From Robiginitomaculum sp. (lineage in GTDB: Bacteria; Pseudomonadota; Alphaproteobacteria; Caulobacterales; Maricaulaceae): DNA of 64,000 bases. Shown here piece by piece: positions 1 through 64,000 of the stretch. Under the pieces are notes generated by a model. The model was given only the letters and a program-made list of their open reading frames with translations, was not told where the DNA came from and did no database searches. The DNA lies in contig JAJFFT010000006.1 of assembly GCA_021776525.1 (NCBI GenBank), positions 639,592 to 703,591 of the forward strand, given 5' to 3'. Position 1 is the first letter of the stretch. Each line of letters starts with the position of its first letter. Made by a program: the position numbers and the translations under genes.

Positions 1-1839
1 CCTCCTGTTCTTGATGTTCGCGACCTGCATGTTCGCTTTGAAACTTCTGATGGTGAGGTGCATGCCGTCAAAGGGGTTAACCTGACCATCAAGCCTGGTG
101 AATGCGTTGGGGTGGTCGGCGAATCCGGGTCCGGTAAAAGCCAGACCTTTCTGGCGGCCATGGGATTGTTGTCCCAGAACGGCAAGGCCGACGGCGAGAT
201 TAAGTTTTGTGGCCAGGACATATTGAACGCCTCGCATAAAACGCTCAACAACGTGCGCGGCGCCCGTATGAGCATGATCTTTCAAGACCCGCTGACCTCA
301 CTTACGCCGCATATGCGGGTTGGTGCGCAAATGGCTGAGGTGTTGGCCATTCATGAAAGCTTACGCGGCGAGGTGGCGCACAAACGCTGTCTGGACTGGC
401 TGGACCGGGTCCGCATTCCAGAGGCGGCACGCCGACTGACCCAGTATCCGCACGAGCTTTCGGGCGGTATGCGCCAACGCGTGATGATTGCTATGGCCAT
501 GTTGTGCGAGCCTGAATTGTTAATCGCTGACGAGCCGACGACGGCGCTGGATGTCACTGTGCAGGCTCAGGTGCTGGACCTGATGAACGACCTCAAAGCC
601 GATATCGGTGCAGCGATTGCGCTGATTACCCACGATATGGGTGTGGTGGCACGTATGTGTGACAAAATCTATGTCATGGAAAAGGGCGTATACGTTGAAA
701 ATGGCTCGGCAGACGACATTTTTTATACACCCAAAAGCGATTATACCAAGCTGTTGCTGGAGGCCATGCCGCGTCTGGACCGTCCAGATCGTCCAGGCCG
801 GGTGGCATTGCCGCCTTATAAGGCCAAAGATGGTGAGCAACCATTATTGAACGTTGATGATGTCAAAGTTTACTTTCCGGTTCGCATGGGCGGCGGGATT
901 TTTCCAAAAACCCGGCCCTTGCGTGCCGTGGACGGGGTCAGCTTTTCCTTGAATGCCGGCGAAACCCTGGGCGTGGTGGGCGAATCCGGTTGCGGTAAAT
1001 CCACTTTGGCGCGCGCGGTTCTTAAACTGGTTCCGGTCAAAGATGGCGTGGTCAGCTGGATGGGCAGCAATCTTCTGGAGGCCGACAAAGAGGCCCTGCG
1101 TAAGGAACGTAAGGACCTGCAAATCGTTTTTCAGGACCCGCTAGCTTCCCTTGATCCACGGATGAGCATTGGCCAGTCCATCGCCGAGCCCCTGAAAACA
1201 TTTCGCCCCGATATGGAGCACAAAGAGCGGCAGCAAAAAGTGCGCGAGGCCATGGTCCGCGTCGACCTGGACACGGCGATGATCAATCGTTACCCGCACG
1301 AACTGTCCGGTGGCCAGAACCAGCGTGTGGGCATCGCCCGGGCGATGATTTTAGAGCCAAAATTGGTTATTTGCGATGAGGCTGTTTCGGCACTCGATGT
1401 GTCCGTTCAGGCACAAATCATTGATTTGCTTATTGAATTGCAAAAATCATCAGGATTGTCGATGATCTTTATCAGCCATGATCTGGCCGTGGTGCGTGAA
1501 ATATCGCACCGGGTCATGGTGCTTTATCTTGGCCGTGTGGTGGAGATGGCCGGACGAACGGACATTTATGAAGACGCCCGCCACCCCTATACCAAGGCCT
1601 TGATCAGTGCCGTTCCAATCCCTGACCCCAAGGCTGAGCGCAAACGCAAGCGCGTGGTCCTGGACGGTGATTTGCCTTCACCACTGGATAGTCGCGCCCC
1701 TCTGCATTTCTTAGGTTCCAAAGTCATAAATGACGCTGATGCCGTGCAATACAAGCCGCAATTGATCGAGGTAACGCCGGATCATTTTGTTGCCGAACAC
1801 GACCCATGCGAAACCTCAAAAGGATTGTCGGTATCATGA
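1..1839 (+). CDS. Fused two-domain peptide/nickel-type ABC transporter ATPase (5' partial)
   Basis: The reading frame is already open at base 1, so the gene starts upstream; the GTG at 58 is internal because the preceding residues ([10 protein letters not shown]) are a normal start of this family. Two nucleotide-binding domains are fused. The first has Walker [10 protein letters not shown], signature LSGGMRQR and Walker B LLIADEP. The second has [17 protein letters not shown] and [11 protein letters not shown]. Each is followed by the short oligopeptide-type C-terminal extension. This is the YejF/DppD-DppF fusion arrangement, which powers uptake of di- or oligopeptides at the inner membrane. 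At least 612 residues are present, longer than YejF because of a C-terminal tail ending near HFVAEHD. Binding-protein and permease genes would be expected just upstream, outside the window. Substrate is not determinable from sequence. Confidence 0.93.
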
Positions 1840-2339
1840 GCGAGCGAACGCCAGAATCGCCGGGTCCAGAATCGCCGGGTCCAAAATCGCCGGGTATCGT
1901 CTTTCCGCCGCCGCTGTTGTTTGCCCTCATAGGCTTTGGCGGCTGGCTTGCGGCACGGTATTATCCCGCTTTACGTTTTGAGGTGCCACTATGGTTACAA
2001 GCCATTGGGACATTGATGGCTTTTGTCGGCATCGGGCTGGAATTTTGGACTTTGGGGCTTTTTAAGCGCGCCAAAACCTCGGCCCTACCATGGCAGGGCG
2101 ATCAGGCGCTGGTCGCAACAGGTGCCTATAAAGTGTCGCGCAACCCCATGTATGCCGGCATGTTGTTGTTGGTCACGGGCCTGTGCCTTGGTCTGGGCTT
2201 GACCCTTTCGCTTGTCCTTATTCCTTTTGGTGCGCTGGTCATCGACCGGGTAGTGATCAGGGCCGAAGAGCGTTATCTGACCACCCGTTTTGGTGATGCG
2301 TATCTGGACTATTGCAAGACCGTGCGCCGCTGGCTCTAG
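1836..2339 (+). CDS. Isoprenylcysteine carboxyl methyltransferase-like membrane protein
   Basis: The start codon overlaps the stop of the ABC ATPase gene (ATGA), so the two are probably translationally coupled; an in-frame ATG at 1806 lies inside the upstream gene and is less likely. The 167-residue protein has hydrophobic segments around residues 22-70 and 105-135. Its C-terminal block, GAYKVSRNPMYAG followed by EERYLTTRFGDAYLDYC, is the cofactor-binding region of the ICMT/PEMT family of membrane SAM-dependent methyltransferases. The substrate is unknown; bacterial members act on diverse small lipids or isoprenoids. The N-terminus carries a short proline-glycine repeat (three copies of a five-residue unit, SPGPE type) encoded by a 15-bp tandem DNA repeat at about 1852-1896. 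Family assignment is fairly sure, function is not. Confidence 0.8.
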   Translation: MSERTPESPGPESPGPKSPGIVFPPPLLFALIGFGGWLAARYYPALRFEVPLWLQAIGTLMAFVGIGLEFWTLGLFKRAKTSALPWQGDQALVATGAYKVSRNPMYAGMLLLVTGLCLGLGLTLSLVLIPFGALVIDRVVIRAEERYLTTRFGDAYLDYCKTVRRWL

Positions 2340-2385
2340 ACGTAAGCCTTGACCCAAATTGCACCAGTATAGTTACACCTGTCCG

Positions 2386-2525
2386 GGCGGGGATAAATTA
2401 TTTTCTGGGTATTAAGCGAGGGGCAATAAGGGGTAATTTGCCATATTTAAGGGTCTGTTCAGGGGCATTTTACCTGATTTTCGGTTCATTTAAGGGACCA
2501 ATAAAGGGTTAATGAGGGGTAAATG
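2386..2525. repeat. AAGGG-motif cluster A
   Basis: Seven or so copies of a short degenerate motif, roughly (T/A)AAGGG(G)nnAAT, are packed into about 120 bp, preceded by GGCGGGGATA at 2386-2395. The same preceding decamer and the same kind of motif run recur at 62644-62795, about 60 kb away. Spacing between motif copies is irregular, so this is not a CRISPR array or a simple tandem repeat. Function unknown. Confidence 0.55.
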
Positions 2526-2664
2526 CGTTTTCTTTGCCCCTCGTATAGTCCTTGCACAACTTATCCTCGGCATGATCCCGGCGAAAGCAAGCGCCGGTAT
2601 GGTGGTTTTGTTGATTTACCAAACTTATCCCACACCCGTCAAAAGCGTATATACTTTTCGTCTT

Positions 2665-2681
2665 AGATATTGTGAATATCT
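2665..2681. promoter_or_regulatory. Perfect inverted repeat upstream of the GIY-YIG gene
   Basis: Arms AGATATT and AATATCT are separated by GTG. It sits 30 bp upstream of the ATG at 2712, next to a possible -10 element (TATACT at about 2689). It could be an operator or a small hairpin; no regulator is identified. Confidence 0.3.
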
Positions 2682-2711
2682 GCCGCTTATACTGTATGTT
2701 ATGAAGGCATT

Positions 2712-3005
2712 ATGCAAAAACGGCCCTGCGTTTATATCTTGTCGAGCAAACCAAACGGTACGCTTTATATCGGCGTGACCAGCAATTTGCCCAAACGCAT
2801 ATGGGAACACCGCCAAAGCGTGGCAGATGGCTTTACCAAAAAGCACGGTGTCAAAACGCTGGTCTATTATGAAGTGCACGAGACAATGCTTGCCGCCATT
2901 GCCTGCGAAAAACAGATTAAAAGCTGGAAACGGGACTGGAAAATAAACTGCATCATCAAAGCCAATCCAAATTGGCTTGATCTGTATGACGAGATTTGTG
3001 GGTAG
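2712..3005 (+). CDS. GIY-YIG nuclease superfamily protein
   Basis: A 97-residue protein of the small stand-alone GIY-YIG group (UPF0213/YhbQ-like). The diagnostic pieces are VYILSS and LYIGVT in the first 26 residues, an Arg in LPKRIWEHR, and the C-terminal EKQIKSWKRDWK block. These proteins carry the GIY-YIG endonuclease fold; their cellular substrate is generally unknown, with DNA repair or DNA-end processing suggested for some. The start at 2712 gives the normal family N-terminus. It stands alone on the plus strand between two repeat-rich intergenic stretches. Such small genes are often patchily distributed among close relatives, which fits the accessory look of this part. Confidence 0.9.
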   Translation: MQKRPCVYILSSKPNGTLYIGVTSNLPKRIWEHRQSVADGFTKKHGVKTLVYYEVHETMLAAIACEKQIKSWKRDWKINCIIKANPNWLDLYDEICG

Positions 3006-3035
3006 TCTTATAAGATCACATATATTTACACACTG

Positions 3036-3107
3036 CCGTCACCCCGGCGAAGGCCGGGGCCTATTTTGATTCATCACAATGGATTGCGGCCTTCGCCGCA
3101 ATGACGG
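3036..3107. repeat. Composite REP-like element, three-stem fold
   Basis: Outer arms CCGTCA and TGACGG enclose two hairpins, CCCCGGC/GCCGGGG (3042-3059) and TTGCGGC/GCCGCAA (3084-3101). The whole can fold as a three-way junction. A 70-bp element of the same design is at 50238-50307. Such CGTCA..CCGG elements are common dispersed intergenic repeats of Alphaproteobacteria. It lies just downstream of the DUF4238 stop codon on the opposite strand and could also act in transcript ending. Confidence 0.7.
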
Positions 3108-3110
3108 GTT

Positions 3111-3971
3111 CTATTCAAAAGAAATTTTTTGTCTGTCAACATTTCTTGCGAGCGAAACAAGAAGCTTTTTGGACGTAGAAATGACCGTTTTTGACATTAT
3201 GTACCAGTGCTCATTTAAACGTCTCACATCACGTTTATCTAAAGGTAAAACCATGGCTTGTGCATTTGGTCCCACGGGCGTAATGGCGTACTTTGGATGA
3301 ATAGGAATCCAAGTTCCTTTTTGATTATTATCTTCAACCTTTCCAACTTTAAAACTAAGAGAAGGTAAAATGAAACTATTGCCCGCGGGGGCAACACCAA
3401 TAATTACGCCTAAATTTTGCAAATTCTGTAGAACACTATCTGTCTGGTAAGCTCGTGCCATTTGTACGGCATTGTTTTTCATAGCCTCGTCAATTCTTAA
3501 ATTATTAGTATAGTTTTTTGCTTTTTTTGGACTGCGCCCTTTATCTATCAAAACTGCGGTGAGTTTGTTCTTAAAGTTTGCAATATCTAAGTTGTCAAAA
3601 TAAGGCTTCCAAATATCAGGATGCCGTTTGTAGGCATTATATAAATAAAATTGCCATAATTGCCTGCGTGCCCCTTGATTTAACTTTGGAGCATTACCAC
3701 TCTCCAAGATCGAGATAATTTCTCGTGTCAGTTCGCATGCCGCATGGTCAAGTTTAGAATAAAATTCACTCTCCAAAAGAGTGTCACGTTTTCCATTTTT
3801 TGCTTTTAAGGCATATAGATCTCTCAATACATTTAGCGTTTTTGGATTCCGTTCGACAGCCTCTATAAGGAGGTTATTTTTGCGCAATACCGCATTTACT
3901 AACCCATTATCTTGGCCCCAAAGGCGCATTTGCCATTGTGGAATATAATGGTGTTTTCTCGGATCAGACAT
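3111..3971 (-). CDS. DUF4238 domain protein
   Basis: The N-terminus MSDPRKHHYIPQWQMRLW is the hallmark (HHYIPQ) of DUF4238, a family of about 280-300 residues with no established function; this copy has 286. No signal peptide or membrane segment is visible. Codon use and base composition are clearly AT-richer than in acs next door, which suggests acquisition from outside. It is flanked on both sides by REP-like inverted repeats. DUF4238 genes often occur singly in variable regions and are suspected of roles in defence or mobile-element biology, but nothing here proves this. The start at 3971 is chosen because the family motif begins at once. Confidence 0.85.
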   Translation of the reverse strand: MSDPRKHHYIPQWQMRLWGQDNGLVNAVLRKNNLLIEAVERNPKTLNVLRDLYALKAKNGKRDTLLESEFYSKLDHAACELTREIISILESGNAPKLNQGARRQLWQFYLYNAYKRHPDIWKPYFDNLDIANFKNKLTAVLIDKGRSPKKAKNYTNNLRIDEAMKNNAVQMARAYQTDSVLQNLQNLGVIIGVAPAGNSFILPSLSFKVGKVEDNNQKGTWIPIHPKYAITPVGPNAQAMVLPLDKRDVRRLNEHWYIMSKTVISTSKKLLVSLARNVDRQKISFE

Positions 3972-3990
3972 GCATTACGTATATACCAAA

Positions 3991-4020
3991 GCGTCATACC
4001 GGCGCAGACCGGTATGACGC
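3991..4020. repeat. Perfect 12-bp inverted repeat (REP-like half element)
   Basis: Arms GCGTCATACCGG and CCGGTATGACGC flank a 6-base loop. It shares the CGTCAT..CCGG signature of the composite elements at 3036-3107 and 50238-50307. It lies between the acs stop and the DUF4238 start, both on the minus strand, and has no T-run typical of a terminator. Confidence 0.7.
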
Positions 4021-4062
4021 GGAGGCAAGAATCGGGATGGTGCTGGGACGAGTATCACACCC

Positions 4063-6000
4063 CTACCTATTCATCCGGTTTTCAATCAAATCATCAACCA
4101 CGGCGGGTTCGGCGAGGGTGGAAATGTCGCCAAGATTGCCATAGTCATTTTCGGCGATTTTGCGCAAAATGCGCCGCATGATCTTGCCGGAGCGGGTTTT
4201 GGGCAGGCCCGGTGCAAATTGCAACAGATCCGGCGTAGCGATGGGTCCGATCTCGGTGCGCACATGTTTGCGCAATTCGGCCCGCAACTCGTCCGATGGT
4301 CCAAACCCGCTCATCAGCGAGACATAAACATAAATGCCCTGGCCCTTAATGTCGTGGGGATAGCCGACCACGGCGGCTTCGGAAACGGCGGGGTGAGACA
4401 CCAGCGCGCTTTCCACCTCGGCGGTCCCCATACGGTGGCCGGAAACATTGAGGACATCATCCACCCGCCCGGTAATCCAGTAATAGCCGTCTTCGTCACG
4501 CCGACAGCCATCGCCGGTAAAATAAAGCCCTGGATAGGTGATAAAATAGGTATCAACAAAGCGCTGGTGATCCCCATAAACGCTGCGCATCTGCCCCGGC
4601 CATGAGCCTTCGATACAGAGATTTCCCGATGCCGCGCCACTAATTTCCTTGCCATCTGCATCGACCAGCAAGGGCTTGATACCAAAGAAAGGCCGGGTGG
4701 CGGAACCCGGTTTAAGCGCCGTAGCCCCCGGCAGCGGCGTGATCATAATGCCGCCAGTTTCGGTTTGCCACCATGTATCGACGATGGGGCAGCGCCCTTC
4801 GCCCACCACGTCGTAATACCAGTCCCAGGCTTCGGGGTTAATCGGCTCGCCGACCGTACCCAAAAGCCGCAAGGATGAGCGATCGGTTTTTGTAACAAAG
4901 TCATCGCCGGCACCCATCAAAGCGCGAATGGCGGTTGGCGCGGTGTAGATAATATTGACCTGATGCTTGTCGCAAACCTGCCAGAAACGGGACGCATCAG
5001 GATAGTTGGGTACGCCCTCGAACATCAGCGTGGTGGCCCCATTGGCCAGTGGTCCATAGACAATATAGCTGTGCCCGGTAACCCAACCGACATCGGCGGT
5101 GCACCAGTAAATATCGCCGTCATGATAATCAAACACATATTGGTGGGTCATTGCGGCATAAACCAGATAACCGCCGCACGTATGCAACACGCCCTTGGGC
5201 TTGCCGGTTGAGCCAGAGGTATAGAGAATAAACAGCGGGTCTTCGGCGTTCATAGGTTCCGCAGGGCAATCCTTTGAGACCGCGCGTGCAGCGTCTTCAT
5301 AGACCACATCGCGGCCCGCTTGCATGGCCACATTGGCACCGGTGCGCGTGATGGTAATCACCGTGGTCACATCGGGGCATTGTTCCAGCGCCTTGTCCAC
5401 ATTGGTTTTTAAGGGAATGGTTTTGCCGCCGCGCACCCCTTCGTCAGCAGTGATGATACAGGTGGAGGTGCAATCGAGTATGCGTCCGGCCAAAGCTTCT
5501 GGCGAAAAGCCGCCAAACACTACCGAATGCACCGCGCCAATACGGGCGCAGGCCAACATGGCATAGGCGGCCTCGGCCACCATTGGCATGTAGAGCGTCA
5601 CCCGGTCGCCTTTTTTAACGCCGCGGCTTTTAAGTACATTGGCAAAACGGCAGACATGTTCGTGCAATTCACGATAGCTGATGTGTTTGGACACACCCGG
5701 ATCATCGCCTTCCCAGATGATCGCGGTTTGATCGCCGCGTTTCTCCAGATGCCTGTCGATGCAGTTATAAGAGACATTCAGCGCGCCATCGGCATACCAG
5801 CGCACATGCAGATTATCCGTATCAAAACTGCAATCAGAAACCTGGCTATAGGGCGTGAACCAGTCCAGCCGCTTGCCTTGCTCGCCCCAAAAGGCGTCAG
5901 GGTCTTTGATCGAGGCGGCATACATGCGCTCGTATTCGCGATTATCAGCAAAGGCGCGTTTTGCCCACGCGTCTGTTACGGGATAGGTTTTGGTGTCCAT
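4063..6000 (-). CDS. acs: Acetyl-CoA synthetase
   Basis: The 645-residue protein matches the normal length (about 650) of AMP-forming acetate-CoA ligase, which converts acetate, ATP and CoA to acetyl-CoA, AMP and PPi in the cytoplasm. Visible motifs are the phosphate loop [40 protein letters not shown] and the C-terminal [11 protein letters not shown], whose lysine is the usual target of regulatory acetylation. The N-terminal ACAS region ([16 protein letters not shown]) is also present. The gene is monocistronic as far as can be seen: it diverges from the kelch gene at 6082 and ends before an intergenic hairpin. It would serve acetate scavenging. Confidence 0.97.
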
Positions 6001-6081
6001 GATCGCCCTCGTTTATTTTGCTTGGCCCCACTGTCCTTCCTGTGTGAGACTGGAACAAGAAAAGAAAACAGTGAGACATTT

Positions 6082-7149
6082 ATGCGTTTTTCTATCAGCC
6101 TTTTGGCTGCTTTGACCAGCTTTGTTGTCGGGTGCGCCTCGCCCGCACAAGTCCCGGTACCGGATGGTGTGATTGCCACTTTGCCAGAACCCATCAGCAA
6201 TAACGCAATCGCGTTGGTTGGCGATACGCTTTACGCATTTAGCGGCCTGCACGCGGGTAAAAGCTGGGCCGATGTGACCGCAGATGCCTATGCTTGTGAT
6301 CTTGCGGGTGGCACGTGCCGTACCATCGCGCCGCTGCCCGACGGGCTGGGGCGGCTGGCTGCAAATGCCGCGACCTTGGGCGGGAAAGTATATATTTTTG
6401 GCGGCTACAGCGTTGCCGAAGATGGGGCAGAAAAATCAACGCCTGAGGTTTGGGTATTCGACCCAAAAGCCGAGACCTATGCCCGCGCGCCGGATATGCC
6501 TGTGCCTGTGGATGACGCGGTGGTTCTCAAGTTTGCAGATCGTTATTTACTGCTCATTTCAGGTTGGCATGACACTGATAATGTCGCCGATGTGCAGGTG
6601 TTGGATACACATGAAAACCGCTGGTTTGCCGCCACGGCTTTTCCGGGTGCACCAGTATTTGGTCATGCGGGCGCAATCAGCGGCGATCGTTTGCTGATCT
6701 GCGGCGGGGTGAAAGTGGTGCCGCCAATAGCCCCGCAAAAACGGCGCAGTTTTGTGCTTTCCTCCTCTTGCTGGGCAGGAAAGATTAGCGAGAATGCGCA
6801 AGAAATTACCTGGAGCAAAGCGGGCGCTGCCGCCCCCGGCGCGGCCTATCGACGGGCTGCGATCACTCTGCCTGGCGGGGACTTCCTGTTTTATGGCGGG
6901 GCATTAAACCCTTATAATTATGACGGTGTTGGCTATGACGGCGTGCCAAGCGCGCCGCTGGCCCGCATGGATATTGCCCGTTTGGGCGATGCGGGTCAGG
7001 TGCACTGGCAACAGGATCACGCTCCGGCGGGTATGGATTATCGCGGTGGTGTATACTGGCGCGGTGCGCTGATCACAATTGGCGGTATGGATGATAACCA
7101 GATCGTGATGGATGCGGTGCGCGCTATCCCTTTGCCGCCGCATCAATGA
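6082..7149 (+). CDS. Kelch-repeat lipoprotein
   Basis: The frame is open far upstream, but that part is antisense to acs. The ATG at 6082 gives a lipoprotein signal peptide with lipobox VVGC at residues 13-16, so the mature protein is probably anchored in a membrane facing the periplasm. The rest (355 residues in all) is built of kelch-type blades, for example GKVYIFGGYSV, DRYLLLISGW, DRLLICGGVK, GDFLFYGGALN and GALITIGGMD. This indicates a six-bladed beta-propeller. The family includes periplasmic sialate mutarotase NanM, but no sialic-acid genes are nearby, so a sugar-epimerase role is only a possibility. The 3' end overlaps the convergent decarboxylase gene by 26 bp. Confidence 0.82.
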   Translation: MRFSISLLAALTSFVVGCASPAQVPVPDGVIATLPEPISNNAIALVGDTLYAFSGLHAGKSWADVTADAYACDLAGGTCRTIAPLPDGLGRLAANAATLGGKVYIFGGYSVAEDGAEKSTPEVWVFDPKAETYARAPDMPVPVDDAVVLKFADRYLLLISGWHDTDNVADVQVLDTHENRWFAATAFPGAPVFGHAGAISGDRLLICGGVKVVPPIAPQKRRSFVLSSSCWAGKISENAQEITWSKAGAAAPGAAYRRAAITLPGGDFLFYGGALNPYNYDGVGYDGVPSAPLARMDIARLGDAGQVHWQQDHAPAGMDYRGGVYWRGALITIGGMDDNQIVMDAVRAIPLPPHQ

Positions 7150-8551
7150 ACGCTTTACCGGCATCCAGAATATGCTGGAAAAAATTATCTATATCGGCGT
7201 TGTCCACCGCATCATTGGCAATCAAAAGGCGGATAGAAACGCGACCCTTTATGGTGCACAGCCCGACCATGGCGGTGCCGCTCTCATAGAGGCGCTGGCG
7301 AATGGCGCTGTTCAGATCATCCTCGTCCATGCCATCCGGGGCGCGGTGGATAAAATTGATATTAAAGCTTTCTCGGGGCACCAACATTTCAAGCTGAGGG
7401 GTTTTTTGCACCACCCCTTCGGCATAAGCGGCCTTGGCGAGAAAGCATTCTATACGAGCAACAAAGCCCGCGCGACCGTAAAACTTCCACGATAAAAACA
7501 GCTTTAATATATCCACATGACGCCCGCATTGCAGCGATAACGCCCCCAGGTCTGCGGGGCGTTCATTATCCTGGCCCCGGAAAATATAATCATCATTGCC
7601 GCTATTGACCGTGGCTTGCAAAATTCCGGCGCGGTTGTTGATCAGCAATAGATTACAGACCATCGGAATGCTGTGCATTTTATGAAAGTCAAAGGTGAAG
7701 CTATCGGCCTGATCAAGTCCCGGCAGGTATTGCTCGGTTAGCTCTTTTGACAGAAAAACCGTGCCGCCCCAGGCCCCATCCACATGCACCCACAGATCCA
7801 GACTTAAACGATCACGCAGCGCACAAATTTCGCCCACCGGGTCATAGGCGCCGCGCACCGTGGTTGCCGCCGTTGTGCCAATGAAGAACGGGATTTTACC
7901 TGCTGCCTTGGCGGCAAGAATAGCCTCTTCCAGTGCCTCCAGACGCATGCGCCCATGACCGTCCACAGGCACTTTGATCAGGTTTTCAGCGCCAATGCCC
8001 AACACATTGACCGCCTTATCCATGGAATAATGCGCCTCGGCATTGACGAAGGCGACCAATGGCGGCGTACCAAAAAGGCCGTCCTTCTTGGCACTTTGCA
8101 CCACCAGATTACGCGCCGCCATCATGGCCACCAGATTGCCATTGGACGAGCCCGTGGTCATTTGCCCCTCGCCATTGTCAAACCCTGCCAGGCTAAGAAA
8201 TTCGTCGATCAGGTATTTTTCCATCTCGGTAGAGACAGGCGCAGATTCAAACGTACAGGCCGAGGTGTGGGCAATGGTGCTGATGAACTCGCCAATCATG
8301 GCCGGCATGTTGGCATCTGCCCACATACGGTTCCAAAATTGTGGGTGCCCGGTTTTGACCGCATAGCGCAAATATTCATCAACCCAAGCAAACAGGGCGT
8401 CATAATCGTAAGGCGGGCTCTGGCGTTTCAAGTTCAGTTTATCACGTAAGTTTTGCGGTGATTCATAGGCCACCACAGGGCCGTTTTTCTGTTCTGCCCG
8501 ATAGGTCTTCAGAATATCAAACAGCCGGGCGAACGCATCAGAATCGGTCAT
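7124..8551 (-). CDS. PLP-dependent group II amino-acid decarboxylase
   Basis: The 475-residue protein shows the fold-type I decarboxylase pattern: HVDGAWGG (Asp that contacts the pyridine nitrogen) and FDFHKMHSIPM, where the lysine forms the Schiff base with PLP. The start is placed at 8551 (MTDSDAFARLF) because the extra 25 upstream codons do not resemble the family. Members decarboxylate glutamate, aromatic amino acids, 2,4-diaminobutyrate or cysteine sulfinate. The HK-M instead of the usual HK-W makes substrate assignment unsafe. The gene is single, convergent with the kelch gene with a short tail-to-tail overlap. Cytoplasmic. Confidence 0.88.
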   Translation of the reverse strand: MTDSDAFARLFDILKTYRAEQKNGPVVAYESPQNLRDKLNLKRQSPPYDYDALFAWVDEYLRYAVKTGHPQFWNRMWADANMPAMIGEFISTIAHTSACTFESAPVSTEMEKYLIDEFLSLAGFDNGEGQMTTGSSNGNLVAMMAARNLVVQSAKKDGLFGTPPLVAFVNAEAHYSMDKAVNVLGIGAENLIKVPVDGHGRMRLEALEEAILAAKAAGKIPFFIGTTAATTVRGAYDPVGEICALRDRLSLDLWVHVDGAWGGTVFLSKELTEQYLPGLDQADSFTFDFHKMHSIPMVCNLLLINNRAGILQATVNSGNDDYIFRGQDNERPADLGALSLQCGRHVDILKLFLSWKFYGRAGFVARIECFLAKAAYAEGVVQKTPQLEMLVPRESFNINFIHRAPDGMDEDDLNSAIRQRLYESGTAMVGLCTIKGRVSIRLLIANDAVDNADIDNFFQHILDAGKAFIDAAAKG

Positions 8552-8718
8552 GTAAATGCTTCGGTTTTCTGTAAAATTAGACCATACCACCCTTGGTGAA
8601 ATTGAAAAGCCTGTGCAGTTAAACAAGTTTAGTTTGTCTATAAAAGAAAGTAAGAGTTATTATTCATGAATGATGTATTTGAAGTAAACTCATAAAGAGT
8701 CGCTATTGTTGCGCTTGA

Positions 8719-10281
8719 ATGCTACCGTACTTCCTAACGGGGAGATTACGGGTGTTATTTCGGGGAAAGGCTCGCTCAAGACGGGCCAATGCGCGTGGTC
8801 GTGCAGATCATTCACGACCGCATTACACAGGTGTTCGCGGCGCACAAATACATGTGCTAAGCCGTCGTGCTGCGGCGCGGGCCGCGGGGGCGTTGCGCCA
8901 TGCCGACCCATTAGCCACGGCGGCCATCGGTCTGACGCGTATGCAAATCGTTGCGTTGTATGGCCTTTTGGCCATGACCGGTGGGCTATTATGCTTGGCG
9001 CCCTACAGTATGGCTATACTGGTCCATCATGCCTTGTGGGCCTTCTTTGCGGCATCCATTGTTTTTCGTGCCGTTTTATTGACCTTGCCTGCGCCTGATT
9101 ATGCCTCTGGGGCGTTTCCAGCAAAAGATGATCTTCCGGTCTATACTGTACTGATCCCGCTATATCAGGAAACCGAAGTGTTAGAGGTTTTGCAAAATGC
9201 CGTCGATGGTTTGCATTACCCGACAGCGAAATTGGATATAAAACTGCTCTTGGAGGCCGACGACATAGCCACCATTCGGGCTGTGGCTCGATTGCCTCTT
9301 GGGCCTCATTGGGAGGTGCTTATTGTGCCAGATGTAGGCCCAAAAACTAAACCCAAAGCCTTGAACGCCGGGCTAAGCCGGGCACGAGGCGCGTTTGTGA
9401 CGATTTACGATGCCGAGGATCGCCCGCATCCCGATCAGCTTATGCACGCGGCGCGGGCCTTTGCGGCTGATCAGAGCGGCCGGCTGGGCTGTGTACAGGC
9501 CCCACTGGGGTATTATAACGCTGCCCAGAACTGGCTGACACAGCAGTTTGCGCTGGAATATGCTGCCCATTTTCAGGTCCTGGTTCCGGCTATGTCACGT
9601 CTTGGCCTGCCCTTTCCTTTGGGCGGAACCAGTAATCATTTTCGCCTCTGCGCCCTGCGGGCTGTCGGTGGGTGGGATCCTTATAACGTGACCGAAGATG
9701 CCGATCTGGGTTATCGCCTCAATGCCAATGGCTGGCGATTGGGGGTGATTGCCCCGCCAACGGGGGAAGAGGCTGTGTCGCGTATTCTGCCCTGGCGACG
9801 CCAACGATCGCGCTGGCTCAAAGGTTATGTGCAGACTATGGGGGTGCATATGCGCCGCCCGGCCAAAGAAAACGCGCTGGCCGGGGCATTCTCCATGGCT
9901 GCGACATTGGGCACAGCGGTTATTGCGGCCTTGGGTCATGCCTCGTTTATGATCATTATGGCCGGGCTGTTGCTGCTTGGTCCCCGGTTTGGACCTGTCT
10001 TTCCCGTTATTGATTTTGGCTTGGCCGTGGCCGGGCTCCTGGTGGGTATAAGCGTACTGGCGGTGGGGGCAAAGCGGGCCGGACTGGCCTTTTCTTTTTG
10101 GGACTTACCGGGGGCTGTGCTCTATTGGCCATTGCAAAGCTGGGCCATGGCCAAGGCCATATGGGATCTTTTCGCCCGGCCCTTTCATTGGGAAAAAACC
10201 ACCCACGGCCAATGCCCGCAATTGGCGGTGTTGATCGCACCTGTGTCGCCTCTTGATCAACGCAGGCAAATGCACACATAA
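8719..10281 (+). CDS. Membrane family 2 glycosyltransferase (cellulose synthase-like)
   Basis: A 520-residue processive-type GT2. The catalytic domain runs from about residue 140 to 370: DAEDRP (231-236) as the DxD equivalent, TEDADLGYRL with the catalytic Asp (325-334), and QRSRW (362-366) as the QxxRW acceptor motif. Hydrophobic segments lie around residues 75-125 and 385-490. An arginine-rich, unusual N-terminal stretch (about 1-70) precedes the first membrane segment; a later start is possible but no better ribosome site is seen. The enzyme should polymerise or transfer a sugar from a nucleotide sugar at the inner face of the membrane, making an exopolysaccharide or glycolipid. It is followed after 6 bp by a small membrane-protein gene. 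No BcsB or BcsC homologues are adjacent. Confidence 0.85.
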   Translation: MLPYFLTGRLRVLFRGKARSRRANARGRADHSRPHYTGVRGAQIHVLSRRAAARAAGALRHADPLATAAIGLTRMQIVALYGLLAMTGGLLCLAPYSMAILVHHALWAFFAASIVFRAVLLTLPAPDYASGAFPAKDDLPVYTVLIPLYQETEVLEVLQNAVDGLHYPTAKLDIKLLLEADDIATIRAVARLPLGPHWEVLIVPDVGPKTKPKALNAGLSRARGAFVTIYDAEDRPHPDQLMHAARAFAADQSGRLGCVQAPLGYYNAAQNWLTQQFALEYAAHFQVLVPAMSRLGLPFPLGGTSNHFRLCALRAVGGWDPYNVTEDADLGYRLNANGWRLGVIAPPTGEEAVSRILPWRRQRSRWLKGYVQTMGVHMRRPAKENALAGAFSMAATLGTAVIAALGHASFMIIMAGLLLLGPRFGPVFPVIDFGLAVAGLLVGISVLAVGAKRAGLAFSFWDLPGAVLYWPLQSWAMAKAIWDLFARPFHWEKTTHGQCPQLAVLIAPVSPLDQRRQMHT

Positions 10282-10287
10282 AGCGCC

Positions 10288-10503
10288 ATGACGGTTTCAA
10301 CGACTTTGATAGTTCTGGCCCTTTCGGTGGGCCTCTTTGCGCTGGGGGCATGGCGCGACAGTCGCCCGCGCGAAGCCGGAAACCCCCGGCTGTTCAGCTG
10401 GAAGCCGGTTTATATGATCGCCCTCGTTGTGGGTATTTTGATGCTGGTGCATTTGGCCAATATGATTGGCTTTGAGACGGGCAAGGGCCGCGGCCGGTTT
10501 TAG
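10288..10503 (+). CDS. Small two-helix membrane protein of alphaproteobacterial type
   Basis: A 71-residue protein with two hydrophobic helices (about 5-22 and 42-60) linked by a basic segment rich in Arg and Pro. The pattern LGAWRDSRPREAG, then FSWKPVYM and LVHLANMIGFETG, resembles a small conserved alphaproteobacterial membrane protein of unknown function. It starts 6 bp after the GT2 stop, so it is probably cotranscribed and could assist that enzyme, though this is inference from position only. Confidence 0.7.
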   Translation: MTVSTTLIVLALSVGLFALGAWRDSRPREAGNPRLFSWKPVYMIALVVGILMLVHLANMIGFETGKGRGRF

Positions 10504-10647
10504 GTGTTACATTGCGATCTTGCGTAACGGGGTACGCTCCGGCACACTTGCGCCATAAGGCAATCATTTGAATAAGTAGCATCCGGGATGACACGCCTTA
10601 AGAATGATCGAGCATTAGAGGCCAGAAAATGACCCTTCGCCTACTGA

Positions 10648-11124
10648 TTATGGGGCCTTATGAGCTTCCAGCTCGATCTCGATCATAAATTCTGGCAGGG
10701 CAAGGCCCTTGACCTCCAGCCAGCTTCCGGTCGGGAATTGCTTGGTGTATATGGTGTTTCTGTAAGCGGACACTTCCAGGAATTTTGCCATCTGGGTGGT
10801 AAAGACGTTCTCGACGACGACATCATCGAAGCTATAGCCATAATGCGCCAGCACCTTGCCCAGATCATCATAGGCATTTTTCATCTGCTGTTCCAGATCG
10901 CCAATGGCGGTCGGATTGCCCTTGGCATCCATACTGACGGCACCCGAAATTTTGATGTCATTGCCAATTTTGACAGCATGGGTATATCCGTAGGCCTTTT
11001 CGACCTCCGGACGTAAATTGAAGTATTCTGGCGCTTCAGTCTTTGAGACTCTGCTTTGGTCCGCGCAGCCTGACAGTATCAGTAACGCGATCGCCCCCAC
11101 GTATAGTCGTGCAGAATGTTTCAT
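10648..11124 (-). CDS. RidA/YjgF-family lipoprotein lacking the catalytic arginine
   Basis: The 158-residue product has a lipoprotein signal (MKHSARLYVGAIALLILSGC, Cys at 20) followed by a full RidA/YER057c domain: VKIGNDIKISGAV, QMKNAYDDLGKVLAHYG, then FPTGSWLEVKGLALPEFMIE. True RidA enzymes are cytoplasmic 2-aminoacrylate imine deaminases with an essential Arg in a P-A-R-S-type motif. Here the aligned motif reads PTGS, so the Arg is lost and deaminase activity is unlikely. The protein is probably membrane-tethered in the periplasm, perhaps as a ligand-binding trimer. It lies 78 bp downstream of the M24 peptidase gene on the same strand and may belong to the unit that begins at the VOC gene. 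Confidence 0.85.
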   Translation of the reverse strand: MKHSARLYVGAIALLILSGCADQSRVSKTEAPEYFNLRPEVEKAYGYTHAVKIGNDIKISGAVSMDAKGNPTAIGDLEQQMKNAYDDLGKVLAHYGYSFDDVVVENVFTTQMAKFLEVSAYRNTIYTKQFPTGSWLEVKGLALPEFMIEIELEAHKAP

Positions 11125-11202
11125 TATATGCCCCCGTATTTGTGCGCAATAAACCCTATTTGGGGAAAGGGGGCAACGGCTTATAAAGCGTGTGTGCTAC
11201 TT

Positions 11203-12543
11203 TTATTTGATCAAATGAAAACGGGTTTGGCGACCATCAATATAACGCACATTTTCTCCGTCAAAAAACGCATCTTCTTCCAGCATGATGCGAATTTCCT
11301 GGTCCTCCCATTCGGGGATTGTCACCAGGGCCGATAACTCGATTGACCAGGCGGCATTTGCATTGATCGGATAATCCCCGCCGCTTTTTACACCGTCCTG
11401 TTGGTCCCACATACCAATGGTTGCCCCGGCCCCATGGCCATGAAAACCGATGGGGTGGGTGTAAACCCAGGGCTTGATACCCTCTGCAATGGCTGCGGCG
11501 CGTGTTTTGGCCAGCACCGCATTGCCGCCCATGCCGGTCTTGAAATTACTGGTCAGAATGTCCTGTAAACGATTGCCCACCGCCAGTGCGTTTTTCAGGC
11601 CGGTTGGCGCATCCTTTTCGCCGGGTCTCAGCACATAGGCATGGTGCTGGGTGTCAGAATTGAGGCCCATATAGGTGATGCCAAAATCCAGATGAATCAG
11701 GTCTCCGGGCTGGATCACATCGGCGCTGTCAGTATCAAACAGGGTCAACATGCCGGTATCGCTTTGGGCGGGGTTGTGGCGCTGTATTGCAATAGAGGGG
11801 TGAAACCATGTGGTGACGCCATGCGCCCGGATGGTATCGCGAAACCACCAGACAAGATCAGTCACCGTGGTTGTGCCGGGCGTGATGGTTTTGGATGACA
11901 GGCCCTCATAAATGATGGCGTGGGCCAGCCCGACAATATGCGGATAATACTCCATTTCCGCAGGCGTACGCCGTTCCAGCCAGCCAATGGCCAGCGCCGG
12001 GTCAAAGGTCAGGCGGCTTTGCCATTTTTGACCCAGCGTTTTGACGAGGCGCTGGTGCTGGCTGTGGGTCAGACCATCGGCCAGAGCGAAGGTGTCCGAG
12101 ACATTGACGGCAATTTTTTTAGGGTCACGTTCGGCGATGATATCGGCCAGACGTTTCCATTGATCAGGCTCAGCTTCGGGGTCCCAGGCGGCCTTGAACA
12201 CTTCACCCACCGCATAACGGCTGACCGCCAAACGCTCGACGTTCTGCCCATCGTCGTAAAACACCAAAATGGTTTGCCGCCGCGCCGACATCCAGTCAGA
12301 CGGCAACATAGTGGTCAGCACCGGATCGTCATTATATTCACGCGCCAGGACCAGCCACATATCAATGCCGCGCTCGCGCATCAAAGCCGGGACCAGCGTA
12401 TCAAGCCGGGTTTTCAGCCATTGGTCACGCAGCCCGGCGCGCTCCTGCATGGAAAAGACGGTGGGGTAGGTGCTGGTTTCTGTTGCCTTGACCGAAACGG
12501 TGGGCGCGGCCAGTAACACCATTATGCTCAGCAGGGTTTTCAT
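11203..12543 (-). CDS. Exported M24 family metallopeptidase (Xaa-Pro aminopeptidase-like)
   Basis: The 446-residue protein begins with a Sec signal peptide (cleavage probably near SVKA). A creatinase-N-like region is followed by the pita-bread domain with the five metal ligands in order: Asp in HLDFG, Asp in NSDTQH, His in GFHGHGAG, Glu in SIELSALV and Glu in IMLEEDAFF. M24 enzymes use two metal ions to remove N-terminal residues, often before proline, or act on related small substrates. Export to the periplasm is unusual for PepP itself but known for this bacterial subgroup. It starts 20 bp after the GNAT stop with an AAGG ribosome site and so is probably in the SoxR-box operon. Confidence 0.88.
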   Translation of the reverse strand: MKTLLSIMVLLAAPTVSVKATETSTYPTVFSMQERAGLRDQWLKTRLDTLVPALMRERGIDMWLVLAREYNDDPVLTTMLPSDWMSARRQTILVFYDDGQNVERLAVSRYAVGEVFKAAWDPEAEPDQWKRLADIIAERDPKKIAVNVSDTFALADGLTHSQHQRLVKTLGQKWQSRLTFDPALAIGWLERRTPAEMEYYPHIVGLAHAIIYEGLSSKTITPGTTTVTDLVWWFRDTIRAHGVTTWFHPSIAIQRHNPAQSDTGMLTLFDTDSADVIQPGDLIHLDFGITYMGLNSDTQHHAYVLRPGEKDAPTGLKNALAVGNRLQDILTSNFKTGMGGNAVLAKTRAAAIAEGIKPWVYTHPIGFHGHGAGATIGMWDQQDGVKSGGDYPINANAAWSIELSALVTIPEWEDQEIRIMLEEDAFFDGENVRYIDGRQTRFHLIK

Positions 12544-12563
12544 TATGCGCCTTGTTTCTGTTT

Positions 12564-13022
12564 CTACAGGTCTACCGTCATGAAACAGCTTAGAGGGTCA
12601 AGACGGTAATCGGCAAATGGATTGCAATATTCAAACCCGTAACGACGATAGAGGGCCTGCGCTGGGGCGAATTCGTCCTGGGTTCCGGTTTCCAGACTAA
12701 GCCGTCTATAGGATCGCTGGCGCGCTGTTTCGATGATGTGCCCTAACAAGCGCGAAGCAACGCCTTTTCTGTGGTGGCTTTTATGGGTGCGCATGGATTT
12801 TATTTCTCCGTGGGAGCTATTGATCTCCTTTAAGGCACCACACCCCAATAAATGCCCGTTCTGCCGTGCCACCCAAAACGTCATGTCCGGGGCTTTCAAG
12901 GCTTCCAGACCCAGCGTGTGATTGCTTTCGGGCGGTGAAATGCCTGCCATATCATGCAAATGCGCCGTAACGAGCGCCACCACATCTGGTTTGCCAAGGT
13001 CTTCGTTAATGATGTGGATCAC
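12564..13022 (-). CDS. GNAT family N-acetyltransferase
   Basis: A 152-residue single-domain GNAT. Acetyl-CoA binding motif A is HRKGVASRLLGHIIETAR, and the C-terminal part has ALYRRYGFEYC, as in typical small-molecule or amino-group acetyltransferases (YsnE-like). Its start overlaps the stop of the VOC gene (ATGA), so translation is coupled. Together with that gene it lies downstream of the SoxR-type promoter, which suggests a role in modifying a redox-active or toxic compound; the actual substrate cannot be told. Confidence 0.87.
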   Translation of the reverse strand: MIHIINEDLGKPDVVALVTAHLHDMAGISPPESNHTLGLEALKAPDMTFWVARQNGHLLGCGALKEINSSHGEIKSMRTHKSHHRKGVASRLLGHIIETARQRSYRRLSLETGTQDEFAPAQALYRRYGFEYCNPFADYRLDPLSCFMTVDL

Positions 13023-13477
13023 TTCATCAGGCTTCCGTTTTCAGACATCTTTCCCAACAGTGTAAAAAAACTTTGCCGCCATGGATAGGTCTTGGGTTGA
13101 TAACTGACCACTTCAAACTCAATCCCATCAGAATCGCGAAAGTAAAACCGTCGGCCCGGCTCATATTCTCCAAAATTATAGGTTTCAAACCCGGCTCTGT
13201 TGACTCTGCGCTCGACCTTTTCCAGATCATCAACCACAACCCCCACATGGTTCAGACCTTTGGCGTGTTTGCCTTCGCCCCTTTCTGGTTGTGATGGTGA
13301 ACCTTTAGAATAAACCGCAAGGTATGAGTTCTTTCCACCGACATGAACGGTATGCCCGCTGTTTGTGGCTTTGCCTGACCATCGGATGGTCCAACCGAAC
13401 AAGGCGCTCAGGCGCTCAGCGGTTTTGCCCGGGTTACTGACGGTGATGTTGATATGTTCCAATATGCCTGCGGTCAT
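13019..13477 (-). CDS. VOC (glyoxalase/bleomycin-resistance) family protein
   Basis: The 152-residue protein has one vicinal-oxygen-chelate module made of two beta-alpha-beta-beta-beta units. The first begins ILEHINITVSNP, the second LNHVGVVVDDL, and GIEFEVVSYQP provides the usual metal-ligand Glu. VOC proteins isomerise, cleave or simply sequester small molecules. It is the first gene after the SoxR box, with the -10 element 46 bp upstream of the start codon. It is therefore the most probable direct SoxR target here, in the position that soxS holds in enteric bacteria. Confidence 0.9.
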   Translation of the reverse strand: MTAGILEHINITVSNPGKTAERLSALFGWTIRWSGKATNSGHTVHVGGKNSYLAVYSKGSPSQPERGEGKHAKGLNHVGVVVDDLEKVERRVNRAGFETYNFGEYEPGRRFYFRDSDGIEFEVVSYQPKTYPWRQSFFTLLGKMSENGSLMK

Positions 13478-13522
13478 AATCTTTTCCTGTTTTTTATTGT
13501 GACGTATTTTCTCACTTGCCTC

Positions 13523-13553
13523 AGCCTACGACCTCAAGTTAACTTGAGGTCAA
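13523..13553 (-). promoter_or_regulatory. MerR-type promoter with 19-bp spacer, minus strand
   Basis: Read on the minus strand, TTGACC (13553-13548) and TAGGCT (13528-13523) are separated by exactly 19 bp. This over-long spacer is the hallmark of promoters activated by MerR-family twisters such as SoxR. The SoxR palindrome lies within the spacer and overlaps the -35 element. The promoter points towards the VOC-GNAT genes. No equally good pair is seen on the plus strand, so soxR itself may use an overlapping or weaker promoter and could be autorepressed. Confidence 0.8.
13531..13550. promoter_or_regulatory. SoxR box
   Basis: A perfect 20-bp palindrome, ACCTCAAGTTAACTTGAGGT. Its central 18 bp are the same as the SoxR operator of the Escherichia coli soxS promoter as I know it (CCTCAAGTTAACTTGAGG). 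It lies in the 98-bp gap between soxR and the divergent VOC gene. Confidence 0.93.
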
Positions 13554-13575
13554 GAGGTTTTTTCAGGAGGCGTAT

Positions 13576-14034
13576 ATGCCCTTGCCACGCAAGGTTTTTT
13601 TGATCGGAAAAGTTGCGGCCAGAACCGGAATATCGGTTTCGGCCATTCGTCATTACGAGGCCGAGGGGCTTATAAAGTCCATGCGGGACCAAGGTGGTCG
13701 GCGGGTTTTCGCTCCGGCTGATATTCGTCGCATATCCTTTATCATCATCACCCAGAAACTGGGGTTCTCACTTAAGGAAATTCGCGCAGAGCTTGGCTTG
13801 CTGCCAGATGGACGCACGCCAACAAAGCGGGATTGGGAACGCATGAGCCGCAGCTTTGGGCATAAAATCGATGACCGTATCAAGACGTTGGAACTGTTGA
13901 GGGAAAAGCTCACCGGCTGCATCGGGTGCGGGTGTTTGTCCTTGAAAAAATGCGCGCTTTATAACACCAAAGACATTGCCGGCCAGCGCGGTTCTGGCCC
14001 GCGATATTTGATGGGAGACAAGCCTGCAACTTGA
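13576..14034 (+). CDS. soxR: Redox-sensing MerR-family activator SoxR
   Basis: The 152-residue protein has the MerR winged helix at the N-terminus (VAARTGISVSAIRHYEAEGL), a dimerisation helix (about 85-120) and the [2Fe-2S] cluster motif C-I-G-C-G-C-x5-C near residues 117-128. This CxxCxCx5C spacing is diagnostic for SoxR. The protein senses redox-cycling compounds by oxidation of its cluster and then activates a promoter with a long spacer. A strong ribosome site (CAGGAGG, 13564-13570) supports the ATG at 13576. The SoxR box lies just upstream. No soxS gene is present, as expected outside enteric bacteria, so SoxR probably acts directly on the divergent operon. Confidence 0.96.
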   Translation: MPLPRKVFLIGKVAARTGISVSAIRHYEAEGLIKSMRDQGGRRVFAPADIRRISFIIITQKLGFSLKEIRAELGLLPDGRTPTKRDWERMSRSFGHKIDDRIKTLELLREKLTGCIGCGCLSLKKCALYNTKDIAGQRGSGPRYLMGDKPAT

Positions 14035-14173
14035 CGTATGTCAGGCGGGGTGGGATATAAGACCATCTTGAGGAGAAAGACTATGAACAAGCGTAACCGC
14101 TCGTAATCGGTAAAGACGAAACGAGGGCAAACCCACGCCCAAAATTTCTTTTCTCTTTTCAGGACAATCAAAA

Positions 14174-14953
14174 ATGACACGACTGACAGGCAAGACATGC
14201 CTTGTAACCGGTGCCGCGCGCGGTATTGGCGAGGCCATCGCATGCGCATTCATCAAAGAGGGTGCAAAGGTATATGTGACCGATATTGAAGTCGCCTCCG
14301 GCCAAAAAACCGCGCAAAACCTCGGTGCGGCTTTTCTCAAACTGGATGTGGCCAGTGAAACCGACTGGGCACAAATCGCCAAAGCCGTTCCGAAACTGGA
14401 TGTGCTGGTCAATAATGCCGGCATTACTGGCTTTGAAGACGGTGTTGTGGCGCATGATCCCGAACATGCGTCTTTGGCCGACTGGCGGGCTGTGCATGCG
14501 GTGAATACCGACGGCACGTTTTTGGGTTGCCGCTATGGCATTGCCGCCATGCGGGGTCGCGGGGCCGGTGCGATCATCAATATTTCCTCGCGCTCTGGCA
14601 TGGTCGGTATACCGGGGGCAGCGGCTTATGCTGCATCCAAGGCGGCGATCCGAAATCACAGCAAAACCGTGGCGCTTTATTGCGCACAAAACGGCCTCAA
14701 TATCCGCTGTAACTCCATCCATCCGGCGGCAATCCTCACCCCGATGTGGGAGCCTATGCTGGGCGATGGCCCGGACCGTGCGGCCCGCATGAAAGCGTTT
14801 GTCGCGGAGACACCAATGCAGCGTTTTGGCACGGCGTGCGAGGTGGCGGCACTGGCGGTTTTGCTGGCCTCGGACGAGGCGGCCTATATCACCGGGTCGG
14901 AGCTGACCATTGATGGCGGCTTGCTTGCTGGATCGGCGGCGACACCCGGCTAA
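14174..14953 (+). CDS. Short-chain dehydrogenase/reductase
   Basis: A 259-residue classical SDR. It shows the nucleotide-binding TGAARGIG (about 12-19), NNAG, the catalytic Ser in NISSRSG, YAASK with the catalytic Tyr and Lys, and the C-terminal [11 protein letters not shown]. Asp in YVTDIE at the end of the second strand favours NAD(H) over NADP(H). The substrate is probably an alcohol or ketone, possibly a steroid-like one, but cannot be fixed. The gene is transcribed alone and ends before a strong hairpin terminator. Confidence 0.92.
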
Positions 14954-14970
14954 GGCAAGGCGAAGGCATA

Positions 14971-15004
14971 AAAAGCAAAGGGGCGTTAAGCCCTTTTGCT
15001 TTTT
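14971..15004 (+). terminator. Rho-independent terminator after the SDR gene
   Basis: AGCAAAGGGGC pairs with GCCCTTTTGCT (one G-U pair) over a 5-base loop, flanked by an A-run before and a T-run after. Confidence 0.85.
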
Positions 15005-15071
15005 CCTGTTAGTGCCCAGTATTTGTGGTAGAACGCCCCGCATAAACATTAAAACCGTTATTGGGGCAATA

Positions 15072-15818
15072 ATGATCCTGCGCCGCGTCATCAAGCATTT
15101 TCGTAATCAGGAATGGACCGCGATTTTTCTTGATTTCCTGATCGTCGTGGTCGGGGTGTTTGTTGGGTTGCAGGTACAAAACTGGAATGAGCGGCGCGGT
15201 GATCGGGAGGAATATAACCGGGCACTTGACCGCCTTGATGTTGAGATCAACACCAATCTTGCCATGCTCGATACATTTGATCCCCAAGTTATAAAATCTC
15301 TGCAAATCGTCGGAAATGCCTTTGACGTCTTGCAATCTTGTATTGATAGCAAAGAAAACCGTAAAACGATTGAAGACAATTTTGATTATCTTCAATTCAC
15401 CTTCGGGCTGCATTTACAGCGCAATGCATTGAAGGATCTGACCGAAAACCCAACGTTGCTAGCGCAACAATCAATCACGGAACGCAAACGTTTTGCTGAA
15501 ATGCTATTTAATTTCGATTTTCTGCAACAAGAATCTGATTTTCTTGAAAATCAGCCACACAAAAATATTCTGGCTGATATCTCGATCATTAGTGTTGGAG
15601 CCATGAAAAAGTTTTCTGCCCAATATTACGGTTATGAGTATTCGAATTCAGGAAGACGAATGTTTTTAAATGTCCCGATTGATGAAGCTTGCCAAAACAA
15701 TCAACTGATCAAAAACTTTTATCTTTGGGAGGCGCTCCAGTCGGAGTTCCCAGATTTATCAAAAAAACTTCGCCACGAACTTGAAAAAACAAAAGTCCTC
15801 TTAGAGACCCGCAAATGA
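15072..15818 (+). CDS. Membrane-anchored protein of unknown function (DUF6090-like)
   Basis: The start at 15072 gives MILRRVIKHFRNQEWTAIFL and then one hydrophobic helix (about residues 17-35) ending in QVQNWNE. This N-terminal pattern recurs in a group of alphaproteobacterial and Bacteroidetes proteins annotated as DUF6090. The remaining 200 residues are charged and helical, probably outside the membrane helix on one side. No catalytic motif is seen. The gene is somewhat AT-richer than its neighbours. It ends 10 bp before the Pif1-like helicase gene, so the two may be cotranscribed, though a functional link is not obvious. Confidence 0.7.
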   Translation: MILRRVIKHFRNQEWTAIFLDFLIVVVGVFVGLQVQNWNERRGDREEYNRALDRLDVEINTNLAMLDTFDPQVIKSLQIVGNAFDVLQSCIDSKENRKTIEDNFDYLQFTFGLHLQRNALKDLTENPTLLAQQSITERKRFAEMLFNFDFLQQESDFLENQPHKNILADISIISVGAMKKFSAQYYGYEYSNSGRRMFLNVPIDEACQNNQLIKNFYLWEALQSEFPDLSKKLRHELEKTKVLLETRK

Positions 15819-15828
15819 CCCTGAGTCC

Positions 15829-17157
15829 ATGAGCAAAGCCCCGCCAGTATCCTCCATAAATCACGATATCTATGCGCCCGTTATGGATGTGCTGGAAAAT
15901 AGTCGCGCCAATGTCTATCTGACGGGGCGGGCCGGGACAGGCAAAACCACCTTGTTAAAATCCTTTGTGGCCCGCCACCGTGAAACGACGGCGGTTCTGG
16001 CACCGACCGGCATTGCCGCGGTTAATGCTGGTGGCCAGACCGTGCACTCGTTTTTTCGTCTACCGCCGCGATTGATCGAACCATCGGATGTTAAACGTAT
16101 TCGCTATGCCCGGGCGCTGCGAGCCATTGATACGCTTGTAATCGACGAAGTGTCGATGATCCGCGCTGATGTAATGGCGGCGATTGATCTCTCACTGCGG
16201 CTTAACCGTGATGTGGATGCCCCTTTTGGCGGGGTGCAAATGGTGTTGGTTGGCGATCCCTATCAGCTCCCCCCGGTGATCGAACAGGGCCTTTCGGGCT
16301 ATCTGGAAGAAACCCATGGGGGCAGCTATTTCTTTTCGCCGCCGGCCTTTCGGGACGGCAATTTTCGGCTGATTGAACTGACCGAAGTGTTTCGCCAGTC
16401 CGACCCGGTGTTTCTGGATATTCTGGCCGGGGTACGCAGCGGCGAAATGGACCAAAATCAGAACGAAATTCTTTCGGCTCAGGTCAGCGCACTGGATCCG
16501 GTAAGCGCCAGCCAGACCCATGTGGTGCTGACCGGCACCAACAAGGCCGCCTTTGATATCAATCATCGCCGCCTTGAGGCTTTGCCCGGCAATGCCATGG
16601 CCTATGAGGCACGGGTCAATGGTGAGTTTGATCAACGTCTGTTTCCCACTGAATCACCGCTTTATCTGAAGCCCAAGGCGCGGGTGATGATGTTGAAAAA
16701 CGATCCGGACAAACGTTGGGTGAATGGCACATTGGCGACCATTACCCGGATCGCGCAAAATTCCATGTATATTGATATTGATGGCGCAGAACACGAGGTT
16801 GAACCGGCCAGTTGGGAACGCATTAAATACGGCTATGATGATACAAAAAAAGAGCTGAAAAAGGATGTGGTCGGGACGTTCAAACAATACCCTTTGCGGC
16901 TGGCCTGGGCACTGACCATCCACAAATCGCAAGGCCAGACGCTGGACAAGGTTTATATTGATCTGCGCCGTGGTCTTTTTGCCCATGGGCAGGCCTATGT
17001 GGCGCTCAGCCGTTGTCGCACGCTGGAGGGGTTGGCGCTATCGCGACCCTTGCAGGCGCGTGATCTTAATATGGATCGTCGGGCTTTGGCCTTGGGGCGG
17101 TTATCAGATGTACACGAATATCCGGGCTGTCGTATGGCGGTTCTGGAGGAGGAATGA
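15829..17157 (+). CDS. Pif1-like DNA helicase / AAA ATPase
   Basis: The 442-residue protein has the superfamily 1B helicase motifs: Walker A GRAGTGKTT (33-41), LAPTGIAA (Ia), LVIDEVSMI (Walker B), VGDPYQLPPV (III), LTEVFRQSD, and the C-terminal TIHKSQGQTLDKV and YVALSRC (V and VI). This is the compact bacterial Pif1/RecD2-like type, which unwinds DNA 5' to 3'. It lacks the extra domains of RecD. Substrate could be G-quadruplex or stalled forks, as for Pif1 relatives. It is followed after 4 bp by the DUF3088 gene. Confidence 0.92.
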   Translation: MSKAPPVSSINHDIYAPVMDVLENSRANVYLTGRAGTGKTTLLKSFVARHRETTAVLAPTGIAAVNAGGQTVHSFFRLPPRLIEPSDVKRIRYARALRAIDTLVIDEVSMIRADVMAAIDLSLRLNRDVDAPFGGVQMVLVGDPYQLPPVIEQGLSGYLEETHGGSYFFSPPAFRDGNFRLIELTEVFRQSDPVFLDILAGVRSGEMDQNQNEILSAQVSALDPVSASQTHVVLTGTNKAAFDINHRRLEALPGNAMAYEARVNGEFDQRLFPTESPLYLKPKARVMMLKNDPDKRWVNGTLATITRIAQNSMYIDIDGAEHEVEPASWERIKYGYDDTKKELKKDVVGTFKQYPLRLAWALTIHKSQGQTLDKVYIDLRRGLFAHGQAYVALSRCRTLEGLALSRPLQARDLNMDRRALALGRLSDVHEYPGCRMAVLEEE

Positions 17158-17161
17158 CAGG

Positions 17162-17506
17162 ATGAAAGATACTCTTTATTTGCTGGCTCCGGGTTTTGCG
17201 GACAATGACCGGCGCGAATTTTGTCCCGAATGCGCTGAAATGTGGGGTGTGTTGTCCTATTTCCCGGCCATTAAGGAGGCATTGGATATCTGTTATCAGC
17301 CGATCGAGCGCCCTCGTGCCGATCTGGTTTCGCGTCTGGGCGAGCGGCATCAGAATTGTCCAACGCTTATCCTTGCCGATGACGCAGATGCGGGGCCGCA
17401 GGCGCGGGTCCGCGAAGCTGGCGGATACAGGTTCATCAACAATGCCCGCGATATCGCCAAATATTTTGCCCACCGGTATGGCACGCCTTACCCGCGCGGC
17501 TCTTGA
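17162..17506 (+). CDS. DUF3088 family protein
   Basis: The start at 17162 (MKDTLYLLAPGF) matches the family; an in-frame extension upstream would run through the helicase gene. The 114-residue protein has the pattern expected for DUF3088: an N-terminal FCPEC motif, central LILADDA, and GYRFINNARDIAKYFAHRYG near the end. The CxxC near the N-terminus and the beta-alpha arrangement recall a thioredoxin/glutaredoxin-like fold, but function is unknown. Likely cotranscribed with the helicase gene (4-bp gap). Confidence 0.85.
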   Translation: MKDTLYLLAPGFADNDRREFCPECAEMWGVLSYFPAIKEALDICYQPIERPRADLVSRLGERHQNCPTLILADDADAGPQARVREAGGYRFINNARDIAKYFAHRYGTPYPRGS

Positions 17507-17514
17507 GTTATGGC

Positions 17515-17748
17515 CTAAATCAGCATTTCCAGCGGCAGCAAATCCGGATGGTGGGTTTCAGGCTTATTGCGTACCAAAAGCCGCAAAAGGGTGGGGATGA
17601 AAAACAGAATCAACCCGATCCGAACAACCGATCCGATGCCGGTCACGCCGGTCAACGACAATGCGGGTGCAAGAAAAAACAACATTATCAATACGGCCAG
17701 CGTGATCAGAGCATTGCCGGTAAAGGGCGCATCGGCAAAGGCGTTCAA
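17515..17748 (-). CDS. Possible small membrane protein at the end of the Sel1 operon
   Basis: A 77-codon frame beginning with TTG, 22 bp after the stop of the preceding Sel1 gene. It encodes two strongly hydrophobic helices (about 12-33 and 42-62) and ends 8 bp from the convergent DUF3088 stop. There is no clear ribosome site at the TTG and no ATG, so the start is uncertain. The good fit into an otherwise empty gap and the membrane-like composition argue for a real gene, but the evidence is modest. Confidence 0.42.
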   Translation of the reverse strand: MNAFADAPFTGNALITLAVLIMLFFLAPALSLTGVTGIGSVVRIGLILFFIPTLLRLLVRNKPETHHPDLLPLEMLI

Positions 17749-17770
17749 GCGCTGGGTTATTGGGGCAAAT

Positions 17771-19195
17771 CTATTGCTCGCACGGTTTCAAGAAGAAATT
17801 GCGATCACTGTCATCACCGCCAGTCACAACAACTTTCAACACCTCTGGCTTAACCTGTTCCAGCATCAACCACCCATCGACCCAATTCGCCGGATGAACT
17901 TCGACATTGGTGTCATCAAGCGCGGTATAGGGCGCGGGCCCTTCTTCAAAGCCGTCAAACATAATGGTCGCGGCGGTATTGCCGATAATGGTGGCAATCA
18001 GCTCATTGCCTTTAAAGCTAAAAGTGGCATACCCACGGCCATCATGGTCGGCACAGGCATTGCCTAACAGGTCTGTGCTTTCCCGATAACCGCCTTTGCC
18101 ATCCTCTTCGACCACGCCCCATTTGCCGACAATCCAATTTGGTTTTTGAGGGACCTTTAAGGCTTGCGGCGTTATGCCAGCCTCATTTTTTAACGCATTC
18201 AATTTTCCTAAGGCGTCGCTGCGAACATATTGCCAGTCATTATCAATTAAAATGGCATCATCGCCGACACGATCCATGATATCCTGATAGAGATTTGCGG
18301 CGCGTTGCCGATCCTGCGTCACACCAAGACCAACATCATAGGCTTTGGCCAGTTCCAGCTCTGCCTTGAAATGTCCCAATTTCATGGCGCGCATATAATA
18401 CATGGCGGCCTGACCATGATCCGCATTATTCAAATAAGCGATGGCGGCGGCATATACGTTATCCATACCGCCTTGTGCAGCGGCCTTTAAGGCCCACTTA
18501 ATATGTTGATCTTTCTTCCACTGGCGTTGAGCGCTCTCATTTGCTGGCCAGTCTTTTAGGTTCTCTTTGGAGAAAATTTTTTGCGTCACTGCCGGACCAC
18601 CATAGCGGAACATAATGCCATAGGCGATTTGCGCCGGGGCATAGCCCTGATCGGCTGATAACTTTAGCCATTTAGCCTGATAGCGATAGCGCTCAAGTTT
18701 GTCTGAAAAACCAGAACCCAACTTTCTCATTTCGAATTGGGCCATGGCATTGCCGTTTTGTGCCGCCTTTTCAATAAACTCACGCCCTTCCTTTATTTGC
18801 TCTTCATTGCCGGCGCGGCGAATTAATTTAGCGAACTCGATTTTGCCTTCAATCATATTGTTATCCAGATACGGTTGCAGGATTTTCTGGATCAGAGCGT
18901 AATTTTTAACATCATAGGCATTTTTAATAGCCTTTTTATGCCAGGCCCAAGCTGTGGGCACGGATTGCGTTACACTATACCCACCAAGATAGAGATTACC
19001 GACCAGCCATTGCGCCTCGATAAACCCGGGCTTGGCATAGCTGTTGGCGTGGAGTAGCAAGATTTTGTAGGCCTTGGCATAGTCCTGCGCCTGATAGGCC
19101 TTGAAGCCATCCTCCATGGTCTCTTGCGCAAGGGCGGATGTTCCGGTCAGCGTTAATGCTAAGCCAATAACGAGTTTTATTAAAATTGACTTCAT
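17771..19195 (-). CDS. Exported Sel1-repeat protein with C-terminal beta-rich domain
   Basis: The 474-residue product has a Sec signal peptide cleaved near ALAQ. Residues 25-350 contain degenerate Sel1/TPR units, for example GNAMAQFEMRKLG and GHFKAELELAKAYDVGLGV. The last 120 residues are different: starting WIVGKWGVVEEDG and containing two Cys, they look like a small beta-barrel or lipocalin-like domain. Sel1 proteins usually act as scaffolds for protein complexes. The gene begins 4 bp after the preceding Sel1 lipoprotein gene and is part of the operon that runs from 24700 downwards. Confidence 0.85.
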   Translation of the reverse strand: MKSILIKLVIGLALTLTGTSALAQETMEDGFKAYQAQDYAKAYKILLLHANSYAKPGFIEAQWLVGNLYLGGYSVTQSVPTAWAWHKKAIKNAYDVKNYALIQKILQPYLDNNMIEGKIEFAKLIRRAGNEEQIKEGREFIEKAAQNGNAMAQFEMRKLGSGFSDKLERYRYQAKWLKLSADQGYAPAQIAYGIMFRYGGPAVTQKIFSKENLKDWPANESAQRQWKKDQHIKWALKAAAQGGMDNVYAAAIAYLNNADHGQAAMYYMRAMKLGHFKAELELAKAYDVGLGVTQDRQRAANLYQDIMDRVGDDAILIDNDWQYVRSDALGKLNALKNEAGITPQALKVPQKPNWIVGKWGVVEEDGKGGYRESTDLLGNACADHDGRGYATFSFKGNELIATIIGNTAATIMFDGFEEGPAPYTALDDTNVEVHPANWVDGWLMLEQVKPEVLKVVVTGGDDSDRNFFLKPCEQ

Positions 19196-19199
19196 GATC

Positions 19200-19895
19200 C
19201 TATTCCAGACCTTTCAGACCTTGCACCGCATCGCGCCAGCCGGCATCAGCGGATTTTTGCATCCATGATTTTGCGGCCATCAAGTCCTCATCCACGTCCA
19301 GGCCGTATTGATAACGAATGGCCAGCTTGTACATGGCGGCGGGCTGGCCCTGATCAGCCGCCGTTTTTAGCCATTTCAGCGCGGCGCTCTGGTCGGTGCC
19401 ATAAAGCTTGTCTGCGCCCAGATAGTCCTCGGCAATAAGAAAGGCGGCTTCGCCGGAAAGGGGATAGGTCAAGCCGCTTAAGGTCTGGTGCTGTTCGTCC
19501 ATGGCGTTTTGCGCCGCATTTTCCAGCCAGTCTCGATATATGGCCTTGTCTGCATCAGAGGCGTGCCCTTCAGCACTTTTAATATGGGCCACATAGACTT
19601 GCGCATGGACATTGCCGGCCTGCGCCAGCTTTTGCAAAGCTTCATCACTTTTTGCGCCAGACAACAGCGCCTTTTGAAAGGCGGCGCGTGGATCGCCCGC
19701 TGTTACGGCCTTTTGCAGTTTATCCTTGTCGGCTTTCAGCTTGCGCCGCACTTGCCCTTCAAGCTTTTTCATCGCGGCTTCATCGTTCTGCGCAGCTTTT
19801 TGCACGGTGTCTTGTGTGCTTTGCGTGTCTGCACTGCCACCACAGGCCGTGAGCACAAGTCCGGTTATCAGGGGCATCCATAAGTGTTTCATCAT
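19200..19895 (-). CDS. Sel1-repeat lipoprotein
   Basis: Tandem ATG codons at 19895 and 19892 follow an AAGGA ribosome site; either may be used. The signal peptide ends in the lipobox LTAC, so the 231-residue product is probably a lipoprotein. A charged helical region (about 25-75) precedes Sel1 units such as GNVHAQVYVAHIKSAEG and GQPAAMYKLAIRYQYGLDV. It lies between two other members of the Sel1 operon with gaps of 4 and 17 bp. Confidence 0.87.
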   Translation of the reverse strand: MMKHLWMPLITGLVLTACGGSADTQSTQDTVQKAAQNDEAAMKKLEGQVRRKLKADKDKLQKAVTAGDPRAAFQKALLSGAKSDEALQKLAQAGNVHAQVYVAHIKSAEGHASDADKAIYRDWLENAAQNAMDEQHQTLSGLTYPLSGEAAFLIAEDYLGADKLYGTDQSAALKWLKTAADQGQPAAMYKLAIRYQYGLDVDEDLMAAKSWMQKSADAGWRDAVQGLKGLE

Positions 19896-19912
19896 TTGTC
19901 CTTTTCGCGCGG

Positions 19913-20725
19913 TTATTCTTCCAGCCAGTTATAGATAAAGTCCGGGATTTGGTCATGATTGTATTTGTCCAGGCGTTTCAGCCCGCCAAAATAAATACGT
20001 TTCACAGTGGTGAATTCGGCTTCTGTCAGGCCTTCATTTGCTACGCCATAACGCGCCGAAAGTTCTTCGCGCAAGGGTTTATAGGCATTGCTGATTTTAG
20101 ATTTTTCCCAGCTTGGCTGAAATTTTATGGCGACGAATTCCTCAATACCATCGCGCTTTTTTGGATCTTGGTCATAGATCTGCACCAATTGCTTCATGGG
20201 CGGAGCGGCTAGCCCCCAAAAAGCATCTGATGGCTCGTTTCTGGGGGTTTTCTGGCATTGCGTATAAAACCGGGTGGTCTGTTCTCGGAAATCGAAAAAT
20301 GGATTCGCCGGTTCCAGCTCTTTTGAAACCGATCTAAATAAAGCCATGGCACTTTTCACAACACCGCAAGCCTCATCGTTTTTAACCCCAAGGCGCACCG
20401 CATTCCATTTTGCCTGATGGTAAGCGGCACTGGCCGCATAAAGCATCCAATGGTCCAGCTCGTTGTTCTGGGACCATGAAATCGTCTTCCCGTCTTTTTT
20501 GGCCTGTTCGATTATTACGGCCAGGGGCTGGCCATGATTATAGGCGAATATTTTTGCCTCCCCGCAGGCATTTTCCAGCTCTGGGATCGGCGCGGAATTG
20601 ATGGGGCCAATACAGGTTTCATACGTGGAGGGGACTTCCAACTCGTCGGCAAAGGCTGTTGATGACAGGCATAGTCCAAGCGTGAGAATAAGAGAGGCGC
20701 GGGCGAATTTGTGAGGGGCAACCAT
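19913..20725 (-). CDS. Exported protein of unknown function within the Sel1 operon
   Basis: The start is set at 20725 because it gives a good signal peptide (MVAPHKFARASLILTLGLCL, cleavage near AFA) and leaves a 10-bp gap to the preceding stop; an ATG at 20779 lies inside the upstream gene. The mature part has four cysteines (in YETCIG, ENACGE, DEACGV and YTQCQK), likely paired in the periplasm, and is mostly helical. No Sel1 consensus and no known domain are recognised. It is the only clearly non-Sel1 exported product of the operon, so it may be the client or partner of the Sel1 scaffolds. That is inference from position. Confidence 0.8.
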   Translation of the reverse strand: MVAPHKFARASLILTLGLCLSSTAFADELEVPSTYETCIGPINSAPIPELENACGEAKIFAYNHGQPLAVIIEQAKKDGKTISWSQNNELDHWMLYAASAAYHQAKWNAVRLGVKNDEACGVVKSAMALFRSVSKELEPANPFFDFREQTTRFYTQCQKTPRNEPSDAFWGLAAPPMKQLVQIYDQDPKKRDGIEEFVAIKFQPSWEKSKISNAYKPLREELSARYGVANEGLTEAEFTTVKRIYFGGLKRLDKYNHDQIPDFIYNWLEE

Positions 20726-20735
20726 CGCCAGCCCG

Positions 20736-21377
20736 TTATTCCACGCCGAGTTGTTCAAGGGCGGCAATGGCATCGCCATAGCCCTGGTCGGCGGCTTTTT
20801 TAATCCAGCTTATGCCCGTATCCGTATCGGCTTCCCGGCCTTGCCCGTTATAATACATCACCCCCAAATTGTGTTGGGCGGCGGCATAGCCCTGATCGGC
20901 TGCGGCTGTGTACCATTTCAGGGCTTGGCTGTCGGACTGTTCTACCCCTTCACCTTTGTCATACATGAATGCGAGATTGTATTGCGCTTCCAACATGCCT
21001 TGCTCGGCGGCTTTTTCATACCAATAGGCGGCGGTTTTTGAGGACTTTTCAACGCCCTGAGCATTGTCATACATCAGGCCAAGATTGTATTGCGAATGCT
21101 TCATGCCCTGTTTGGCGGCGGCTGTGTACCATTTGAACGCCAGAGCATCAGATTGCTCTACGCCTGTGCCGTTATCATAAAATACGCCCAGATTATGCTG
21201 GGCCTCTATATTGCCTGCTTGGGCCGCCTTTTCGAACCATTTTGCCGCTTTGGCATAATCTTTGGCTTGGTAGGCCTTGATGGCGTTTTCATAGGGGCCA
21301 GCAAAGGCCGACACGGGTAACAGCCCACATAGTGCGGCAACCATCATGCCCATGACCCATTTGTGTATGATTTTCAT
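20736..21377 (-). CDS. Exported Sel1-repeat protein, four clean repeats
   Basis: A signal peptide (cleavage near AFAG) precedes a 187-residue mature protein. It contains four well-kept 36-residue Sel1 units, each of the form GxxxAQxNLGxMYxNGxGVE...WYxxAA, with short caps at both ends. This is the most regular repeat protein of the cluster. It is 213 residues long and sits third in the run, 18 bp after the preceding gene. Probably a periplasmic scaffold. Confidence 0.9.
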   Translation of the reverse strand: MKIIHKWVMGMMVAALCGLLPVSAFAGPYENAIKAYQAKDYAKAAKWFEKAAQAGNIEAQHNLGVFYDNGTGVEQSDALAFKWYTAAAKQGMKHSQYNLGLMYDNAQGVEKSSKTAAYWYEKAAEQGMLEAQYNLAFMYDKGEGVEQSDSQALKWYTAAADQGYAAAQHNLGVMYYNGQGREADTDTGISWIKKAADQGYGDAIAALEQLGVE

Positions 21378-21395
21378 AGCTTTGTCCTACTCATT

Positions 21396-22802
21396 TTATC
21401 GACTCACATTCGAGCCAAGGCAGCGCGTTGGCGGTTTGTAGCTATAAGTGTGATACTGGCCACTACGCCGGGCGGCTTCCAGATTTCCGCGATAGGCCAA
21501 TTTATCACACTCGCGCTTTTGGCGGGCCACTCTGGCTTTAATTGCGTCCAAATTGGCCACCATCTGATCCCAGCGGGCCTCTCTCATAGCTTTATCTTTA
21601 TAGAATTTAAGCACGGATTTGGCATCAGAATTGCCCATGTCAGCGGCGACCTGATAGAGCTGTAAGGCTTTTTCCTTGTCCTGTTCCACACCGTGTCCAT
21701 CATCATACATGGTGGCAAACATATAGACGCCCTCGGGGTCGTCTTCATAAACAGCGCTGGTATACAGACGGTAGGCCTCGGTATAATTGCGGGGCATGCC
21801 AAGCCCGTAATTATACATATCGCCCAAAGCCACCATGGCCTCGGAATTCTCCCGACTAACGGCCAGCTCATACCAGGCTTTTGCCTGTTTATAGTCCTGT
21901 ACGTTTTTGGCGCCTTTATAGACATGGCCCAGATTGACCATGGCGGCGACATCGCCAGCCAAGGCGCGTTTTTTCCATACTGTGATGGCGCCCTTATAGT
22001 CTTTTTTCAAGTAAGCGATATAAGCCTCATCGCCCAGCTTATCATTGGTAATGCCTAACGCTTCCAGTTTCTCTTTGGCATAGTCACTGCCCATGGCGGC
22101 GGCTTGTTTATAAAGCTCAATACCTTGTTTTTTATCGGTATTTACACCCTTGCCATAATAGTACATTTCGCCCAGAAAGGCGCGGCCCTTGGCATCGCCA
22201 TTATCGGCGGCATCGGCATAAAGCTTGGCGGCTTTACGATAATCCTTTTTTGTCCCTTCTCCGTTTTCATACATGATGCCCAGGGATGTCCGACCTGAAT
22301 TATTGCCGTAATCAGCCGATTTTTGGTACCATTTCAGCGCCTTGGCATAGGACCTTTTGACCCCATCAGCATTTTTATAGGCATAGCCCACATCATAGGC
22401 GGCTTTCTTGTGGCCTTGCTTGGCGGCGGCCAGATACCAGGTAAATGCCGCTTTATGGTCCTTAGGTGTTCCATCCCCGAAATAGTATAATTTGGCCAAT
22501 TCATACTGGCTGTCCACATCACCATTACGGGCGGAGCGATCATACCAGTAAAATGCTTTTTCGTAGGATTTCTCTACGCCCTGCCCCTTGCGATAAAACG
22601 TGCCCATATACCATTGCGCATCATCATTATCAGCTTCGGCCAAGGGCCGGAAAAGGGCAACGGCCTTGCTATACTCTTTGGCACGAGAGGCCTTTGCGGC
22701 ATCTTCATAGGGGCCGGATAAAGCCGCCGTTGGTATAAGGGCGCACAGCATGAATATTAGCGCCCCTGCGCCCCATTTTCTTACCTGATATGTGATTGTC
22801 AT
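21396..22802 (-). CDS. Exported Sel1-repeat protein, about nine repeats
   Basis: The ATG at 22802 is chosen: it overlaps the upstream stop (ATGA) and lies 6 bp after a GGAG; ATGs further upstream are inside the previous gene. The 468-residue product has a signal peptide (cleavage near ALSG) whose mature start GPYEDAAKASRAKEY resembles that of the next gene (GPYENAIKAYQAKDY), pointing to duplication. About nine Sel1 units follow, then a basic C-terminal tail with two Cys. Confidence 0.9.
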   Translation of the reverse strand: MTITYQVRKWGAGALIFMLCALIPTAALSGPYEDAAKASRAKEYSKAVALFRPLAEADNDDAQWYMGTFYRKGQGVEKSYEKAFYWYDRSARNGDVDSQYELAKLYYFGDGTPKDHKAAFTWYLAAAKQGHKKAAYDVGYAYKNADGVKRSYAKALKWYQKSADYGNNSGRTSLGIMYENGEGTKKDYRKAAKLYADAADNGDAKGRAFLGEMYYYGKGVNTDKKQGIELYKQAAAMGSDYAKEKLEALGITNDKLGDEAYIAYLKKDYKGAITVWKKRALAGDVAAMVNLGHVYKGAKNVQDYKQAKAWYELAVSRENSEAMVALGDMYNYGLGMPRNYTEAYRLYTSAVYEDDPEGVYMFATMYDDGHGVEQDKEKALQLYQVAADMGNSDAKSVLKFYKDKAMREARWDQMVANLDAIKARVARQKRECDKLAYRGNLEAARRSGQYHTYSYKPPTRCLGSNVSR

Positions 22803-24700
22803 GGACATCTCCAAGTGCCACTGGTGTCGTGATAGCCCCAGGCGTTTTTGCCGGGGTTGGCCCGACACGCCTTGCCGCGTGCTTGGTTGATGGCCTTAAA
22901 ACCCCAAGGGTCATCGCCGCGCTCTTTTGCTCTACGCGCACGCATTGCCGCCATTGAGCGCTTTTTCTGGGCCTTGTAATCAGCCTGTGATTTGCCGCTG
23001 GCGATATCGGCGAGGGCCTGTTCTGCGTCCGCATAGTCATGGGTATACGCTTTTTCGTACCAGATTTTGGCTTTTTCAAACTTGCCGTTCTTCTCATAGA
23101 TAACACCGCGCCAGTATTCGGCTTCGGGATAGCCACTTTCCGACGCGTGTTTGAACCATTTATCTCGTTCATTGGCATTGGCGGTGACGCTTTCGCCATA
23201 TTCATACATCTGCCCCAGCAAGGTTTGCGCGATAGGTAGACCGCCAGTGGCCGCTTTTTTCAGCCAATCAAAACCCGTGTTTTCATTTTTTGAAACGCCG
23301 GTGCCGCCTCTATAGAGAAGGCTAAGGGTGTACATGCCCGAAAGGTCACCGCCCTCCGCGCCTTTTTGCACCCACTGCGCCCCAGTTTCATAGTTTTGCG
23401 CCACACCGCGCCCGGCAAGATACATTTTGCCAAGCCGGACCGCGCCCAGTGCAGAACCCAGATCGGCGGCACGACGATAGAGTTTGGCTGCACGTGTGCT
23501 ATCTTGAGCAACACCGCGCCCTTCATCGGCTAGCTGGCCCAGGCTGACCATGGCATCGGGATAATCCTGATCAACGGCCATCTGGTAAAGCTTGGCCGCA
23601 ACCTGGTCGTTTTGCGGAACGCCCAGGCCTTTCTCGACCATATCGCCAAGCCCGAACTGGGCGGCGGCCAGGCCCGCCTCAACGGCTTTTTCATAAAGGC
23701 CAACGGCCTTTTTATAATTAGTTTGCACACTGCGACCATTGGCATACATGAACCCAAGATTGGCTGACCCTGTTGGCTCATCCTGATCTGCGGCCTTTTG
23801 AAACAGCGCAAAGGCTTTTGCATCGTCCTGTTTCACGCCCTTGCCCTGTAAATAGGCAAGGCCCAGCGCACTTTGCGCTTTGGGGTGGTTTTGCGTGGCG
23901 GCCTTTTCAAACCATTGGGCGGCGGCTTTGTCGCTTTGCCGCCCGCCCTGACCCAGTTGCGCCATGGTGCCAACGGTAAACTGAGACTTGGCATCACCGG
24001 CCTTGGCCTCTTTTTCAAGTGTTTTTCGCGCCTTTTTGAAATCGCCCTTGGCGTAGGCCGTCATGCCTTTCAGGTATCCGGCACTGCCGGCGCCAGAGGC
24101 CAATTCATCATTGACCGCAGCCAGCATTTTTGCCGCTTCGGCATTACCTTGTGCTACGGCCATTTGCAGGTATTTCTGGGCCTTTTTCATGTCTTTCAGC
24201 ACGCCATTGCCCATGCCGTATTGCACGCCGATATAAAGCTGGCCGTAAGCAGAGCCGCCATCAGCTGCCAACTTGTTCCATTTGGCGGCGCGTGCCGGGT
24301 CTTTGGGTATGCCGGATGTCCCCAGATACAAGAGCATGCCCAGCGATTGCTGCGCATCAACATAACCGTTTTCACCCGCTTTTTCCCACCAAAGGGCCGC
24401 CTTTTGGGCATCCTGTTTGAAATAAATACCCTGGCTGTACATATAACCTAGGGTAAACTGTGCCCGTGCATGGCCGTTTTGGGCCAGTGGTAGCCAGATA
24501 TCGACGGCACGTTTGTCATTGCCGCTGTTTTTAGCGCGCAAACCGTCCTGAAAGGTGCCAATTTCGACCGCTTTATCGCGTTCGGCGCGCTCGGCATCGG
24601 TCAGTGTGATGCTTGGTTCTTGCGCCCATGCCGGGAAAGCGGCTGGGCTGGTCAAAGCACACAGTGCAACACTGAGACTCAATATGGTTTTGCGGCCCAT
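22799..24700 (-). CDS. Large exported Sel1-repeat protein, first gene of the operon
   Basis: A 633-residue protein with a signal peptide (cleavage near AWAQ) and about a dozen Sel1 units, such as GHARAQFTLGYMYSQG and NHPKAQSALGLAYLQGKGVK. A spacer without the consensus (about 205-240) divides the repeats into two groups. The last 65 residues are strongly basic (KRSMAAMRARRAKERG) and carry two Cys, suggesting a surface- or nucleic-acid/polymer-binding tail. It is the first gene of the minus-strand operon and is translationally coupled to the next one. Confidence 0.9.
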   Translation of the reverse strand: MGRKTILSLSVALCALTSPAAFPAWAQEPSITLTDAERAERDKAVEIGTFQDGLRAKNSGNDKRAVDIWLPLAQNGHARAQFTLGYMYSQGIYFKQDAQKAALWWEKAGENGYVDAQQSLGMLLYLGTSGIPKDPARAAKWNKLAADGGSAYGQLYIGVQYGMGNGVLKDMKKAQKYLQMAVAQGNAEAAKMLAAVNDELASGAGSAGYLKGMTAYAKGDFKKARKTLEKEAKAGDAKSQFTVGTMAQLGQGGRQSDKAAAQWFEKAATQNHPKAQSALGLAYLQGKGVKQDDAKAFALFQKAADQDEPTGSANLGFMYANGRSVQTNYKKAVGLYEKAVEAGLAAAQFGLGDMVEKGLGVPQNDQVAAKLYQMAVDQDYPDAMVSLGQLADEGRGVAQDSTRAAKLYRRAADLGSALGAVRLGKMYLAGRGVAQNYETGAQWVQKGAEGGDLSGMYTLSLLYRGGTGVSKNENTGFDWLKKAATGGLPIAQTLLGQMYEYGESVTANANERDKWFKHASESGYPEAEYWRGVIYEKNGKFEKAKIWYEKAYTHDYADAEQALADIASGKSQADYKAQKKRSMAAMRARRAKERGDDPWGFKAINQARGKACRANPGKNAWGYHDTSGTWRCP

Positions 24701-24799
24701 GTTTGGCTCCTATTTCTTTTTTTGAACAGCACAAAGACCAGCACGCATATGTCCCCGCGTGCGGTCCCCCCATCCTGATTATGTCTATAATGTAAAGCG

Positions 24800-24840
24800 C
24801 CGAACCTGCTTGTGCTTCACCCCTGGGGGGTAAAGTTCGG
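24800..24840 (-). terminator. Nested hairpin after the LuxR-hydrolase gene
   Basis: CCGAAC/GTTCGG arms enclose an inner ACCCC/GGGGT hairpin, directly downstream of the minus-strand stop at 24843. There is no good T-run, so it may be a weak or Rho-assisted terminator that separates this gene from the Sel1 operon. Confidence 0.4.
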
Positions 24841-24842
24841 GC

Positions 24843-26630
24843 CTAGTCTCTGCGCGCCAGTGCGCACAGGGCTTCGATGATACGTGCGGGATCCTGATAA
24901 AGGATATTATACCCGGCATCGTCCAATATTTCTATTGTGTGATTGGTGTTACTGCGCACATAGTCGGCAACGAATTTCGCCCCCATCAAGTGGCAATGCC
25001 GTCCGTGGACCCAAGCTTGCGGGCAATCAACGGCCTTTAAATCATCCTGCCAGTCGGCCATTTGTGAGCGCCCGTCATGGACAAAGGCCTCTGCGCCTTG
25101 TTGCACAAGATGGAACATACCTTCAGATAATTTTGGCTGTATTTCCGGATCATGGATACAGGGGTGATCGCATTCTGAGGGTGCGTAATGATCTTCGAAG
25201 AAGGCCTGCATGCCTTTCTTGCGGTAGGTTTTCATGCCCATGGTGGCAATGAGTTTGACCACCGATGGCGCATGGCGCGAGGCGACAGACATCATGCGCG
25301 CCTGTTTGGTCATAAAGCGGATGTGTTCGGCGTTCAAAGGAATGCCGGCACCGATCAGCATCATGCCGTATACTTGTTGTTCAATCTGTTTGGCCAGTCG
25401 AAAGGCGTGGCTGGCACCGCCATGATGTGCCGTGATGATGATATTGGCGCCAAGGTCCAGATGATTGACCAAAGTCACAGCATCGGCACAGGTTGTGGTG
25501 TCGTAATCCTTTTTTGGGGCGGGCTGGCTGGTATAACCGAAATGTGGCCGAGACGGGGCGATGACGCGAAAGCCGTTGGTCAGAAACCCGCGGATCATAT
25601 TATCCAGAAAAAACGGACCTTGGAAAAACCCATGGATAAACAGCACGGGCTGTCCCTTAGGATCGCCATATTCGTAATAGGCCAGTGTCCGCCCATCAGG
25701 AACCGACAGCATGTGCAGGTTTTTGCGCGGCGTAATCCAGTTGTCGTGACTTGTCTGGTCCAGTGTCAGGGTTTCTGACAAGCCGATGACATAGGCAATA
25801 CTGGTACACAGATGCGCCAGTTCGGTCATCTTGGCACAGCCGGCTTTGCGCAATATGGCCTTGGCCTGGGTTTTGATTGTATCAACAGAACGGTGTCGGG
25901 CCTGGGCTATTTCTTTATGGTTCTGCCCGTTTAAAATGCCTTGCAAAACCAGACCCTCGCTATCGCTGAGCGCCAGGGCATTTTGCAGGCTTTTGAAAAT
26001 CGCCGGTGACCAGTCAAAATATGACAGGCTGATGTGCAGGCCGGTTTTTTCCTGACCAACAGGGACGGCGCGGCAAAACCCAAACGCGTTTTGCGGGGTG
26101 TCTGTTTCTATTTGCAGATAGACAATCCGCTCAAGGTTTTGGACGCCTGCCGATATTTCCTTGAGGATTTCACGCAGTGCCGTGAGGCTGTCAAAGCTCA
26201 GCGGTAGATTGTCCAAAAACGCGTTTGGCATGCCGTCGAGCAGGTTTTGGGCCTTGGTATTGGCGGTCAAAACGCGCCCTTCGCTGGATAAAATCAACTG
26301 CGCATGGTGCTCGATAGACAGGCCCAGCTTGTCCTGGCCTGCCTGACGGGCAATCAGGTCTTCCAGACGGTTGATATGGATTTCCAGATGCGGATCCAGG
26401 TCCGCAAAAAACGGCAGGTTTTTTGTGACGACTGCATTTTTCTGGTCTTCAAACAGATAGTTGTTGGCGCTTTCCAGTAAAGCATCCAGCCGATCAACGT
26501 CTTCGGATACGTGATAGGCCTGATCCAGAAGGTCAAGCATTCGACTTTGTGTTTCGGTCCCCAAAACACGTACTCCCATTCGTCGCACTGTCCCCTTACG
26601 CAGCTTAGGGTTGGCGGTGCACATTTTCAA
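24843..26630 (-). CDS. LuxR-type HTH regulator fused to an alpha/beta-hydrolase domain without catalytic residues
   Basis: The 595-residue protein has three parts. Residues 1-210 are a sensory-like region with a PAS-like segment (HHAQLILSSEGRVLTANTKA). Residues 218-280 form a LuxR/FixJ helix-turn-helix (LSDSEGLVLQGILNGQNHKE, then RSVDTIKTQAKAILRKAG). Residues 308-595 are an alpha/beta-hydrolase with the oxyanion-loop HGFFQG (333-338). The nucleophile elbow reads AHHGGAS (401-407), with His at the place of the catalytic Ser, and the segment that normally holds the catalytic His reads DAGYNILYQDP, with Tyr instead. The domain is therefore probably a ligand-binding pseudo-enzyme that controls DNA binding. 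An alternative start is the ATG 17 codons in. No cognate kinase is adjacent. Confidence 0.87.
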   Translation of the reverse strand: MKMCTANPKLRKGTVRRMGVRVLGTETQSRMLDLLDQAYHVSEDVDRLDALLESANNYLFEDQKNAVVTKNLPFFADLDPHLEIHINRLEDLIARQAGQDKLGLSIEHHAQLILSSEGRVLTANTKAQNLLDGMPNAFLDNLPLSFDSLTALREILKEISAGVQNLERIVYLQIETDTPQNAFGFCRAVPVGQEKTGLHISLSYFDWSPAIFKSLQNALALSDSEGLVLQGILNGQNHKEIAQARHRSVDTIKTQAKAILRKAGCAKMTELAHLCTSIAYVIGLSETLTLDQTSHDNWITPRKNLHMLSVPDGRTLAYYEYGDPKGQPVLFIHGFFQGPFFLDNMIRGFLTNGFRVIAPSRPHFGYTSQPAPKKDYDTTTCADAVTLVNHLDLGANIIITAHHGGASHAFRLAKQIEQQVYGMMLIGAGIPLNAEHIRFMTKQARMMSVASRHAPSVVKLIATMGMKTYRKKGMQAFFEDHYAPSECDHPCIHDPEIQPKLSEGMFHLVQQGAEAFVHDGRSQMADWQDDLKAVDCPQAWVHGRHCHLMGAKFVADYVRSNTNHTIEILDDAGYNILYQDPARIIEALCALARRD

Positions 26631-26670
26631 CTTTTATCTAGCGGTGTGCCGCCCCATGGCTTTGCAGGTA

Positions 26671-28245
26671 TTACTTGGCCAAAGGTCCAAGGGCCTGTTT
26701 CAACGTATCAAGGCGATCGCCATATTTCTTCCAGCGGTCGATCGACCCCGCATAAAGCGGTTGGCGCACCTGAACCGAACTGGCCGTGGAAACCGGGGCG
26801 GCGTTCTCATGAAAACGCAAACAGGCCTCATCCCAGCTTAAATCACAAAATTCCAGCAGGTTTCGGGTCTGGTTTTCCTGGTCATGGACGATGTTTTCAT
26901 AGTGAATTTCCATAAACCGGTCGGCGGGCAGCACGACCCGCCAATGGGCCATTAAGGTGTCGAACTGGCGGTAAAACTGGGCCGTATCATCGAGGTCATA
27001 AGCGTAATTATAATAAGAGTATTGCACCGTGAATAATTGTCGATAATTGCTGAGGCAGCTGTCCATGGCGCCCCGGCGCAGGGCAATCAGTCGTGCATTG
27101 GGCAAAGCGCGATGGATCAAACCGGCATAAAAGAAATTCAACGGCATTTTATCGGTCATGCGGGGCGCACCGCGGGCCAGCTCACGGGTATTTTTAACAT
27201 AATCTGCACCGACCTGATCCAAGGGCAGGGTTGCTGCATTGATCAGGGTTTGGGGGTCCAAAACCATGTTCGATGGTGTTTGCGCGGCGTCTTTGATCAG
27301 GCCAGCAAAGGCGTTGAGTTCACCGGCGGCGGTCACGTCAGGATGCGAGGACAAGATGCGGTCCACGAGTGTGGTCCCTGTTCGGGGCAGGCCAAAAACA
27401 AAAATAGGCGCGGCATCTGTGGCGGGGTCTGATTTGACGGGCGGAGTCTGATGTTTTTTAGCCGCAGCAAACAGCGGAGCATAAGCATCAGCGGTGTTGC
27501 CCAATTCTTGCCGCTTGGCGGCTTTGGCTTTGTGTAACCAGACAAGGCTTTGCGCAAAATTTCCTGTATCTTCCAATGACTTGGCGATGGCGTGGCCAAA
27601 ATGCAGGGCAGCATCGGCATTGTCTTTGCTTTTCTCAAAAAGCCCGGTCAGCGTTTCAATATGGTTGTCGTCAATGCTTTGCCGCCCCAGCGATATCAGT
27701 GAAGACCAGGCCCTGTGGTGTTTTGGGTCGCGTTTCAAGGTTTCGCGATAGGCCGCTTTGGCGCGTATGAAGCGGCCTAAAAACTGTTGTGATGCAGCCA
27801 GATTGTAATGAAAATTCGCAGGTTTCGGGTCGAGAGAAACGGCCCTTTCAAAAAAGGGTACGGCCTTTTCGTGATAACCTGTTCGGCTGTACACAACACC
27901 AATCGTGTCGGCGATTATGGCATCATCAATAGTGAGGCCGGCGGCCCGATCAGCAGTTTTTTTAGCCTGGTTTTGCAAACCCAGTACGGTCAGGGAGCGG
28001 GCATGATATGCCAGATATTCGACACGGTCCGGGGCCAGCTCGACTGCCCTGGAAAACAGCTCCTGTGCCTTGGTATGATTGCCATGTTCGGCGGTCAGGA
28101 AGCCAAGAAGGCAATAGGGAACAGGGTCGTTAACGTCCGCATGGATCATGGACAGAGCGTCCGCATGTACGGCTTCAAAACGTTTTTCGGCGAGGCGCTT
28201 AATCCCGATTTTCAGACGGTTCGTCGAGTGATTCTTGATTGACAT
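26671..28245 (-). CDS. TPR-containing sulfotransferase
   Basis: The 524-residue protein combines TPR units (about residues 10-260, for example PVPYCLLGFLTAEHGN and NFHYNLAASQQFLGRF) with a C-terminal sulfotransferase domain. The PAPS-binding loop is FGLPRTGTTLVDRIL (284-298), and a second conserved region contains TDKMPLNFFYAGLIHRALP. The pattern is the same as in tyrosylprotein-sulfotransferase-like bacterial proteins that transfer sulfate from PAPS to proteins or glycans. No signal peptide is seen, so it is probably cytoplasmic. It is transcribed divergently from the TonB-dependent receptor gene. Confidence 0.9.
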   Translation of the reverse strand: MSIKNHSTNRLKIGIKRLAEKRFEAVHADALSMIHADVNDPVPYCLLGFLTAEHGNHTKAQELFSRAVELAPDRVEYLAYHARSLTVLGLQNQAKKTADRAAGLTIDDAIIADTIGVVYSRTGYHEKAVPFFERAVSLDPKPANFHYNLAASQQFLGRFIRAKAAYRETLKRDPKHHRAWSSLISLGRQSIDDNHIETLTGLFEKSKDNADAALHFGHAIAKSLEDTGNFAQSLVWLHKAKAAKRQELGNTADAYAPLFAAAKKHQTPPVKSDPATDAAPIFVFGLPRTGTTLVDRILSSHPDVTAAGELNAFAGLIKDAAQTPSNMVLDPQTLINAATLPLDQVGADYVKNTRELARGAPRMTDKMPLNFFYAGLIHRALPNARLIALRRGAMDSCLSNYRQLFTVQYSYYNYAYDLDDTAQFYRQFDTLMAHWRVVLPADRFMEIHYENIVHDQENQTRNLLEFCDLSWDEACLRFHENAAPVSTASSVQVRQPLYAGSIDRWKKYGDRLDTLKQALGPLAK

Positions 28246-28423
28246 GACAAGCTTCTATACAGGTTTAGTGCTATGGTCTTGTCGCTTGGTTACGCAATGT
28301 GCCGAAATTATGCAAATTTGTGGTACTATAGCCTGTTGCGAAAAGGCATCACTGGTACAATACTTGGGGTCAAACGCGAAAATATTTGGTGAAACGCCAA
28401 ATTTTAGATCATAAGTTACTCCA

Positions 28424-28442
28424 TATGCCTTTTAGAGGCATA
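28424..28442. promoter_or_regulatory. Hairpin in the leader of the TonB-dependent receptor gene
   Basis: Arms TATGCCT and AGGCATA flank 5 bases. A second weaker hairpin (TTTGGTG with CGCCAAA, about 28384-28400) precedes it. Both lie in the 263-bp divergent gap, so they could be in the 5' leader of the receptor mRNA. No known riboswitch class fits. Confidence 0.3.
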
Positions 28443-28508
28443 AAATTCGGATGACGGCCCAAGGTGTTTGGTACCCGACCGACAAATAACAAAGGGGGCC
28501 GTTCTATT

Positions 28509-30971
28509 ATGAAACGTCATCTTACTCTCAAAAATTCTATGAAGCTGTCTGCCAGCGCGCTTGTGCTGGGGACCATGTCCATGGGTATGGCTAATGTGGC
28601 TTATGCCCAGAACGCCAGCGAAAACGTCAAGGAAGATGCAATCGTGGTTACCGCGACCCGTCGCGAAGGCACGGTACAGGATGTGCCGATCAATATTGCC
28701 GCCGTAGGCGAAGCACAGATTGAGGAACAGGGCTTTACTGACATTTCTGAAGTTCTATCCTACGTGCCGGGCATCAACGTGATTGATCAGGGTGGTCGGA
28801 ACGGGAACAATATTATTGTTCGCGGTTTGAATGCCAATCCAATCGGTCAGGGCTCTGGGAATGACGTCAGCGGCACGGTGGCCACCTATCTTGGTGAAGT
28901 GCCCATGGCACTGGATTTTAAACTGAATGACATGCAACGGGTCGAGGTTCTGCTTGGGCCACAAGGCACGCTGTATGGCGCCGGAACGTTGAGTGGTGCC
29001 ATCCGGTATATTCCAAACAAGCCTGATTTTAGCGGTCAGATGTTTGAAGTGCGCGCTGATGCGTTCACCACTAAAAAGAGCAGCGGTGTCAGCACAGACG
29101 TCGGCATGACCTTCAATTTGCCAGTTTCTGATACTTTGGCGATCCGCGGTTCTGCTGATTATCGCAATGAAGTTGGTTTTATTGATTATCCGTTTGTTGT
29201 TCAACAGATCGGTGTTTCTGAACCAGATCCAGACTTTACAGACGCAAATGCCCGCGCCGCAAATTTCCGCCCGGCAAAAGACGTTAACGGTCAGGAAGTG
29301 GCTTCTGGCCGGTTGGCCGTTCGCTGGCAGCCCGTCGATGCACTTGATGCAACGCTGACCTATTATTTCCAGAATGAAAACAATGAAGGCCGTTCGGTAT
29401 CCAGTTTTCGCGGGGAAGTCCCAACAGGGCGTTATGAATCCGCCAGCCGTGTACTTGAGCCAAACCGTGAAAAGAACGAGCTTCTGGCCCTTGAAATCAC
29501 CGCCGACCTTGGCTTTGCTGAATTGACATCTGCCACGGGTCTTGGCCAGTTTAAAGAAAATGGCCAACGTGACCAGACTGACCTTTTGATCAGCCTGGAA
29601 TATTCTTATGAAACCTTCCCAACGTTTACGGCCTTCACGTTTGAAGACCAGAAGGACAACTTCTTTAATCAGGAAGTACGTTTGGTTTCCTCTGGCGACA
29701 AGCGTTACAACTGGATTATCGGCGGTTTTTACAACAAGGCAGAGTCCGTATCCTCATCATCTGAGTTTACACCGGGTTATGCCCAGTTTGCCGGGTTTAA
29801 CCGCCCTGATAACCTCGAGTATTTTTCAGCAGGTGCCAGCCGACTGGTCGAAAAAGCCGTATTTGGTGAAGTTGGGTTTGACATCACCGACAAATGGCAG
29901 ATCACCGCAGGTGGCCGCTATTACAAATACAATCTACAGGTTTCCAGTTCTGTTGACTTCCCATTGTTTGACCCCGGCTTTATTGCTGCCGGTCTGAAGG
30001 AAGTAAAAGGGCGTCCGTTTGACCCGAATTTGGGCCAGCGTGATAATGGGACGTTGTTCAAGATCAACACCTCATACCATGTTACAGACGACGCATTGCT
30101 CTATGCCACGGTCAGCGAAGGCTTCCGTATCGGCGGCAGTAATGGCGGCGGCCCTTGCCCTGTCTTTGACCCCAATGCCTCACAAGGCAATTGTAATCTG
30201 GCACCCGGTCAGCAATTTGGCCCTGGTCCGAACGATTTCGCCCAATTTGATGAGCGCTCGTTTGGTCCTGACGGTACTCGCAATTATGAATTGGGTGCCA
30301 AGACGGAATGGCTTGATGGGGCATTGGTCCTGAACGGTGCTTTGTTCTACGTCAAATGGAGCCAGCCGCAATTGTCATCGGCGACGGTGAATGCATCTGT
30401 GCCGATCACCATTAACGCCAATGGCGCCAAGACCCAGGGCTTCGAGTTCAATGGTTCCTGGCAGGCCACCGAACAATTCCGTCTTCGCGGCAGTTACAGC
30501 TATACCAAGAGCCAGCTGACCTCTGATGTTCCATCCCTGATCCGGACCTTTACGCCTCCTGGTTTTTCCACGGCGTTTGAAGATGGCCTGGATGGTGATC
30601 GACTGCCGGGTTCTCCGAAGACACAATTCTCGTTCTTTGGGACCTATGACATGCCGATGGATAACGGGAATGAGTTGCATTTCAATGCCGGGTATTCCTG
30701 GCAGGGTAATGTGCTGTCTAGAACAGGTGCACGTGGTAATAGCCTGACATTGCCAAGCTTTGGTGTTGCCAATGCATCAATTGTTTATGATGCGGATGAT
30801 TGGTCTATGACTCTTTATGCCAACAATCTGTTTGATAAATTCGCAGAAACCGGCGTTCAATCAACACGACTGTCTAACCAGACCGTTCTTGGCTCTTCCG
30901 TACGCAGCTATTTGACTAATGTGATCACACCACGATCCATTGGTCTTCGCGCACGATACAAATTTCAATAA
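28509..30971 (+). CDS. TonB-dependent outer-membrane receptor
   Basis: The start at 28509 gives a 37-residue-plus signal peptide (cleavage near AYAQ); a further upstream ATG at 28464 adds 15 residues without ribosome support. The mature protein begins with a TonB-box-like stretch (EDAIVVTATRR), then the plug domain (VPGINVIDQGGRNGNNIIVRG, about 100-200), and a beta-barrel ending in RARYKFQ with the C-terminal aromatic residue required for assembly. Length 820. The plug and barrel match the large family used by marine and aquatic Alphaproteobacteria for complex organic substrates. No iron-siderophore genes are adjacent, so the ligand is open. A strong terminator follows. Confidence 0.95.
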   Translation: MKRHLTLKNSMKLSASALVLGTMSMGMANVAYAQNASENVKEDAIVVTATRREGTVQDVPINIAAVGEAQIEEQGFTDISEVLSYVPGINVIDQGGRNGNNIIVRGLNANPIGQGSGNDVSGTVATYLGEVPMALDFKLNDMQRVEVLLGPQGTLYGAGTLSGAIRYIPNKPDFSGQMFEVRADAFTTKKSSGVSTDVGMTFNLPVSDTLAIRGSADYRNEVGFIDYPFVVQQIGVSEPDPDFTDANARAANFRPAKDVNGQEVASGRLAVRWQPVDALDATLTYYFQNENNEGRSVSSFRGEVPTGRYESASRVLEPNREKNELLALEITADLGFAELTSATGLGQFKENGQRDQTDLLISLEYSYETFPTFTAFTFEDQKDNFFNQEVRLVSSGDKRYNWIIGGFYNKAESVSSSSEFTPGYAQFAGFNRPDNLEYFSAGASRLVEKAVFGEVGFDITDKWQITAGGRYYKYNLQVSSSVDFPLFDPGFIAAGLKEVKGRPFDPNLGQRDNGTLFKINTSYHVTDDALLYATVSEGFRIGGSNGGGPCPVFDPNASQGNCNLAPGQQFGPGPNDFAQFDERSFGPDGTRNYELGAKTEWLDGALVLNGALFYVKWSQPQLSSATVNASVPITINANGAKTQGFEFNGSWQATEQFRLRGSYSYTKSQLTSDVPSLIRTFTPPGFSTAFEDGLDGDRLPGSPKTQFSFFGTYDMPMDNGNELHFNAGYSWQGNVLSRTGARGNSLTLPSFGVANASIVYDADDWSMTLYANNLFDKFAETGVQSTRLSNQTVLGSSVRSYLTNVITPRSIGLRARYKFQ

Positions 30972-30993
30972 GCTTTAAGCATTTTGAAACGGA

Positions 30994-31020
30994 AACGGGG
31001 CCTGCGGGCCCCGTTTTTTG
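30994..31020 (+). terminator. Rho-independent terminator of the receptor gene
   Basis: AAACGGGGCC pairs with GGCCCCGTTT over a 4-base loop and is followed by a T-run. Confidence 0.92.
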
Positions 31021-31109
31021 TTCAAGTAATGGTGAACTGATGGGGCTGGTTTTATCAGCTCATGCCGGTCTATGATCATTATTCACACCAACCTGACTGG
31101 ACATGCCCA

Positions 31110-31994
31110 ATGACTGATGCCCCCGAATATACGCCGCCAAAAATCTGGACTTGGGAGGCTGATAATGGCGGGCGTTTTGCCAGCATCAACCGCCCTGTGG
31201 CGGGTCCAACGCACGAAAAAGACTTGCCTGTCGGCAAGCATCCATACCAGCTTTATTCTCTGGCAACACCAAATGGCGTCAAAGTTACGGTGATGCTCGA
31301 AGAGTTATTAGCACTGGGACACAAAGGCGCTGAATATGATGCCTGGATGATCAACATCATGGAAGGCGACCAGTTTGGCAGCGGCTTTGTTGATGTAAAT
31401 CCAAATTCTAAAATCCCGGCATTGATGGACCACAGCACCACGCCGCCGACACGGATTTTCGAATCCGGCGCCATGTTGCTTTATCTGGCTGAGACATTTG
31501 GTGAATTTTTACCCACCGAGCCGGCCAAGCGGACCGAATGCCTGTCCTGGCTGTTCTGGCAAATGGGCAGCGCACCTTATCTGGGCGGTGGCTTTGGCCA
31601 TTTTTATGCCTATGCCCCTGTGAAGATACAATACTGCATTGATCGTTTTGCCATGGAGGTGAAACGCCAACTGGACGTTTTAAATCGCCATCTTGCAGAC
31701 AACACCTATATGTGCGGCGACGAATACACCATCGCAGATATGGCCATCTGGCCCTGGTATGGCGCGGTGGTGAAGGGCCTTGTTTATGACGCGGCCGAGT
31801 TTTTGCAAACGCACGAATATACGCATGTGGTGCGTTGGACAGATGCCATTGCCGAACGCCCGGCGGTCAAGCGTGGACGCATGGTCAACCGCGCCTGGGG
31901 TGAACCAGAAAGCCAATTGCTGGAGCGCCATGACGCCAATGATTTTGAAACGAAGACGCAGGATAAGGTCGATCATGGTGATGGGGACGATTGA
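31110..31994 (+). CDS. yghU: YghU-type glutathione S-transferase / disulfide reductase
   Basis: The 294-residue product follows E. coli YghU closely along the chain: WTWEADNGGRFASINRPVAG, then LPVGKHPYQLYSLATPNGVK, NPNSKIPALMDH, FESGAMLLYLAE, GGGFGHFYAYAPVKIQY and ERHDANDFET near the end. The YghU/YfcG group binds two glutathione molecules and reduces disulfide-linked substrates rather than conjugating. The start at 31110 (MTDAPEYTPPKIWTW) matches the family N-terminus; an ATG at 31062 is not supported. The stop overlaps the next gene's start (TGATG). Confidence 0.93.
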   Translation: MTDAPEYTPPKIWTWEADNGGRFASINRPVAGPTHEKDLPVGKHPYQLYSLATPNGVKVTVMLEELLALGHKGAEYDAWMINIMEGDQFGSGFVDVNPNSKIPALMDHSTTPPTRIFESGAMLLYLAETFGEFLPTEPAKRTECLSWLFWQMGSAPYLGGGFGHFYAYAPVKIQYCIDRFAMEVKRQLDVLNRHLADNTYMCGDEYTIADMAIWPWYGAVVKGLVYDAAEFLQTHEYTHVVRWTDAIAERPAVKRGRMVNRAWGEPESQLLERHDANDFETKTQDKVDHGDGDD

Positions 31995-32989
31995 TGTTCA
32001 AAACTGTGCCAGGGTCAATTGTGTTGAGAGTGATTATCGCATGGTGTGCCTTGGCCGTTTTTGGGGCCTCTGTTGCACAAAGCGCGGGTGTTGATGATCT
32101 GATCACATTTCAGGATGTTTTGCGTCCGGGCTCTGACGAGGCTTACCGCAAAACCTATAAGACCCTTGCCTGGTCATCAGATGAACGCGCCATTATCCAA
32201 AAACATTTTCAACGGATATATGCGCTGGCCCCCGGCCTGCTTTATCGGGGCGCATCAGACCACAGCATTGCGCTTTATCGTGTTGACTTGCCGACCTATG
32301 CGAAGGGCGGTGTGCAATTGATCGTGATTGATAAAAAGGCTTTTCTCTATCCAAACTACTCAACCCGCGTGATCTTGCACGAACTTGTTCATACCGCCGA
32401 CAGTTATGGGAAGTTGTCTGGTTCAGAGGCGTTTCGAGCGCTTTATGAGCCCAAAATACTGGCTGCACGAAACCTGTTGCGCGGCGAAGGGTTAACCCCT
32501 TCCACAGCTGCAGCCTTACCTTTGGGTGAGCGTCGAAAATATATCGAACGCCTGATCAGGGAAAAAACCGGCCTGCCCAGTGCCTATGCAGCCCGTAATT
32601 TGTCCGAGTGTTTGGCTGAGGTTATGTCTTTCTGGCTTTTGCCGGAATATAAATATACCCCCCCGGCACAAATGGTTGAATGGCTAACACCGATCGTAAA
32701 GGGGCCAGGTGAAGTTGATCCACTGGAGGTGCAATTTCGCAAAGCAAAAGCCTTAATACGGTCCGGCAGGATAAAAACCGCAATTGCACAGTTTTCCCGT
32801 GTCATCCGTGCCGATCCAGGCTTTTACCAAGCCTATTCCATGCGCGGTTATCTGTACCTCAAAATCAATAAAAACAAATTGGCCGTGCAGGATTTGAAAC
32901 AGGCCCATGACCTGATTTCACCCTATCAAAGTGATTATGGCTTTTATGACTCAGAGTGGAGACGGGTCGCTAATCTTGTCAAACAATAG
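31994..32989 (+). CDS. Exported HExxH metallopeptidase-like protein with C-terminal TPR
   Basis: The ATG at 31994 overlaps the yghU stop. The 331-residue product has an N-terminal signal peptide or anchor (about 1-31). A zinc-site motif HELVH is at residues 129-133 (VILHELVHTAD), with acidic residues downstream in NLSECLAEVMSFWLLPEY (Glu205, Glu209) that could supply the third ligand, as in gluzincins. Residues about 250-310 form TPR-like helices (IKTAIAQFSRVIRADPGFYQ). This suggests a periplasmic or secreted protease; the family is not one I can name. The coupling to a cytoplasmic glutathione enzyme is unexplained. Confidence 0.75.
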   Translation: MFKTVPGSIVLRVIIAWCALAVFGASVAQSAGVDDLITFQDVLRPGSDEAYRKTYKTLAWSSDERAIIQKHFQRIYALAPGLLYRGASDHSIALYRVDLPTYAKGGVQLIVIDKKAFLYPNYSTRVILHELVHTADSYGKLSGSEAFRALYEPKILAARNLLRGEGLTPSTAAALPLGERRKYIERLIREKTGLPSAYAARNLSECLAEVMSFWLLPEYKYTPPAQMVEWLTPIVKGPGEVDPLEVQFRKAKALIRSGRIKTAIAQFSRVIRADPGFYQAYSMRGYLYLKINKNKLAVQDLKQAHDLISPYQSDYGFYDSEWRRVANLVKQ

Positions 32990-33074
32990 TGATCTTTCGG
33001 TACTGGCTCATTGTGGCAATGATCGACTAATGATTTTGGGTCATTTCAGATGAAGCTGTCTATAGCCATTGAAC

Positions 33075-33148
33075 TGGAGCGGGTGAAGGGAATCGAACCC
33101 TCGTATTCAGCTTGGGAAGCTGCTGCTCTACCATTGAGCTACACCCGC
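33075..33148 (-). tRNA. tRNA-Gly (CCC)
   Basis: Read on the minus strand, the cloverleaf has acceptor GCGGGTG/CACCCGC, D-arm GCTC/GAGC, anticodon loop TTCCCAA (anticodon CCC), T-arm with TTCGATT, and an encoded CCA end. The anticodon stem has one mismatch at its top. It stands alone between the metallopeptidase and cytochrome genes. Confidence 0.96.
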
Positions 33149-33300
33149 ATCGCGTTTTAGAAGATTATTATAGCTTGTCCGCCGGGTGCGCCAAGCCGGG
33201 CTGTGCAGCTATAGCCTGTATGGTGCTCTCATGAGGCATATATTGTTGTGCGGTCGCCTTAGGTATAGTGTTGCAGGACGCGCAAGTGAGGGAGATGTAT

Positions 33301-33834
33301 ATGCGGATCAGATCTATTGCCTTGGTCAGCAGTTCTATTGTTCTAATGCTGAGCGGCTGCACACAAGGCGCAATCAACGGACAGGCGTCGGTTGCTCGCG
33401 CAGAAAAGGCGCCGAACGGAATTTCTTTGCCACAAGGTTATAAGAATTGGCGGGTGATAGCCGTTAGCCATCGTACGGATAATGAAACGCTGCGGGCTAT
33501 TTTGGGTAATGATATTGCCATTGAAGCGTCGCGTGCAGGCCAAACCAACCCCTGGCCCAAAGGTGCAGTATTAGGCAAGCTGGTCTGGAAGGATATGGTT
33601 CGCGAAGATGACTGGCCTGAGGCTACCGTGCCCGGAAAGTTCCTGGTGGCCGAGTTTATGCTCAAAGATCGGGAACGCTTTGCCAAAACCGGTGGGTGGG
33701 GTTATGCGCGCTGGCTTGGTGACCAGCAAAAACCCTATGGAGAAGATGCCAGTTTCGCACAGGAATGCTATGCCTGTCACACGCCGATGAAAGACCGGGA
33801 TTATGTGTTTACGCACCCGGTGACACTGCCATAA
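33301..33834 (+). CDS. Cytochrome P460-family lipoprotein
   Basis: The ATG at 33301 lies 6 bp after GGAG; an ATG two codons earlier is too close to that site. The 177-residue product has a lipobox (LMLSGC). The domain GISLPQGYKNWRVIAVSH, then GKFLVAEFMLKD, WGYARW and the single heme-binding CYACH near residue 155 identifies the cytochrome P460 / cytochrome c'-beta family. Members are periplasmic c-type hemes that oxidise hydroxylamine or bind NO. The usual cross-linking Lys of true P460 cannot be verified by eye. No nitrogen-oxidation genes are adjacent; a hairpin terminator follows. Confidence 0.88.
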   Translation: MRIRSIALVSSSIVLMLSGCTQGAINGQASVARAEKAPNGISLPQGYKNWRVIAVSHRTDNETLRAILGNDIAIEASRAGQTNPWPKGAVLGKLVWKDMVREDDWPEATVPGKFLVAEFMLKDRERFAKTGGWGYARWLGDQQKPYGEDASFAQECYACHTPMKDRDYVFTHPVTLP

Positions 33835-33836
33835 AA

Positions 33837-33867
33837 AACCCCGCGCCGGGTGTGCCGACGCGGGGTT
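33837..33867. terminator. Bidirectional terminator between the cytochrome and M13 peptidase genes
   Basis: Arms AACCCCGCG and CGCGGGGTT flank a 13-base loop, with an A-run on the left. It lies between convergent genes. Confidence 0.8.
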
Positions 33868-33890
33868 CTGATTATGGTCTGATCAATAAT

Positions 33891-35963
33891 TTACCAGATT
33901 TTGACCCGCTCTTCCGGGGGCAGATACATGGCATTGTCAGGCTGTACATCAAAGGCTGTGTACCAGGCATCCATATTACGCACGATACCATTGGCACGAT
34001 ATTCGCCCGGTGAATGCGGGTCTGTTGTCAGGCGATTGATGAGCGTTTCATCACGCATTTTGCGTCGCCAGATCTGTCCCCAGGACAAGAACAGACGCTG
34101 ATCACCGCTATAGCCGTCGATCACAGGCGCTTCCTTGCCCTTGAGTGAAAGCTTGTAGGCCGTATAGGCAAAGTTCAAGCCGCCCAGGTCGCCGATGTTT
34201 TCGCCCATGGTCAGATCACCCTTAACATGATGGCCTTCCAGTGGTTCAAACTGGTCGTATTGTGCACCCAGCTTAGCGGCACGTTCGTCAAAGGCTTTGG
34301 CATCTTCTTCTGTCCACCAGTCTCGTAACAGGCCGGTGCCGTCAGATTTGCGGCCCTGATCATCAAATCCGTGTCCCATTTCATGACCAATTACGGCGCC
34401 AATACCACCATAATTGACCGCAGGGTCTGCATTGGGGTCAAAGAAAGGGGCCTGCAAAATTGCCGCCGGAAAGACAATCTCATTGCGGGTCGGCGAGTAA
34501 TAGGCATTGACAGTTTGCGGGCTCATAAACCATTCGTTTTTGTCAATTGGCCCACCCAGTTTGGAAATCTGATCATTATAGGCCCACATATTGCCGGCAC
34601 GGATATTGCCGATCAGGTCATCACGCTTGATCTGCATGGATGAATAGTCTTTCCAGACATCAGGGTAACCGATCTTGGGCGTAAACGCAGCCAGTTTGGC
34701 GTGGGCCTCGACCTTGGTTTCCGGTGACATCCATTCCAGCTTGTCGATATGCTGGCCCAGCGCGGTGCGCAGGTTTTCAACCAGCTCGACCATTTTAGTT
34801 TTTGATTCTGGCGGGAAATGCTTTTTCACATAGACCTGACCAATGGACTCGCCGACTGTATTACTGACCAGTGAAACGCCGCGTTTCCAGCGGTCACGCT
34901 GTTTCGGCTGGCCACGTAATGTTTTTCCATAAAAGGAAAAATTCTCTTCGTCATATATAGCGGGCAGTTGTGCCGCGTAATTCGACAGGGTTTTAAAGGT
35001 CAAAAATGCCTGCCAGTCTTTAACCGGTGTGTCAGCAAAAATTTTGGCAATTTTTGGAAAAGCGCTTTTTTCCTGTACAATCAGGGTGTTCAAATCGCCA
35101 AGGCCTGCGGCCTCAGCGGCGTGGTGCCAGGGGAAGCCGGGGGCATAGGTATCCAGCTCATCTAGCGTCATCTTGTTATAGGTCAAATCGCGATTGCGGC
35201 GGTCTTTGCGTTCCCAGTGCGCTTCGGCCAGCTTGGTTTCAATGGCCATAATGGTATCGGCCTTGCCGCTGGCATCATCAATGCCGGCGAGGTCCAGCAT
35301 GTTGGCCATGTGTTTGATATAGGCGGCGCGGATATCCTTGAAACGCTGGTCGTCTTTTAAGTAATAATCACGATCCGGCAGGCCCAGACCGGCATGGCCC
35401 ATATAGAAGGCGTACTGGTCAGGCTGTTTGGAATCAATGTTTACAAAGCCACCAAAGATCGAGCCGGCTTGCATGTCGGCGGCCATCATCAAGGTGGTTA
35501 CATCATCATGGGTTGTGGCGGCGTTGATTTTATCAAAATCGCCCTGCAACGGCTCCAAACCCCTCAGCTCGATAGTTTTTGTGTCCATGAAGCTGGCAAA
35601 CAGATCGCCGATTTTCTGCTCTGCAGAACCAGGCGCGGCGGTTTTTGCTGCGGCATCTTCAATAATGGCTTTGACCTGTTTTTCCGAACGTTCAGCCAAC
35701 ACCGTAAACGAGCCATAATTCGTGCGGTCTTCGGGGATTTCGAATGTGTCGAGCCAAGTGCCGTTGACATAACGATAAAAGTCATCGCCGGGGGTAATGC
35801 TTTCGTTCATGGCAGTGGAATCTATACCAAAACTGCCCAGCTCTGCTTTGGCCGCGACCGCCGCTTTCTCATCCTGATCTGCTGAATTCTGGGCTTGATT
35901 GGCTGGTGTGCACGATGCCAGCACGGCAAATGTAGCCGCCGTAATTAAAAGATGCTTTTTCAT
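33891..35963 (-). CDS. M13 family (neprilysin-like) metallopeptidase lipoprotein
   Basis: The 690-residue product starts at 35963, 8 bp after GAGG, and has a lipobox (FAVLASC). Two M13 regions are clear: an N-terminal domain beginning GDDFYRYVNGTWLD and the catalytic C-terminal domain with NAYYSPTRNEIVFPAAILQ, zinc motif HEMGH in VIGHEMGHGFDD, and GENIGDLGG with the third ligand. The C-terminal PPEERVKIW is the normal family end. Such enzymes cut peptides up to about 40 residues in the periplasm or at the surface. The gene lies alone between two operons. Confidence 0.95.
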   Translation of the reverse strand: MKKHLLITAATFAVLASCTPANQAQNSADQDEKAAVAAKAELGSFGIDSTAMNESITPGDDFYRYVNGTWLDTFEIPEDRTNYGSFTVLAERSEKQVKAIIEDAAAKTAAPGSAEQKIGDLFASFMDTKTIELRGLEPLQGDFDKINAATTHDDVTTLMMAADMQAGSIFGGFVNIDSKQPDQYAFYMGHAGLGLPDRDYYLKDDQRFKDIRAAYIKHMANMLDLAGIDDASGKADTIMAIETKLAEAHWERKDRRNRDLTYNKMTLDELDTYAPGFPWHHAAEAAGLGDLNTLIVQEKSAFPKIAKIFADTPVKDWQAFLTFKTLSNYAAQLPAIYDEENFSFYGKTLRGQPKQRDRWKRGVSLVSNTVGESIGQVYVKKHFPPESKTKMVELVENLRTALGQHIDKLEWMSPETKVEAHAKLAAFTPKIGYPDVWKDYSSMQIKRDDLIGNIRAGNMWAYNDQISKLGGPIDKNEWFMSPQTVNAYYSPTRNEIVFPAAILQAPFFDPNADPAVNYGGIGAVIGHEMGHGFDDQGRKSDGTGLLRDWWTEEDAKAFDERAAKLGAQYDQFEPLEGHHVKGDLTMGENIGDLGGLNFAYTAYKLSLKGKEAPVIDGYSGDQRLFLSWGQIWRRKMRDETLINRLTTDPHSPGEYRANGIVRNMDAWYTAFDVQPDNAMYLPPEERVKIW

Positions 35964-36060
35964 AAGGTGTTTTCCTCTGTTTCCCATGCAAACTTAGCGG
36001 TAAAGCCCCTGGCTGCAAGAACCAGAGGCTTTTCCAATATTAATTGTTGTTAATGTCGAG

Positions 36061-39000
36061 CTATTCAGCGGGTAGAACCTCCAAATGGTCGACATCTTCA
36101 TCGGTCAATTCTTCCAGGCTGGTACCAAACTTGGGCTGTTGGACGCCCGTAATCAGCCAGACGAAGAAGCGGCGAATGTCGGCGCCAATGGCATACAGTG
36201 CCGGCACAAAGAACAGGGTCACAAACAAGGCAAACAATACCCCGTATGAGAGACCGATAGCCACCGGGATCAACACCTGAGCCTGAATGGATTTTGCCAT
36301 CAACAAAGGCAATAAACCAACAAAGGTCGTCAGCGAGGTCAGGATGATCGGGCGGAACCGTTCGGTCCCGGCCTCGACCAGCGCTCGCGCGCCGCCGACG
36401 CCCTTTTCCCGTAATCGGTTCACGTAATCAACCAGCACCAGATTGTCATTCACCGCCACTCCGGCTGCGGCCATGAAGCCCAACAAAGAGAACAGGTTCA
36501 TGGATTGACCAAGCACCAGATGGCCCAGGACGGCACCCATAAAGCAGAAGGGAATGGCCGCCAGCAAAATAAGCAAAGGCTGGGCATAAGAGCGAAAGGC
36601 AATCGCCACCAGGATATAGGCAACACCAAAGGCGATCAGCGAAAGGGTAATCAGTTCTTTCATGAACTCAGCCTGGCCTTGCGCCCGGCCAATATTACCC
36701 CGATGCACTTTGGGGTTATCAGCGTCAAAATCAACAAAGAAGTTTTCCTTCATGTCTTTTTGAATTTCGCCAATCCGTTCATTGACCACTTCGGCACTGA
36801 CGATAATGGCGCGTTGGCGCTCACGTCTCAAAATCTGGCTGATGCCCGGTGCAAAATGCATTTCTGCGACGGAATACAACGGTACTTCACGGCCATCAGA
36901 AGCGCGAATACGCATTTTTTTCAAGAAATCCAGAGATTCGCGATCGGACCGTGGATAGCGGACAAACACCCGCACATCCTTGCCATCACGCGGCAGGCGT
37001 TGCACTTCATCGCCAAAGAATCCTTGACGAACCTGACGTGCCACATCGGTAATGGTGATCCCCAGGGTTTCGGCACCAGGTTTCAGATTAAACTGGACCT
37101 CATCTGTGGCGGACTGGCTGTCGTTGACGACATTATACACACCGTCATAGCTGCGCAGGCGCGCCATCAGCTCATCCGCCGCCTTGGTCAAGGCGTCCAT
37201 ATCAGTGGAGTTTAGAACAAATTCCAAGGGCGGACCATTATTGTTTTGCAAGTACTCAACAGTGATTTTCTCTGCATCGGGTACTGCGCCGATCAGTTCG
37301 CGCAGGCGCGCTGCCGTATCTTTGGCACTGAGCGCACGTGTTTCTGGCGGCACCAATTTGACCAGCGCCAGAACATTGTTTTCGCGGGCGCGGGTATACC
37401 AGTTTTCAACCAGAGTTTTTCCGCCCTCGCTGACCTCTTCCTCCAGCGCCTTCTCGGCCGCCTGAATTTGTGCCAGGACTTCCATTGAGCGCGCATAAGG
37501 CGTGCCTTGTGGCAAGGTCACATCAATATTGATCTGATCAGACTCAGTTTCCGGCATGAAGGTGAACTTCATAATGCCCGTGGTCATCAGGCCAACCGAC
37601 ATAATCGCTGTGGCAATGAACAACGATGCCGTCAGATAGCGCCGACGTACGGCAAACTTCATCATGGGCCGATAAACGTGGTGTGCGAACCACAAGATGC
37701 TGTCTGCAATTTTTGCCTGAAAACGGGCTAATCGCGTATTGGGGTTATAGGGTTTCAGGTGTGATAAATGTGAAGGCAAGATCAGCAGTGATTCAACCAA
37801 AGAGAAGAACAAAGCCAAGATCACCACAAGGGAGATGGCCTTGGTAAATTCCTTGGTGGCGCCGGAAAGGTACATCCATGGCGCAAAGAAAATCATCGTG
37901 GTGAGAACGGCAAAGATCACCGGCTTGAGCACCATTTGCGTGCCTGAAACCACAGCATCTAAGCCTTGTTCACCTTCTTCGGTTTTTCGGTGAATGGCCT
38001 CGCCGACAATAATGGCATCATCCACGATAACCCCGATCACCAGTAAGAAGGCAAAGGTGGAAATCATGTTGAACGAGACACCCAGAAGGGGCAGTAAGGC
38101 CAGCCCGCCGGCAAAGGCCGTGGCAATGCCTGCGGCCACCCAAAGGGCAATCGCCGGGCGCAAAAACAACATCAACGTGATCAACACCAAAATCAGGCCT
38201 GAAAAGAAATTTGAGGCAATGGTGTGAATACGGGAATTATAGGCAATTGAGGAATCATTCCACAAAGTCAGGGACACCCCTTCGGGTAACTGGTCACGTT
38301 TTTTCTCAATATAGGCATTGACCCCTTTGGCGATCTTCACGACGTCCATTTTGGGGCCGCTCATCACATTAACCAGAACGGCGCGTTCACCATTCATGGT
38401 GGCCAGTATGTTCACTTGGGAAAACCCGTCTTTGACGTTGGCGACATCACTAACGCGAATGGCCGCGCCGTCGGGCGTCTGGCGGATAATGATCTTGTTG
38501 AAATCGTCACGATTGTCGGCCCGCTGGCGCGTACGCAATTGCATGTCGCCCAGTTTGGTGCGGATATTGCCCGAAGAAATGTTGATTGAGGTGCCACGAA
38601 TAGCCTGGGTGACATCTGAAAAACTCAGGCCATAGCGGCGCAAGGATTCTTCGGTCACCTCAATAGAGACTTCTTCATCGCGTGTCCCAAACAATTCGAC
38701 TTGTGGCACGCCGGGGATAAGCGCAATTTCGCGGCGCACCTCTTCGGCGAGACGGGATAACACCCGCTCATCCACATCGCCGGACACGGCCACGCGCATC
38801 AGCTCACTATTGTTGGCAAACAGTCGTAATTGCGGCTCTTCTGCGGCGATTGGAAACGTCGTAATAGAATCAATTTCGCGTTTCACTTCTTGCAGAAAGT
38901 CGGCACTGTTGAGGTCCTGATCGCCAATGACAATCAGCGAACCAACACTTTCCGAGGCCACAGACCACATCTTGTCGATGCCTTTAACCCGGCTGACCGC

Positions 39001-39210
39001 CTCTTCCATACGGACGACGATCTGGTCTTCAATATCCTGGGGAGAGGCGCCCAGCCACAATACGCTGACCCGAGCGCCCGGGAATTCCACATAAGGATCC
39101 AGCTCGCGTTCAATACGTACATACCCCACCAACCCGGCAATCAGGATGGCAATCATCAGAAGGTTGGCGGCAACTTTATTCTGTGCCCACCATTTTATTA
39201 TACCGTTCAT
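36061..39210 (-). CDS. RND efflux pump, inner-membrane transporter
   Basis: The 1049-residue protein has the twelve-helix RND arrangement with two large periplasmic loops. The proton-relay Asp pair is in VIGVIVDDAIIVGEA (TM4), and the TM10 region reads AAAGVAVNDNLVLVDYVN. It begins MNGIIKWWAQNKVAANLLM, as in the group of alphaproteobacterial AcrB-like pumps that is separate from classical AcrB, so substrate class (drugs, metals or lipids) is open. It is the last gene of an outer-membrane channel, adaptor, pump operon with a 12-bp gap to the adaptor gene. Confidence 0.95.
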   Translation of the reverse strand: MNGIIKWWAQNKVAANLLMIAILIAGLVGYVRIERELDPYVEFPGARVSVLWLGASPQDIEDQIVVRMEEAVSRVKGIDKMWSVASESVGSLIVIGDQDLNSADFLQEVKREIDSITTFPIAAEEPQLRLFANNSELMRVAVSGDVDERVLSRLAEEVRREIALIPGVPQVELFGTRDEEVSIEVTEESLRRYGLSFSDVTQAIRGTSINISSGNIRTKLGDMQLRTRQRADNRDDFNKIIIRQTPDGAAIRVSDVANVKDGFSQVNILATMNGERAVLVNVMSGPKMDVVKIAKGVNAYIEKKRDQLPEGVSLTLWNDSSIAYNSRIHTIASNFFSGLILVLITLMLFLRPAIALWVAAGIATAFAGGLALLPLLGVSFNMISTFAFLLVIGVIVDDAIIVGEAIHRKTEEGEQGLDAVVSGTQMVLKPVIFAVLTTMIFFAPWMYLSGATKEFTKAISLVVILALFFSLVESLLILPSHLSHLKPYNPNTRLARFQAKIADSILWFAHHVYRPMMKFAVRRRYLTASLFIATAIMSVGLMTTGIMKFTFMPETESDQINIDVTLPQGTPYARSMEVLAQIQAAEKALEEEVSEGGKTLVENWYTRARENNVLALVKLVPPETRALSAKDTAARLRELIGAVPDAEKITVEYLQNNNGPPLEFVLNSTDMDALTKAADELMARLRSYDGVYNVVNDSQSATDEVQFNLKPGAETLGITITDVARQVRQGFFGDEVQRLPRDGKDVRVFVRYPRSDRESLDFLKKMRIRASDGREVPLYSVAEMHFAPGISQILRRERQRAIIVSAEVVNERIGEIQKDMKENFFVDFDADNPKVHRGNIGRAQGQAEFMKELITLSLIAFGVAYILVAIAFRSYAQPLLILLAAIPFCFMGAVLGHLVLGQSMNLFSLLGFMAAAGVAVNDNLVLVDYVNRLREKGVGGARALVEAGTERFRPIILTSLTTFVGLLPLLMAKSIQAQVLIPVAIGLSYGVLFALFVTLFFVPALYAIGADIRRFFVWLITGVQQPKFGTSLEELTDEDVDHLEVLPAE

Positions 39211-39222
39211 CGTCAGCTCTCC

Positions 39223-40494
39223 TTAGTTGGCCACAGGTACATCGGTGGTGGCCTGGGCCACGGCGGTGTGTTCGACGGCTTCAATTTTCATGCCTTCAGC
39301 AGCGGCGCGCACTGGCGACGTAATCACCTTGTCGTCCAGCGTGATGCCGGCAAGCAGAACGGCCCGCTCACGATTTGACGAGACGACTGAAACCTTTTTC
39401 ATCGTCAGCGTGTTATCTGCTTTGGCCACATAGACTGTATTGTCACCACGCAAGGCTGTGCGGGGCACCACCAAGGCACCTGGGATTTCCCGGCCCACAA
39501 CATGGGCGTTAACGAAAAGCCCTACGGCCAAAGGCATGCCATCGTCTGCACCGGCCCCATAGGGGTCTTCGATCTGGACAAAGGCAAAGAGAACACGTGT
39601 GCGTGGATCAATGGCCGCGTCTGTGCGGGCAATGCGGCCGCTCCAATGACGTTCTTTACCAGCCACAATGGCCGATAATTCGACTTTTGGTCCGGGATTG
39701 TCTTTGCTTTCCAAATAGGCCAACGGCAGACCTAGCTGGCTCAGCTCGGTATCAGTCAGAGGCAGGCGCACTTCGACAACCTGTGTGGCAAAAATCCGTC
39801 CCAGACGTGTGCCTACAGTCACATATTGACCAAAATCGGCATTTCTGTTGCGGACACGCCCGGTAAATGGTGCCCGGATGACCGTACGCGAGAGTTGCAG
39901 TTGAGCATCAGACAGGCTGGCATTGGCAGAATCCAGTGCTGCCTGGGCCTCGGCCATTTGTGGCAGGCGCAATGTCAAAGCAGACGCTTCGCCTTCGCCC
40001 AGTTCAGCCCAATCCCGTTTGGCAATCTCTGATTCTGCCTTTTCGCGTGCTAAACGCTGTTCGGCCTGGGCCACTTGGGCTTCGGCCTGAATAACGCGCA
40101 GGCGGAAATCAGCAGGTTCAATGCGAACCAGAACGTCACCCTTGTTGAAGAACCCACCATCAATAAAACCGGGTGCCACATATACGATCTTGCCAGAAAT
40201 TTGTGGCACCGCATCAATTTCAGTTTGTGGCCGCACCTCGCCCTGGGTATTGATCGCCAGGTGCACGGTTTCTCTTTTTGGCGAGGCAACCAGAACAGCA
40301 GCAGGTTTTAATTCTTCAGCTTTTTTTTCTGGTTTGGGTTTCAAAGCCCCCATAATCATTACGCCAGCGACGCCGCCAACAATAACCACGACGGGCAGAG
40401 CGAAAACAATCATCCGCCACAAGAACAGTGCAGGGTTCTTCTGCTTGCGTTTTTGGGATGTATTGGCCGCTGTTAAGGGTTCCTGGGTGTTCAT
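39223..40494 (-). CDS. RND efflux periplasmic adaptor
   Basis: The 423-residue membrane-fusion protein has an N-terminal anchor (about 27-50, IVFALPVVVIVGGVAGVMI). A lipoyl half (VRPQTEIDAVPQISGKIVYV), a coiled-coil hairpin rich in Ala, Glu and Gln (about 130-190), the second lipoyl half (TVIRAPFTGRVRNRNADFGQ) and a beta-barrel domain follow. It links pump and outer-membrane channel. Its start overlaps the stop of the channel gene (ATGA). Confidence 0.94.
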   Translation of the reverse strand: MNTQEPLTAANTSQKRKQKNPALFLWRMIVFALPVVVIVGGVAGVMIMGALKPKPEKKAEELKPAAVLVASPKRETVHLAINTQGEVRPQTEIDAVPQISGKIVYVAPGFIDGGFFNKGDVLVRIEPADFRLRVIQAEAQVAQAEQRLAREKAESEIAKRDWAELGEGEASALTLRLPQMAEAQAALDSANASLSDAQLQLSRTVIRAPFTGRVRNRNADFGQYVTVGTRLGRIFATQVVEVRLPLTDTELSQLGLPLAYLESKDNPGPKVELSAIVAGKERHWSGRIARTDAAIDPRTRVLFAFVQIEDPYGAGADDGMPLAVGLFVNAHVVGREIPGALVVPRTALRGDNTVYVAKADNTLTMKKVSVVSSNRERAVLLAGITLDDKVITSPVRAAAEGMKIEAVEHTAVAQATTDVPVAN

Positions 40495-41903
40495 AGTGAC
40501 ATGTCCTCATCGACAATTGCGGCGGTTTTGACCGCCTGCGTATTAAAACTTCCGGCGATTGCCAAATGCAGGCGCACGCGGTTTGCCGCACGTTCTTTAT
40601 TGGCGGCGATATGCTGGCTTTCGGCGTTAATGCGTCGGCGTTGGGCATCCAAAAGCTCAAAGATGGTGCCAACACCGCGGCCATACTCGCGCACGGCCAG
40701 TTTTTCGGCTTCACGGGCTTCAATTGCCGAGACGTGAAGCGCATCTTCGCGCCGTGCCAGATAGGTTTCACCATCCAGAGCATCTTCGGCTTCGCGCCAG
40801 GCCCTTAAAACCAGGTTGGCATAGGTTTGAATCTGCTCGCGTTGCACAGCACGGGCGCGTTTGACGTCAGCTTTTAAAGCACCGCCCCGAAACAAGGGCT
40901 GAGTTAAATTGCCTAGCAATTGCCCAACCAATGTATCCAGATCAAAGAGGTCGGAAACATTGCTGCCGCTGGTTGCCGCAGAGGGGGAGAATGACAGTCG
41001 GGGCAGTAGAGCCTTGCGGGCTTCGCTGGCGCGCAGTCCTGCCGAGGTTAAACGGGCTTCGGCAGAGATAATGTCGGGGCGGCGCGTCAACAGGTCAGCG
41101 GGTGTGCCAAGACCCGAAAGCGGGCCAAGGCTTGGCAGCTCTTGTGCGGCCTTGAGGGCTTTGGCGGGGTAGCGCCCCAACAGTAATTCAAGACGGCGGG
41201 TGGCATTGGCCTGTTGTTGTTCGCGCAGGGCCAAATTGGCCTCTGAACCGGCCAAAGCCGAGCGTGCCAGACGAACATCCAACGAGCTGGACACGCCGCG
41301 GGCGTAACGCCGCCCGACGAGGCGTTCAGAGCGTTGACGTGATTGTAAATCATCATTGGCTAATGCCACTTGCTGGCCACCCTCGATCAGATCAAACCAG
41401 GCTTGTGTGGTTTGACCGGCTATAGAGAGGCGCGCTGCATCATAATCGGCCTTTGCGGCACGAACATCGGACGATCCGGCATTTGCCCGGTCTTTCAGAC
41501 GTCCCCACAAATCAGCTTCCCAACTGACAGAGAGCGCGGCGCTGTAACCGGTTGTATCGGGTGCATTTTGAATAAGGGTGCGTGTGCCTTGTGCGCTAAA
41601 ATCAAGTGTGGGGAGGCGCGATGCGGCACTGGTTATGGCAAGGGCTTGTGCTTGTGTCACGCGTTCGGCACTGGCCAGTACATCGTGATTATTCAACAGG
41701 GCCTCGTTCACCAGCGCACTTAAAGTGACGTCATGAAACGCGGCCAGCCAATCGGTGGCCATGGCGTTAACGGCCCCGGCCTGGCTTTGCCATTGACCTG
41801 GTGCTTGTAAACGCATGGTTTGTGTTTGCTCTGGCGCTGTTGGCATGCTTGCGCAGGCGCTCAAACTGAATAATGCGGCTGTCATCAGCCATGTCTTAGG
41901 CAT
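40491..41903 (-). CDS. Outer-membrane efflux channel lipoprotein (NodT/OprM type)
   Basis: The start at 41903 follows GGGGA at proper spacing and gives a lipoprotein signal (LSACASM). An upstream ATG at 41972 adds residues without family likeness. The 470-residue protein has two OEP repeats with long helices (ALVNEALLNNHDVLASAERV, then RPDIISAEARLTSAGLRASE). This is the first gene of the efflux operon, in the order channel, adaptor, pump. Confidence 0.94.
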   Translation of the reverse strand: MPKTWLMTAALFSLSACASMPTAPEQTQTMRLQAPGQWQSQAGAVNAMATDWLAAFHDVTLSALVNEALLNNHDVLASAERVTQAQALAITSAASRLPTLDFSAQGTRTLIQNAPDTTGYSAALSVSWEADLWGRLKDRANAGSSDVRAAKADYDAARLSIAGQTTQAWFDLIEGGQQVALANDDLQSRQRSERLVGRRYARGVSSSLDVRLARSALAGSEANLALREQQQANATRRLELLLGRYPAKALKAAQELPSLGPLSGLGTPADLLTRRPDIISAEARLTSAGLRASEARKALLPRLSFSPSAATSGSNVSDLFDLDTLVGQLLGNLTQPLFRGGALKADVKRARAVQREQIQTYANLVLRAWREAEDALDGETYLARREDALHVSAIEAREAEKLAVREYGRGVGTIFELLDAQRRRINAESQHIAANKERAANRVRLHLAIAGSFNTQAVKTAAIVDEDMSL

Positions 41904-42213
41904 TCTTTGTCCCCGGGAGTTAAAACTGGTTGTTGAGTGGACCATAAGTTGTGCATCGCGAATGTCAATCAATATTTATTGATAAACAACAAATATTTCA
42001 TGAATTTCATAAACTAACCACCCTCTTGTCATCTTCCTTTTATGTATGGCGCCTTGGGAAAGTGCGCGTTGCGCATCGTTTCGTTCCAAGGGGCGCAATA
42101 TTATAAGGATGCGCCACAATTGCCTTTTGGATGCAGTACGTGGATAAAAAGACGGTATTAAGGACGTTCTGGTTCATTCTTGTGTTAACTCTGAATGCGT
42201 TCGTAAGGGCGGT
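41904..42213. other. Divergent intergenic region of 310 bp
   Basis: AT-rich next to the efflux operon, with a 16-bp palindrome at 41968-41983. A GC-rich fold-prone segment lies at 42049-42096, where GCGCCTTGG can pair with CCAAGGGGCGC around a TGCGC/GCGCA hairpin. No gene is seen. Confidence 0.5.
41968..41983. promoter_or_regulatory. Palindrome upstream of the efflux operon
   Basis: ATCAATATTTATTGAT is a perfect 16-bp palindrome, 65 bp upstream of the channel start codon in an AT-rich promoter region. It is a candidate operator for a repressor that is not encoded next to the operon. AT-rich palindromes arise easily by chance. Confidence 0.35.
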
Positions 42214-43506
42214 ATGACGATGACAAAAAATATCTTTGCGGTTCTGATTGCCGGGTTTGCACCATTGTTTCTTATTGGCAGTGTTGGGGCGCCCGTGGTG
42301 GCGGGTTTGTGGGTTGGTCTGGCTGCGGCGGTTCTGGTCTTGCTGGTCTTGCGGGTTCCTCTACCGCCTCTGGTGGTGCCTTCTTCGCAAGAAACCGAAA
42401 TTGAAGAACAGCGCCCGAACCAGGCTGAGCAGGTACTTGGCACATTGCCTGATCCGGTGATTTTGATAGACGAGAAAGATCGGGTCTGTTTTGCCAATGC
42501 GGCGGCACAGGCCATTTACCCCGGATTTGAATCTGGGGTTTTGTTATCGGTTTTTGTCCGTCATCCCGAAGTTCTTGCACTGGCGGCGCGTGCCCGCAAA
42601 AAAGGCGGCCCACACGCGTTACGTTTTGCTTTACGCCGCCCCGCGCCCCGCTTTTTAAGGGTGGTCGCGTTAACGCTAGGCGATGGGCAATACGCGTTGG
42701 TTTTTCAGGATGAAACTGAATTGCACCATGCCGAGCACTTGCGTGCAGGGTTTCTGGCCAATGTCAGCCACGAGCTGCGCACACCGCTGGCATCACTAAG
42801 CGGTTATATTGAAACCTTGAGCGGCCATGCCAAGGATGATGCACAAGCGCGGGACAAATTTCTGGGGATTATGGCCGACCAGGCTGGGCGAATGGGCCGC
42901 TTGATTGATGATATCCTATCGCTCAGCCGTATTGAAATGGACGAGCATCAGGTCCCGCGGGATCACGTCGATCTTAATGCGGTCATAATCGACGTGGTTG
43001 ATGCGCTGGCTCCGGTGGCAAAGGGGCGCGATGTGACTCTGTTCGTTGATTTGCCGGATATACCCGTTCCGGTCATCGGGGAGCGCGACCAGCTGATCCA
43101 GATTGTCCAGAACTTAATCGACAATGCCATAAAATACACGCCGCGCGGTAAAAAGGTTGAGATCATTTTGACCGGGAAAACAGACCGGCAAAGCCCGGAT
43201 TTTGTGCGCAAGGCCATGGGGGACACGGCGCCGCGCCTGCACATTGTCGAGGCCCCACGCTCTGGTGTGCAGGACTTTGCCATGCTGCGCATACGCGATT
43301 CTGGCCCTGGCATTGATGATCAGCATTTGCCGCGCCTCGGAGAGCGCTTTTACAGGGTTGAGGATGGCAAGACGGCCGAACGTTCTGGAACAGGCCTGGG
43401 GCTGGCAATTGTCAAACATATCGTCAACCGTCATCGCGGTGCGTTAAGCGTGCAAAGCAAGCCTGGCCTGGGGACTGTGTTTACGGTGGCGCTGCCGCGC
43501 CGCTGA
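42214..43506 (+). CDS. PhoR-like sensor histidine kinase
   Basis: The 430-residue protein has two hydrophobic N-terminal segments (about 6-24 and 28-50). A PAS-like region (LPDPVILIDEKDRVCFANAA) follows, then the dimerisation domain with phospho-acceptor His186 (NVSHELRTPL) and the ATPase domain: N-box QNLIDNAIKYTP, G1 DSGPGIDD, F-box LGERFYRVE and G2 SGTGLGLAIVKH. Domain order and the short membrane region are as in PhoR, the phosphate-starvation kinase. But no phoB, pstSCAB or phoU gene is adjacent, so the assignment to phosphate is only suggested. Confidence 0.9.
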   Translation: MTMTKNIFAVLIAGFAPLFLIGSVGAPVVAGLWVGLAAAVLVLLVLRVPLPPLVVPSSQETEIEEQRPNQAEQVLGTLPDPVILIDEKDRVCFANAAAQAIYPGFESGVLLSVFVRHPEVLALAARARKKGGPHALRFALRRPAPRFLRVVALTLGDGQYALVFQDETELHHAEHLRAGFLANVSHELRTPLASLSGYIETLSGHAKDDAQARDKFLGIMADQAGRMGRLIDDILSLSRIEMDEHQVPRDHVDLNAVIIDVVDALAPVAKGRDVTLFVDLPDIPVPVIGERDQLIQIVQNLIDNAIKYTPRGKKVEIILTGKTDRQSPDFVRKAMGDTAPRLHIVEAPRSGVQDFAMLRIRDSGPGIDDQHLPRLGERFYRVEDGKTAERSGTGLGLAIVKHIVNRHRGALSVQSKPGLGTVFTVALPRR

Positions 43507-43510
43507 TTGC

Positions 43511-44047
43511 TCAGCGGGTAAAGCCATCTAGAGGCCGGCGAAGTTTTTGGGATTGTGGTGTAGGTAAATAAAGCGTCGCGGGGGGGCAATGTTCAACTAA
43601 GACCTTGCGCCGCACCAAATTCGCACGCGCCAGGTCTTTTAATGACAATGAGAGGGCCCGATCCGTAACGTGTATGATCCCGCGGCGAAGGTCGGAGAAT
43701 GATCTAGCCTCCTCAAGGGCGTCTATAATAGGCAATGTCCAACGTCTTCGTAAAAGCGGTAATACGTCTTGTTGTTCGCCATAGCGAATAACCTCTAAGG
43801 TGAGCGGGCCGAGTTTCTCGCCCAAGGGTGTGCGCAGATATTCCGGTCGCAAAGGGTGCCCGTGCCCGGGGTTTTCTTTGAGAAGGCCCAACATGATCAA
43901 ATGTGCTATGGCGGTTCTGATGGAGATCGGGCTGGTTTGCAGCTGTTTTGCCAGAGGGTGCGTTCTCGCTATTGCCCCTTTTTCGAGCGCGCCAAGAACT
44001 GGCAATGCCCAGCCTTTTTGAGTGAGGTCTATGAGTAAGTTTGACAT
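43511..44047 (-). CDS. Double winged-helix HxlR-like regulator
   Basis: A 178-residue protein with two similar winged-helix halves. The first (about 10-75) contains KGWALPVLGALEKG and SPISIRTAIAHLIMLGLLKE. The second (about 95-165) contains RRRWTLPIIDALEEA and VTDRALSLSLKDLARANLVR. Both halves match the HxlR pattern (W-x-L-P-I/V-L/I-x-A-L). A tandem HxlR repeat in one chain would give a monomer that mimics the usual dimer. It is transcribed divergently from the VOC gene at 44096, 48 bp apart, and is the likely regulator of that gene. Confidence 0.78.
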   Translation of the reverse strand: MSNLLIDLTQKGWALPVLGALEKGAIARTHPLAKQLQTSPISIRTAIAHLIMLGLLKENPGHGHPLRPEYLRTPLGEKLGPLTLEVIRYGEQQDVLPLLRRRWTLPIIDALEEARSFSDLRRGIIHVTDRALSLSLKDLARANLVRRKVLVEHCPPATLYLPTPQSQKLRRPLDGFTR

Positions 44048-44095
44048 AATATATTATTGTTACTATAAAAAATTATGTTCCTCAAGGAGATTCTA

Positions 44096-44470
44096 ATGAC
44101 CGCACCCACATATGCCAATGACCTGGTTCTATCTTTCCCGTCCACAGACCTGAAACGCACTCGCGACTGGTATGAGCGCCACCTTGGCTTCATGTACAGA
44201 TTTACGGCAGAGGCTATCGGTTGGATGGAACTTCACTCGCATATGCAAGGTGTGCATCTGGGTTTTGCTTTAAACACAGAGCCCAAACCCGGCAATTGCG
44301 TGCCGGTCATTGGTGTGGTTGATCTGGACGATGCGCGTCAGACATTAGAGGACGCCGGGGTGTCCTTTGACGGTGATACAATTGTTATACCAGGCATGGT
44401 CAAGCTGGCCACGTTTTACGACCCGGACAATAATGCCCTGATGTTCGCACAGGATTTAAGCCAGAAATAA
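44096..44470 (+). CDS. VOC family protein
   Basis: A 124-residue VOC domain: NDLVLSFPSTDLKRTRDWYE, then LGFMYRF, CVPVIGVVDLDDARQTLEDA, and a C-terminal KLATFYDPDNNALMFAQ with the typical D-P-D-x-N block before the last metal-ligand position. The start is placed at the codon after AAGGAG (MTAPTYAND). It may be a small-molecule isomerase, dioxygenase-like or binding protein. It is divergent from the double winged-helix regulator and ends before a strong shared terminator. Confidence 0.88.
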   Translation: MTAPTYANDLVLSFPSTDLKRTRDWYERHLGFMYRFTAEAIGWMELHSHMQGVHLGFALNTEPKPGNCVPVIGVVDLDDARQTLEDAGVSFDGDTIVIPGMVKLATFYDPDNNALMFAQDLSQK

Positions 44471-44485
44471 AACAAGCTTTTAAAA

Positions 44486-44517
44486 AAAGGCGGGGCATGA
44501 AACCATGCCCCGCCTTT
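44486..44517. terminator. Bidirectional terminator between the VOC and diiron genes
   Basis: A perfect 14-bp stem (AAAGGCGGGGCATG with CATGCCCCGCCTTT) and a 4-base loop, with A- and T-rich flanks, between convergent genes. Confidence 0.93.
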
Positions 44518-44533
44518 AATGTTGCATGTCTGT

Positions 44534-45640
44534 TTACTCGGCGGCTGTTGCGTCTACGGCTTTGCTAATACCGCCCTTGGCGGCAACGGCACTGACATAG
44601 GCTTTGCGCGCATCAAAGTCCGCGGCAATGCGTTCATCATCGGCCTGCAAGGCATCGATATCAGTATCGGCAAAGTGCATCACGCCCATGTCTTCATAGG
44701 CAGCACGGATGCGCGGCCCCCACAGTCCAATGTCTTTAACAACTGGCACAATGCGTTGGAATAACAAGGTGCGGAACAACTTGTTGATTTCGCTGTTTTT
44801 GGTCAATTCGACACATTCTTCAACGGGCAAATCAAGCGCTTCATAAATTTCGCGGCCCTCGAAACGGTCGCGCATCAGATAGCAGGCTTCGACCAGAAAC
44901 TCTTCACGCTCATCGCGTTCTGCCTGAGTCAAATGCGGGTAATAATCCCGCAAGGTTAGGCGACCAAAAGCCACATGGCGCGCTTCGTCTTCCATCACAT
45001 AGGCATTGACCATTTGCGCCAGCGGATTTTGTGACACATCACGGATGGTGGCAAAGGCAGCCAGTGCCAGCCCCTCAATCACCACTTGCATGGCCAGATA
45101 GGTGATGTCCCAACGCGGATCGCGCAGGGCCTGATCGACCAGTTCCTGCAAAGGCTTGGTCATCGGGTAGCTGACTTCAAACTTTTTTAGAAGCTTTTGA
45201 TAGGCTTCGATATGGCGCGCTTCGTCCATGGTCTGGGTCGAGGCATAAAACTTGGCATCCATGTCTGGGACCTGGCCAACAATCTTGGCGGCACAAACCA
45301 GTGCGGCCTGCTCACCTTGCAAAAATTGCGAAATATTCCAAGCCTGTGAATGGCGGAGCAAATCAATTTGATCCTTCTTGCCCATCTTGTTCCAGATTGG
45401 TGTGCCGTGCAGTGCCATTGCTTCTTCAGGCAATTGCATGGGGTTCTCGGCATCAAGTTCTAATGACCAGTCAATGCGGTTTACCGCATCCCACTGCATG
45501 TCCTTGCCCTTTTGATAAAGGTGCATCATCTGTGTGCGCCCTTCGTCAAATTCCCAGTCAAAAATAACGTCATATTCCTGGGGCACGGTCCAGTGTGAAT
45601 CAATCTGTGGTACCGCATATAAATCGCGCAAAGAAGCCAT
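44534..45640 (-). CDS. Ferritin-like diiron protein (ribonucleotide reductase R2/AurF-like fold)
   Basis: The 368-residue helical protein carries two sets of diiron ligands. Glu in LQGEQAAL and the pair in MDEARHIEAY form the first; Glu in VVIEGLALAAF and the pair in EDEARHVAFG form the second. This E..EAxxH..E..EAxxH pattern marks the ferritin-like superfamily with R2-type spacing. It is too short and different to be a normal NrdB. Relatives include N-oxygenases and desaturase-like proteins; the substrate is unknown. A TetR-type palindrome lies 65 bp upstream of the start, next to the likely promoter. Cytoplasmic, single gene. Confidence 0.85.
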   Translation of the reverse strand: MASLRDLYAVPQIDSHWTVPQEYDVIFDWEFDEGRTQMMHLYQKGKDMQWDAVNRIDWSLELDAENPMQLPEEAMALHGTPIWNKMGKKDQIDLLRHSQAWNISQFLQGEQAALVCAAKIVGQVPDMDAKFYASTQTMDEARHIEAYQKLLKKFEVSYPMTKPLQELVDQALRDPRWDITYLAMQVVIEGLALAAFATIRDVSQNPLAQMVNAYVMEDEARHVAFGRLTLRDYYPHLTQAERDEREEFLVEACYLMRDRFEGREIYEALDLPVEECVELTKNSEINKLFRTLLFQRIVPVVKDIGLWGPRIRAAYEDMGVMHFADTDIDALQADDERIAADFDARKAYVSAVAAKGGISKAVDATAAE

Positions 45641-45955
45641 GTTTACTCTCTCCCATTGTGATCGTTTTCCGATCTATGGCGGGCTTATAACACAAGAAAA
45701 TATAAAAGTGAACAGCGTTCACTTTATTTTTTGCGTTAAATTTTGCCGGGGCTGGCGGCTGCTCTGTTAAGCGGCAGAGCGCGCTTAAATATCCAGCAAG
45801 TGATCATGAATATCGACGCCGACGGGGCTGGCTCTTGTGCGCCGCCCGGCTATTGACCAGAGCAAACAACACGAGCGGGGCCAACCCGCCATACGGAGGA
45901 AATTTCCAAAAAGCCGAATGGGCAGGCCGATGTTGGCCTTGGGCATCTAAACTGT
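45641..45955. other. Divergent intergenic region of 315 bp
   Basis: The left part holds the palindrome at 45705-45725 and a possible promoter for the diiron gene. The right part is GC-rich and presumably contains the promoter and leader of the TorF gene. No gene is seen. Confidence 0.5.
45705..45725. promoter_or_regulatory. TetR-type operator upstream of the diiron gene
   Basis: Perfect 9-bp arms, AAAGTGAAC and GTTCACTTT, separated by AGC. On the minus strand the right side of the palindrome supplies TTCACT, which with TATAAG 17 bp downstream (45690-45685) could form the promoter. The GTGAAC..GTTCAC symmetry resembles operators of TetR-family repressors of lipid genes such as DesT. No tetR gene is in the neighbourhood. 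Confidence 0.65.
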
Positions 45956-46666
45956 ATGGAGATTATCTTGACTGGTTTTTCGCGTTCTTTTTTTCGTTCC
46001 GCATTCTTGTGCGGTGTTGGGTTCTGCTTCTTGACGTCGGCCGTTATGGCGCAAGACATTGAAACCAGTGCCAATGTGAAGCTGTCTACAGATTATATTT
46101 ATCGTGGCGTTTCTCAAACGTCTGGTGGTCCGGCCATTTCGGGCGGGTTTGATGCGGCGGCTGGTTTGTTCTCGGCCGGGCTCTGGGCATCCAGCGTGGA
46201 CTTTGGCGATGATACCACAATGGAGCTGGATATATATGCCGATTATGCGCCGTCCTTTGCCGGGCTGGACTTTGATTTTGGCGTGCTGGCCTATCTTTAT
46301 CCAGACAGTCCCAAAGGGCAGAATTTTGTCGAGTTCCACGGGGGTGCCAGCAAGGATATTGGCCCTCTGACCCTTGGCGCATCATATGCGTTTTCGCCAG
46401 GTTTTTATGCCAATGCCGGCGATGCAGGCTATTTGGCACTGGATGCCAGCTGGACGATAAACGACACCTGGTCGATCAGCGGCGGTTACGGCTATCAGGA
46501 ATTTTATCAAGCGGCCAAGGGCGGTGATAGCTATTCGGATATCAATATCGGGGTGACGTTCAGCCTGAAAGGCTTTGATTTTGATCTGCGTTTCCATGAT
46601 GCGTTTGCGTTGGCCGGTGCCACGGGAGGTTCTGTTGTTGTGGCGTCGCTCTCGCGGTCTTTTTAG
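45956..46666 (+). CDS. TorF-family outer-membrane protein
   Basis: A 236-residue protein with a signal peptide (cleavage near VMAQ) and the TorF hallmark at the mature start: VKLSTDYIYRGVSQT, then FSAGLWASSVDF, an alternating beta-barrel pattern and the terminal Phe (SLSRSF). The ATG at 45956 has no ribosome site; a TTG at 45968 in the same frame lies 7 bp after GGAG and may be the true start, leaving a sound signal peptide. TorF proteins are widespread in Proteobacteria as putative porins with unknown cargo. Confidence 0.88.
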   Translation: MEIILTGFSRSFFRSAFLCGVGFCFLTSAVMAQDIETSANVKLSTDYIYRGVSQTSGGPAISGGFDAAAGLFSAGLWASSVDFGDDTTMELDIYADYAPSFAGLDFDFGVLAYLYPDSPKGQNFVEFHGGASKDIGPLTLGASYAFSPGFYANAGDAGYLALDASWTINDTWSISGGYGYQEFYQAAKGGDSYSDINIGVTFSLKGFDFDLRFHDAFALAGATGGSVVVASLSRSF

Positions 46667-46710
46667 GAGACGTTCTTGACCGGGCTTGCGTGTGTTGTCA
46701 CTCTTTATTC

Positions 46711-47193
46711 ATGACACATCCAAATGCCTATCCTTTGCAAGGCGGCTGCGCCTGTGGCGCCGTGCGCTACACGCTCATGTCGGCACCGCTGTTTACCCAT
46801 TGCTGCCATTGCACATGGTGCCAGCGCGAAACCGGCAGCGCCTTTGCACTTAACGCCATGGTGGAAGCCGACCGTCTGGTACTGACCAAGGGCGAGGCGC
46901 AAACCGTCCACACCCCGTCGGCCAGTGGCAAGGGGCAGGATATTGTGCGCTGCCCATCCTGCCGTGTGGCGCTATGGAGTCATTATCCGGGGGCTGGAAA
47001 GTCTGTGGCCTTTTTGCGCGTTGGTACGCTGGACGAAGGCCATGACATATCGCCGGACATTCATATCTTCACCTCGACCAAACAACCATGGATTGTTTTG
47101 GGCGAGGACGTACCGATAAAATCCGGCTATTATAATCGGGACGCATTGTGGCCCAAGGATGCTCTGGCACGCCATGCAGCACTTGGGTCATGA
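46711..47193 (+). CDS. GFA (glutathione-dependent formaldehyde-activating) family protein
   Basis: The start at 46711 (MTHPNAYPLQGG) is preferred to a GTG at 46690. The 160-residue protein has the zinc-binding cysteine pattern of the GFA/CENP-V fold: GGCACGAVRY, THCCHCTWCQRETGSAF and a later VRCPSCRVALW. Most such proteins are not proven formaldehyde enzymes; substrate unknown. It is translationally coupled to the ureohydrolase gene (ATGA overlap). Confidence 0.88.
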   Translation: MTHPNAYPLQGGCACGAVRYTLMSAPLFTHCCHCTWCQRETGSAFALNAMVEADRLVLTKGEAQTVHTPSASGKGQDIVRCPSCRVALWSHYPGAGKSVAFLRVGTLDEGHDISPDIHIFTSTKQPWIVLGEDVPIKSGYYNRDALWPKDALARHAALGS

Positions 47194-47999
47194 CGCATCC
47201 AGTACAGCTTTTGGGCCTGCCCACAGATTGTAATTCCTCGCATTTGCGTGGCCCTGCATTGGCTCCTGCGGCGATCCGAAAGGTGCTGCACAGCGGGATG
47301 AGTAATTGGTGTGCCGAGGACGGTACGGATCTTTCTGATCCGCGCGTTTTTTGTGATGCGGGTGATGTTAATCTCAAAGAAAACCCCGGTGATTTTGAAC
47401 GCATTGCCATGGCTTCAAAAGCAGCCTTTGAAAAAGGCCCGGCGGTGTTTTTGGGCGGGGATCATTTTGTCACATGGCCCTTGATTGATGGAGCGGTATG
47501 CGCCGGTCATCAGCCGCCGCATCTGGTCCATATTGACGCCCACCCCGACCTTTACCCCGACTTTGAGGGCAACCCCCACTCCCATGCCTCGCCTATGGCC
47601 CGGCTTATGGAAAATGGCCGCATTCAATCGCTGACCCAGATCGGCATTCGCACCATCAATGCTGTGCAAAAGGCGCAAATTGACAAGTATGCCGTGCGCG
47701 TCATTGCGCCTTCAGACCTGCCGGTTCTGGCTTCGCACCTGCCTAGCGGCCCAACATACCTGACCATTGATCTGGACGGGCTGGACCCGGCCTTTGCGCC
47801 GGGCGTTTCGCACCACGAACCGGGCGGCCTAAGCGTACGCGAAGTGCTCGGCATAATCCGCGCTTTGCCGGGGCCGCTTATTGGCGGTGATATTGTCGAG
47901 CTGAACCCGGACCGGGACCTGAACGACATGACCGCCGCCGTAGGGGCGAAATTGCTGAAAGAAATGGTCGCAAGGGTGTATGGGGATCAGGCGAGGTAG
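47190..47999 (+). CDS. Arginase/agmatinase-family ureohydrolase
   Basis: A 269-residue ureohydrolase with the three metal-binding motifs: GGDHFVTW, HIDAHPDL and TIDLDGLDPAFAPG. The end of the protein (IGGDIVELNPDRDLNDMTAA) is also typical. These residues bind the two-manganese site that hydrolyses guanidino compounds such as agmatine, arginine or guanidinobutyrate to urea and an amine. The substrate cannot be told from the visible motifs. The last 125 bp of the gene are repeated in degenerate form at 49165-49286, and an unknown gene lies between the two copies. Confidence 0.92.
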   Translation: MTHPVQLLGLPTDCNSSHLRGPALAPAAIRKVLHSGMSNWCAEDGTDLSDPRVFCDAGDVNLKENPGDFERIAMASKAAFEKGPAVFLGGDHFVTWPLIDGAVCAGHQPPHLVHIDAHPDLYPDFEGNPHSHASPMARLMENGRIQSLTQIGIRTINAVQKAQIDKYAVRVIAPSDLPVLASHLPSGPTYLTIDLDGLDPAFAPGVSHHEPGGLSVREVLGIIRALPGPLIGGDIVELNPDRDLNDMTAAVGAKLLKEMVARVYGDQAR

Positions 48000-48025
48000 C
48001 GATAAATTGACCCATTCGTGTTGGT

Positions 48026-48979
48026 ATGGGATCATCAAGCATGAAATGGCGTTATATTCCTATTCTGTCCATTGGTTTTGTTGTCCTCATTGGCCTTGGC
48101 TTTGTAATCCGGCACGATGCTCGCCAGATGCTGACTGACCCGATCTCTAGCAAAAGCCATACATTTACTGAACAAGAGCTTGAACGGGTGCGCGCCGCCG
48201 CCAAAAAAGGGGGGGGGTGGGATGGGAGTTGCGAAAACGCCTCTAAATGGTACGCAAAAGATCAGAAAAAAATAAGTTTAATTAATGCAGCAGCTTATGC
48301 AGGAAATGTCTTAGCCATATTGTGCCAGGCAAAAATGGCTGTGCATGACCCTGATCCAGACTCCATGGACAGTGCTTATGATGGTTATATTTGGGCGATT
48401 TTTCTGAACCCGGAATTGCCCGACGCAATCAAGCAGACACGAGCCATGTTTGAAACAATCATACCCTACCCCCGTATTCATGAAGAAAGCAGCATACAAT
48501 TGGTGCGAGAAAATCAGGCAAAATTTATTGCCGCCGGTACGGGTTTGTTTTGGAATGGCTCTACAGAAATGTTAAGAGAAGCTCTGAAGAAATTACCCTC
48601 GGAGGCGCAAACCCAACATGCGATTGCGCAACGTAAGCAAAAATTTGCCTATTGGGGGACACATTGCACAACGCTTGAGGGGCTGACCGAAACGGATAAT
48701 GTGAAACGATATGGTATCTACCGCACCCTTGAGCACCTTGCCAGAAAAGGTAATGTTGACGCTATGCTGTGTGCTGCCAGATTTTACAACACTCAACCGT
48801 CCGACAACCAGAACAAAGAATCCTATTACTGGTATTCCTTGGCGTTTTTATACGCTCCTGAAATTGCAGCTGATCTTGAGACAGAAAGGAAAGTGCGCGC
48901 TAAAAAAATGACACCGGAAGAAACGGCATATCAACAACAAAAAGCTGAAGAAGCATTTGAACTTAGACTCAGGCAATAA
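48026..48979 (+). CDS. Membrane-anchored protein of unknown function with an in-frame G9 tract
   Basis: A 317-residue product with one N-terminal membrane helix (about 10-28), then a soluble, helical part with spaced cysteines. Some segments, such as NVDAMLCAARFYNTQ followed by YYWYSLAFLYAPE, resemble degenerate Sel1 units. The start may be 48026 or 48041 (MKWRYIPILSIG); neither has a clear ribosome site. Bases 48203-48217 are A6 followed by G9 and encode KKGGG near residue 62. A one-base slip there would stop the protein early, so expression may be phase-variable. The gene lies between the intact ureohydrolase 3' end and its degenerate copy. Confidence 0.7.
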   Translation: MGSSSMKWRYIPILSIGFVVLIGLGFVIRHDARQMLTDPISSKSHTFTEQELERVRAAAKKGGGWDGSCENASKWYAKDQKKISLINAAAYAGNVLAILCQAKMAVHDPDPDSMDSAYDGYIWAIFLNPELPDAIKQTRAMFETIIPYPRIHEESSIQLVRENQAKFIAAGTGLFWNGSTEMLREALKKLPSEAQTQHAIAQRKQKFAYWGTHCTTLEGLTETDNVKRYGIYRTLEHLARKGNVDAMLCAARFYNTQPSDNQNKESYYWYSLAFLYAPEIAADLETERKVRAKKMTPEETAYQQQKAEEAFELRLRQ

Positions 48980-48994
48980 ACACCATTGCACACT

Positions 48995-49164
48995 CTAACA
49001 CCCAGGATGAAGGGACAAACGGTCATCACATTTACTGGAATCAAAATCTTGCAATAATCTGTCCAGATTATTTTCGTTAATCCGGCGTAGCCTTTGGTTT
49101 TTCTTTAGGTCAGCTTTACGCCTTTCAAGCAAGCTTTCCTTGCTTTCGATCTGTGCTTTGCCTA
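48995..49164 (-). pseudogene. Possible 3' remnant of a minus-strand gene
   Basis: Read on the minus strand, this segment is open and encodes about 56 residues of charged, helical sequence (KESLLERRKADLKKNQRLR) up to a stop codon. Upstream of 49165 the frame enters the ureohydrolase fragment in antisense, so any original 5' part has been lost at that junction. The composition looks coding-like, but there is no named homologue and chance cannot be excluded. Confidence 0.3.
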
Positions 49165-49286
49165 GGCCGCTTATTGGCGGTGATATTGTCGAGCTGAACC
49201 CGCACCGGGACATAAATGAAATGACCGCCGCCGTGGCGCTTAAGCTTCTCAAAGAAATGGTCGCAAGGGTGTATGGGGATCAGTGA
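49165..49286 (+). pseudogene. Duplicated, degenerate 3' end of the ureohydrolase gene
   Basis: The fragment matches 47873-47998 over its whole length without gaps at roughly 85-90 percent by eye. It still reads in frame: PLIGGDIVELNPHRDINEMT, then KLLKEMVARVYGDQ and a stop. It has no start or upstream part, so it is a gene remnant. With the intact copy it forms a direct repeat around a 1.2-kb segment. Either a tandem paralogue was mostly replaced, or an incoming segment brought its own copy of the gene end. Confidence 0.85.
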
Positions 49287-49313
49287 GGGGTAGGGTACGA
49301 ACGCATTAGAAAA

Positions 49314-50129
49314 TTATAACCCAATTGCTGTAAGAATTGGTGGTATAAGAGGTGTAAGTTGATTGGCTAATACCCCTCCTAAGCCCCCCTCGATAATGTT
49401 TTTCAAGCTTTTTATTGTCTCATTTATAATTATTTCAGAGGGTTCAGGTTTATTAAGTTGGAGTTTAATTGTCTCAATGTCAGTTTGGATATCAGTGAGT
49501 TTGTGGGTACTATCTTGGCTTATAAGTGACTGAAGTTTTGTTTCGAATTCCTGTATAGCTTTACTAAGTTCTGCGTGGTTTATTGGCGAACTCGATATGG
49601 TAAAAATACTGTGTGAACCTTGTTGAATGTGCCCATGCATTTGTTCAACGTTTAATGTATTATGGCTAACTGAGATACCATTAGGTTCTTTAGATTGCCT
49701 CAACCCTAATTCTACTTTCTTGCAGCGCATATTTGCGCGTTCGACAGCGTCATCCAATAATTTTAGTATATGTTGCGGGACCGAAAGGTGCTCAATGCTC
49801 ACATCGAGAGTTAGAACCGGTTGTGATGTAACATATTTTCGTTTTAATTGCTCAATTGCATTTCTAATAATGCAAACCATATCTGCTAACGGTAAATTTA
49901 GCTGACTAGAAAATTCTAAAGCTGTCGCGATTGTTTCATCAGAAAATTTATCAATACGGCTGGAAGCCAACCGGCCCATGGCTTTTATAGTTGCTCCAGA
50001 ACGCAAACACCCCTTGGCGCTATTTTTTGCCATGATAGATGAGAAACCCTGCTCAACATCTTTTAATGCTTGTGATTGAGAAAACGTAATCTGTTTCTTG
50101 AAATCATCAATTGTAGCTTTTGTTAACAT
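49314..50129 (-). CDS. Protein of unknown function, AT-rich
   Basis: The product has 271 residues from the ATG at 50129; an in-frame ATG at 50147 would add six. It is largely helical, with a central LTLDVSIEHLSVPQHILKLL region, a heptad-like segment (AIQEFETKLQSLISQ) and a hydrophobic, glycine-rich end (GGLGGVLANQLTPLIPPI). No signal peptide is seen. I recognise no domain. The base composition is clearly lower in GC than the ureohydrolase and ffh genes on either side, pointing to transfer. The end resembles C-terminal membrane-seeking helices, but a toxin or defence role would be speculation. Confidence 0.7.
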   Translation of the reverse strand: MLTKATIDDFKKQITFSQSQALKDVEQGFSSIMAKNSAKGCLRSGATIKAMGRLASSRIDKFSDETIATALEFSSQLNLPLADMVCIIRNAIEQLKRKYVTSQPVLTLDVSIEHLSVPQHILKLLDDAVERANMRCKKVELGLRQSKEPNGISVSHNTLNVEQMHGHIQQGSHSIFTISSSPINHAELSKAIQEFETKLQSLISQDSTHKLTDIQTDIETIKLQLNKPEPSEIIINETIKSLKNIIEGGLGGVLANQLTPLIPPILTAIGL

Positions 50130-50147
50130 GTGTTTGCCCGTTCCCAT

Positions 50148-50511
50148 ATTTCATATAGCTATACCCTCTTACTGTTTGTGATGTGGCGTTTGTACCCGTT
50201 TTGTTCAAGTGTTGGTGTAACTTATTCACAGTTCTAACGTCATCCCGGGCTTGATCCGGGATCCATAGTGACTCAACTGCTGGATACCGGCCTGCGCAGG
50301 TATGACGCCAAGAAGTTCTCACCCTACTCACCATTTGACTCATTCGCCCCACGCCTCTATACGCACGCATAAATCCGTACAGCGCTTCTGTACGCTTTAC
50401 CTGCACATCCGGTCTTGAGCCGGGGGAGGCAGGCGAGGCACCCCGCCCGGCGAAGGTTCGCTCAGCGGGGCGTTTGGCGTTGTGCATCATTTTGTAGCTC
50501 CAGGAGCACGC
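50148..50511. other. Intergenic region of 364 bp upstream of ffh
   Basis: Contains the composite repeat at 50238-50307 and a GC-rich stretch (50395-50475) with several inverted repeats, such as GCCGGGGG and CCCCGCCCGGC. A minus-strand open frame across it has no ribosome site or recognisable content. The ffh promoter should lie in the right half. Confidence 0.5.
50238..50307. repeat. Composite REP-like element, second copy
   Basis: Outer arms CGTCAT and ATGACG enclose two hairpins, ATCCCGG/CCGGGAT (50241-50262) and TACC..GGTA around GGCCTGCGCA (50285-50302). The design and length match the element at 3036-3107. Confidence 0.7.
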
Positions 50512-52002
50512 ATGTTTGAAGCCCTTAGCGATCGTCTTGGCGGCGTCTTTGATAAGCTGACTGGCCGTGGTGCCTTAAGCGAAAAAGACGTACGCGCGGC
50601 CATGCGCGAGGTGCGCGTGGCGCTGTTGGAAGCCGATGTTGCTCTGCCCGTCGTTAAAGACTTTATCGCACGCGTTCAAACCGAGGCCGTCGGCGACAAG
50701 GTTTTGCGTTCGGTGACGCCGGGCCAACAGGTGATCAAGATCGTTCATGACGGTTTGATCGACATGCTGGGCGGCGGCGAAGACACCGTCGCCATCAATC
50801 TTCATGCAGCCCCGCCGGTGGCCATTTTGATGGCTGGCCTGCAAGGCTCTGGTAAAACCACCACGGCGGCAAAAATCGCCCTGCGTTTGAAAACCCGCGA
50901 AAACAAAAAAGTGCTGTTGGCCAGCCTTGATACCCGCCGCCCGGCCGCTATGCAGCAGCTGGAACAGCTCTCCAAACAGGCCGATGTTGGCTTTTTGCCG
51001 ATTGTCGACGGCCAGACCGCCACCGATATTGCCGCGCGCGCCATGAATGCGGCGCGCCTTGGCGGCTATGATGTGGTTATTCTGGATACCGCTGGTCGTA
51101 CCTCGATTGATGAAGAGTTGATGGCAGAGGCCTCGGCCATTGCCAAAATCGCCAACCCCGCCGAAACCTTGCTGGTCGCCGATGCGCTGACCGGGCAGGA
51201 CGCGGTGGAAACGGCTGGTCGCTTTAACGATCGCCTGCCGCTGACTGGCCTTGTGCTGACCCGGATGGACGGTGATGCGCGGGGCGGTGCGGCGCTCTCC
51301 ATGCGCGCGGTAACTGGCTTGCCGGTCAAACTGCTGGGGGTTTCGGAAAAGCTCGACGGGCTGGATGTTTTTGACGCCAAGCGTATAGCCGGGCGCATTT
51401 TGGGTCAGGGCGATGTGGTGTCGCTGGTGGAAAAAGCCGCCGAAACGCTGGACGCTGAAAAAGCGCAGGCGATGGCCGCCAAAATGAAAAAAGGCGAGTT
51501 CGATCTGAACGATCTGGCCGAACAATTACAACAGCTTCAAAAAATGGGTGGCATGCAATCAATTTTGGGCATGTTGCCGGGCATGGGCAAAGTCAAAAAG
51601 CAAATGGCTGGCATGGACATGGACGATAGCGTGTTCAAGCATCAAGAGGCCATCATCTCCTCGATGACACGGGTTGAGCGCGCCAAACCGGCTTTGATCA
51701 AGGCATCGCGTAAAAAACGCATTGCCGCGGGGTCTGGCACCGGCGTACCGCAGGTCAATCAATTGCTGAAAATGCATAAGCAAATGGCCGGCATGATGAA
51801 GAAAATGGGCCGTGGCGGCCGCAAAGGCATGATGAGCGCTCTTGGTGGCATGGGCAGCGGGGGCATGCCACCCGGTATGGGCGGCATGGGTATGCCGCCT
51901 GCGGGTCTTGATCCCAACGCGTTAAAAGATTTGGGAGGTGGCGGCTTGCCGGGCCTTCCGGGGCCAACCGGCGGATTACCCGGCTTGCCCAAAAAGAAAT
52001 GA
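50512..52002 (+). CDS. ffh: Signal recognition particle protein Ffh
   Basis: The start at 50512 (MFEALSDRLGG) follows CCAGGAG. The 496-residue protein has the N-domain, the G-domain with GLQGSGKTTTAAK, DTRRPAAMQQL, DTAGR and TRMDGDARGG, and the methionine-rich M-domain (MLPGMGKVKKQMAGMDMDD, then SSMTRVERAKP). It binds signal sequences and 4.5S RNA and delivers ribosomes to FtsY. The C-terminal tail is an unusually long Gly-Met-Pro-rich stretch (GGMGSGGMPPGMGGMGMPPA), common in Alphaproteobacteria. First gene of the ribosomal/tRNA-modification cluster. Confidence 0.98.
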   Translation: MFEALSDRLGGVFDKLTGRGALSEKDVRAAMREVRVALLEADVALPVVKDFIARVQTEAVGDKVLRSVTPGQQVIKIVHDGLIDMLGGGEDTVAINLHAAPPVAILMAGLQGSGKTTTAAKIALRLKTRENKKVLLASLDTRRPAAMQQLEQLSKQADVGFLPIVDGQTATDIAARAMNAARLGGYDVVILDTAGRTSIDEELMAEASAIAKIANPAETLLVADALTGQDAVETAGRFNDRLPLTGLVLTRMDGDARGGAALSMRAVTGLPVKLLGVSEKLDGLDVFDAKRIAGRILGQGDVVSLVEKAAETLDAEKAQAMAAKMKKGEFDLNDLAEQLQQLQKMGGMQSILGMLPGMGKVKKQMAGMDMDDSVFKHQEAIISSMTRVERAKPALIKASRKKRIAAGSGTGVPQVNQLLKMHKQMAGMMKKMGRGGRKGMMSALGGMGSGGMPPGMGGMGMPPAGLDPNALKDLGGGGLPGLPGPTGGLPGLPKKK

Positions 52003-52044
52003 GTTTTGTGAATTAAAGAAATTGCCAAAATAAGGAATTGAAAA

Positions 52045-52449
52045 ATGGCTGTTAAAATTCGTCTGGCCCGTGGTGGGTCCAAGAAACGTCCCTATTACCG
52101 TATCGTCGTCGCCGATGTGCGCGCCCCGCGTGATGGCCGCTATATCGAAAAAATTGGTACGCATAATCCGCTTTTGCCCAAAGACCATGATGATCGGATC
52201 AAGATTGATCTGGAACGGGCCAAATATTGGCTGGATCAGGGCGCACAGCCAACCGATCGCGTTGCGCGTTTTCTGACCGCTGAAGGTCTGGTCAAATGGG
52301 AACATGGCAACAACCCAAATAAGGGCAAGCCACACGCCAAAGCGACAGAACGTGCTGAAGAAAAAGCCGAAAAAGCCGCTGCGCTAAAAGAAGCTGCTGA
52401 AGCACCCAAAGAAGAAGCTCCTGCTGAAGAAGCCAAAGCCGAAGACTAA
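52045..52449 (+). CDS. rpsP: 30S ribosomal protein S16
   Basis: The first 85 residues ([20 protein letters not shown], then [16 protein letters not shown]) are the S16 domain, which helps assemble the 30S subunit. The 134-residue product has a C-terminal extension rich in Ala, Glu and Lys (about 50 residues), a common feature of alphaproteobacterial S16. It lies 42 bp after ffh. Confidence 0.98.
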
Positions 52450-52458
52450 ACACCTATT

Positions 52459-52503
52459 CTGTTGCCGCCTCGGATAACCCATGGGCCATCCGGGGGGCAA
52501 CAG
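52459..52503 (+). promoter_or_regulatory. Long hairpin between rpsP and rimM
   Basis: CTGTTGCC..CCTCGGAT pairs with ATCCGGGG..GGCAACAG: 16 pairs with one bulge and one G-U pair, around a 12-base loop. No T-run follows, so it is more likely an mRNA-processing or stabilising element, or an attenuator that lowers rimM-trmD relative to rpsP, than a full terminator. Confidence 0.6.
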
Positions 52504-52533
52504 AGAATGGCGTGGTCTTATAGAGGCAATTAA

Positions 52534-53094
52534 ATGCCCAAAGCTGATCAAAAACCTATTCTTGTCGCTGCTATCGCTGGTGCGTTTGGGGTCAAGGGCG
52601 AGGTGCGTCTGAAATCCTTTACGCAAGATCCCGCCGCCTGTCTGGCTTATGCGCCTTTTGTGGACGTCTCGGGCAAAGAAATTTTGCACATCACGTCGTC
52701 GCGAAAAATCAAAGACGGGTTTGCGATTTTTACAGACGAGATCAAAACCCGCGAGCAGGCCGAAGCCAATAAGTCCACCAAACTCTATGCGCTTCGTGAG
52801 GCGTTTGCCGAGCCGGACGAGGGTGATTTTTATCAATCCGACCTTGTGGGTTTGCGGGCCGAGGATGAAAATGGCGCGGCGTTGGGGCGCATCAAGGCGG
52901 TGGTCAATTATGGTGCATCGGACTTGTTGGAAATTTCCGGCACGCCGGATGTCCCAGGCAGCTGGACCATCCCCTTTACCCGCGTTTATGTTCCCGTGGT
53001 GGATATTGATGGCGGCAAAGTAGTGCTGGCCGATGCAAAAGCGTTCTTTTTAACGGATGATGACAATCCGGATGAAGTGGAGGCACAATCATGA
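52534..53094 (+). CDS. rimM: Ribosome maturation factor RimM
   Basis: The 186-residue protein has the RimM N-domain (ILVAAIAGAFGVKGEVRLKS) and the PRC-barrel C-domain (DFYQSDLVGLRAEDENGAAL, then WTIPFTRVYVPVVDIDGGKV). It binds S19 and aids 30S head maturation. Its stop overlaps the trmD start. Confidence 0.96.
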   Translation: MPKADQKPILVAAIAGAFGVKGEVRLKSFTQDPAACLAYAPFVDVSGKEILHITSSRKIKDGFAIFTDEIKTREQAEANKSTKLYALREAFAEPDEGDFYQSDLVGLRAEDENGAALGRIKAVVNYGASDLLEISGTPDVPGSWTIPFTRVYVPVVDIDGGKVVLADAKAFFLTDDDNPDEVEAQS

Positions 53095-53816
53095 ATACGC
53101 CTTTCGCTACAACGGTTCTGACGCTCTATCCGGATGCCTTTCCGGGGGTTTTGGGGGCTTCGGTGATCGGCCGGGCTTTAACACAGAAAAAATGGCAGCT
53201 AGAAACGCTGGACATTCGGTCATTTTCCCATCATAAGCACGCCTCCGTTGACGATACGCCTGCTGGCGGCGGCCCTGGTATGGTGCTGCGCCCGGATGTT
53301 GCGGCAACGGCAATTGATGCGGTTGACCTTCATGGTCGGCCGTTGATCTATTTAAGCCCGCGGGGCAAGCCACTTTCTCAGGCCATGGTGCAGGAGTTTG
53401 CGGCCGGTCCGGGGCTTGTGCTGTTTTGCGGCCGTTTTGAAGGCCTGGATGACCGCGTTGTCCAGGCGCGCAATATGGTCGAGATCAGTGTCGGCGATTT
53501 CGTACTCGCTGGCGGGGAGGTTGCGGCACAGGCGATGATTGAAGCCTGTGTTCGTTTACTGCCCGGTGTTTTGGGTGCGGCGGAATCAACGACGGAAGAG
53601 AGTTTTGAGGACGGGCTTCTCGAATACCCTCACTATACGCGACCGCGTATTTGGGAGGGGCGGGAAATACCCCCCGTTCTGTTGTCTGGTGATCATGGCG
53701 CAGTAGCGCGGTGGCGATCGGACGAAGCAATGAGAATAACCCGGGCGCGCCGGCCTGACCTTTTGGACAGTGCGGCAGCTCAGGTCAGAAACGACTCGAT
53801 GGAGAGTGAAGAATGA
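53091..53816 (+). CDS. trmD: tRNA (guanine37-N1)-methyltransferase
   Basis: A 241-residue SPOUT methyltransferase. Signature parts are [50 protein letters not shown] and the trefoil-knot SAM site [18 protein letters not shown]. The enzyme adds m1G37 to tRNAs with G36, preventing frameshifts. Its start overlaps rimM and its stop overlaps rplS (ATGA at both). Confidence 0.98.
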
Positions 53817-54226
53817 ACGTGATTGAACAAATCGAAGCTGAAGAAGCAAAGCGCGTCATGGGCGAAAGAAGTCACCCTGACTTTTCAGCCGGTGATACCC
53901 TGCGCGTTCAGGTGCACATTAAAGAAGGTGCGCGCGAACGTCTTCAGGCTTTTGAAGGTGTTTGCATTTCCCGCTCTGGCGGTGGCATCCACGAAAGCTT
54001 CACAGTGCGTAAAATGTCCTTTGGTGAAGGTGTGGAACGGGTCTTCCCGCTCTATTCACCAAATGTGGAAAGCATCGAAGTCAAGCGCAAAGGCAAGGTT
54101 CGCCGCGCCAAGCTTTACTATCTGCGTGACCTGACCGGTAAAGCCGCCCGTATTGCCGAACGTACCACTGGTCGCGGCATGGCCGAAATGCGCGCTCGTC
54201 GCGCCAAGAAAGGCAAAAAGAGCTAA
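53813..54226 (+). CDS. rplS: 50S ribosomal protein L19
   Basis: 137 residues. [40 protein letters not shown] and [20 protein letters not shown] are the L19 core. The C-terminus has a short basic extension. Last gene of the cluster, followed by a strong terminator. Confidence 0.98.
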
Positions 54227-54247
54227 GCGCTTTTACCTGAAGATTTG

Positions 54248-54280
54248 AAAAAGCCCCGGTCGTGTTGCCGGGGCTTTTTT
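54248..54280 (+). terminator. Rho-independent terminator after rplS
   Basis: AAAAAGCCCCGG pairs with CCGGGGCTTTTT over an 8-base loop, ending in a T-run. It also lies downstream of the convergent gene at 54299 and may serve both. Confidence 0.94.
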
Positions 54281-54298
54281 ATGGCTGAACAGCTCTGC

Positions 54299-54844
54299 CT
54301 AGAAAAAGGTAAAGTTGATAAAACCGATAATGCTCCAGAACAGCAACCAAAGAATAATAAAGGCGATGACGCCAAAAAACGCTTTGAAAAACCCAAACGC
54401 ATCAAGCAAAGCCAGGCTGCGTTGCAAAGGGTCTTTTAGGCCTTGTGCGGCACCGTCCTGTACGTGGCTATCATCGTCTCTTATCCCGGTGACCGGATAA
54501 CGCATGCGTTGGATGATTTCCAGCACCGGGATGAATGTGAACAGGGCAAAGATAATCCCTGTGAAAATTTTCTCGCCGGTCGAAAAGCCGTGGCTGATAC
54601 CCATAATCAAAGCTAATACGCCAACAACAATCAGGCCCATGGCCAAAAATACACCGCTTGAGCCTTGCGAGGCCAACGTGACTTCGTGCCCGCAATCAGG
54701 ACATTTATAGACATTGGCCGTGTTGAAGCCGCTCAGTTGACGACTGAACGAGGCCATATTGGGTTGCCCACAAGCATGACAGCGCCGTAAGCGCGGGTCA
54801 GGTGCCAGGCCATTCTTGTCTTTCTCTGGTTCAGCTGTGCTCAT
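54299..54844 (-). CDS. Zinc-ribbon membrane protein of unknown function
   Basis: The 181-residue protein has two CxxC pairs at residues 22-25 (RRCHACG) and 48-51 (YKCPDCGHE), a rubredoxin-like zinc ribbon. Two hydrophobic segments (about 65-85 and 88-110) and a C-terminal pair (about 150-180, FGVIAFIILWLLFWSIIGF) follow. It lies 16 bp downstream of the GT2 gene and is probably cotranscribed. No family name is given with confidence. Confidence 0.78.
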   Translation of the reverse strand: MSTAEPEKDKNGLAPDPRLRRCHACGQPNMASFSRQLSGFNTANVYKCPDCGHEVTLASQGSSGVFLAMGLIVVGVLALIMGISHGFSTGEKIFTGIIFALFTFIPVLEIIQRMRYPVTGIRDDDSHVQDGAAQGLKDPLQRSLALLDAFGFFKAFFGVIAFIILWLLFWSIIGFINFTFF

Positions 54845-54860
54845 TGATTGTCCCCTATGG

Positions 54861-55610
54861 TCACTGATGATTGTTGGTATCCGTTTTGGTTGCCTCTGTA
54901 ACGGTTCCAGGTGAGCGCGACCGAGATCGCAGCCACATCATCCCCAGAAGGTCACGTATGGAAACCATCAACCGCCCTAAATTGGTATATTTTGATTGCC
55001 CGCTTTGACGGGCGCGATGGCTAACCGGGTGGGTTGTCACAGACAGGCCCTCGCGCACCACCAGGGCCGCCATAAAACGGTGCTGGTGATCAAAATAAGG
55101 CAGGTTCAAATAGGTATGCCGCCCCAGAACTTTCAGGCCACAGCCGGTATCGCGCACGCCATCGCGCAACAAGGCGCGTCGAACCCCGTTACCAAATTTT
55201 GAGGCCATGCGCTTGGCCAGGCTGTCCTGACGACTGGTGCGCCGTCCGGCCACCATGCCGGGGGCTGGGGTGGTGGATTGAAAAACCTTCAACAATACTG
55301 GCAAGTCGGCCGGATCATTTTGCCCATCCCCATCCAAAATGCCAATTATCTTGCCTTTGGCGGCCAGAACGCCGGTGCGTATGGCGCGGCTTTGCCCGGC
55401 ATTTTGCTGGTGCTGTACGACCCGCAGCGTGGGGTGTCTGTGTTGGGCCTCATGGAGGCTCGCCAACGTGTCGTCTGTGCTGGCATCATCGATAAAAATC
55501 ATTTCATGAGACAGCCCCCCCATAGCTGTGGCGATTTCGTCGGCGAGGTGTGCCGTATTGCCTTCTTCGTTGAAGACCGGGACAACAATACTCATAATAG
55601 GGGCGCTCAT
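54861..55610 (-). CDS. Polyprenyl-phosphate glycosyltransferase (GT2, DPM1-like)
   Basis: A 249-residue GT2 with MSIVVPVFNEEGN at the N-terminus, IDDASTDDTL, and the DxD motif GILDGDGQNDPADLP. The later GLKVLGRHTYLNL and KYTNLGRLMVSI blocks are typical of DPM1/ArnC-like enzymes that put a sugar on undecaprenyl phosphate. No C-terminal transmembrane pair is present, so it is the short, soluble type. It diverges from the GT39 gene, which would use the lipid-linked sugar as donor. Confidence 0.93.
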   Translation of the reverse strand: MSAPIMSIVVPVFNEEGNTAHLADEIATAMGGLSHEMIFIDDASTDDTLASLHEAQHRHPTLRVVQHQQNAGQSRAIRTGVLAAKGKIIGILDGDGQNDPADLPVLLKVFQSTTPAPGMVAGRRTSRQDSLAKRMASKFGNGVRRALLRDGVRDTGCGLKVLGRHTYLNLPYFDHQHRFMAALVVREGLSVTTHPVSHRARQSGQSKYTNLGRLMVSIRDLLGMMWLRSRSRSPGTVTEATKTDTNNHQ

Positions 55611-55652
55611 GAGAGCACTATTGCGCCCCGGTCACGATTTGCAAGGTCCATC

Positions 55653-57311
55653 ATGCATGTTCGACGCATCATTCTGATTGCTCTTTTGTCTGCCTTTGCG
55701 ACGTTGGCCGGGGTATTCACCATGCCTGTGCTGGATGCAGACGAGGCGCGATACGCCCAGGCCAGTGCACAAATGCTGCACAGTGGCGATTACCTGCATA
55801 TTCGTTTTTTGGACAAGGCCCGCAATGCCAAACCGGCAGGAATTTACTGGATGCAGGCGGCATCTGTGTCTGTGTTTGATCAACTGGACAACCGTGCCAT
55901 TTGGGCCTGGCGTCTGCCTTCGGTGCTGGGGGCGATGTTGGCGGCTCTGGCGGCTTTTTGGGCCGGGTGTGTTCTGGTTGGACACCGCGCTGCATTCTGG
56001 GGGGCACTGTTGCTGGCCCCTAGCCTGTTATTGGCCAGCGAAGGCGGTATCGCCAAAACAGACGCCATGCAGGTGGGGTTGATCACCATTATGATGGCCG
56101 CATTGGCACATCTGCGACATGGTGGTCACAAGTCACTGGCGCTGGTGTTCTGGGTTGCCCTTGGGGCGGCGGTGCTGGTCAAAGGTCCGGCGGCCCCACT
56201 GATTGCGGCCTTTGCTCTGATTGTGCTTTGGCGCTGGGAGGGCAAGGCTGCGTGGATGCGGCCGCTGCGTTTCTGGCCGGGACCGATACTGGCTCTGCTG
56301 ATTGTCGGGCCCTGGCTGGTGATGATGCAAATGGGCACCCAAGGCGCGTTTTTGAAAGAGGCGATTGGCGGTGATTTGCTGCCCAAGCTCTGGCAGGGCA
56401 AAGAGGGCCATTTTGGCCTGCCCGGCCAGCACTTCTTATCGCTGCCTTTGATGCTGTTCCCGGCCAGTATTTTCCTGCCCCTAGGCTTGGCCGGTCTTTG
56501 GCAGGCCCGAAAAGAACACACGCAGTCTGGTGCAGATTGGCGGTTTTTACTGGTCTGGATTATTCCCTGGTGGGGGATTGTCGAATTGATGCCAACCAAG
56601 CTGGTGCATTATCCTTTGCCGGTGTTTCCAGCTCTGGCGCTGGTTGCCGGTTTAGGGGTTGTTGCGCCGTCAAAACTGCGCTGGCCGACATGGGCCGGCG
56701 GGGTGCTCATACTGCTGGCGCCTCTCGCCGTGATGGTTCTGTTGCTGGCCTTGTTGCGTTCAATCGAACTCGGTGATGGTGCGGCTGATCGTCTGGTGGT
56801 TCTCACCTTTGTGTTGATTTTCATGCTGGTTGTTGCCGGGCTCTGGACATTGCTGAGAGGCAAAAATACGCTCGCTGTGGTGTTGGGTATCGGTGTGGCA
56901 CTGGTCCTTCACATTGGCATACGCGGCGTTTTATTGCCGTCCCTGACAGCTTTATCTCCTTCATCTTCCCTTGTGATCTTATTAAAAAACAACGACCTTC
57001 TGCCGGGGCAAAGCGCATATCGTGGTCCTGTTGCTGCGGCGGGCCTGGCGCTACCGTCTTTGGTGTTTTTAAGTCGCGGAAGTGTCTGGTACGCGTCCCC
57101 CAAAGAGGCCGCGCAGGCCTTTATGGATGGTCAAGCTGTATTGATCGAAGACCGCCAGCAAGCAGCTTTCAAGAGCGCCCTTGGCGCGCCTCAGCTGGAC
57201 GGCGTGACACAGGGGGCGGTGCGCGGATATAATTACACCAAAGGGCAGGCGGTTCGTGTTGATCTGCTGGTGCCTCAAAAGGACATAACCCGCCATGCGT
57301 CGCCCCATTGA
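55653..57311 (+). CDS. ArnT/PMT-like glycosyltransferase (GT39 family)
   Basis: The open frame extends upstream antisense to the GT2 gene; the ATG at 55653 gives the family start. The 552-residue protein is very hydrophobic (about a dozen membrane helices). It carries the PMT-family acidic pair in the first periplasmic loop (LDADEARYAQASAQML) and LDKARNAKPAGIYWMQA, as in ArnT. It should transfer a sugar from a polyprenyl-phosphate donor, likely made by the divergent GT2, to a lipid A, glycan or protein acceptor. Its end overlaps the HMG-CoA lyase gene by 17 bp. Confidence 0.92.
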   Translation: MHVRRIILIALLSAFATLAGVFTMPVLDADEARYAQASAQMLHSGDYLHIRFLDKARNAKPAGIYWMQAASVSVFDQLDNRAIWAWRLPSVLGAMLAALAAFWAGCVLVGHRAAFWGALLLAPSLLLASEGGIAKTDAMQVGLITIMMAALAHLRHGGHKSLALVFWVALGAAVLVKGPAAPLIAAFALIVLWRWEGKAAWMRPLRFWPGPILALLIVGPWLVMMQMGTQGAFLKEAIGGDLLPKLWQGKEGHFGLPGQHFLSLPLMLFPASIFLPLGLAGLWQARKEHTQSGADWRFLLVWIIPWWGIVELMPTKLVHYPLPVFPALALVAGLGVVAPSKLRWPTWAGGVLILLAPLAVMVLLLALLRSIELGDGAADRLVVLTFVLIFMLVVAGLWTLLRGKNTLAVVLGIGVALVLHIGIRGVLLPSLTALSPSSSLVILLKNNDLLPGQSAYRGPVAAAGLALPSLVFLSRGSVWYASPKEAAQAFMDGQAVLIEDRQQAAFKSALGAPQLDGVTQGAVRGYNYTKGQAVRVDLLVPQKDITRHASPH

Positions 57312-58191
57312 AATTGTCGAAGTCGGCCCTCGTGATGGCTTGCAGAATGATCCAACATTACTGGATACCGGGATCAAGCTGGAATTTATTGCGCGTCTGG
57401 TCGAGGCCGGGATCAAGCGCATGGAAGTCGCCAGTTTTGTGAACCCCAAACTGGTCCCGGCCATGGCCGACAGTGATGCGATCATGGCGGCGGTGCCACG
57501 TGATCAGGGTGTAAAATATATTGGCCTGGCGTTAAACGAGCGCGGCGTGCGTCGGGCACTAGATATGGGGTGTGACGAGATCAATTTTGTTATGGTCGCC
57601 AGTGCTGGCTTTGGTCTGAAAAACCAAAAAGCCACACCCGACGAAACGGCGGCATTGTTTGAACGCATCGCCATTTTGGCCCATGACGAAAACGTGCCGA
57701 TCGCGGCAACACTTTCTGTGGCTTTCGGTGACCCTTTTGATGGCGAGGTGCCGGTTGCGCATGTGGCACAATTGGCTGGCCGTGCCGCTGCCGCCGGGGC
57801 GTGCGAAATTGCCCTTGGCGATACCATTGGCGTAGCCGACCCCTGGGACGTGACGGCACGTTTGGCGGCTGTCAAGGCAGTCGTGGGTGATGTGCCGCTG
57901 AGGGTGCATTTTCATAATACCCGCAATACGGCTTTGGCCAATATCCATGCGGCCATCACTGCCGGGGTCAGCATTATTGACGCCTCATGCGGCGGCATTG
58001 GCGGCTGTCCCTTTGCCCCGGCGGCGACCGGTAATGTACCCACCGAAGACGTGGTCTATATGCTGGGACGCGGCGGCTTTGAGACCGGAATTGATCTTGC
58101 AAAAATGATTGATACATCGCACTGGCTGGCCGGTGTTCTGGGCCATGAAGTGCCGTCTTTACTGGCCAAAGCCGGGCCATTTCCAGGCTAG
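57295..58191 (+). CDS. Hydroxymethylglutaryl-CoA lyase
   Basis: A 298-residue TIM-barrel enzyme. EVGPRDGLQND holds the catalytic Arg and metal-binding Asp, VHFHNTRNTALAN gives the His ligands, and GGIGGCPFAPAATGNVPTED is the HMG-CoA lyase signature with the active-site Cys. It splits HMG-CoA into acetoacetate and acetyl-CoA in leucine degradation. The normal leucine-pathway neighbours (isovaleryl-CoA dehydrogenase, methylcrotonyl-CoA carboxylase) are not in the window, so it may act in a scattered pathway. The stop overlaps that of the convergent GT2 gene. Confidence 0.95.
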   Translation: MRRPIEIVEVGPRDGLQNDPTLLDTGIKLEFIARLVEAGIKRMEVASFVNPKLVPAMADSDAIMAAVPRDQGVKYIGLALNERGVRRALDMGCDEINFVMVASAGFGLKNQKATPDETAALFERIAILAHDENVPIAATLSVAFGDPFDGEVPVAHVAQLAGRAAAAGACEIALGDTIGVADPWDVTARLAAVKAVVGDVPLRVHFHNTRNTALANIHAAITAGVSIIDASCGGIGGCPFAPAATGNVPTEDVVYMLGRGGFETGIDLAKMIDTSHWLAGVLGHEVPSLLAKAGPFPG

Positions 58192-59060
58192 TTTAGACGT
58201 TCTTTCACGCTAATGACGACCGAGCGGATCATAACGGCGACGATAATTGGCACAGCCAGGATAGCGGCGCCCACAGCCTCCAGTGGCGAGTGGGAAAACT
58301 TGCAAAAATAGCGGGCCAGACCCGTGGCCTTGTGCCAGTCGACAACCAGTCGATTGCTTTTGCTGGTTGAGCCATAATGCACGACATGGGCGGTTGGCAC
58401 AAAGATCACATCACCACCGGCTTTGCGGACCCTGCGACACAAATCCAGATCCTCAACATGCAGAAAATAGCGCTCATCAAAACCGCCAAGTTTCTGGTAA
58501 TCATCTTGCCGGATCAGCATACAGGCACCGCTGATGGCGTGGACGGTAATCGGGGCTTTGGGTATGGGTTGGCCTTCCTGATGCAGGTCGGCAAAGGCCG
58601 GATGCAAATGTGCAAAACGACCAAGTCCGGTCATGCTGACAATGGCCGACCAGGGGGTCAATCGACCGCGCCGTGCGCCCCTTTGTTCACTGCCATCTGT
58701 GTTCAAAAGGCGCGCCCCGACGATAGAGCCTCTGGGGGCGCTTTTAAGAGCATTCATCAATTGTGACAGAGCGTTGTGCTGTAAGAGGGCATCGGGATTT
58801 AAGAAGAGTAAATGCGTACCTTTGGCCTGTTGCGCGCCGGCGTTGCAGGCTTTGGCAAAGCCTACATTGCCCGGGCCACGCAGGACCATCATGCCTGCTT
58901 GCTGACTGGCCTGGTCGTCCATCCACGCACACATGTCGTCGCTATTGCCGTTATCGACCAGAATTAGCTGATCAATTTGCTCATCGGCCAAAATCGATGC
59001 CACGCATTCTTTTAAGGCCGGTCCGGTTTGATAGCTGACGATGACGGCGCTGATACTCAT
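58188..59060 (-). CDS. GT2 glycosyltransferase (rhamnosyltransferase-like)
   Basis: The ATG at 59060 (MSISAVIVSYQTG) is chosen because it overlaps the upstream stop (ATGA); the long in-frame extension is antisense to nothing known but lies inside the preceding gene. The 290-residue protein has ILVDNGNSDD, the DxD-like LLFLNPDALL and FDERYFLHVEDLDLCRR with the catalytic Glu/Asp. This is the WbbL-like type, adding a deoxysugar or hexose to a lipid-linked glycan. Hydrophobic helix at the C-terminus (about 262-282). It follows the ligase-like gene in one operon with thrS and yidD. Confidence 0.92.
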   Translation of the reverse strand: MSISAVIVSYQTGPALKECVASILADEQIDQLILVDNGNSDDMCAWMDDQASQQAGMMVLRGPGNVGFAKACNAGAQQAKGTHLLFLNPDALLQHNALSQLMNALKSAPRGSIVGARLLNTDGSEQRGARRGRLTPWSAIVSMTGLGRFAHLHPAFADLHQEGQPIPKAPITVHAISGACMLIRQDDYQKLGGFDERYFLHVEDLDLCRRVRKAGGDVIFVPTAHVVHYGSTSKSNRLVVDWHKATGLARYFCKFSHSPLEAVGAAILAVPIIVAVMIRSVVISVKERLN

Positions 59061-60262
59061 GGCGATCTCACGACGTTGCGGTCTTCGCCGGTCAGAACGC
59101 ACAGGGCGGCAACCCAGGCAATACTGCCCCACAGCCATTCCTGCCAGGCGCCATAGGTGAGTGAGAAAAACACCAGAACCACGCCGGCAGTGGCGCTGAT
59201 GGCCGCGCCCTGCATAGGTGTCAGGTCTGGTAAGGCCGACAGGCGAATGCCAAAAAGTGCTGTGGAAATGGACAAGAGCAGCGCGCCAATTAACCCTGTT
59301 TCCAGCCACACATGCAGACCCACATTATGGGGGTGTTGCAAAAGATAAGGCAGGGAAAAACCGCGCAGTTCAAAATGGTCATGACTAAAGGTACGCGAGG
59401 CGTCCAGACCCCAACCAACCAGGGGGTGAATATTGATCTGCTCGCCGACATAGGGCCACATTTTGACCCGCCATTCCCATGAAAACGGCAGGCTGACCTG
59501 ATCAAGTGGCCTGGCAATAACGGGCATGAGCATCGGGGCCAGGAGCAGCATCATCAAAAAGGCCAGGGTCATGATCAATATGGTAGATCGGGGCCAGCGA
59601 TAACCGGCCGCAAATAATGCGGAGCCAAAAATAATTGCGATCAGGGCCGCGAAAAGGTGAAACTGGATAGAAAGCACGGCCATCAAGGCTATGGCAATTC
59701 CGGCAATGACATGCCCTTTGCGCCCTTGATAAACCAACATAACAAGCGCCGCCAAAGCCGGGGCCGCCATGACAATGGCGCTGATGCCGCGGGTTGCATC
59801 ACGGCGCATGCCCTCGCGTGTGGTTTGATCATCAATAAAAGAAGAGATTAGCCCGGTTGTCCCTTCCAGCAGGTAAGGCACCAGCATCAAAGCGCCGCCG
59901 ATCAAGGCGGTTATGATGACGATCCGTCGCGCCTTGCCCCGTAAAGTATGAATGTTGAACACAAAAAGCGGGTAGAGAAATGCGCCTAAAACCATGTTCA
60001 TGGCCTGACCTGATTGCGGGTAAGGCGACCAGATGGTGCTGGCCCAGGCCCAGGCTATGAAAATCAGAAACGCCGAATGCGCCAGATCAAGCGGCATCAG
60101 GCGTTTTAAATCTCGCCATGGCGGCAAAGCCAATAACGCGCCCAGCGCCACACCGACGCTGACGCCCAGGGCGCCGGCCATAACAAACAGTGTAATCAGG
60201 CCAAACCCAAAGGCGGCCGCCAGCGGCCTACGCCAACCTTGCTCTGGCGGCACATCAAACAC
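59057..60262 (-). CDS. O-antigen ligase/polymerase-like membrane protein
   Basis: The 401-residue protein has about ten to twelve hydrophobic helices and the Wzy_C-type periplasmic loop. The loop region WEWRVKMWPYVGEQINIHPL, then GWGLDASRTF and HPHNVGLHVWLETGLIG, is the H-P-H-N-x-x-L/x-W/E-x-G signature of WaaL/Wzy proteins. It probably joins a finished O-antigen-like glycan to a lipid or polymerises repeat units. The start is GTG at 60262, 1 bp after the thrS stop. Confidence 0.9.
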   Translation of the reverse strand: MFDVPPEQGWRRPLAAAFGFGLITLFVMAGALGVSVGVALGALLALPPWRDLKRLMPLDLAHSAFLIFIAWAWASTIWSPYPQSGQAMNMVLGAFLYPLFVFNIHTLRGKARRIVIITALIGGALMLVPYLLEGTTGLISSFIDDQTTREGMRRDATRGISAIVMAAPALAALVMLVYQGRKGHVIAGIAIALMAVLSIQFHLFAALIAIIFGSALFAAGYRWPRSTILIMTLAFLMMLLLAPMLMPVIARPLDQVSLPFSWEWRVKMWPYVGEQINIHPLVGWGLDASRTFSHDHFELRGFSLPYLLQHPHNVGLHVWLETGLIGALLLSISTALFGIRLSALPDLTPMQGAAISATAGVVLVFFSLTYGAWQEWLWGSIAWVAALCVLTGEDRNVVRSP

Positions 60263-60263
60263 G

Positions 60264-62198
60264 TCAGGTGGTTTTCAGATCCGGTGGTGCCGCCCGCGCC
60301 GTCAGGTCAGCAATCACGTCTTCAAGGCTCATCACCTGTTGGTGTTTGCCGCCTTTGCCCAAAAAGCGCAACGCCAATGTGCGTTCGTCGGCTTCGCGGT
60401 GTCCGGCCACTGCGATCACCGGGACTTTGGCGTGGCTGTGTTCGCGCACCTTGTAATTGATTTTCTCATTACGCAGGTCAGTTTTTACCCGCAGACCAGC
60501 CGCTGTCAGTATATCGGCGGCCTCCTGGGCATAATCATTGGTGTCGGTGGTGATGGTGGTGACCACAACCTGCACCGGCGCCAGCCATAAGGGCAGATTG
60601 CCCGCATGGTGTTCCAGCAAAATGCCCAAAAACCGCTCAAATGACCCCAGAATTGCCCGATGCAACATGACCGGGCGGTGTTTTTCACCGTCTTCGGCGA
60701 TATAGGTCGCATCCAGACGTTCCGGTAAAATAAAGTCGGCCTGAATCGTTCCTGTCTGCCATTCGCGACCAATGGCGTCTTTGAGGACAAAGTCCAGTTT
60801 AGGTCCGTAAAACGCCCCATCGCCGGGGTTGTGGATCACTTCCAGTCCGGTGGCATCGGCAGCCGTTTTCAACGAGGCCTCGGCCTTGTCCCACACTTCA
60901 TCGGAGCCGACGCGTTTTTCAGGTCGGTCAGCAAACCGTACCTGCACTTCGGTGAAGCCAAAATCCGCATAGACCGATTGCAGAAGCGTACAAAACGCTT
61001 TGACTTCATCGGTCAGTTGATCCTCGCGGCAGAATATATGCGCATCATCTTGCACAAAAGCCCGGACCCGCATCAGGCCATGCAAAGCCCCCGATGGCTC
61101 GTACCGGTGGCAGGAGCCAAATTCGGCCAAACGCAGGGGCAGATCACGATAGGATTTTTGCCCATGGTTAAAGACCTGCACATGACACGGGCAATTCATG
61201 GGTTTGACGGCCAGCACCTTGTCTTCCTGATCAATCGAGGAAATGAACATGTGTTCGCGATATTTTTCCCAATGGCCGGATTGTTCCCAGAACTTACGGT
61301 CCATCAATTGCGGCGTGTTTATTTCCTGATAGCCACCACCCGTTTGGCGGCGGCGCATATAATCCTGCACGGCGCGATAGAGCGTCCAGCCATCCGGGTG
61401 CCAGAACACTTGCCCTTGTGCTTCTTCTTGAAAGTGAAACAGGTCTAACGCGTTGCCAAGGCGGCGGTGATCGCGTTTTTCGGCTTCTTCCAAGCGGGTG
61501 AGGTATGCGCGCAGCTCTTTGGGATTGGTCCAGGCGGTGCCATAAATGCGTTGCAATTGCGCTTTGGACGAATCGCCCCGCCAATAGGCCCCGGCCAGCT
61601 TCATCAATTTATAGGCCTTTGGAATTTTTCCCGTAGAGGGCAAATGCGGCCCCTTGCACAGATCCACCCAATTGCCCTGACGATAAAGTGTGATCACTTC
61701 ATCTTCGGGCAGATCAGAAATCAGCTCGGCCTTGTAGGTTTCGCCTTTTTCCTCGAACATTTTAATGGCGTCATTGCGGGTCCAGACTTCGCGCTGAATA
61801 GGGTCATTGCGGGCGATAATTTGCGCCATTTTGGCTTCGATGGCCTCAAAGTCCTCGGTCGAGAACGGCTCTTCTCTGGCAAAGTCATAATAAAAGCCAT
61901 CATCAATGATTGGCCCAATGGTGACTTGTGTACCGGGGAACAGCTCTTGCACAGCTTCGGCCAGCACGTGCGCGGCATCGTGGCGGATCAGCTCCAGCCC
62001 TTCTTTATCGCGCGCTGTGATAATGCGTATCGTGCCGTTTTGCTCGATTTCACGGTTCAGATCGCGCAGCTCATCGTTTAAGGCAATCGCAAAGGCCTGT
62101 TTGGCCAGACCCGGCGATATATCCATCGCCACGTCCATACCCGTGACACCATCATCAAATTGACGGTGTGAGCCGTCGGGAAATTCCAGATCAATCAT
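60264..62198 (-). CDS. thrS: Threonyl-tRNA synthetase
   Basis: The 644-residue enzyme has the TGS domain (about 1-60), the second N-terminal editing domain ([20 protein letters not shown]), and the class II catalytic core with [20 protein letters not shown] (the Cys and His zinc ligands), [17 protein letters not shown] and the C-terminal anticodon-binding domain ([13 protein letters not shown]). It charges tRNA-Thr. It stands between yidD and the glycan genes on the same strand. Confidence 0.98.
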
Positions 62199-62213
62199 AC
62201 TCTTTATGCTCTT

Positions 62214-62561
62214 TTAAGGCGTGTTGTTTTCATTTGACCGGTTTGTCGCGTCGCCCTTATCCAGCGGGCGTTCACGCCAGGACCAGTCTCCAAGCTTGCT
62301 TATGGCCCAAAACGGCACTTTGTCCAATACTTGTGGCACCGGATCAAAGCCATGAGAGCCAAATGGATGGCAGCGCAGCAGGCGCGAGGCGGTTAACCAG
62401 CCACCGCGCCACGCCCCGTGTTTGCGAATGGCCTCCATCCCATAGGTGGAACAGGTCGGCTCGTGGCGGCAACGCACCCCCATGGCGGCAAAAGCCGGGC
62501 TAAGGGTCACCTTATAAAGGCGCAACAGGGCAATCATAATGAAGGACGGCAGGCGGCGCAT
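62214..62561 (-). CDS. yidD: Membrane protein insertion efficiency factor YidD
   Basis: 115 residues. LLRLYKVTLSP, then CRHEPTCSTYGMEAIRKHGA and LTASRLLRCHPFGSHGFDPV, are the diagnostic YidD blocks with the three cysteines. It aids YidC-dependent membrane insertion. Here it precedes thrS by 15 bp instead of lying near rnpA-yidC, as in a number of Alphaproteobacteria. The C-terminus is longer than in E. coli (about 85), carrying a charged tail. Confidence 0.96.
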   Translation of the reverse strand: MRRLPSFIMIALLRLYKVTLSPAFAAMGVRCRHEPTCSTYGMEAIRKHGAWRGGWLTASRLLRCHPFGSHGFDPVPQVLDKVPFWAISKLGDWSWRERPLDKGDATNRSNENNTP

Positions 62562-62643
62562 GGCGGGCTTTCTTTAATGAGTACGCTTTTTACGGTGTCA
62601 TGACGCTGATTTCAAATTGCATGATCATAGTATGACAGTGACA

Positions 62644-62795
62644 GGCGGGGATATGTTGGCCTTATCCCCGTTTTATACAGGACCAAGCAGGGACCAAAAG
62701 GGTCAATACGGCACGTTTAAGGGGCAATTAAGGGATAATAAGGGACCGTTATGGGGCAGGCGCAGGGGTGTCTGAGGGTCAATAAGGGGCAAAGC
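62644..62795. repeat. AAGGG-motif cluster B
   Basis: GGCGGGGATA (62644-62653) followed by about nine degenerate (T/A)AAGGG(G)nnAAT motifs within 110 bp. Examples are AAAGGGTCAAT, TTTAAGGGGCAAT, TAAGGGATAAT and AATAAGGGGCAAA. Same layout and orientation as cluster A at 2386-2525. Confidence 0.55.
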
Positions 62796-63006
62796 AGTCC
62801 CTTGAGTGCGCTATCCACGGTCTTCTTCTCCCATGGGGAGAGGAAAGCGCCTTTTGATCAGGGCTGCATCTGGTTTTCAGGTGCTGCATATCACATATTT
62901 ATCACACAATGTCATGGGTGGGGTATGATGCGGCTACGCCTTGGGCCTTACGTCCTAGGCACTTTTTCTTATGAGGGCAGGGCAATGCCTCTTTACAGGG
63001 GGGGGC

Positions 63007-63258
63007 ATGAAGAATCGTCGCCATAAAGGCTGGCCTGGGCCGCCCAATGGGGCGGGGTTGGGCAAAAAAGCAGGTTTTGAAGAGGGTCGGTCTCAAAAAA
63101 TAACCCTTAGATGCTGCATATGCGAGACTATTAACCTCTTGAGGGGGCTGACGCAGGAAAATGCTCTCAACAAATTGGGTAAATGTGATACGAAAAACCC
63201 TTATAAAACCACGTTTCAAAAAAGAATCTGCAGATTCGTGCAGATTCACGCACATTAG
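63007..63258 (+). CDS. Doubtful small open frame after a G8 tract
   Basis: An 83-codon frame starting MKNRRHKGWPGPPNGAGLGK. The ATG follows a run of eight G (62998-63005) that could act as a ribosome site. The sequence has scattered Cys and basic residues but no recognisable domain, and the region otherwise looks non-coding. Likely spurious, but it cannot be ruled out. Confidence 0.15.
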   Translation: MKNRRHKGWPGPPNGAGLGKKAGFEEGRSQKITLRCCICETINLLRGLTQENALNKLGKCDTKNPYKTTFQKRICRFVQIHAH

Positions 63259-63492
63259 GGGTTGCGCTATTATGAAAAGGGAATAAAACCCCATCTCCGG
63301 TCGGGCGACGGCGGGTTTTTGGACGGCAAACACTTCGGTGACTTGCAAAAAAAGAACCCAATGCTTATATCCCGACCATACGTATTTTTCAGATTGTTTC
63401 GCGTTAAGCCTTCTTTAGGCAGGCTTGCGGGGGACTTTTTTGGCTCTGACTAAGTGTTGTCATCGGTGCTGAAAATTATCTGATAAATGTGT

Positions 63493-63521
63493 TTGACAGC
63501 GAAACGGAGGGTGCTTATAAA
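63493..63521 (+). promoter_or_regulatory. Strong sigma70-type promoter of the rRNA operon
   Basis: TTGACA (63493-63498) and TATAAA (63516-63521) with a 17-bp spacer, preceded by an AT-rich stretch (about 63469-63490) that may serve as an UP element. It is about 310 bp upstream of the 16S start. Confidence 0.8.
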
Positions 63522-63600
63522 GCGCGCTCTTCGCCGGAAGGGCCTCTCGGAAACGGGGGGTTTGGAAGGCGGGAAGTATAGGTTTTTGCTTATGTTTCCG

Positions 63601-63610
63601 GCTCTTTGAC
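63601..63610 (+). promoter_or_regulatory. BoxA-like antitermination site in the rrn leader
   Basis: GCTCTTTGAC matches the core of the rrn boxA (GCTCTTTA/GA), between the rrn promoter and 16S, where NusB-NusE would load. Confidence 0.6.
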
Positions 63611-63832
63611 ATCGTTAGGAATAGGAAAGAGAAACGCAGGCGGCGACGTCTTGGCGGCACCCTCTAGGGGGTGCAATTGAGATGCCGACAAAGGCGTTTC
63701 TCGTGACGAAATCGCTACATTGATTTGAAGCTCTTCGGAGCTGATATGAGATGAAGTGGTAACCCGTAACAATTTAAGAAATGCTTTGCGATTTTCAATG
63801 GTTAGACATTGAATATTGAAGTCGGATCAATT

Positions 63833-64000
63833 CAATTTGAGAGTTTGATCCTGGCTCAGAACGAACGCTGGCGGCAGGCTTAACACATGCAAGTCGAACG
63901 CCCTCTTCGGAGGGAGTGGCAGACGGGTGAGTAACGCGTGGGAAACTACCCTGTAGTTCGGAATAATCCATGGAAACGTGGCCTAATACCGTATACGCCC
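63833..64000 (+). rRNA. rrs: 16S ribosomal RNA (5' end, partial)
   Basis: GAGTTTGATCCTGGCTCAG begins at 63841, which corresponds to E. coli position 9, so the mature end is near 63833. The following AACGAACGCTGGCGGCAGGC and GACGGGTGAGTAACGCGTGG are universal or alphaproteobacterial segments. The gene continues beyond the window. Confidence 0.98.

Follow-up and report, generated by a model that had tools for sequence, protein, structure and literature searches.

A conserved SoxR-box promoter faces a VOC gene beside soxR in Alphaproteobacteria and marks it as a likely SoxR target

Which gene, or genes, does SoxR control when its binding site lies between its own gene and a divergent gene of the VOC superfamily? 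This question is raised by a locus in the 64,000-nucleotide stretch of Robiginitomaculum sp. DNA that was analysed here (the window). The soxR gene (13576-14034, plus strand) encodes a redox-sensing activator of the MerR family, 152 amino acids long, which scores 170.2 bits against TIGR01950 (curated cut-off 116.9) and whose nearest solved structure is PDB 2zhg, E. coli SoxR, with an E value of 2.7e-33. The stretch CIGCGCLSLKKC, starting at residue 115, has the form CX2CXCX5C, which is the SoxR cluster motif according to the accessible part of PMC4146615. Facing away from soxR on the minus strand is a gene for a VOC protein, also of 152 amino acids (13019-13477), which we regard as the likely conserved SoxR target on the basis of its PF00903 match, its fold, its pairing with soxR and the conservation of the box.

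The intergenic region contains a 22-bp perfect palindrome, GACCTCAAGTTAACTTGAGGTC (13530-13551), whose 18-bp core (13532-13549) is identical to the E. coli SoxR box as quoted in the accessible part of PMC4411124. The box sits inside a minus-strand promoter that faces VOC (13523-13553) and consists of TTGACC (13553-13548), a 19-bp spacer and TAGGCT (13528-13523). The same source describes this architecture for SoxR-activated promoters, with the box between the -35 and -10 elements and a 19-bp spacer. The earlier note had read an intact cluster motif in soxR, a perfect 20-bp palindrome with the core of the enteric soxS operator and, on the opposite strand, TTGACC-19 bp-TAGGCT; the motif, the core, the promoter and the perfection of the palindrome all hold, and its length is corrected by one base on each side.

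Within the window, one place matches the palindrome with at most three mismatches, against a mean of 0.02 in shuffled sequences, where two of 100 shuffles contained one. A search of the whole genome (2.96 Mb), which the earlier note had proposed, returned 13530-13551 as the sole place within three mismatches. A control pattern, the palindrome read backwards, also found one place in the genome, at three mismatches, and we therefore place the weight on the zero-mismatch match beside soxR and on its conservation. In three congeners (G003, G004 and G017) the promoter differs from that of the window only at the end of the -10 hexamer. When these were compared with the genome containing the window (G000), the 28 promoter columns agreed in 168/168 comparisons over all six pairs, and the remaining intergenic region in 171/407. 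By the criterion of the earlier note, its reading would fail if relatives with both genes had lost the palindrome; the palindrome is retained.

The soxR and VOC genes, with a conserved box promoter between them, suggest that SoxR likely switches VOC on. We consider it probable that the locus is a divergent pair in which oxidised SoxR activates VOC, which we predict to be an enzyme that uses a metal and modifies redox-cycling compounds. A redox-active compound would oxidise the [2Fe-2S] cluster of SoxR, and SoxR would then distort the over-long promoter, allowing RNA polymerase to initiate and VOC to be produced, in this species probably together with the GNAT protein encoded next to it. Activation of VOC by oxidised SoxR is likely by analogy with the soxR-mfsA system of Stenotrophomonas maltophilia, where, according to the accessible part of PMC4411124, oxidised SoxR activates its target through a 19-bp spacer, and SoxR represses its own gene. 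The two systems share a divergent target, a box between the -35 and -10 elements, the 19-bp spacer and a box near the start of soxR, but the Stenotrophomonas target is an MFS pump and its box matches the E. coli box at 14/18 positions. Here 24 nt separate the end of the box from the start of soxR, so that SoxR may repress its own gene too, as described for the similarly arranged Stenotrophomonas locus.

We then asked how far the arrangement extends, which the earlier note had also proposed to examine, and it was found far beyond the genus, among relatives, across the class and at named loci. The sample of relatives comprised 61 genomes, drawn from the species itself, the genus, the family and the order. 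VOC was counted above 100 bits; 30 genomes gave a match, of which 17 passed this threshold and the 13 below it were read as other VOC proteins or fragments. SoxR scored over its cut-off in 25/61 genomes and VOC was present in 17/61, all 17 of which also have SoxR; in 16/17 the two genes are divergently adjacent by their coordinates. In the exception, G030, VOC lies away from soxR, and the matched VOC stretch is preceded by a box at a distance of about 130 bp. G016 was not counted as a pair, as its VOC stretch of 50 residues is at the end of one contig and its soxR close to the end of another. A strict box pattern occurs in 28/61 relatives, including every one of the 25 SoxR genomes, always beside soxR, and in 3/36 without SoxR over the cut-off (G013, G022 and G044). 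A second match is present in G024, G030, G037 and G041, that of G037 preceding a YycE-like VOC gene. The backwards control pattern was found in 2/61 (G006 and G024).

Across the class we searched 385 genomes, scoring at most ten SoxR and ten VOC candidates in each; G000 and G037 are common to this sample and that of the relatives. SoxR was found in 31/385 genomes and VOC in 14/385, and all 14 of the latter have SoxR, an overlap with a hypergeometric value of 1.9e-17 that ignores shared ancestry. By coordinates, 12 of the 14 pairs are divergent neighbours, one (G296) is tail to tail and in one (G325) the genes lie apart. The strict box pattern occurs in 54/385 genomes, made up of 24/31 with SoxR and 30/354 without, and the backwards control in 27/385. 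At the tail-to-tail locus (L234, G296 C173:1179-2117) a box lies before VOC and not before soxR.

A scan of species genomes for VOC gave 579 loci, of which the best 80 were analysed, so that the counts describe the closest relatives; several of their flanks end early at contig ends. Carriers named with strain designations belong to Kordiimonas, Roseibium, Pseudovibrio and Thalassospira. Among these best 80 of 579, soxR is adjacent to VOC in 68. When the 400 nt preceding VOC were scored against the 22-base box, the highest agreement was at least 16/22 in 75 loci and 15/22 in one more. Of 2536 equally sized control windows from the same 80 loci, seven reached 15/22 and none exceeded it. In L126 a strict box lies farther upstream of VOC, and in L079 an 18/22 box precedes an intervening small ORF; in total, a SoxR box precedes VOC in 78 of the 80. 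The ORF that separates box and VOC in L079 (L079:3653-3973) is 106 amino acids long. In Thalassospira lucentensis HF2 (L096:4380-4855), VOC is followed by three tandem partial copies of its 3' part.

At 12 of these 80 loci soxR is not adjacent. Where SoxR is encoded elsewhere in the genome the box is kept in 10/10, and at the two loci whose genomes have no SoxR at E <= 1e-30 (L113 and L116) there is no box at VOC; the box thus tracks the presence of VOC and SoxR together and not merely a neighbouring soxR. In six of the ten (L204 and L206-L210; Pfam assignments are for L204 and L206 only) soxR lies beside an FMN-reductase-like gene, and a box of at least 16 letters is present at that site in all but L209 (5/6).

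These loci also bear on whether a different MerR-family regulator, and not SoxR, acts at the box. The genome of the window has seven MerR-domain matches, and boxes of the same kind lie beside MerR-type genes under the SoxR cut-off in four genomes: G276 (C7:17782-18169), with a methyltransferase gene at the box; G061 (C113:102099-102472), with a gene for an MFS protein; G101 (C1:609835-610220), with one for a TPMT-like methyltransferase; and G227 (C1:1738279-1738666). The palindrome alone is therefore no proof of SoxR. However, the box of the window adjoins soxR itself, and the presence of the box at VOC where SoxR is elsewhere in the genome (10/10), with its absence where no SoxR was found (2/2), argues against another regulator, which we hold to be very improbable indeed.

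If SoxR is the regulator, the next question is how much of the neighbourhood belongs to the response. Downstream of VOC on the minus strand follow genes for a GNAT acetyltransferase (12564-13022, PF00583), which overlaps VOC by 4 nt, an M24-family peptidase-like protein (11203-12543, PF00557) after a gap of 20 nt, and a RidA-like protein (10648-11124, PF01042) after a further gap of 78 nt; no terminator-like sites were found on the minus strand between 10400 and 14300. The four genes could be a single operon under SoxR and share a task in detoxification or compound modification, and this is what the earlier note had proposed. In its support, GNAT also follows VOC in G017, with 64% identity, and RidA follows VOC in G004, where the contig stops inside RidA. 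Against it, the whole set is found together only here: neither GNAT nor RidA follows VOC in G003, the 17 further genomes of the genus (several incomplete) gave no M24 match at E <= 1e-40, and RidA matches occur in 2/17, one of them (G004) beside VOC. Around VOC at the best 80 of 579 loci, no M24 or RidA match reached 60 bits, and GNAT was a neighbour in L069 alone, whose genome is that of G017. The set was accordingly rejected as a conserved regulatory unit, and the conserved unit is soxR-box-VOC, because the other genes rarely accompany VOC in congeners or at these loci. A joint task of all four therefore seems unlikely to us, and what stands of the original proposal is SoxR and the box within a 19-bp-spacer promoter facing VOC, which is widely conserved. 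Within this species a single transcript over VOC, GNAT, M24 and RidA is possible from the gene layout; GNAT may be a local partner of VOC, and M24 and RidA appear to be local additions, RidA in an accessory role, and not core targets.

On the other side, soxR is followed in the same direction by an SDR-family gene (14174-14953, plus strand; PF13561 and PF00106), which also follows soxR in congeners G003, G004 and G017. The gap between the two (14035-14173) holds a leader conserved in four congeners, with GAGGAG, a tiny ORF, a GGGC...GCCC element and, ahead of the SDR start, a pyrimidine tract; the tiny ORF encodes MNKRNRS in the window and has different short endings in the relatives. RNA fold prediction for this gap was not better than for shuffled sequences (z -1.21). 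Elsewhere in the window, Rfam at gathering thresholds gave a tRNA and an rRNA; the start of a 16S rRNA gene, cut by the window end, lies at 63833-64000.

The PF00903 score of the VOC protein itself is 34.4 bits (cut-off 20.6), and a structure model of middling confidence (mean pLDDT 78.4) has the VOC fold. A comparison of 95 family members, from which L069 was excluded as the same genome as G017 and to which L073 contributed no VOC sequence, showed that H8 and H77 are each kept in 95/95 and E122 in 94/95, together with many invariant aromatic residues. The three residues align with His, His and Glu of FosX-type fosfomycin resistance proteins, which share the VOC fold with an identity of about 18-22%; FosX catalyses epoxide hydrolysis. 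We take the His, His and Glu of FosX to be metal ligands, and it is on this alignment and these assumed roles that we read H8, H77 and E122 as a metal triad. The protein is thus a predicted metalloenzyme with a His8-His77-Glu122 triad, acting on redox-cycling compounds: the triad would hold Fe or Mn, the pocket would accept a compound resembling a quinone, phenazine or hydroquinone, and the predicted chemistry is oxygenation or ring opening. That VOC modifies the inducing compound is our inference from the other targets of the box, the fold and the triad.

In an alternative, glyoxalase-like reading, the protein would treat products of damage, such as reactive dicarbonyls or electrophile-thiol adducts, and not the inducer. 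Position 54, presumably the site of the fourth metal ligand in glyoxalase I, is Ala in 94/95 members, and the protein scores 21.5 bits against the model for GloA-type glyoxalases (NF050074; cut-off 165), an identity that was rejected; treatment of damage products thus appears distinctly improbable.

The possibility that VOC is a non-catalytic drug binder, induced by SoxR to hold redox-active antibiotics, has more in its favour. In fold comparisons drug binders and enzymes match the model about equally well, with TnmS1-3 and the bleomycin- and zorbamycin-binding proteins among the matches, and the invariant aromatic residues would suit a binder such as EhpR, which holds griseoluteic acid. According to the accessible part of PMC3175449, EhpR has the glyoxalase/bleomycin-resistance fold, serves self-protection and holds its phenazine, a redox-active antibiotic, via aromatic stacking; VOC has this fold and would share the type of ligand and the protective role. 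The same text, in which SoxR is mentioned 0 times, reports that the EhpR site is without the catalytic residues of related enzymes, whereas VOC keeps H8, H77 and E122 almost throughout the family, although a conserved triad is no proof of catalysis. We therefore regard a purely binding role as unlikely, and prefer the predicted metalloenzyme. A biosynthetic VOC enzyme, ChaP of chartreusin biosynthesis (in the accessible part of PMC12281474), shares 16-19% identity with the model.

What the box faces where VOC is not beside soxR bears on the predicted activity. Among the relatives with SoxR this is the case in 9/25, and a target could be assigned in six: arylamine N-acetyltransferases (G020 and G054), questin-oxidase-like proteins (G021, G029 and G031) and an FMN reductase (G026). 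No clear target was seen in G030 and G048, and G016 is interrupted by the contig end. In the class it is the case in 18/31, of which 16 were analysed (G221 and G325 were not) and 12 gave a target. Exporters are represented by MFS pumps (G155, G176 and G280) and HlyD-type adaptors (G099 and G241); the others are DoxX (G093, and G318 by sequence likeness only), an ABM monooxygenase (G100), an alpha/beta hydrolase (G206), a metallo-beta-lactamase-fold protein (G218), a different VOC protein (G244) and a rubredoxin-domain protein (G183), while none was assigned in G150, G194, G324 and G375. These alternative targets, small-molecule enzymes and exporters, fit the view of SoxR outside enterics given in the accessible part of PMC4146615: SoxR there directly controls small regulons of transporters and small-molecule enzymes, by which it is believed to handle redox-active metabolites. 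This is also the background given in the earlier note. More tentatively, we suggest as a possibility an old one-enzyme SoxR regulon in Alphaproteobacteria, in which VOC metalloenzymes would oxidatively open redox-active aromatic antibiotics (quinones and phenazines), a self-contained sense-and-destroy unit; in other lineages questin-oxidase-like, arylamine acetyltransferase or FMN reductase enzymes would take its place at this box.

Compared with known systems, the regulons of Pseudomonas aeruginosa and Streptomyces coelicolor, as described in the accessible part of PMC4146615, are likewise small and direct, consist of transporters and small-molecule enzymes and lack soxS, but section 3 of that text names no VOC protein among their targets, whereas here one VOC gene recurs over many genera. 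The VOC family was not found as a SoxR target in the open-licence literature on SoxR, a scope that leaves aside the main survey of SoxR targets, which may list VOC genes; a survey of SoxR targets in 176 genomes is reference 1 of PMC4146615, in its accessible part. In the accessible parts of PMC7019866, PMC4219479 and PMC13210998 the SoxR-VOC pair is not the subject. Direct SoxR regulation outside enterics is thus known, and a widespread VOC target family is apparently new in the literature searched.

Taken together, that VOC keeps its box with soxR adjacent or elsewhere, and is without it in the two sampled SoxR-less genomes, is a strong clue to function. The substrate of VOC should be, or follow from, the compound that oxidises SoxR, and VOC could turn out to break down redox-cycling antibiotics or dyes.
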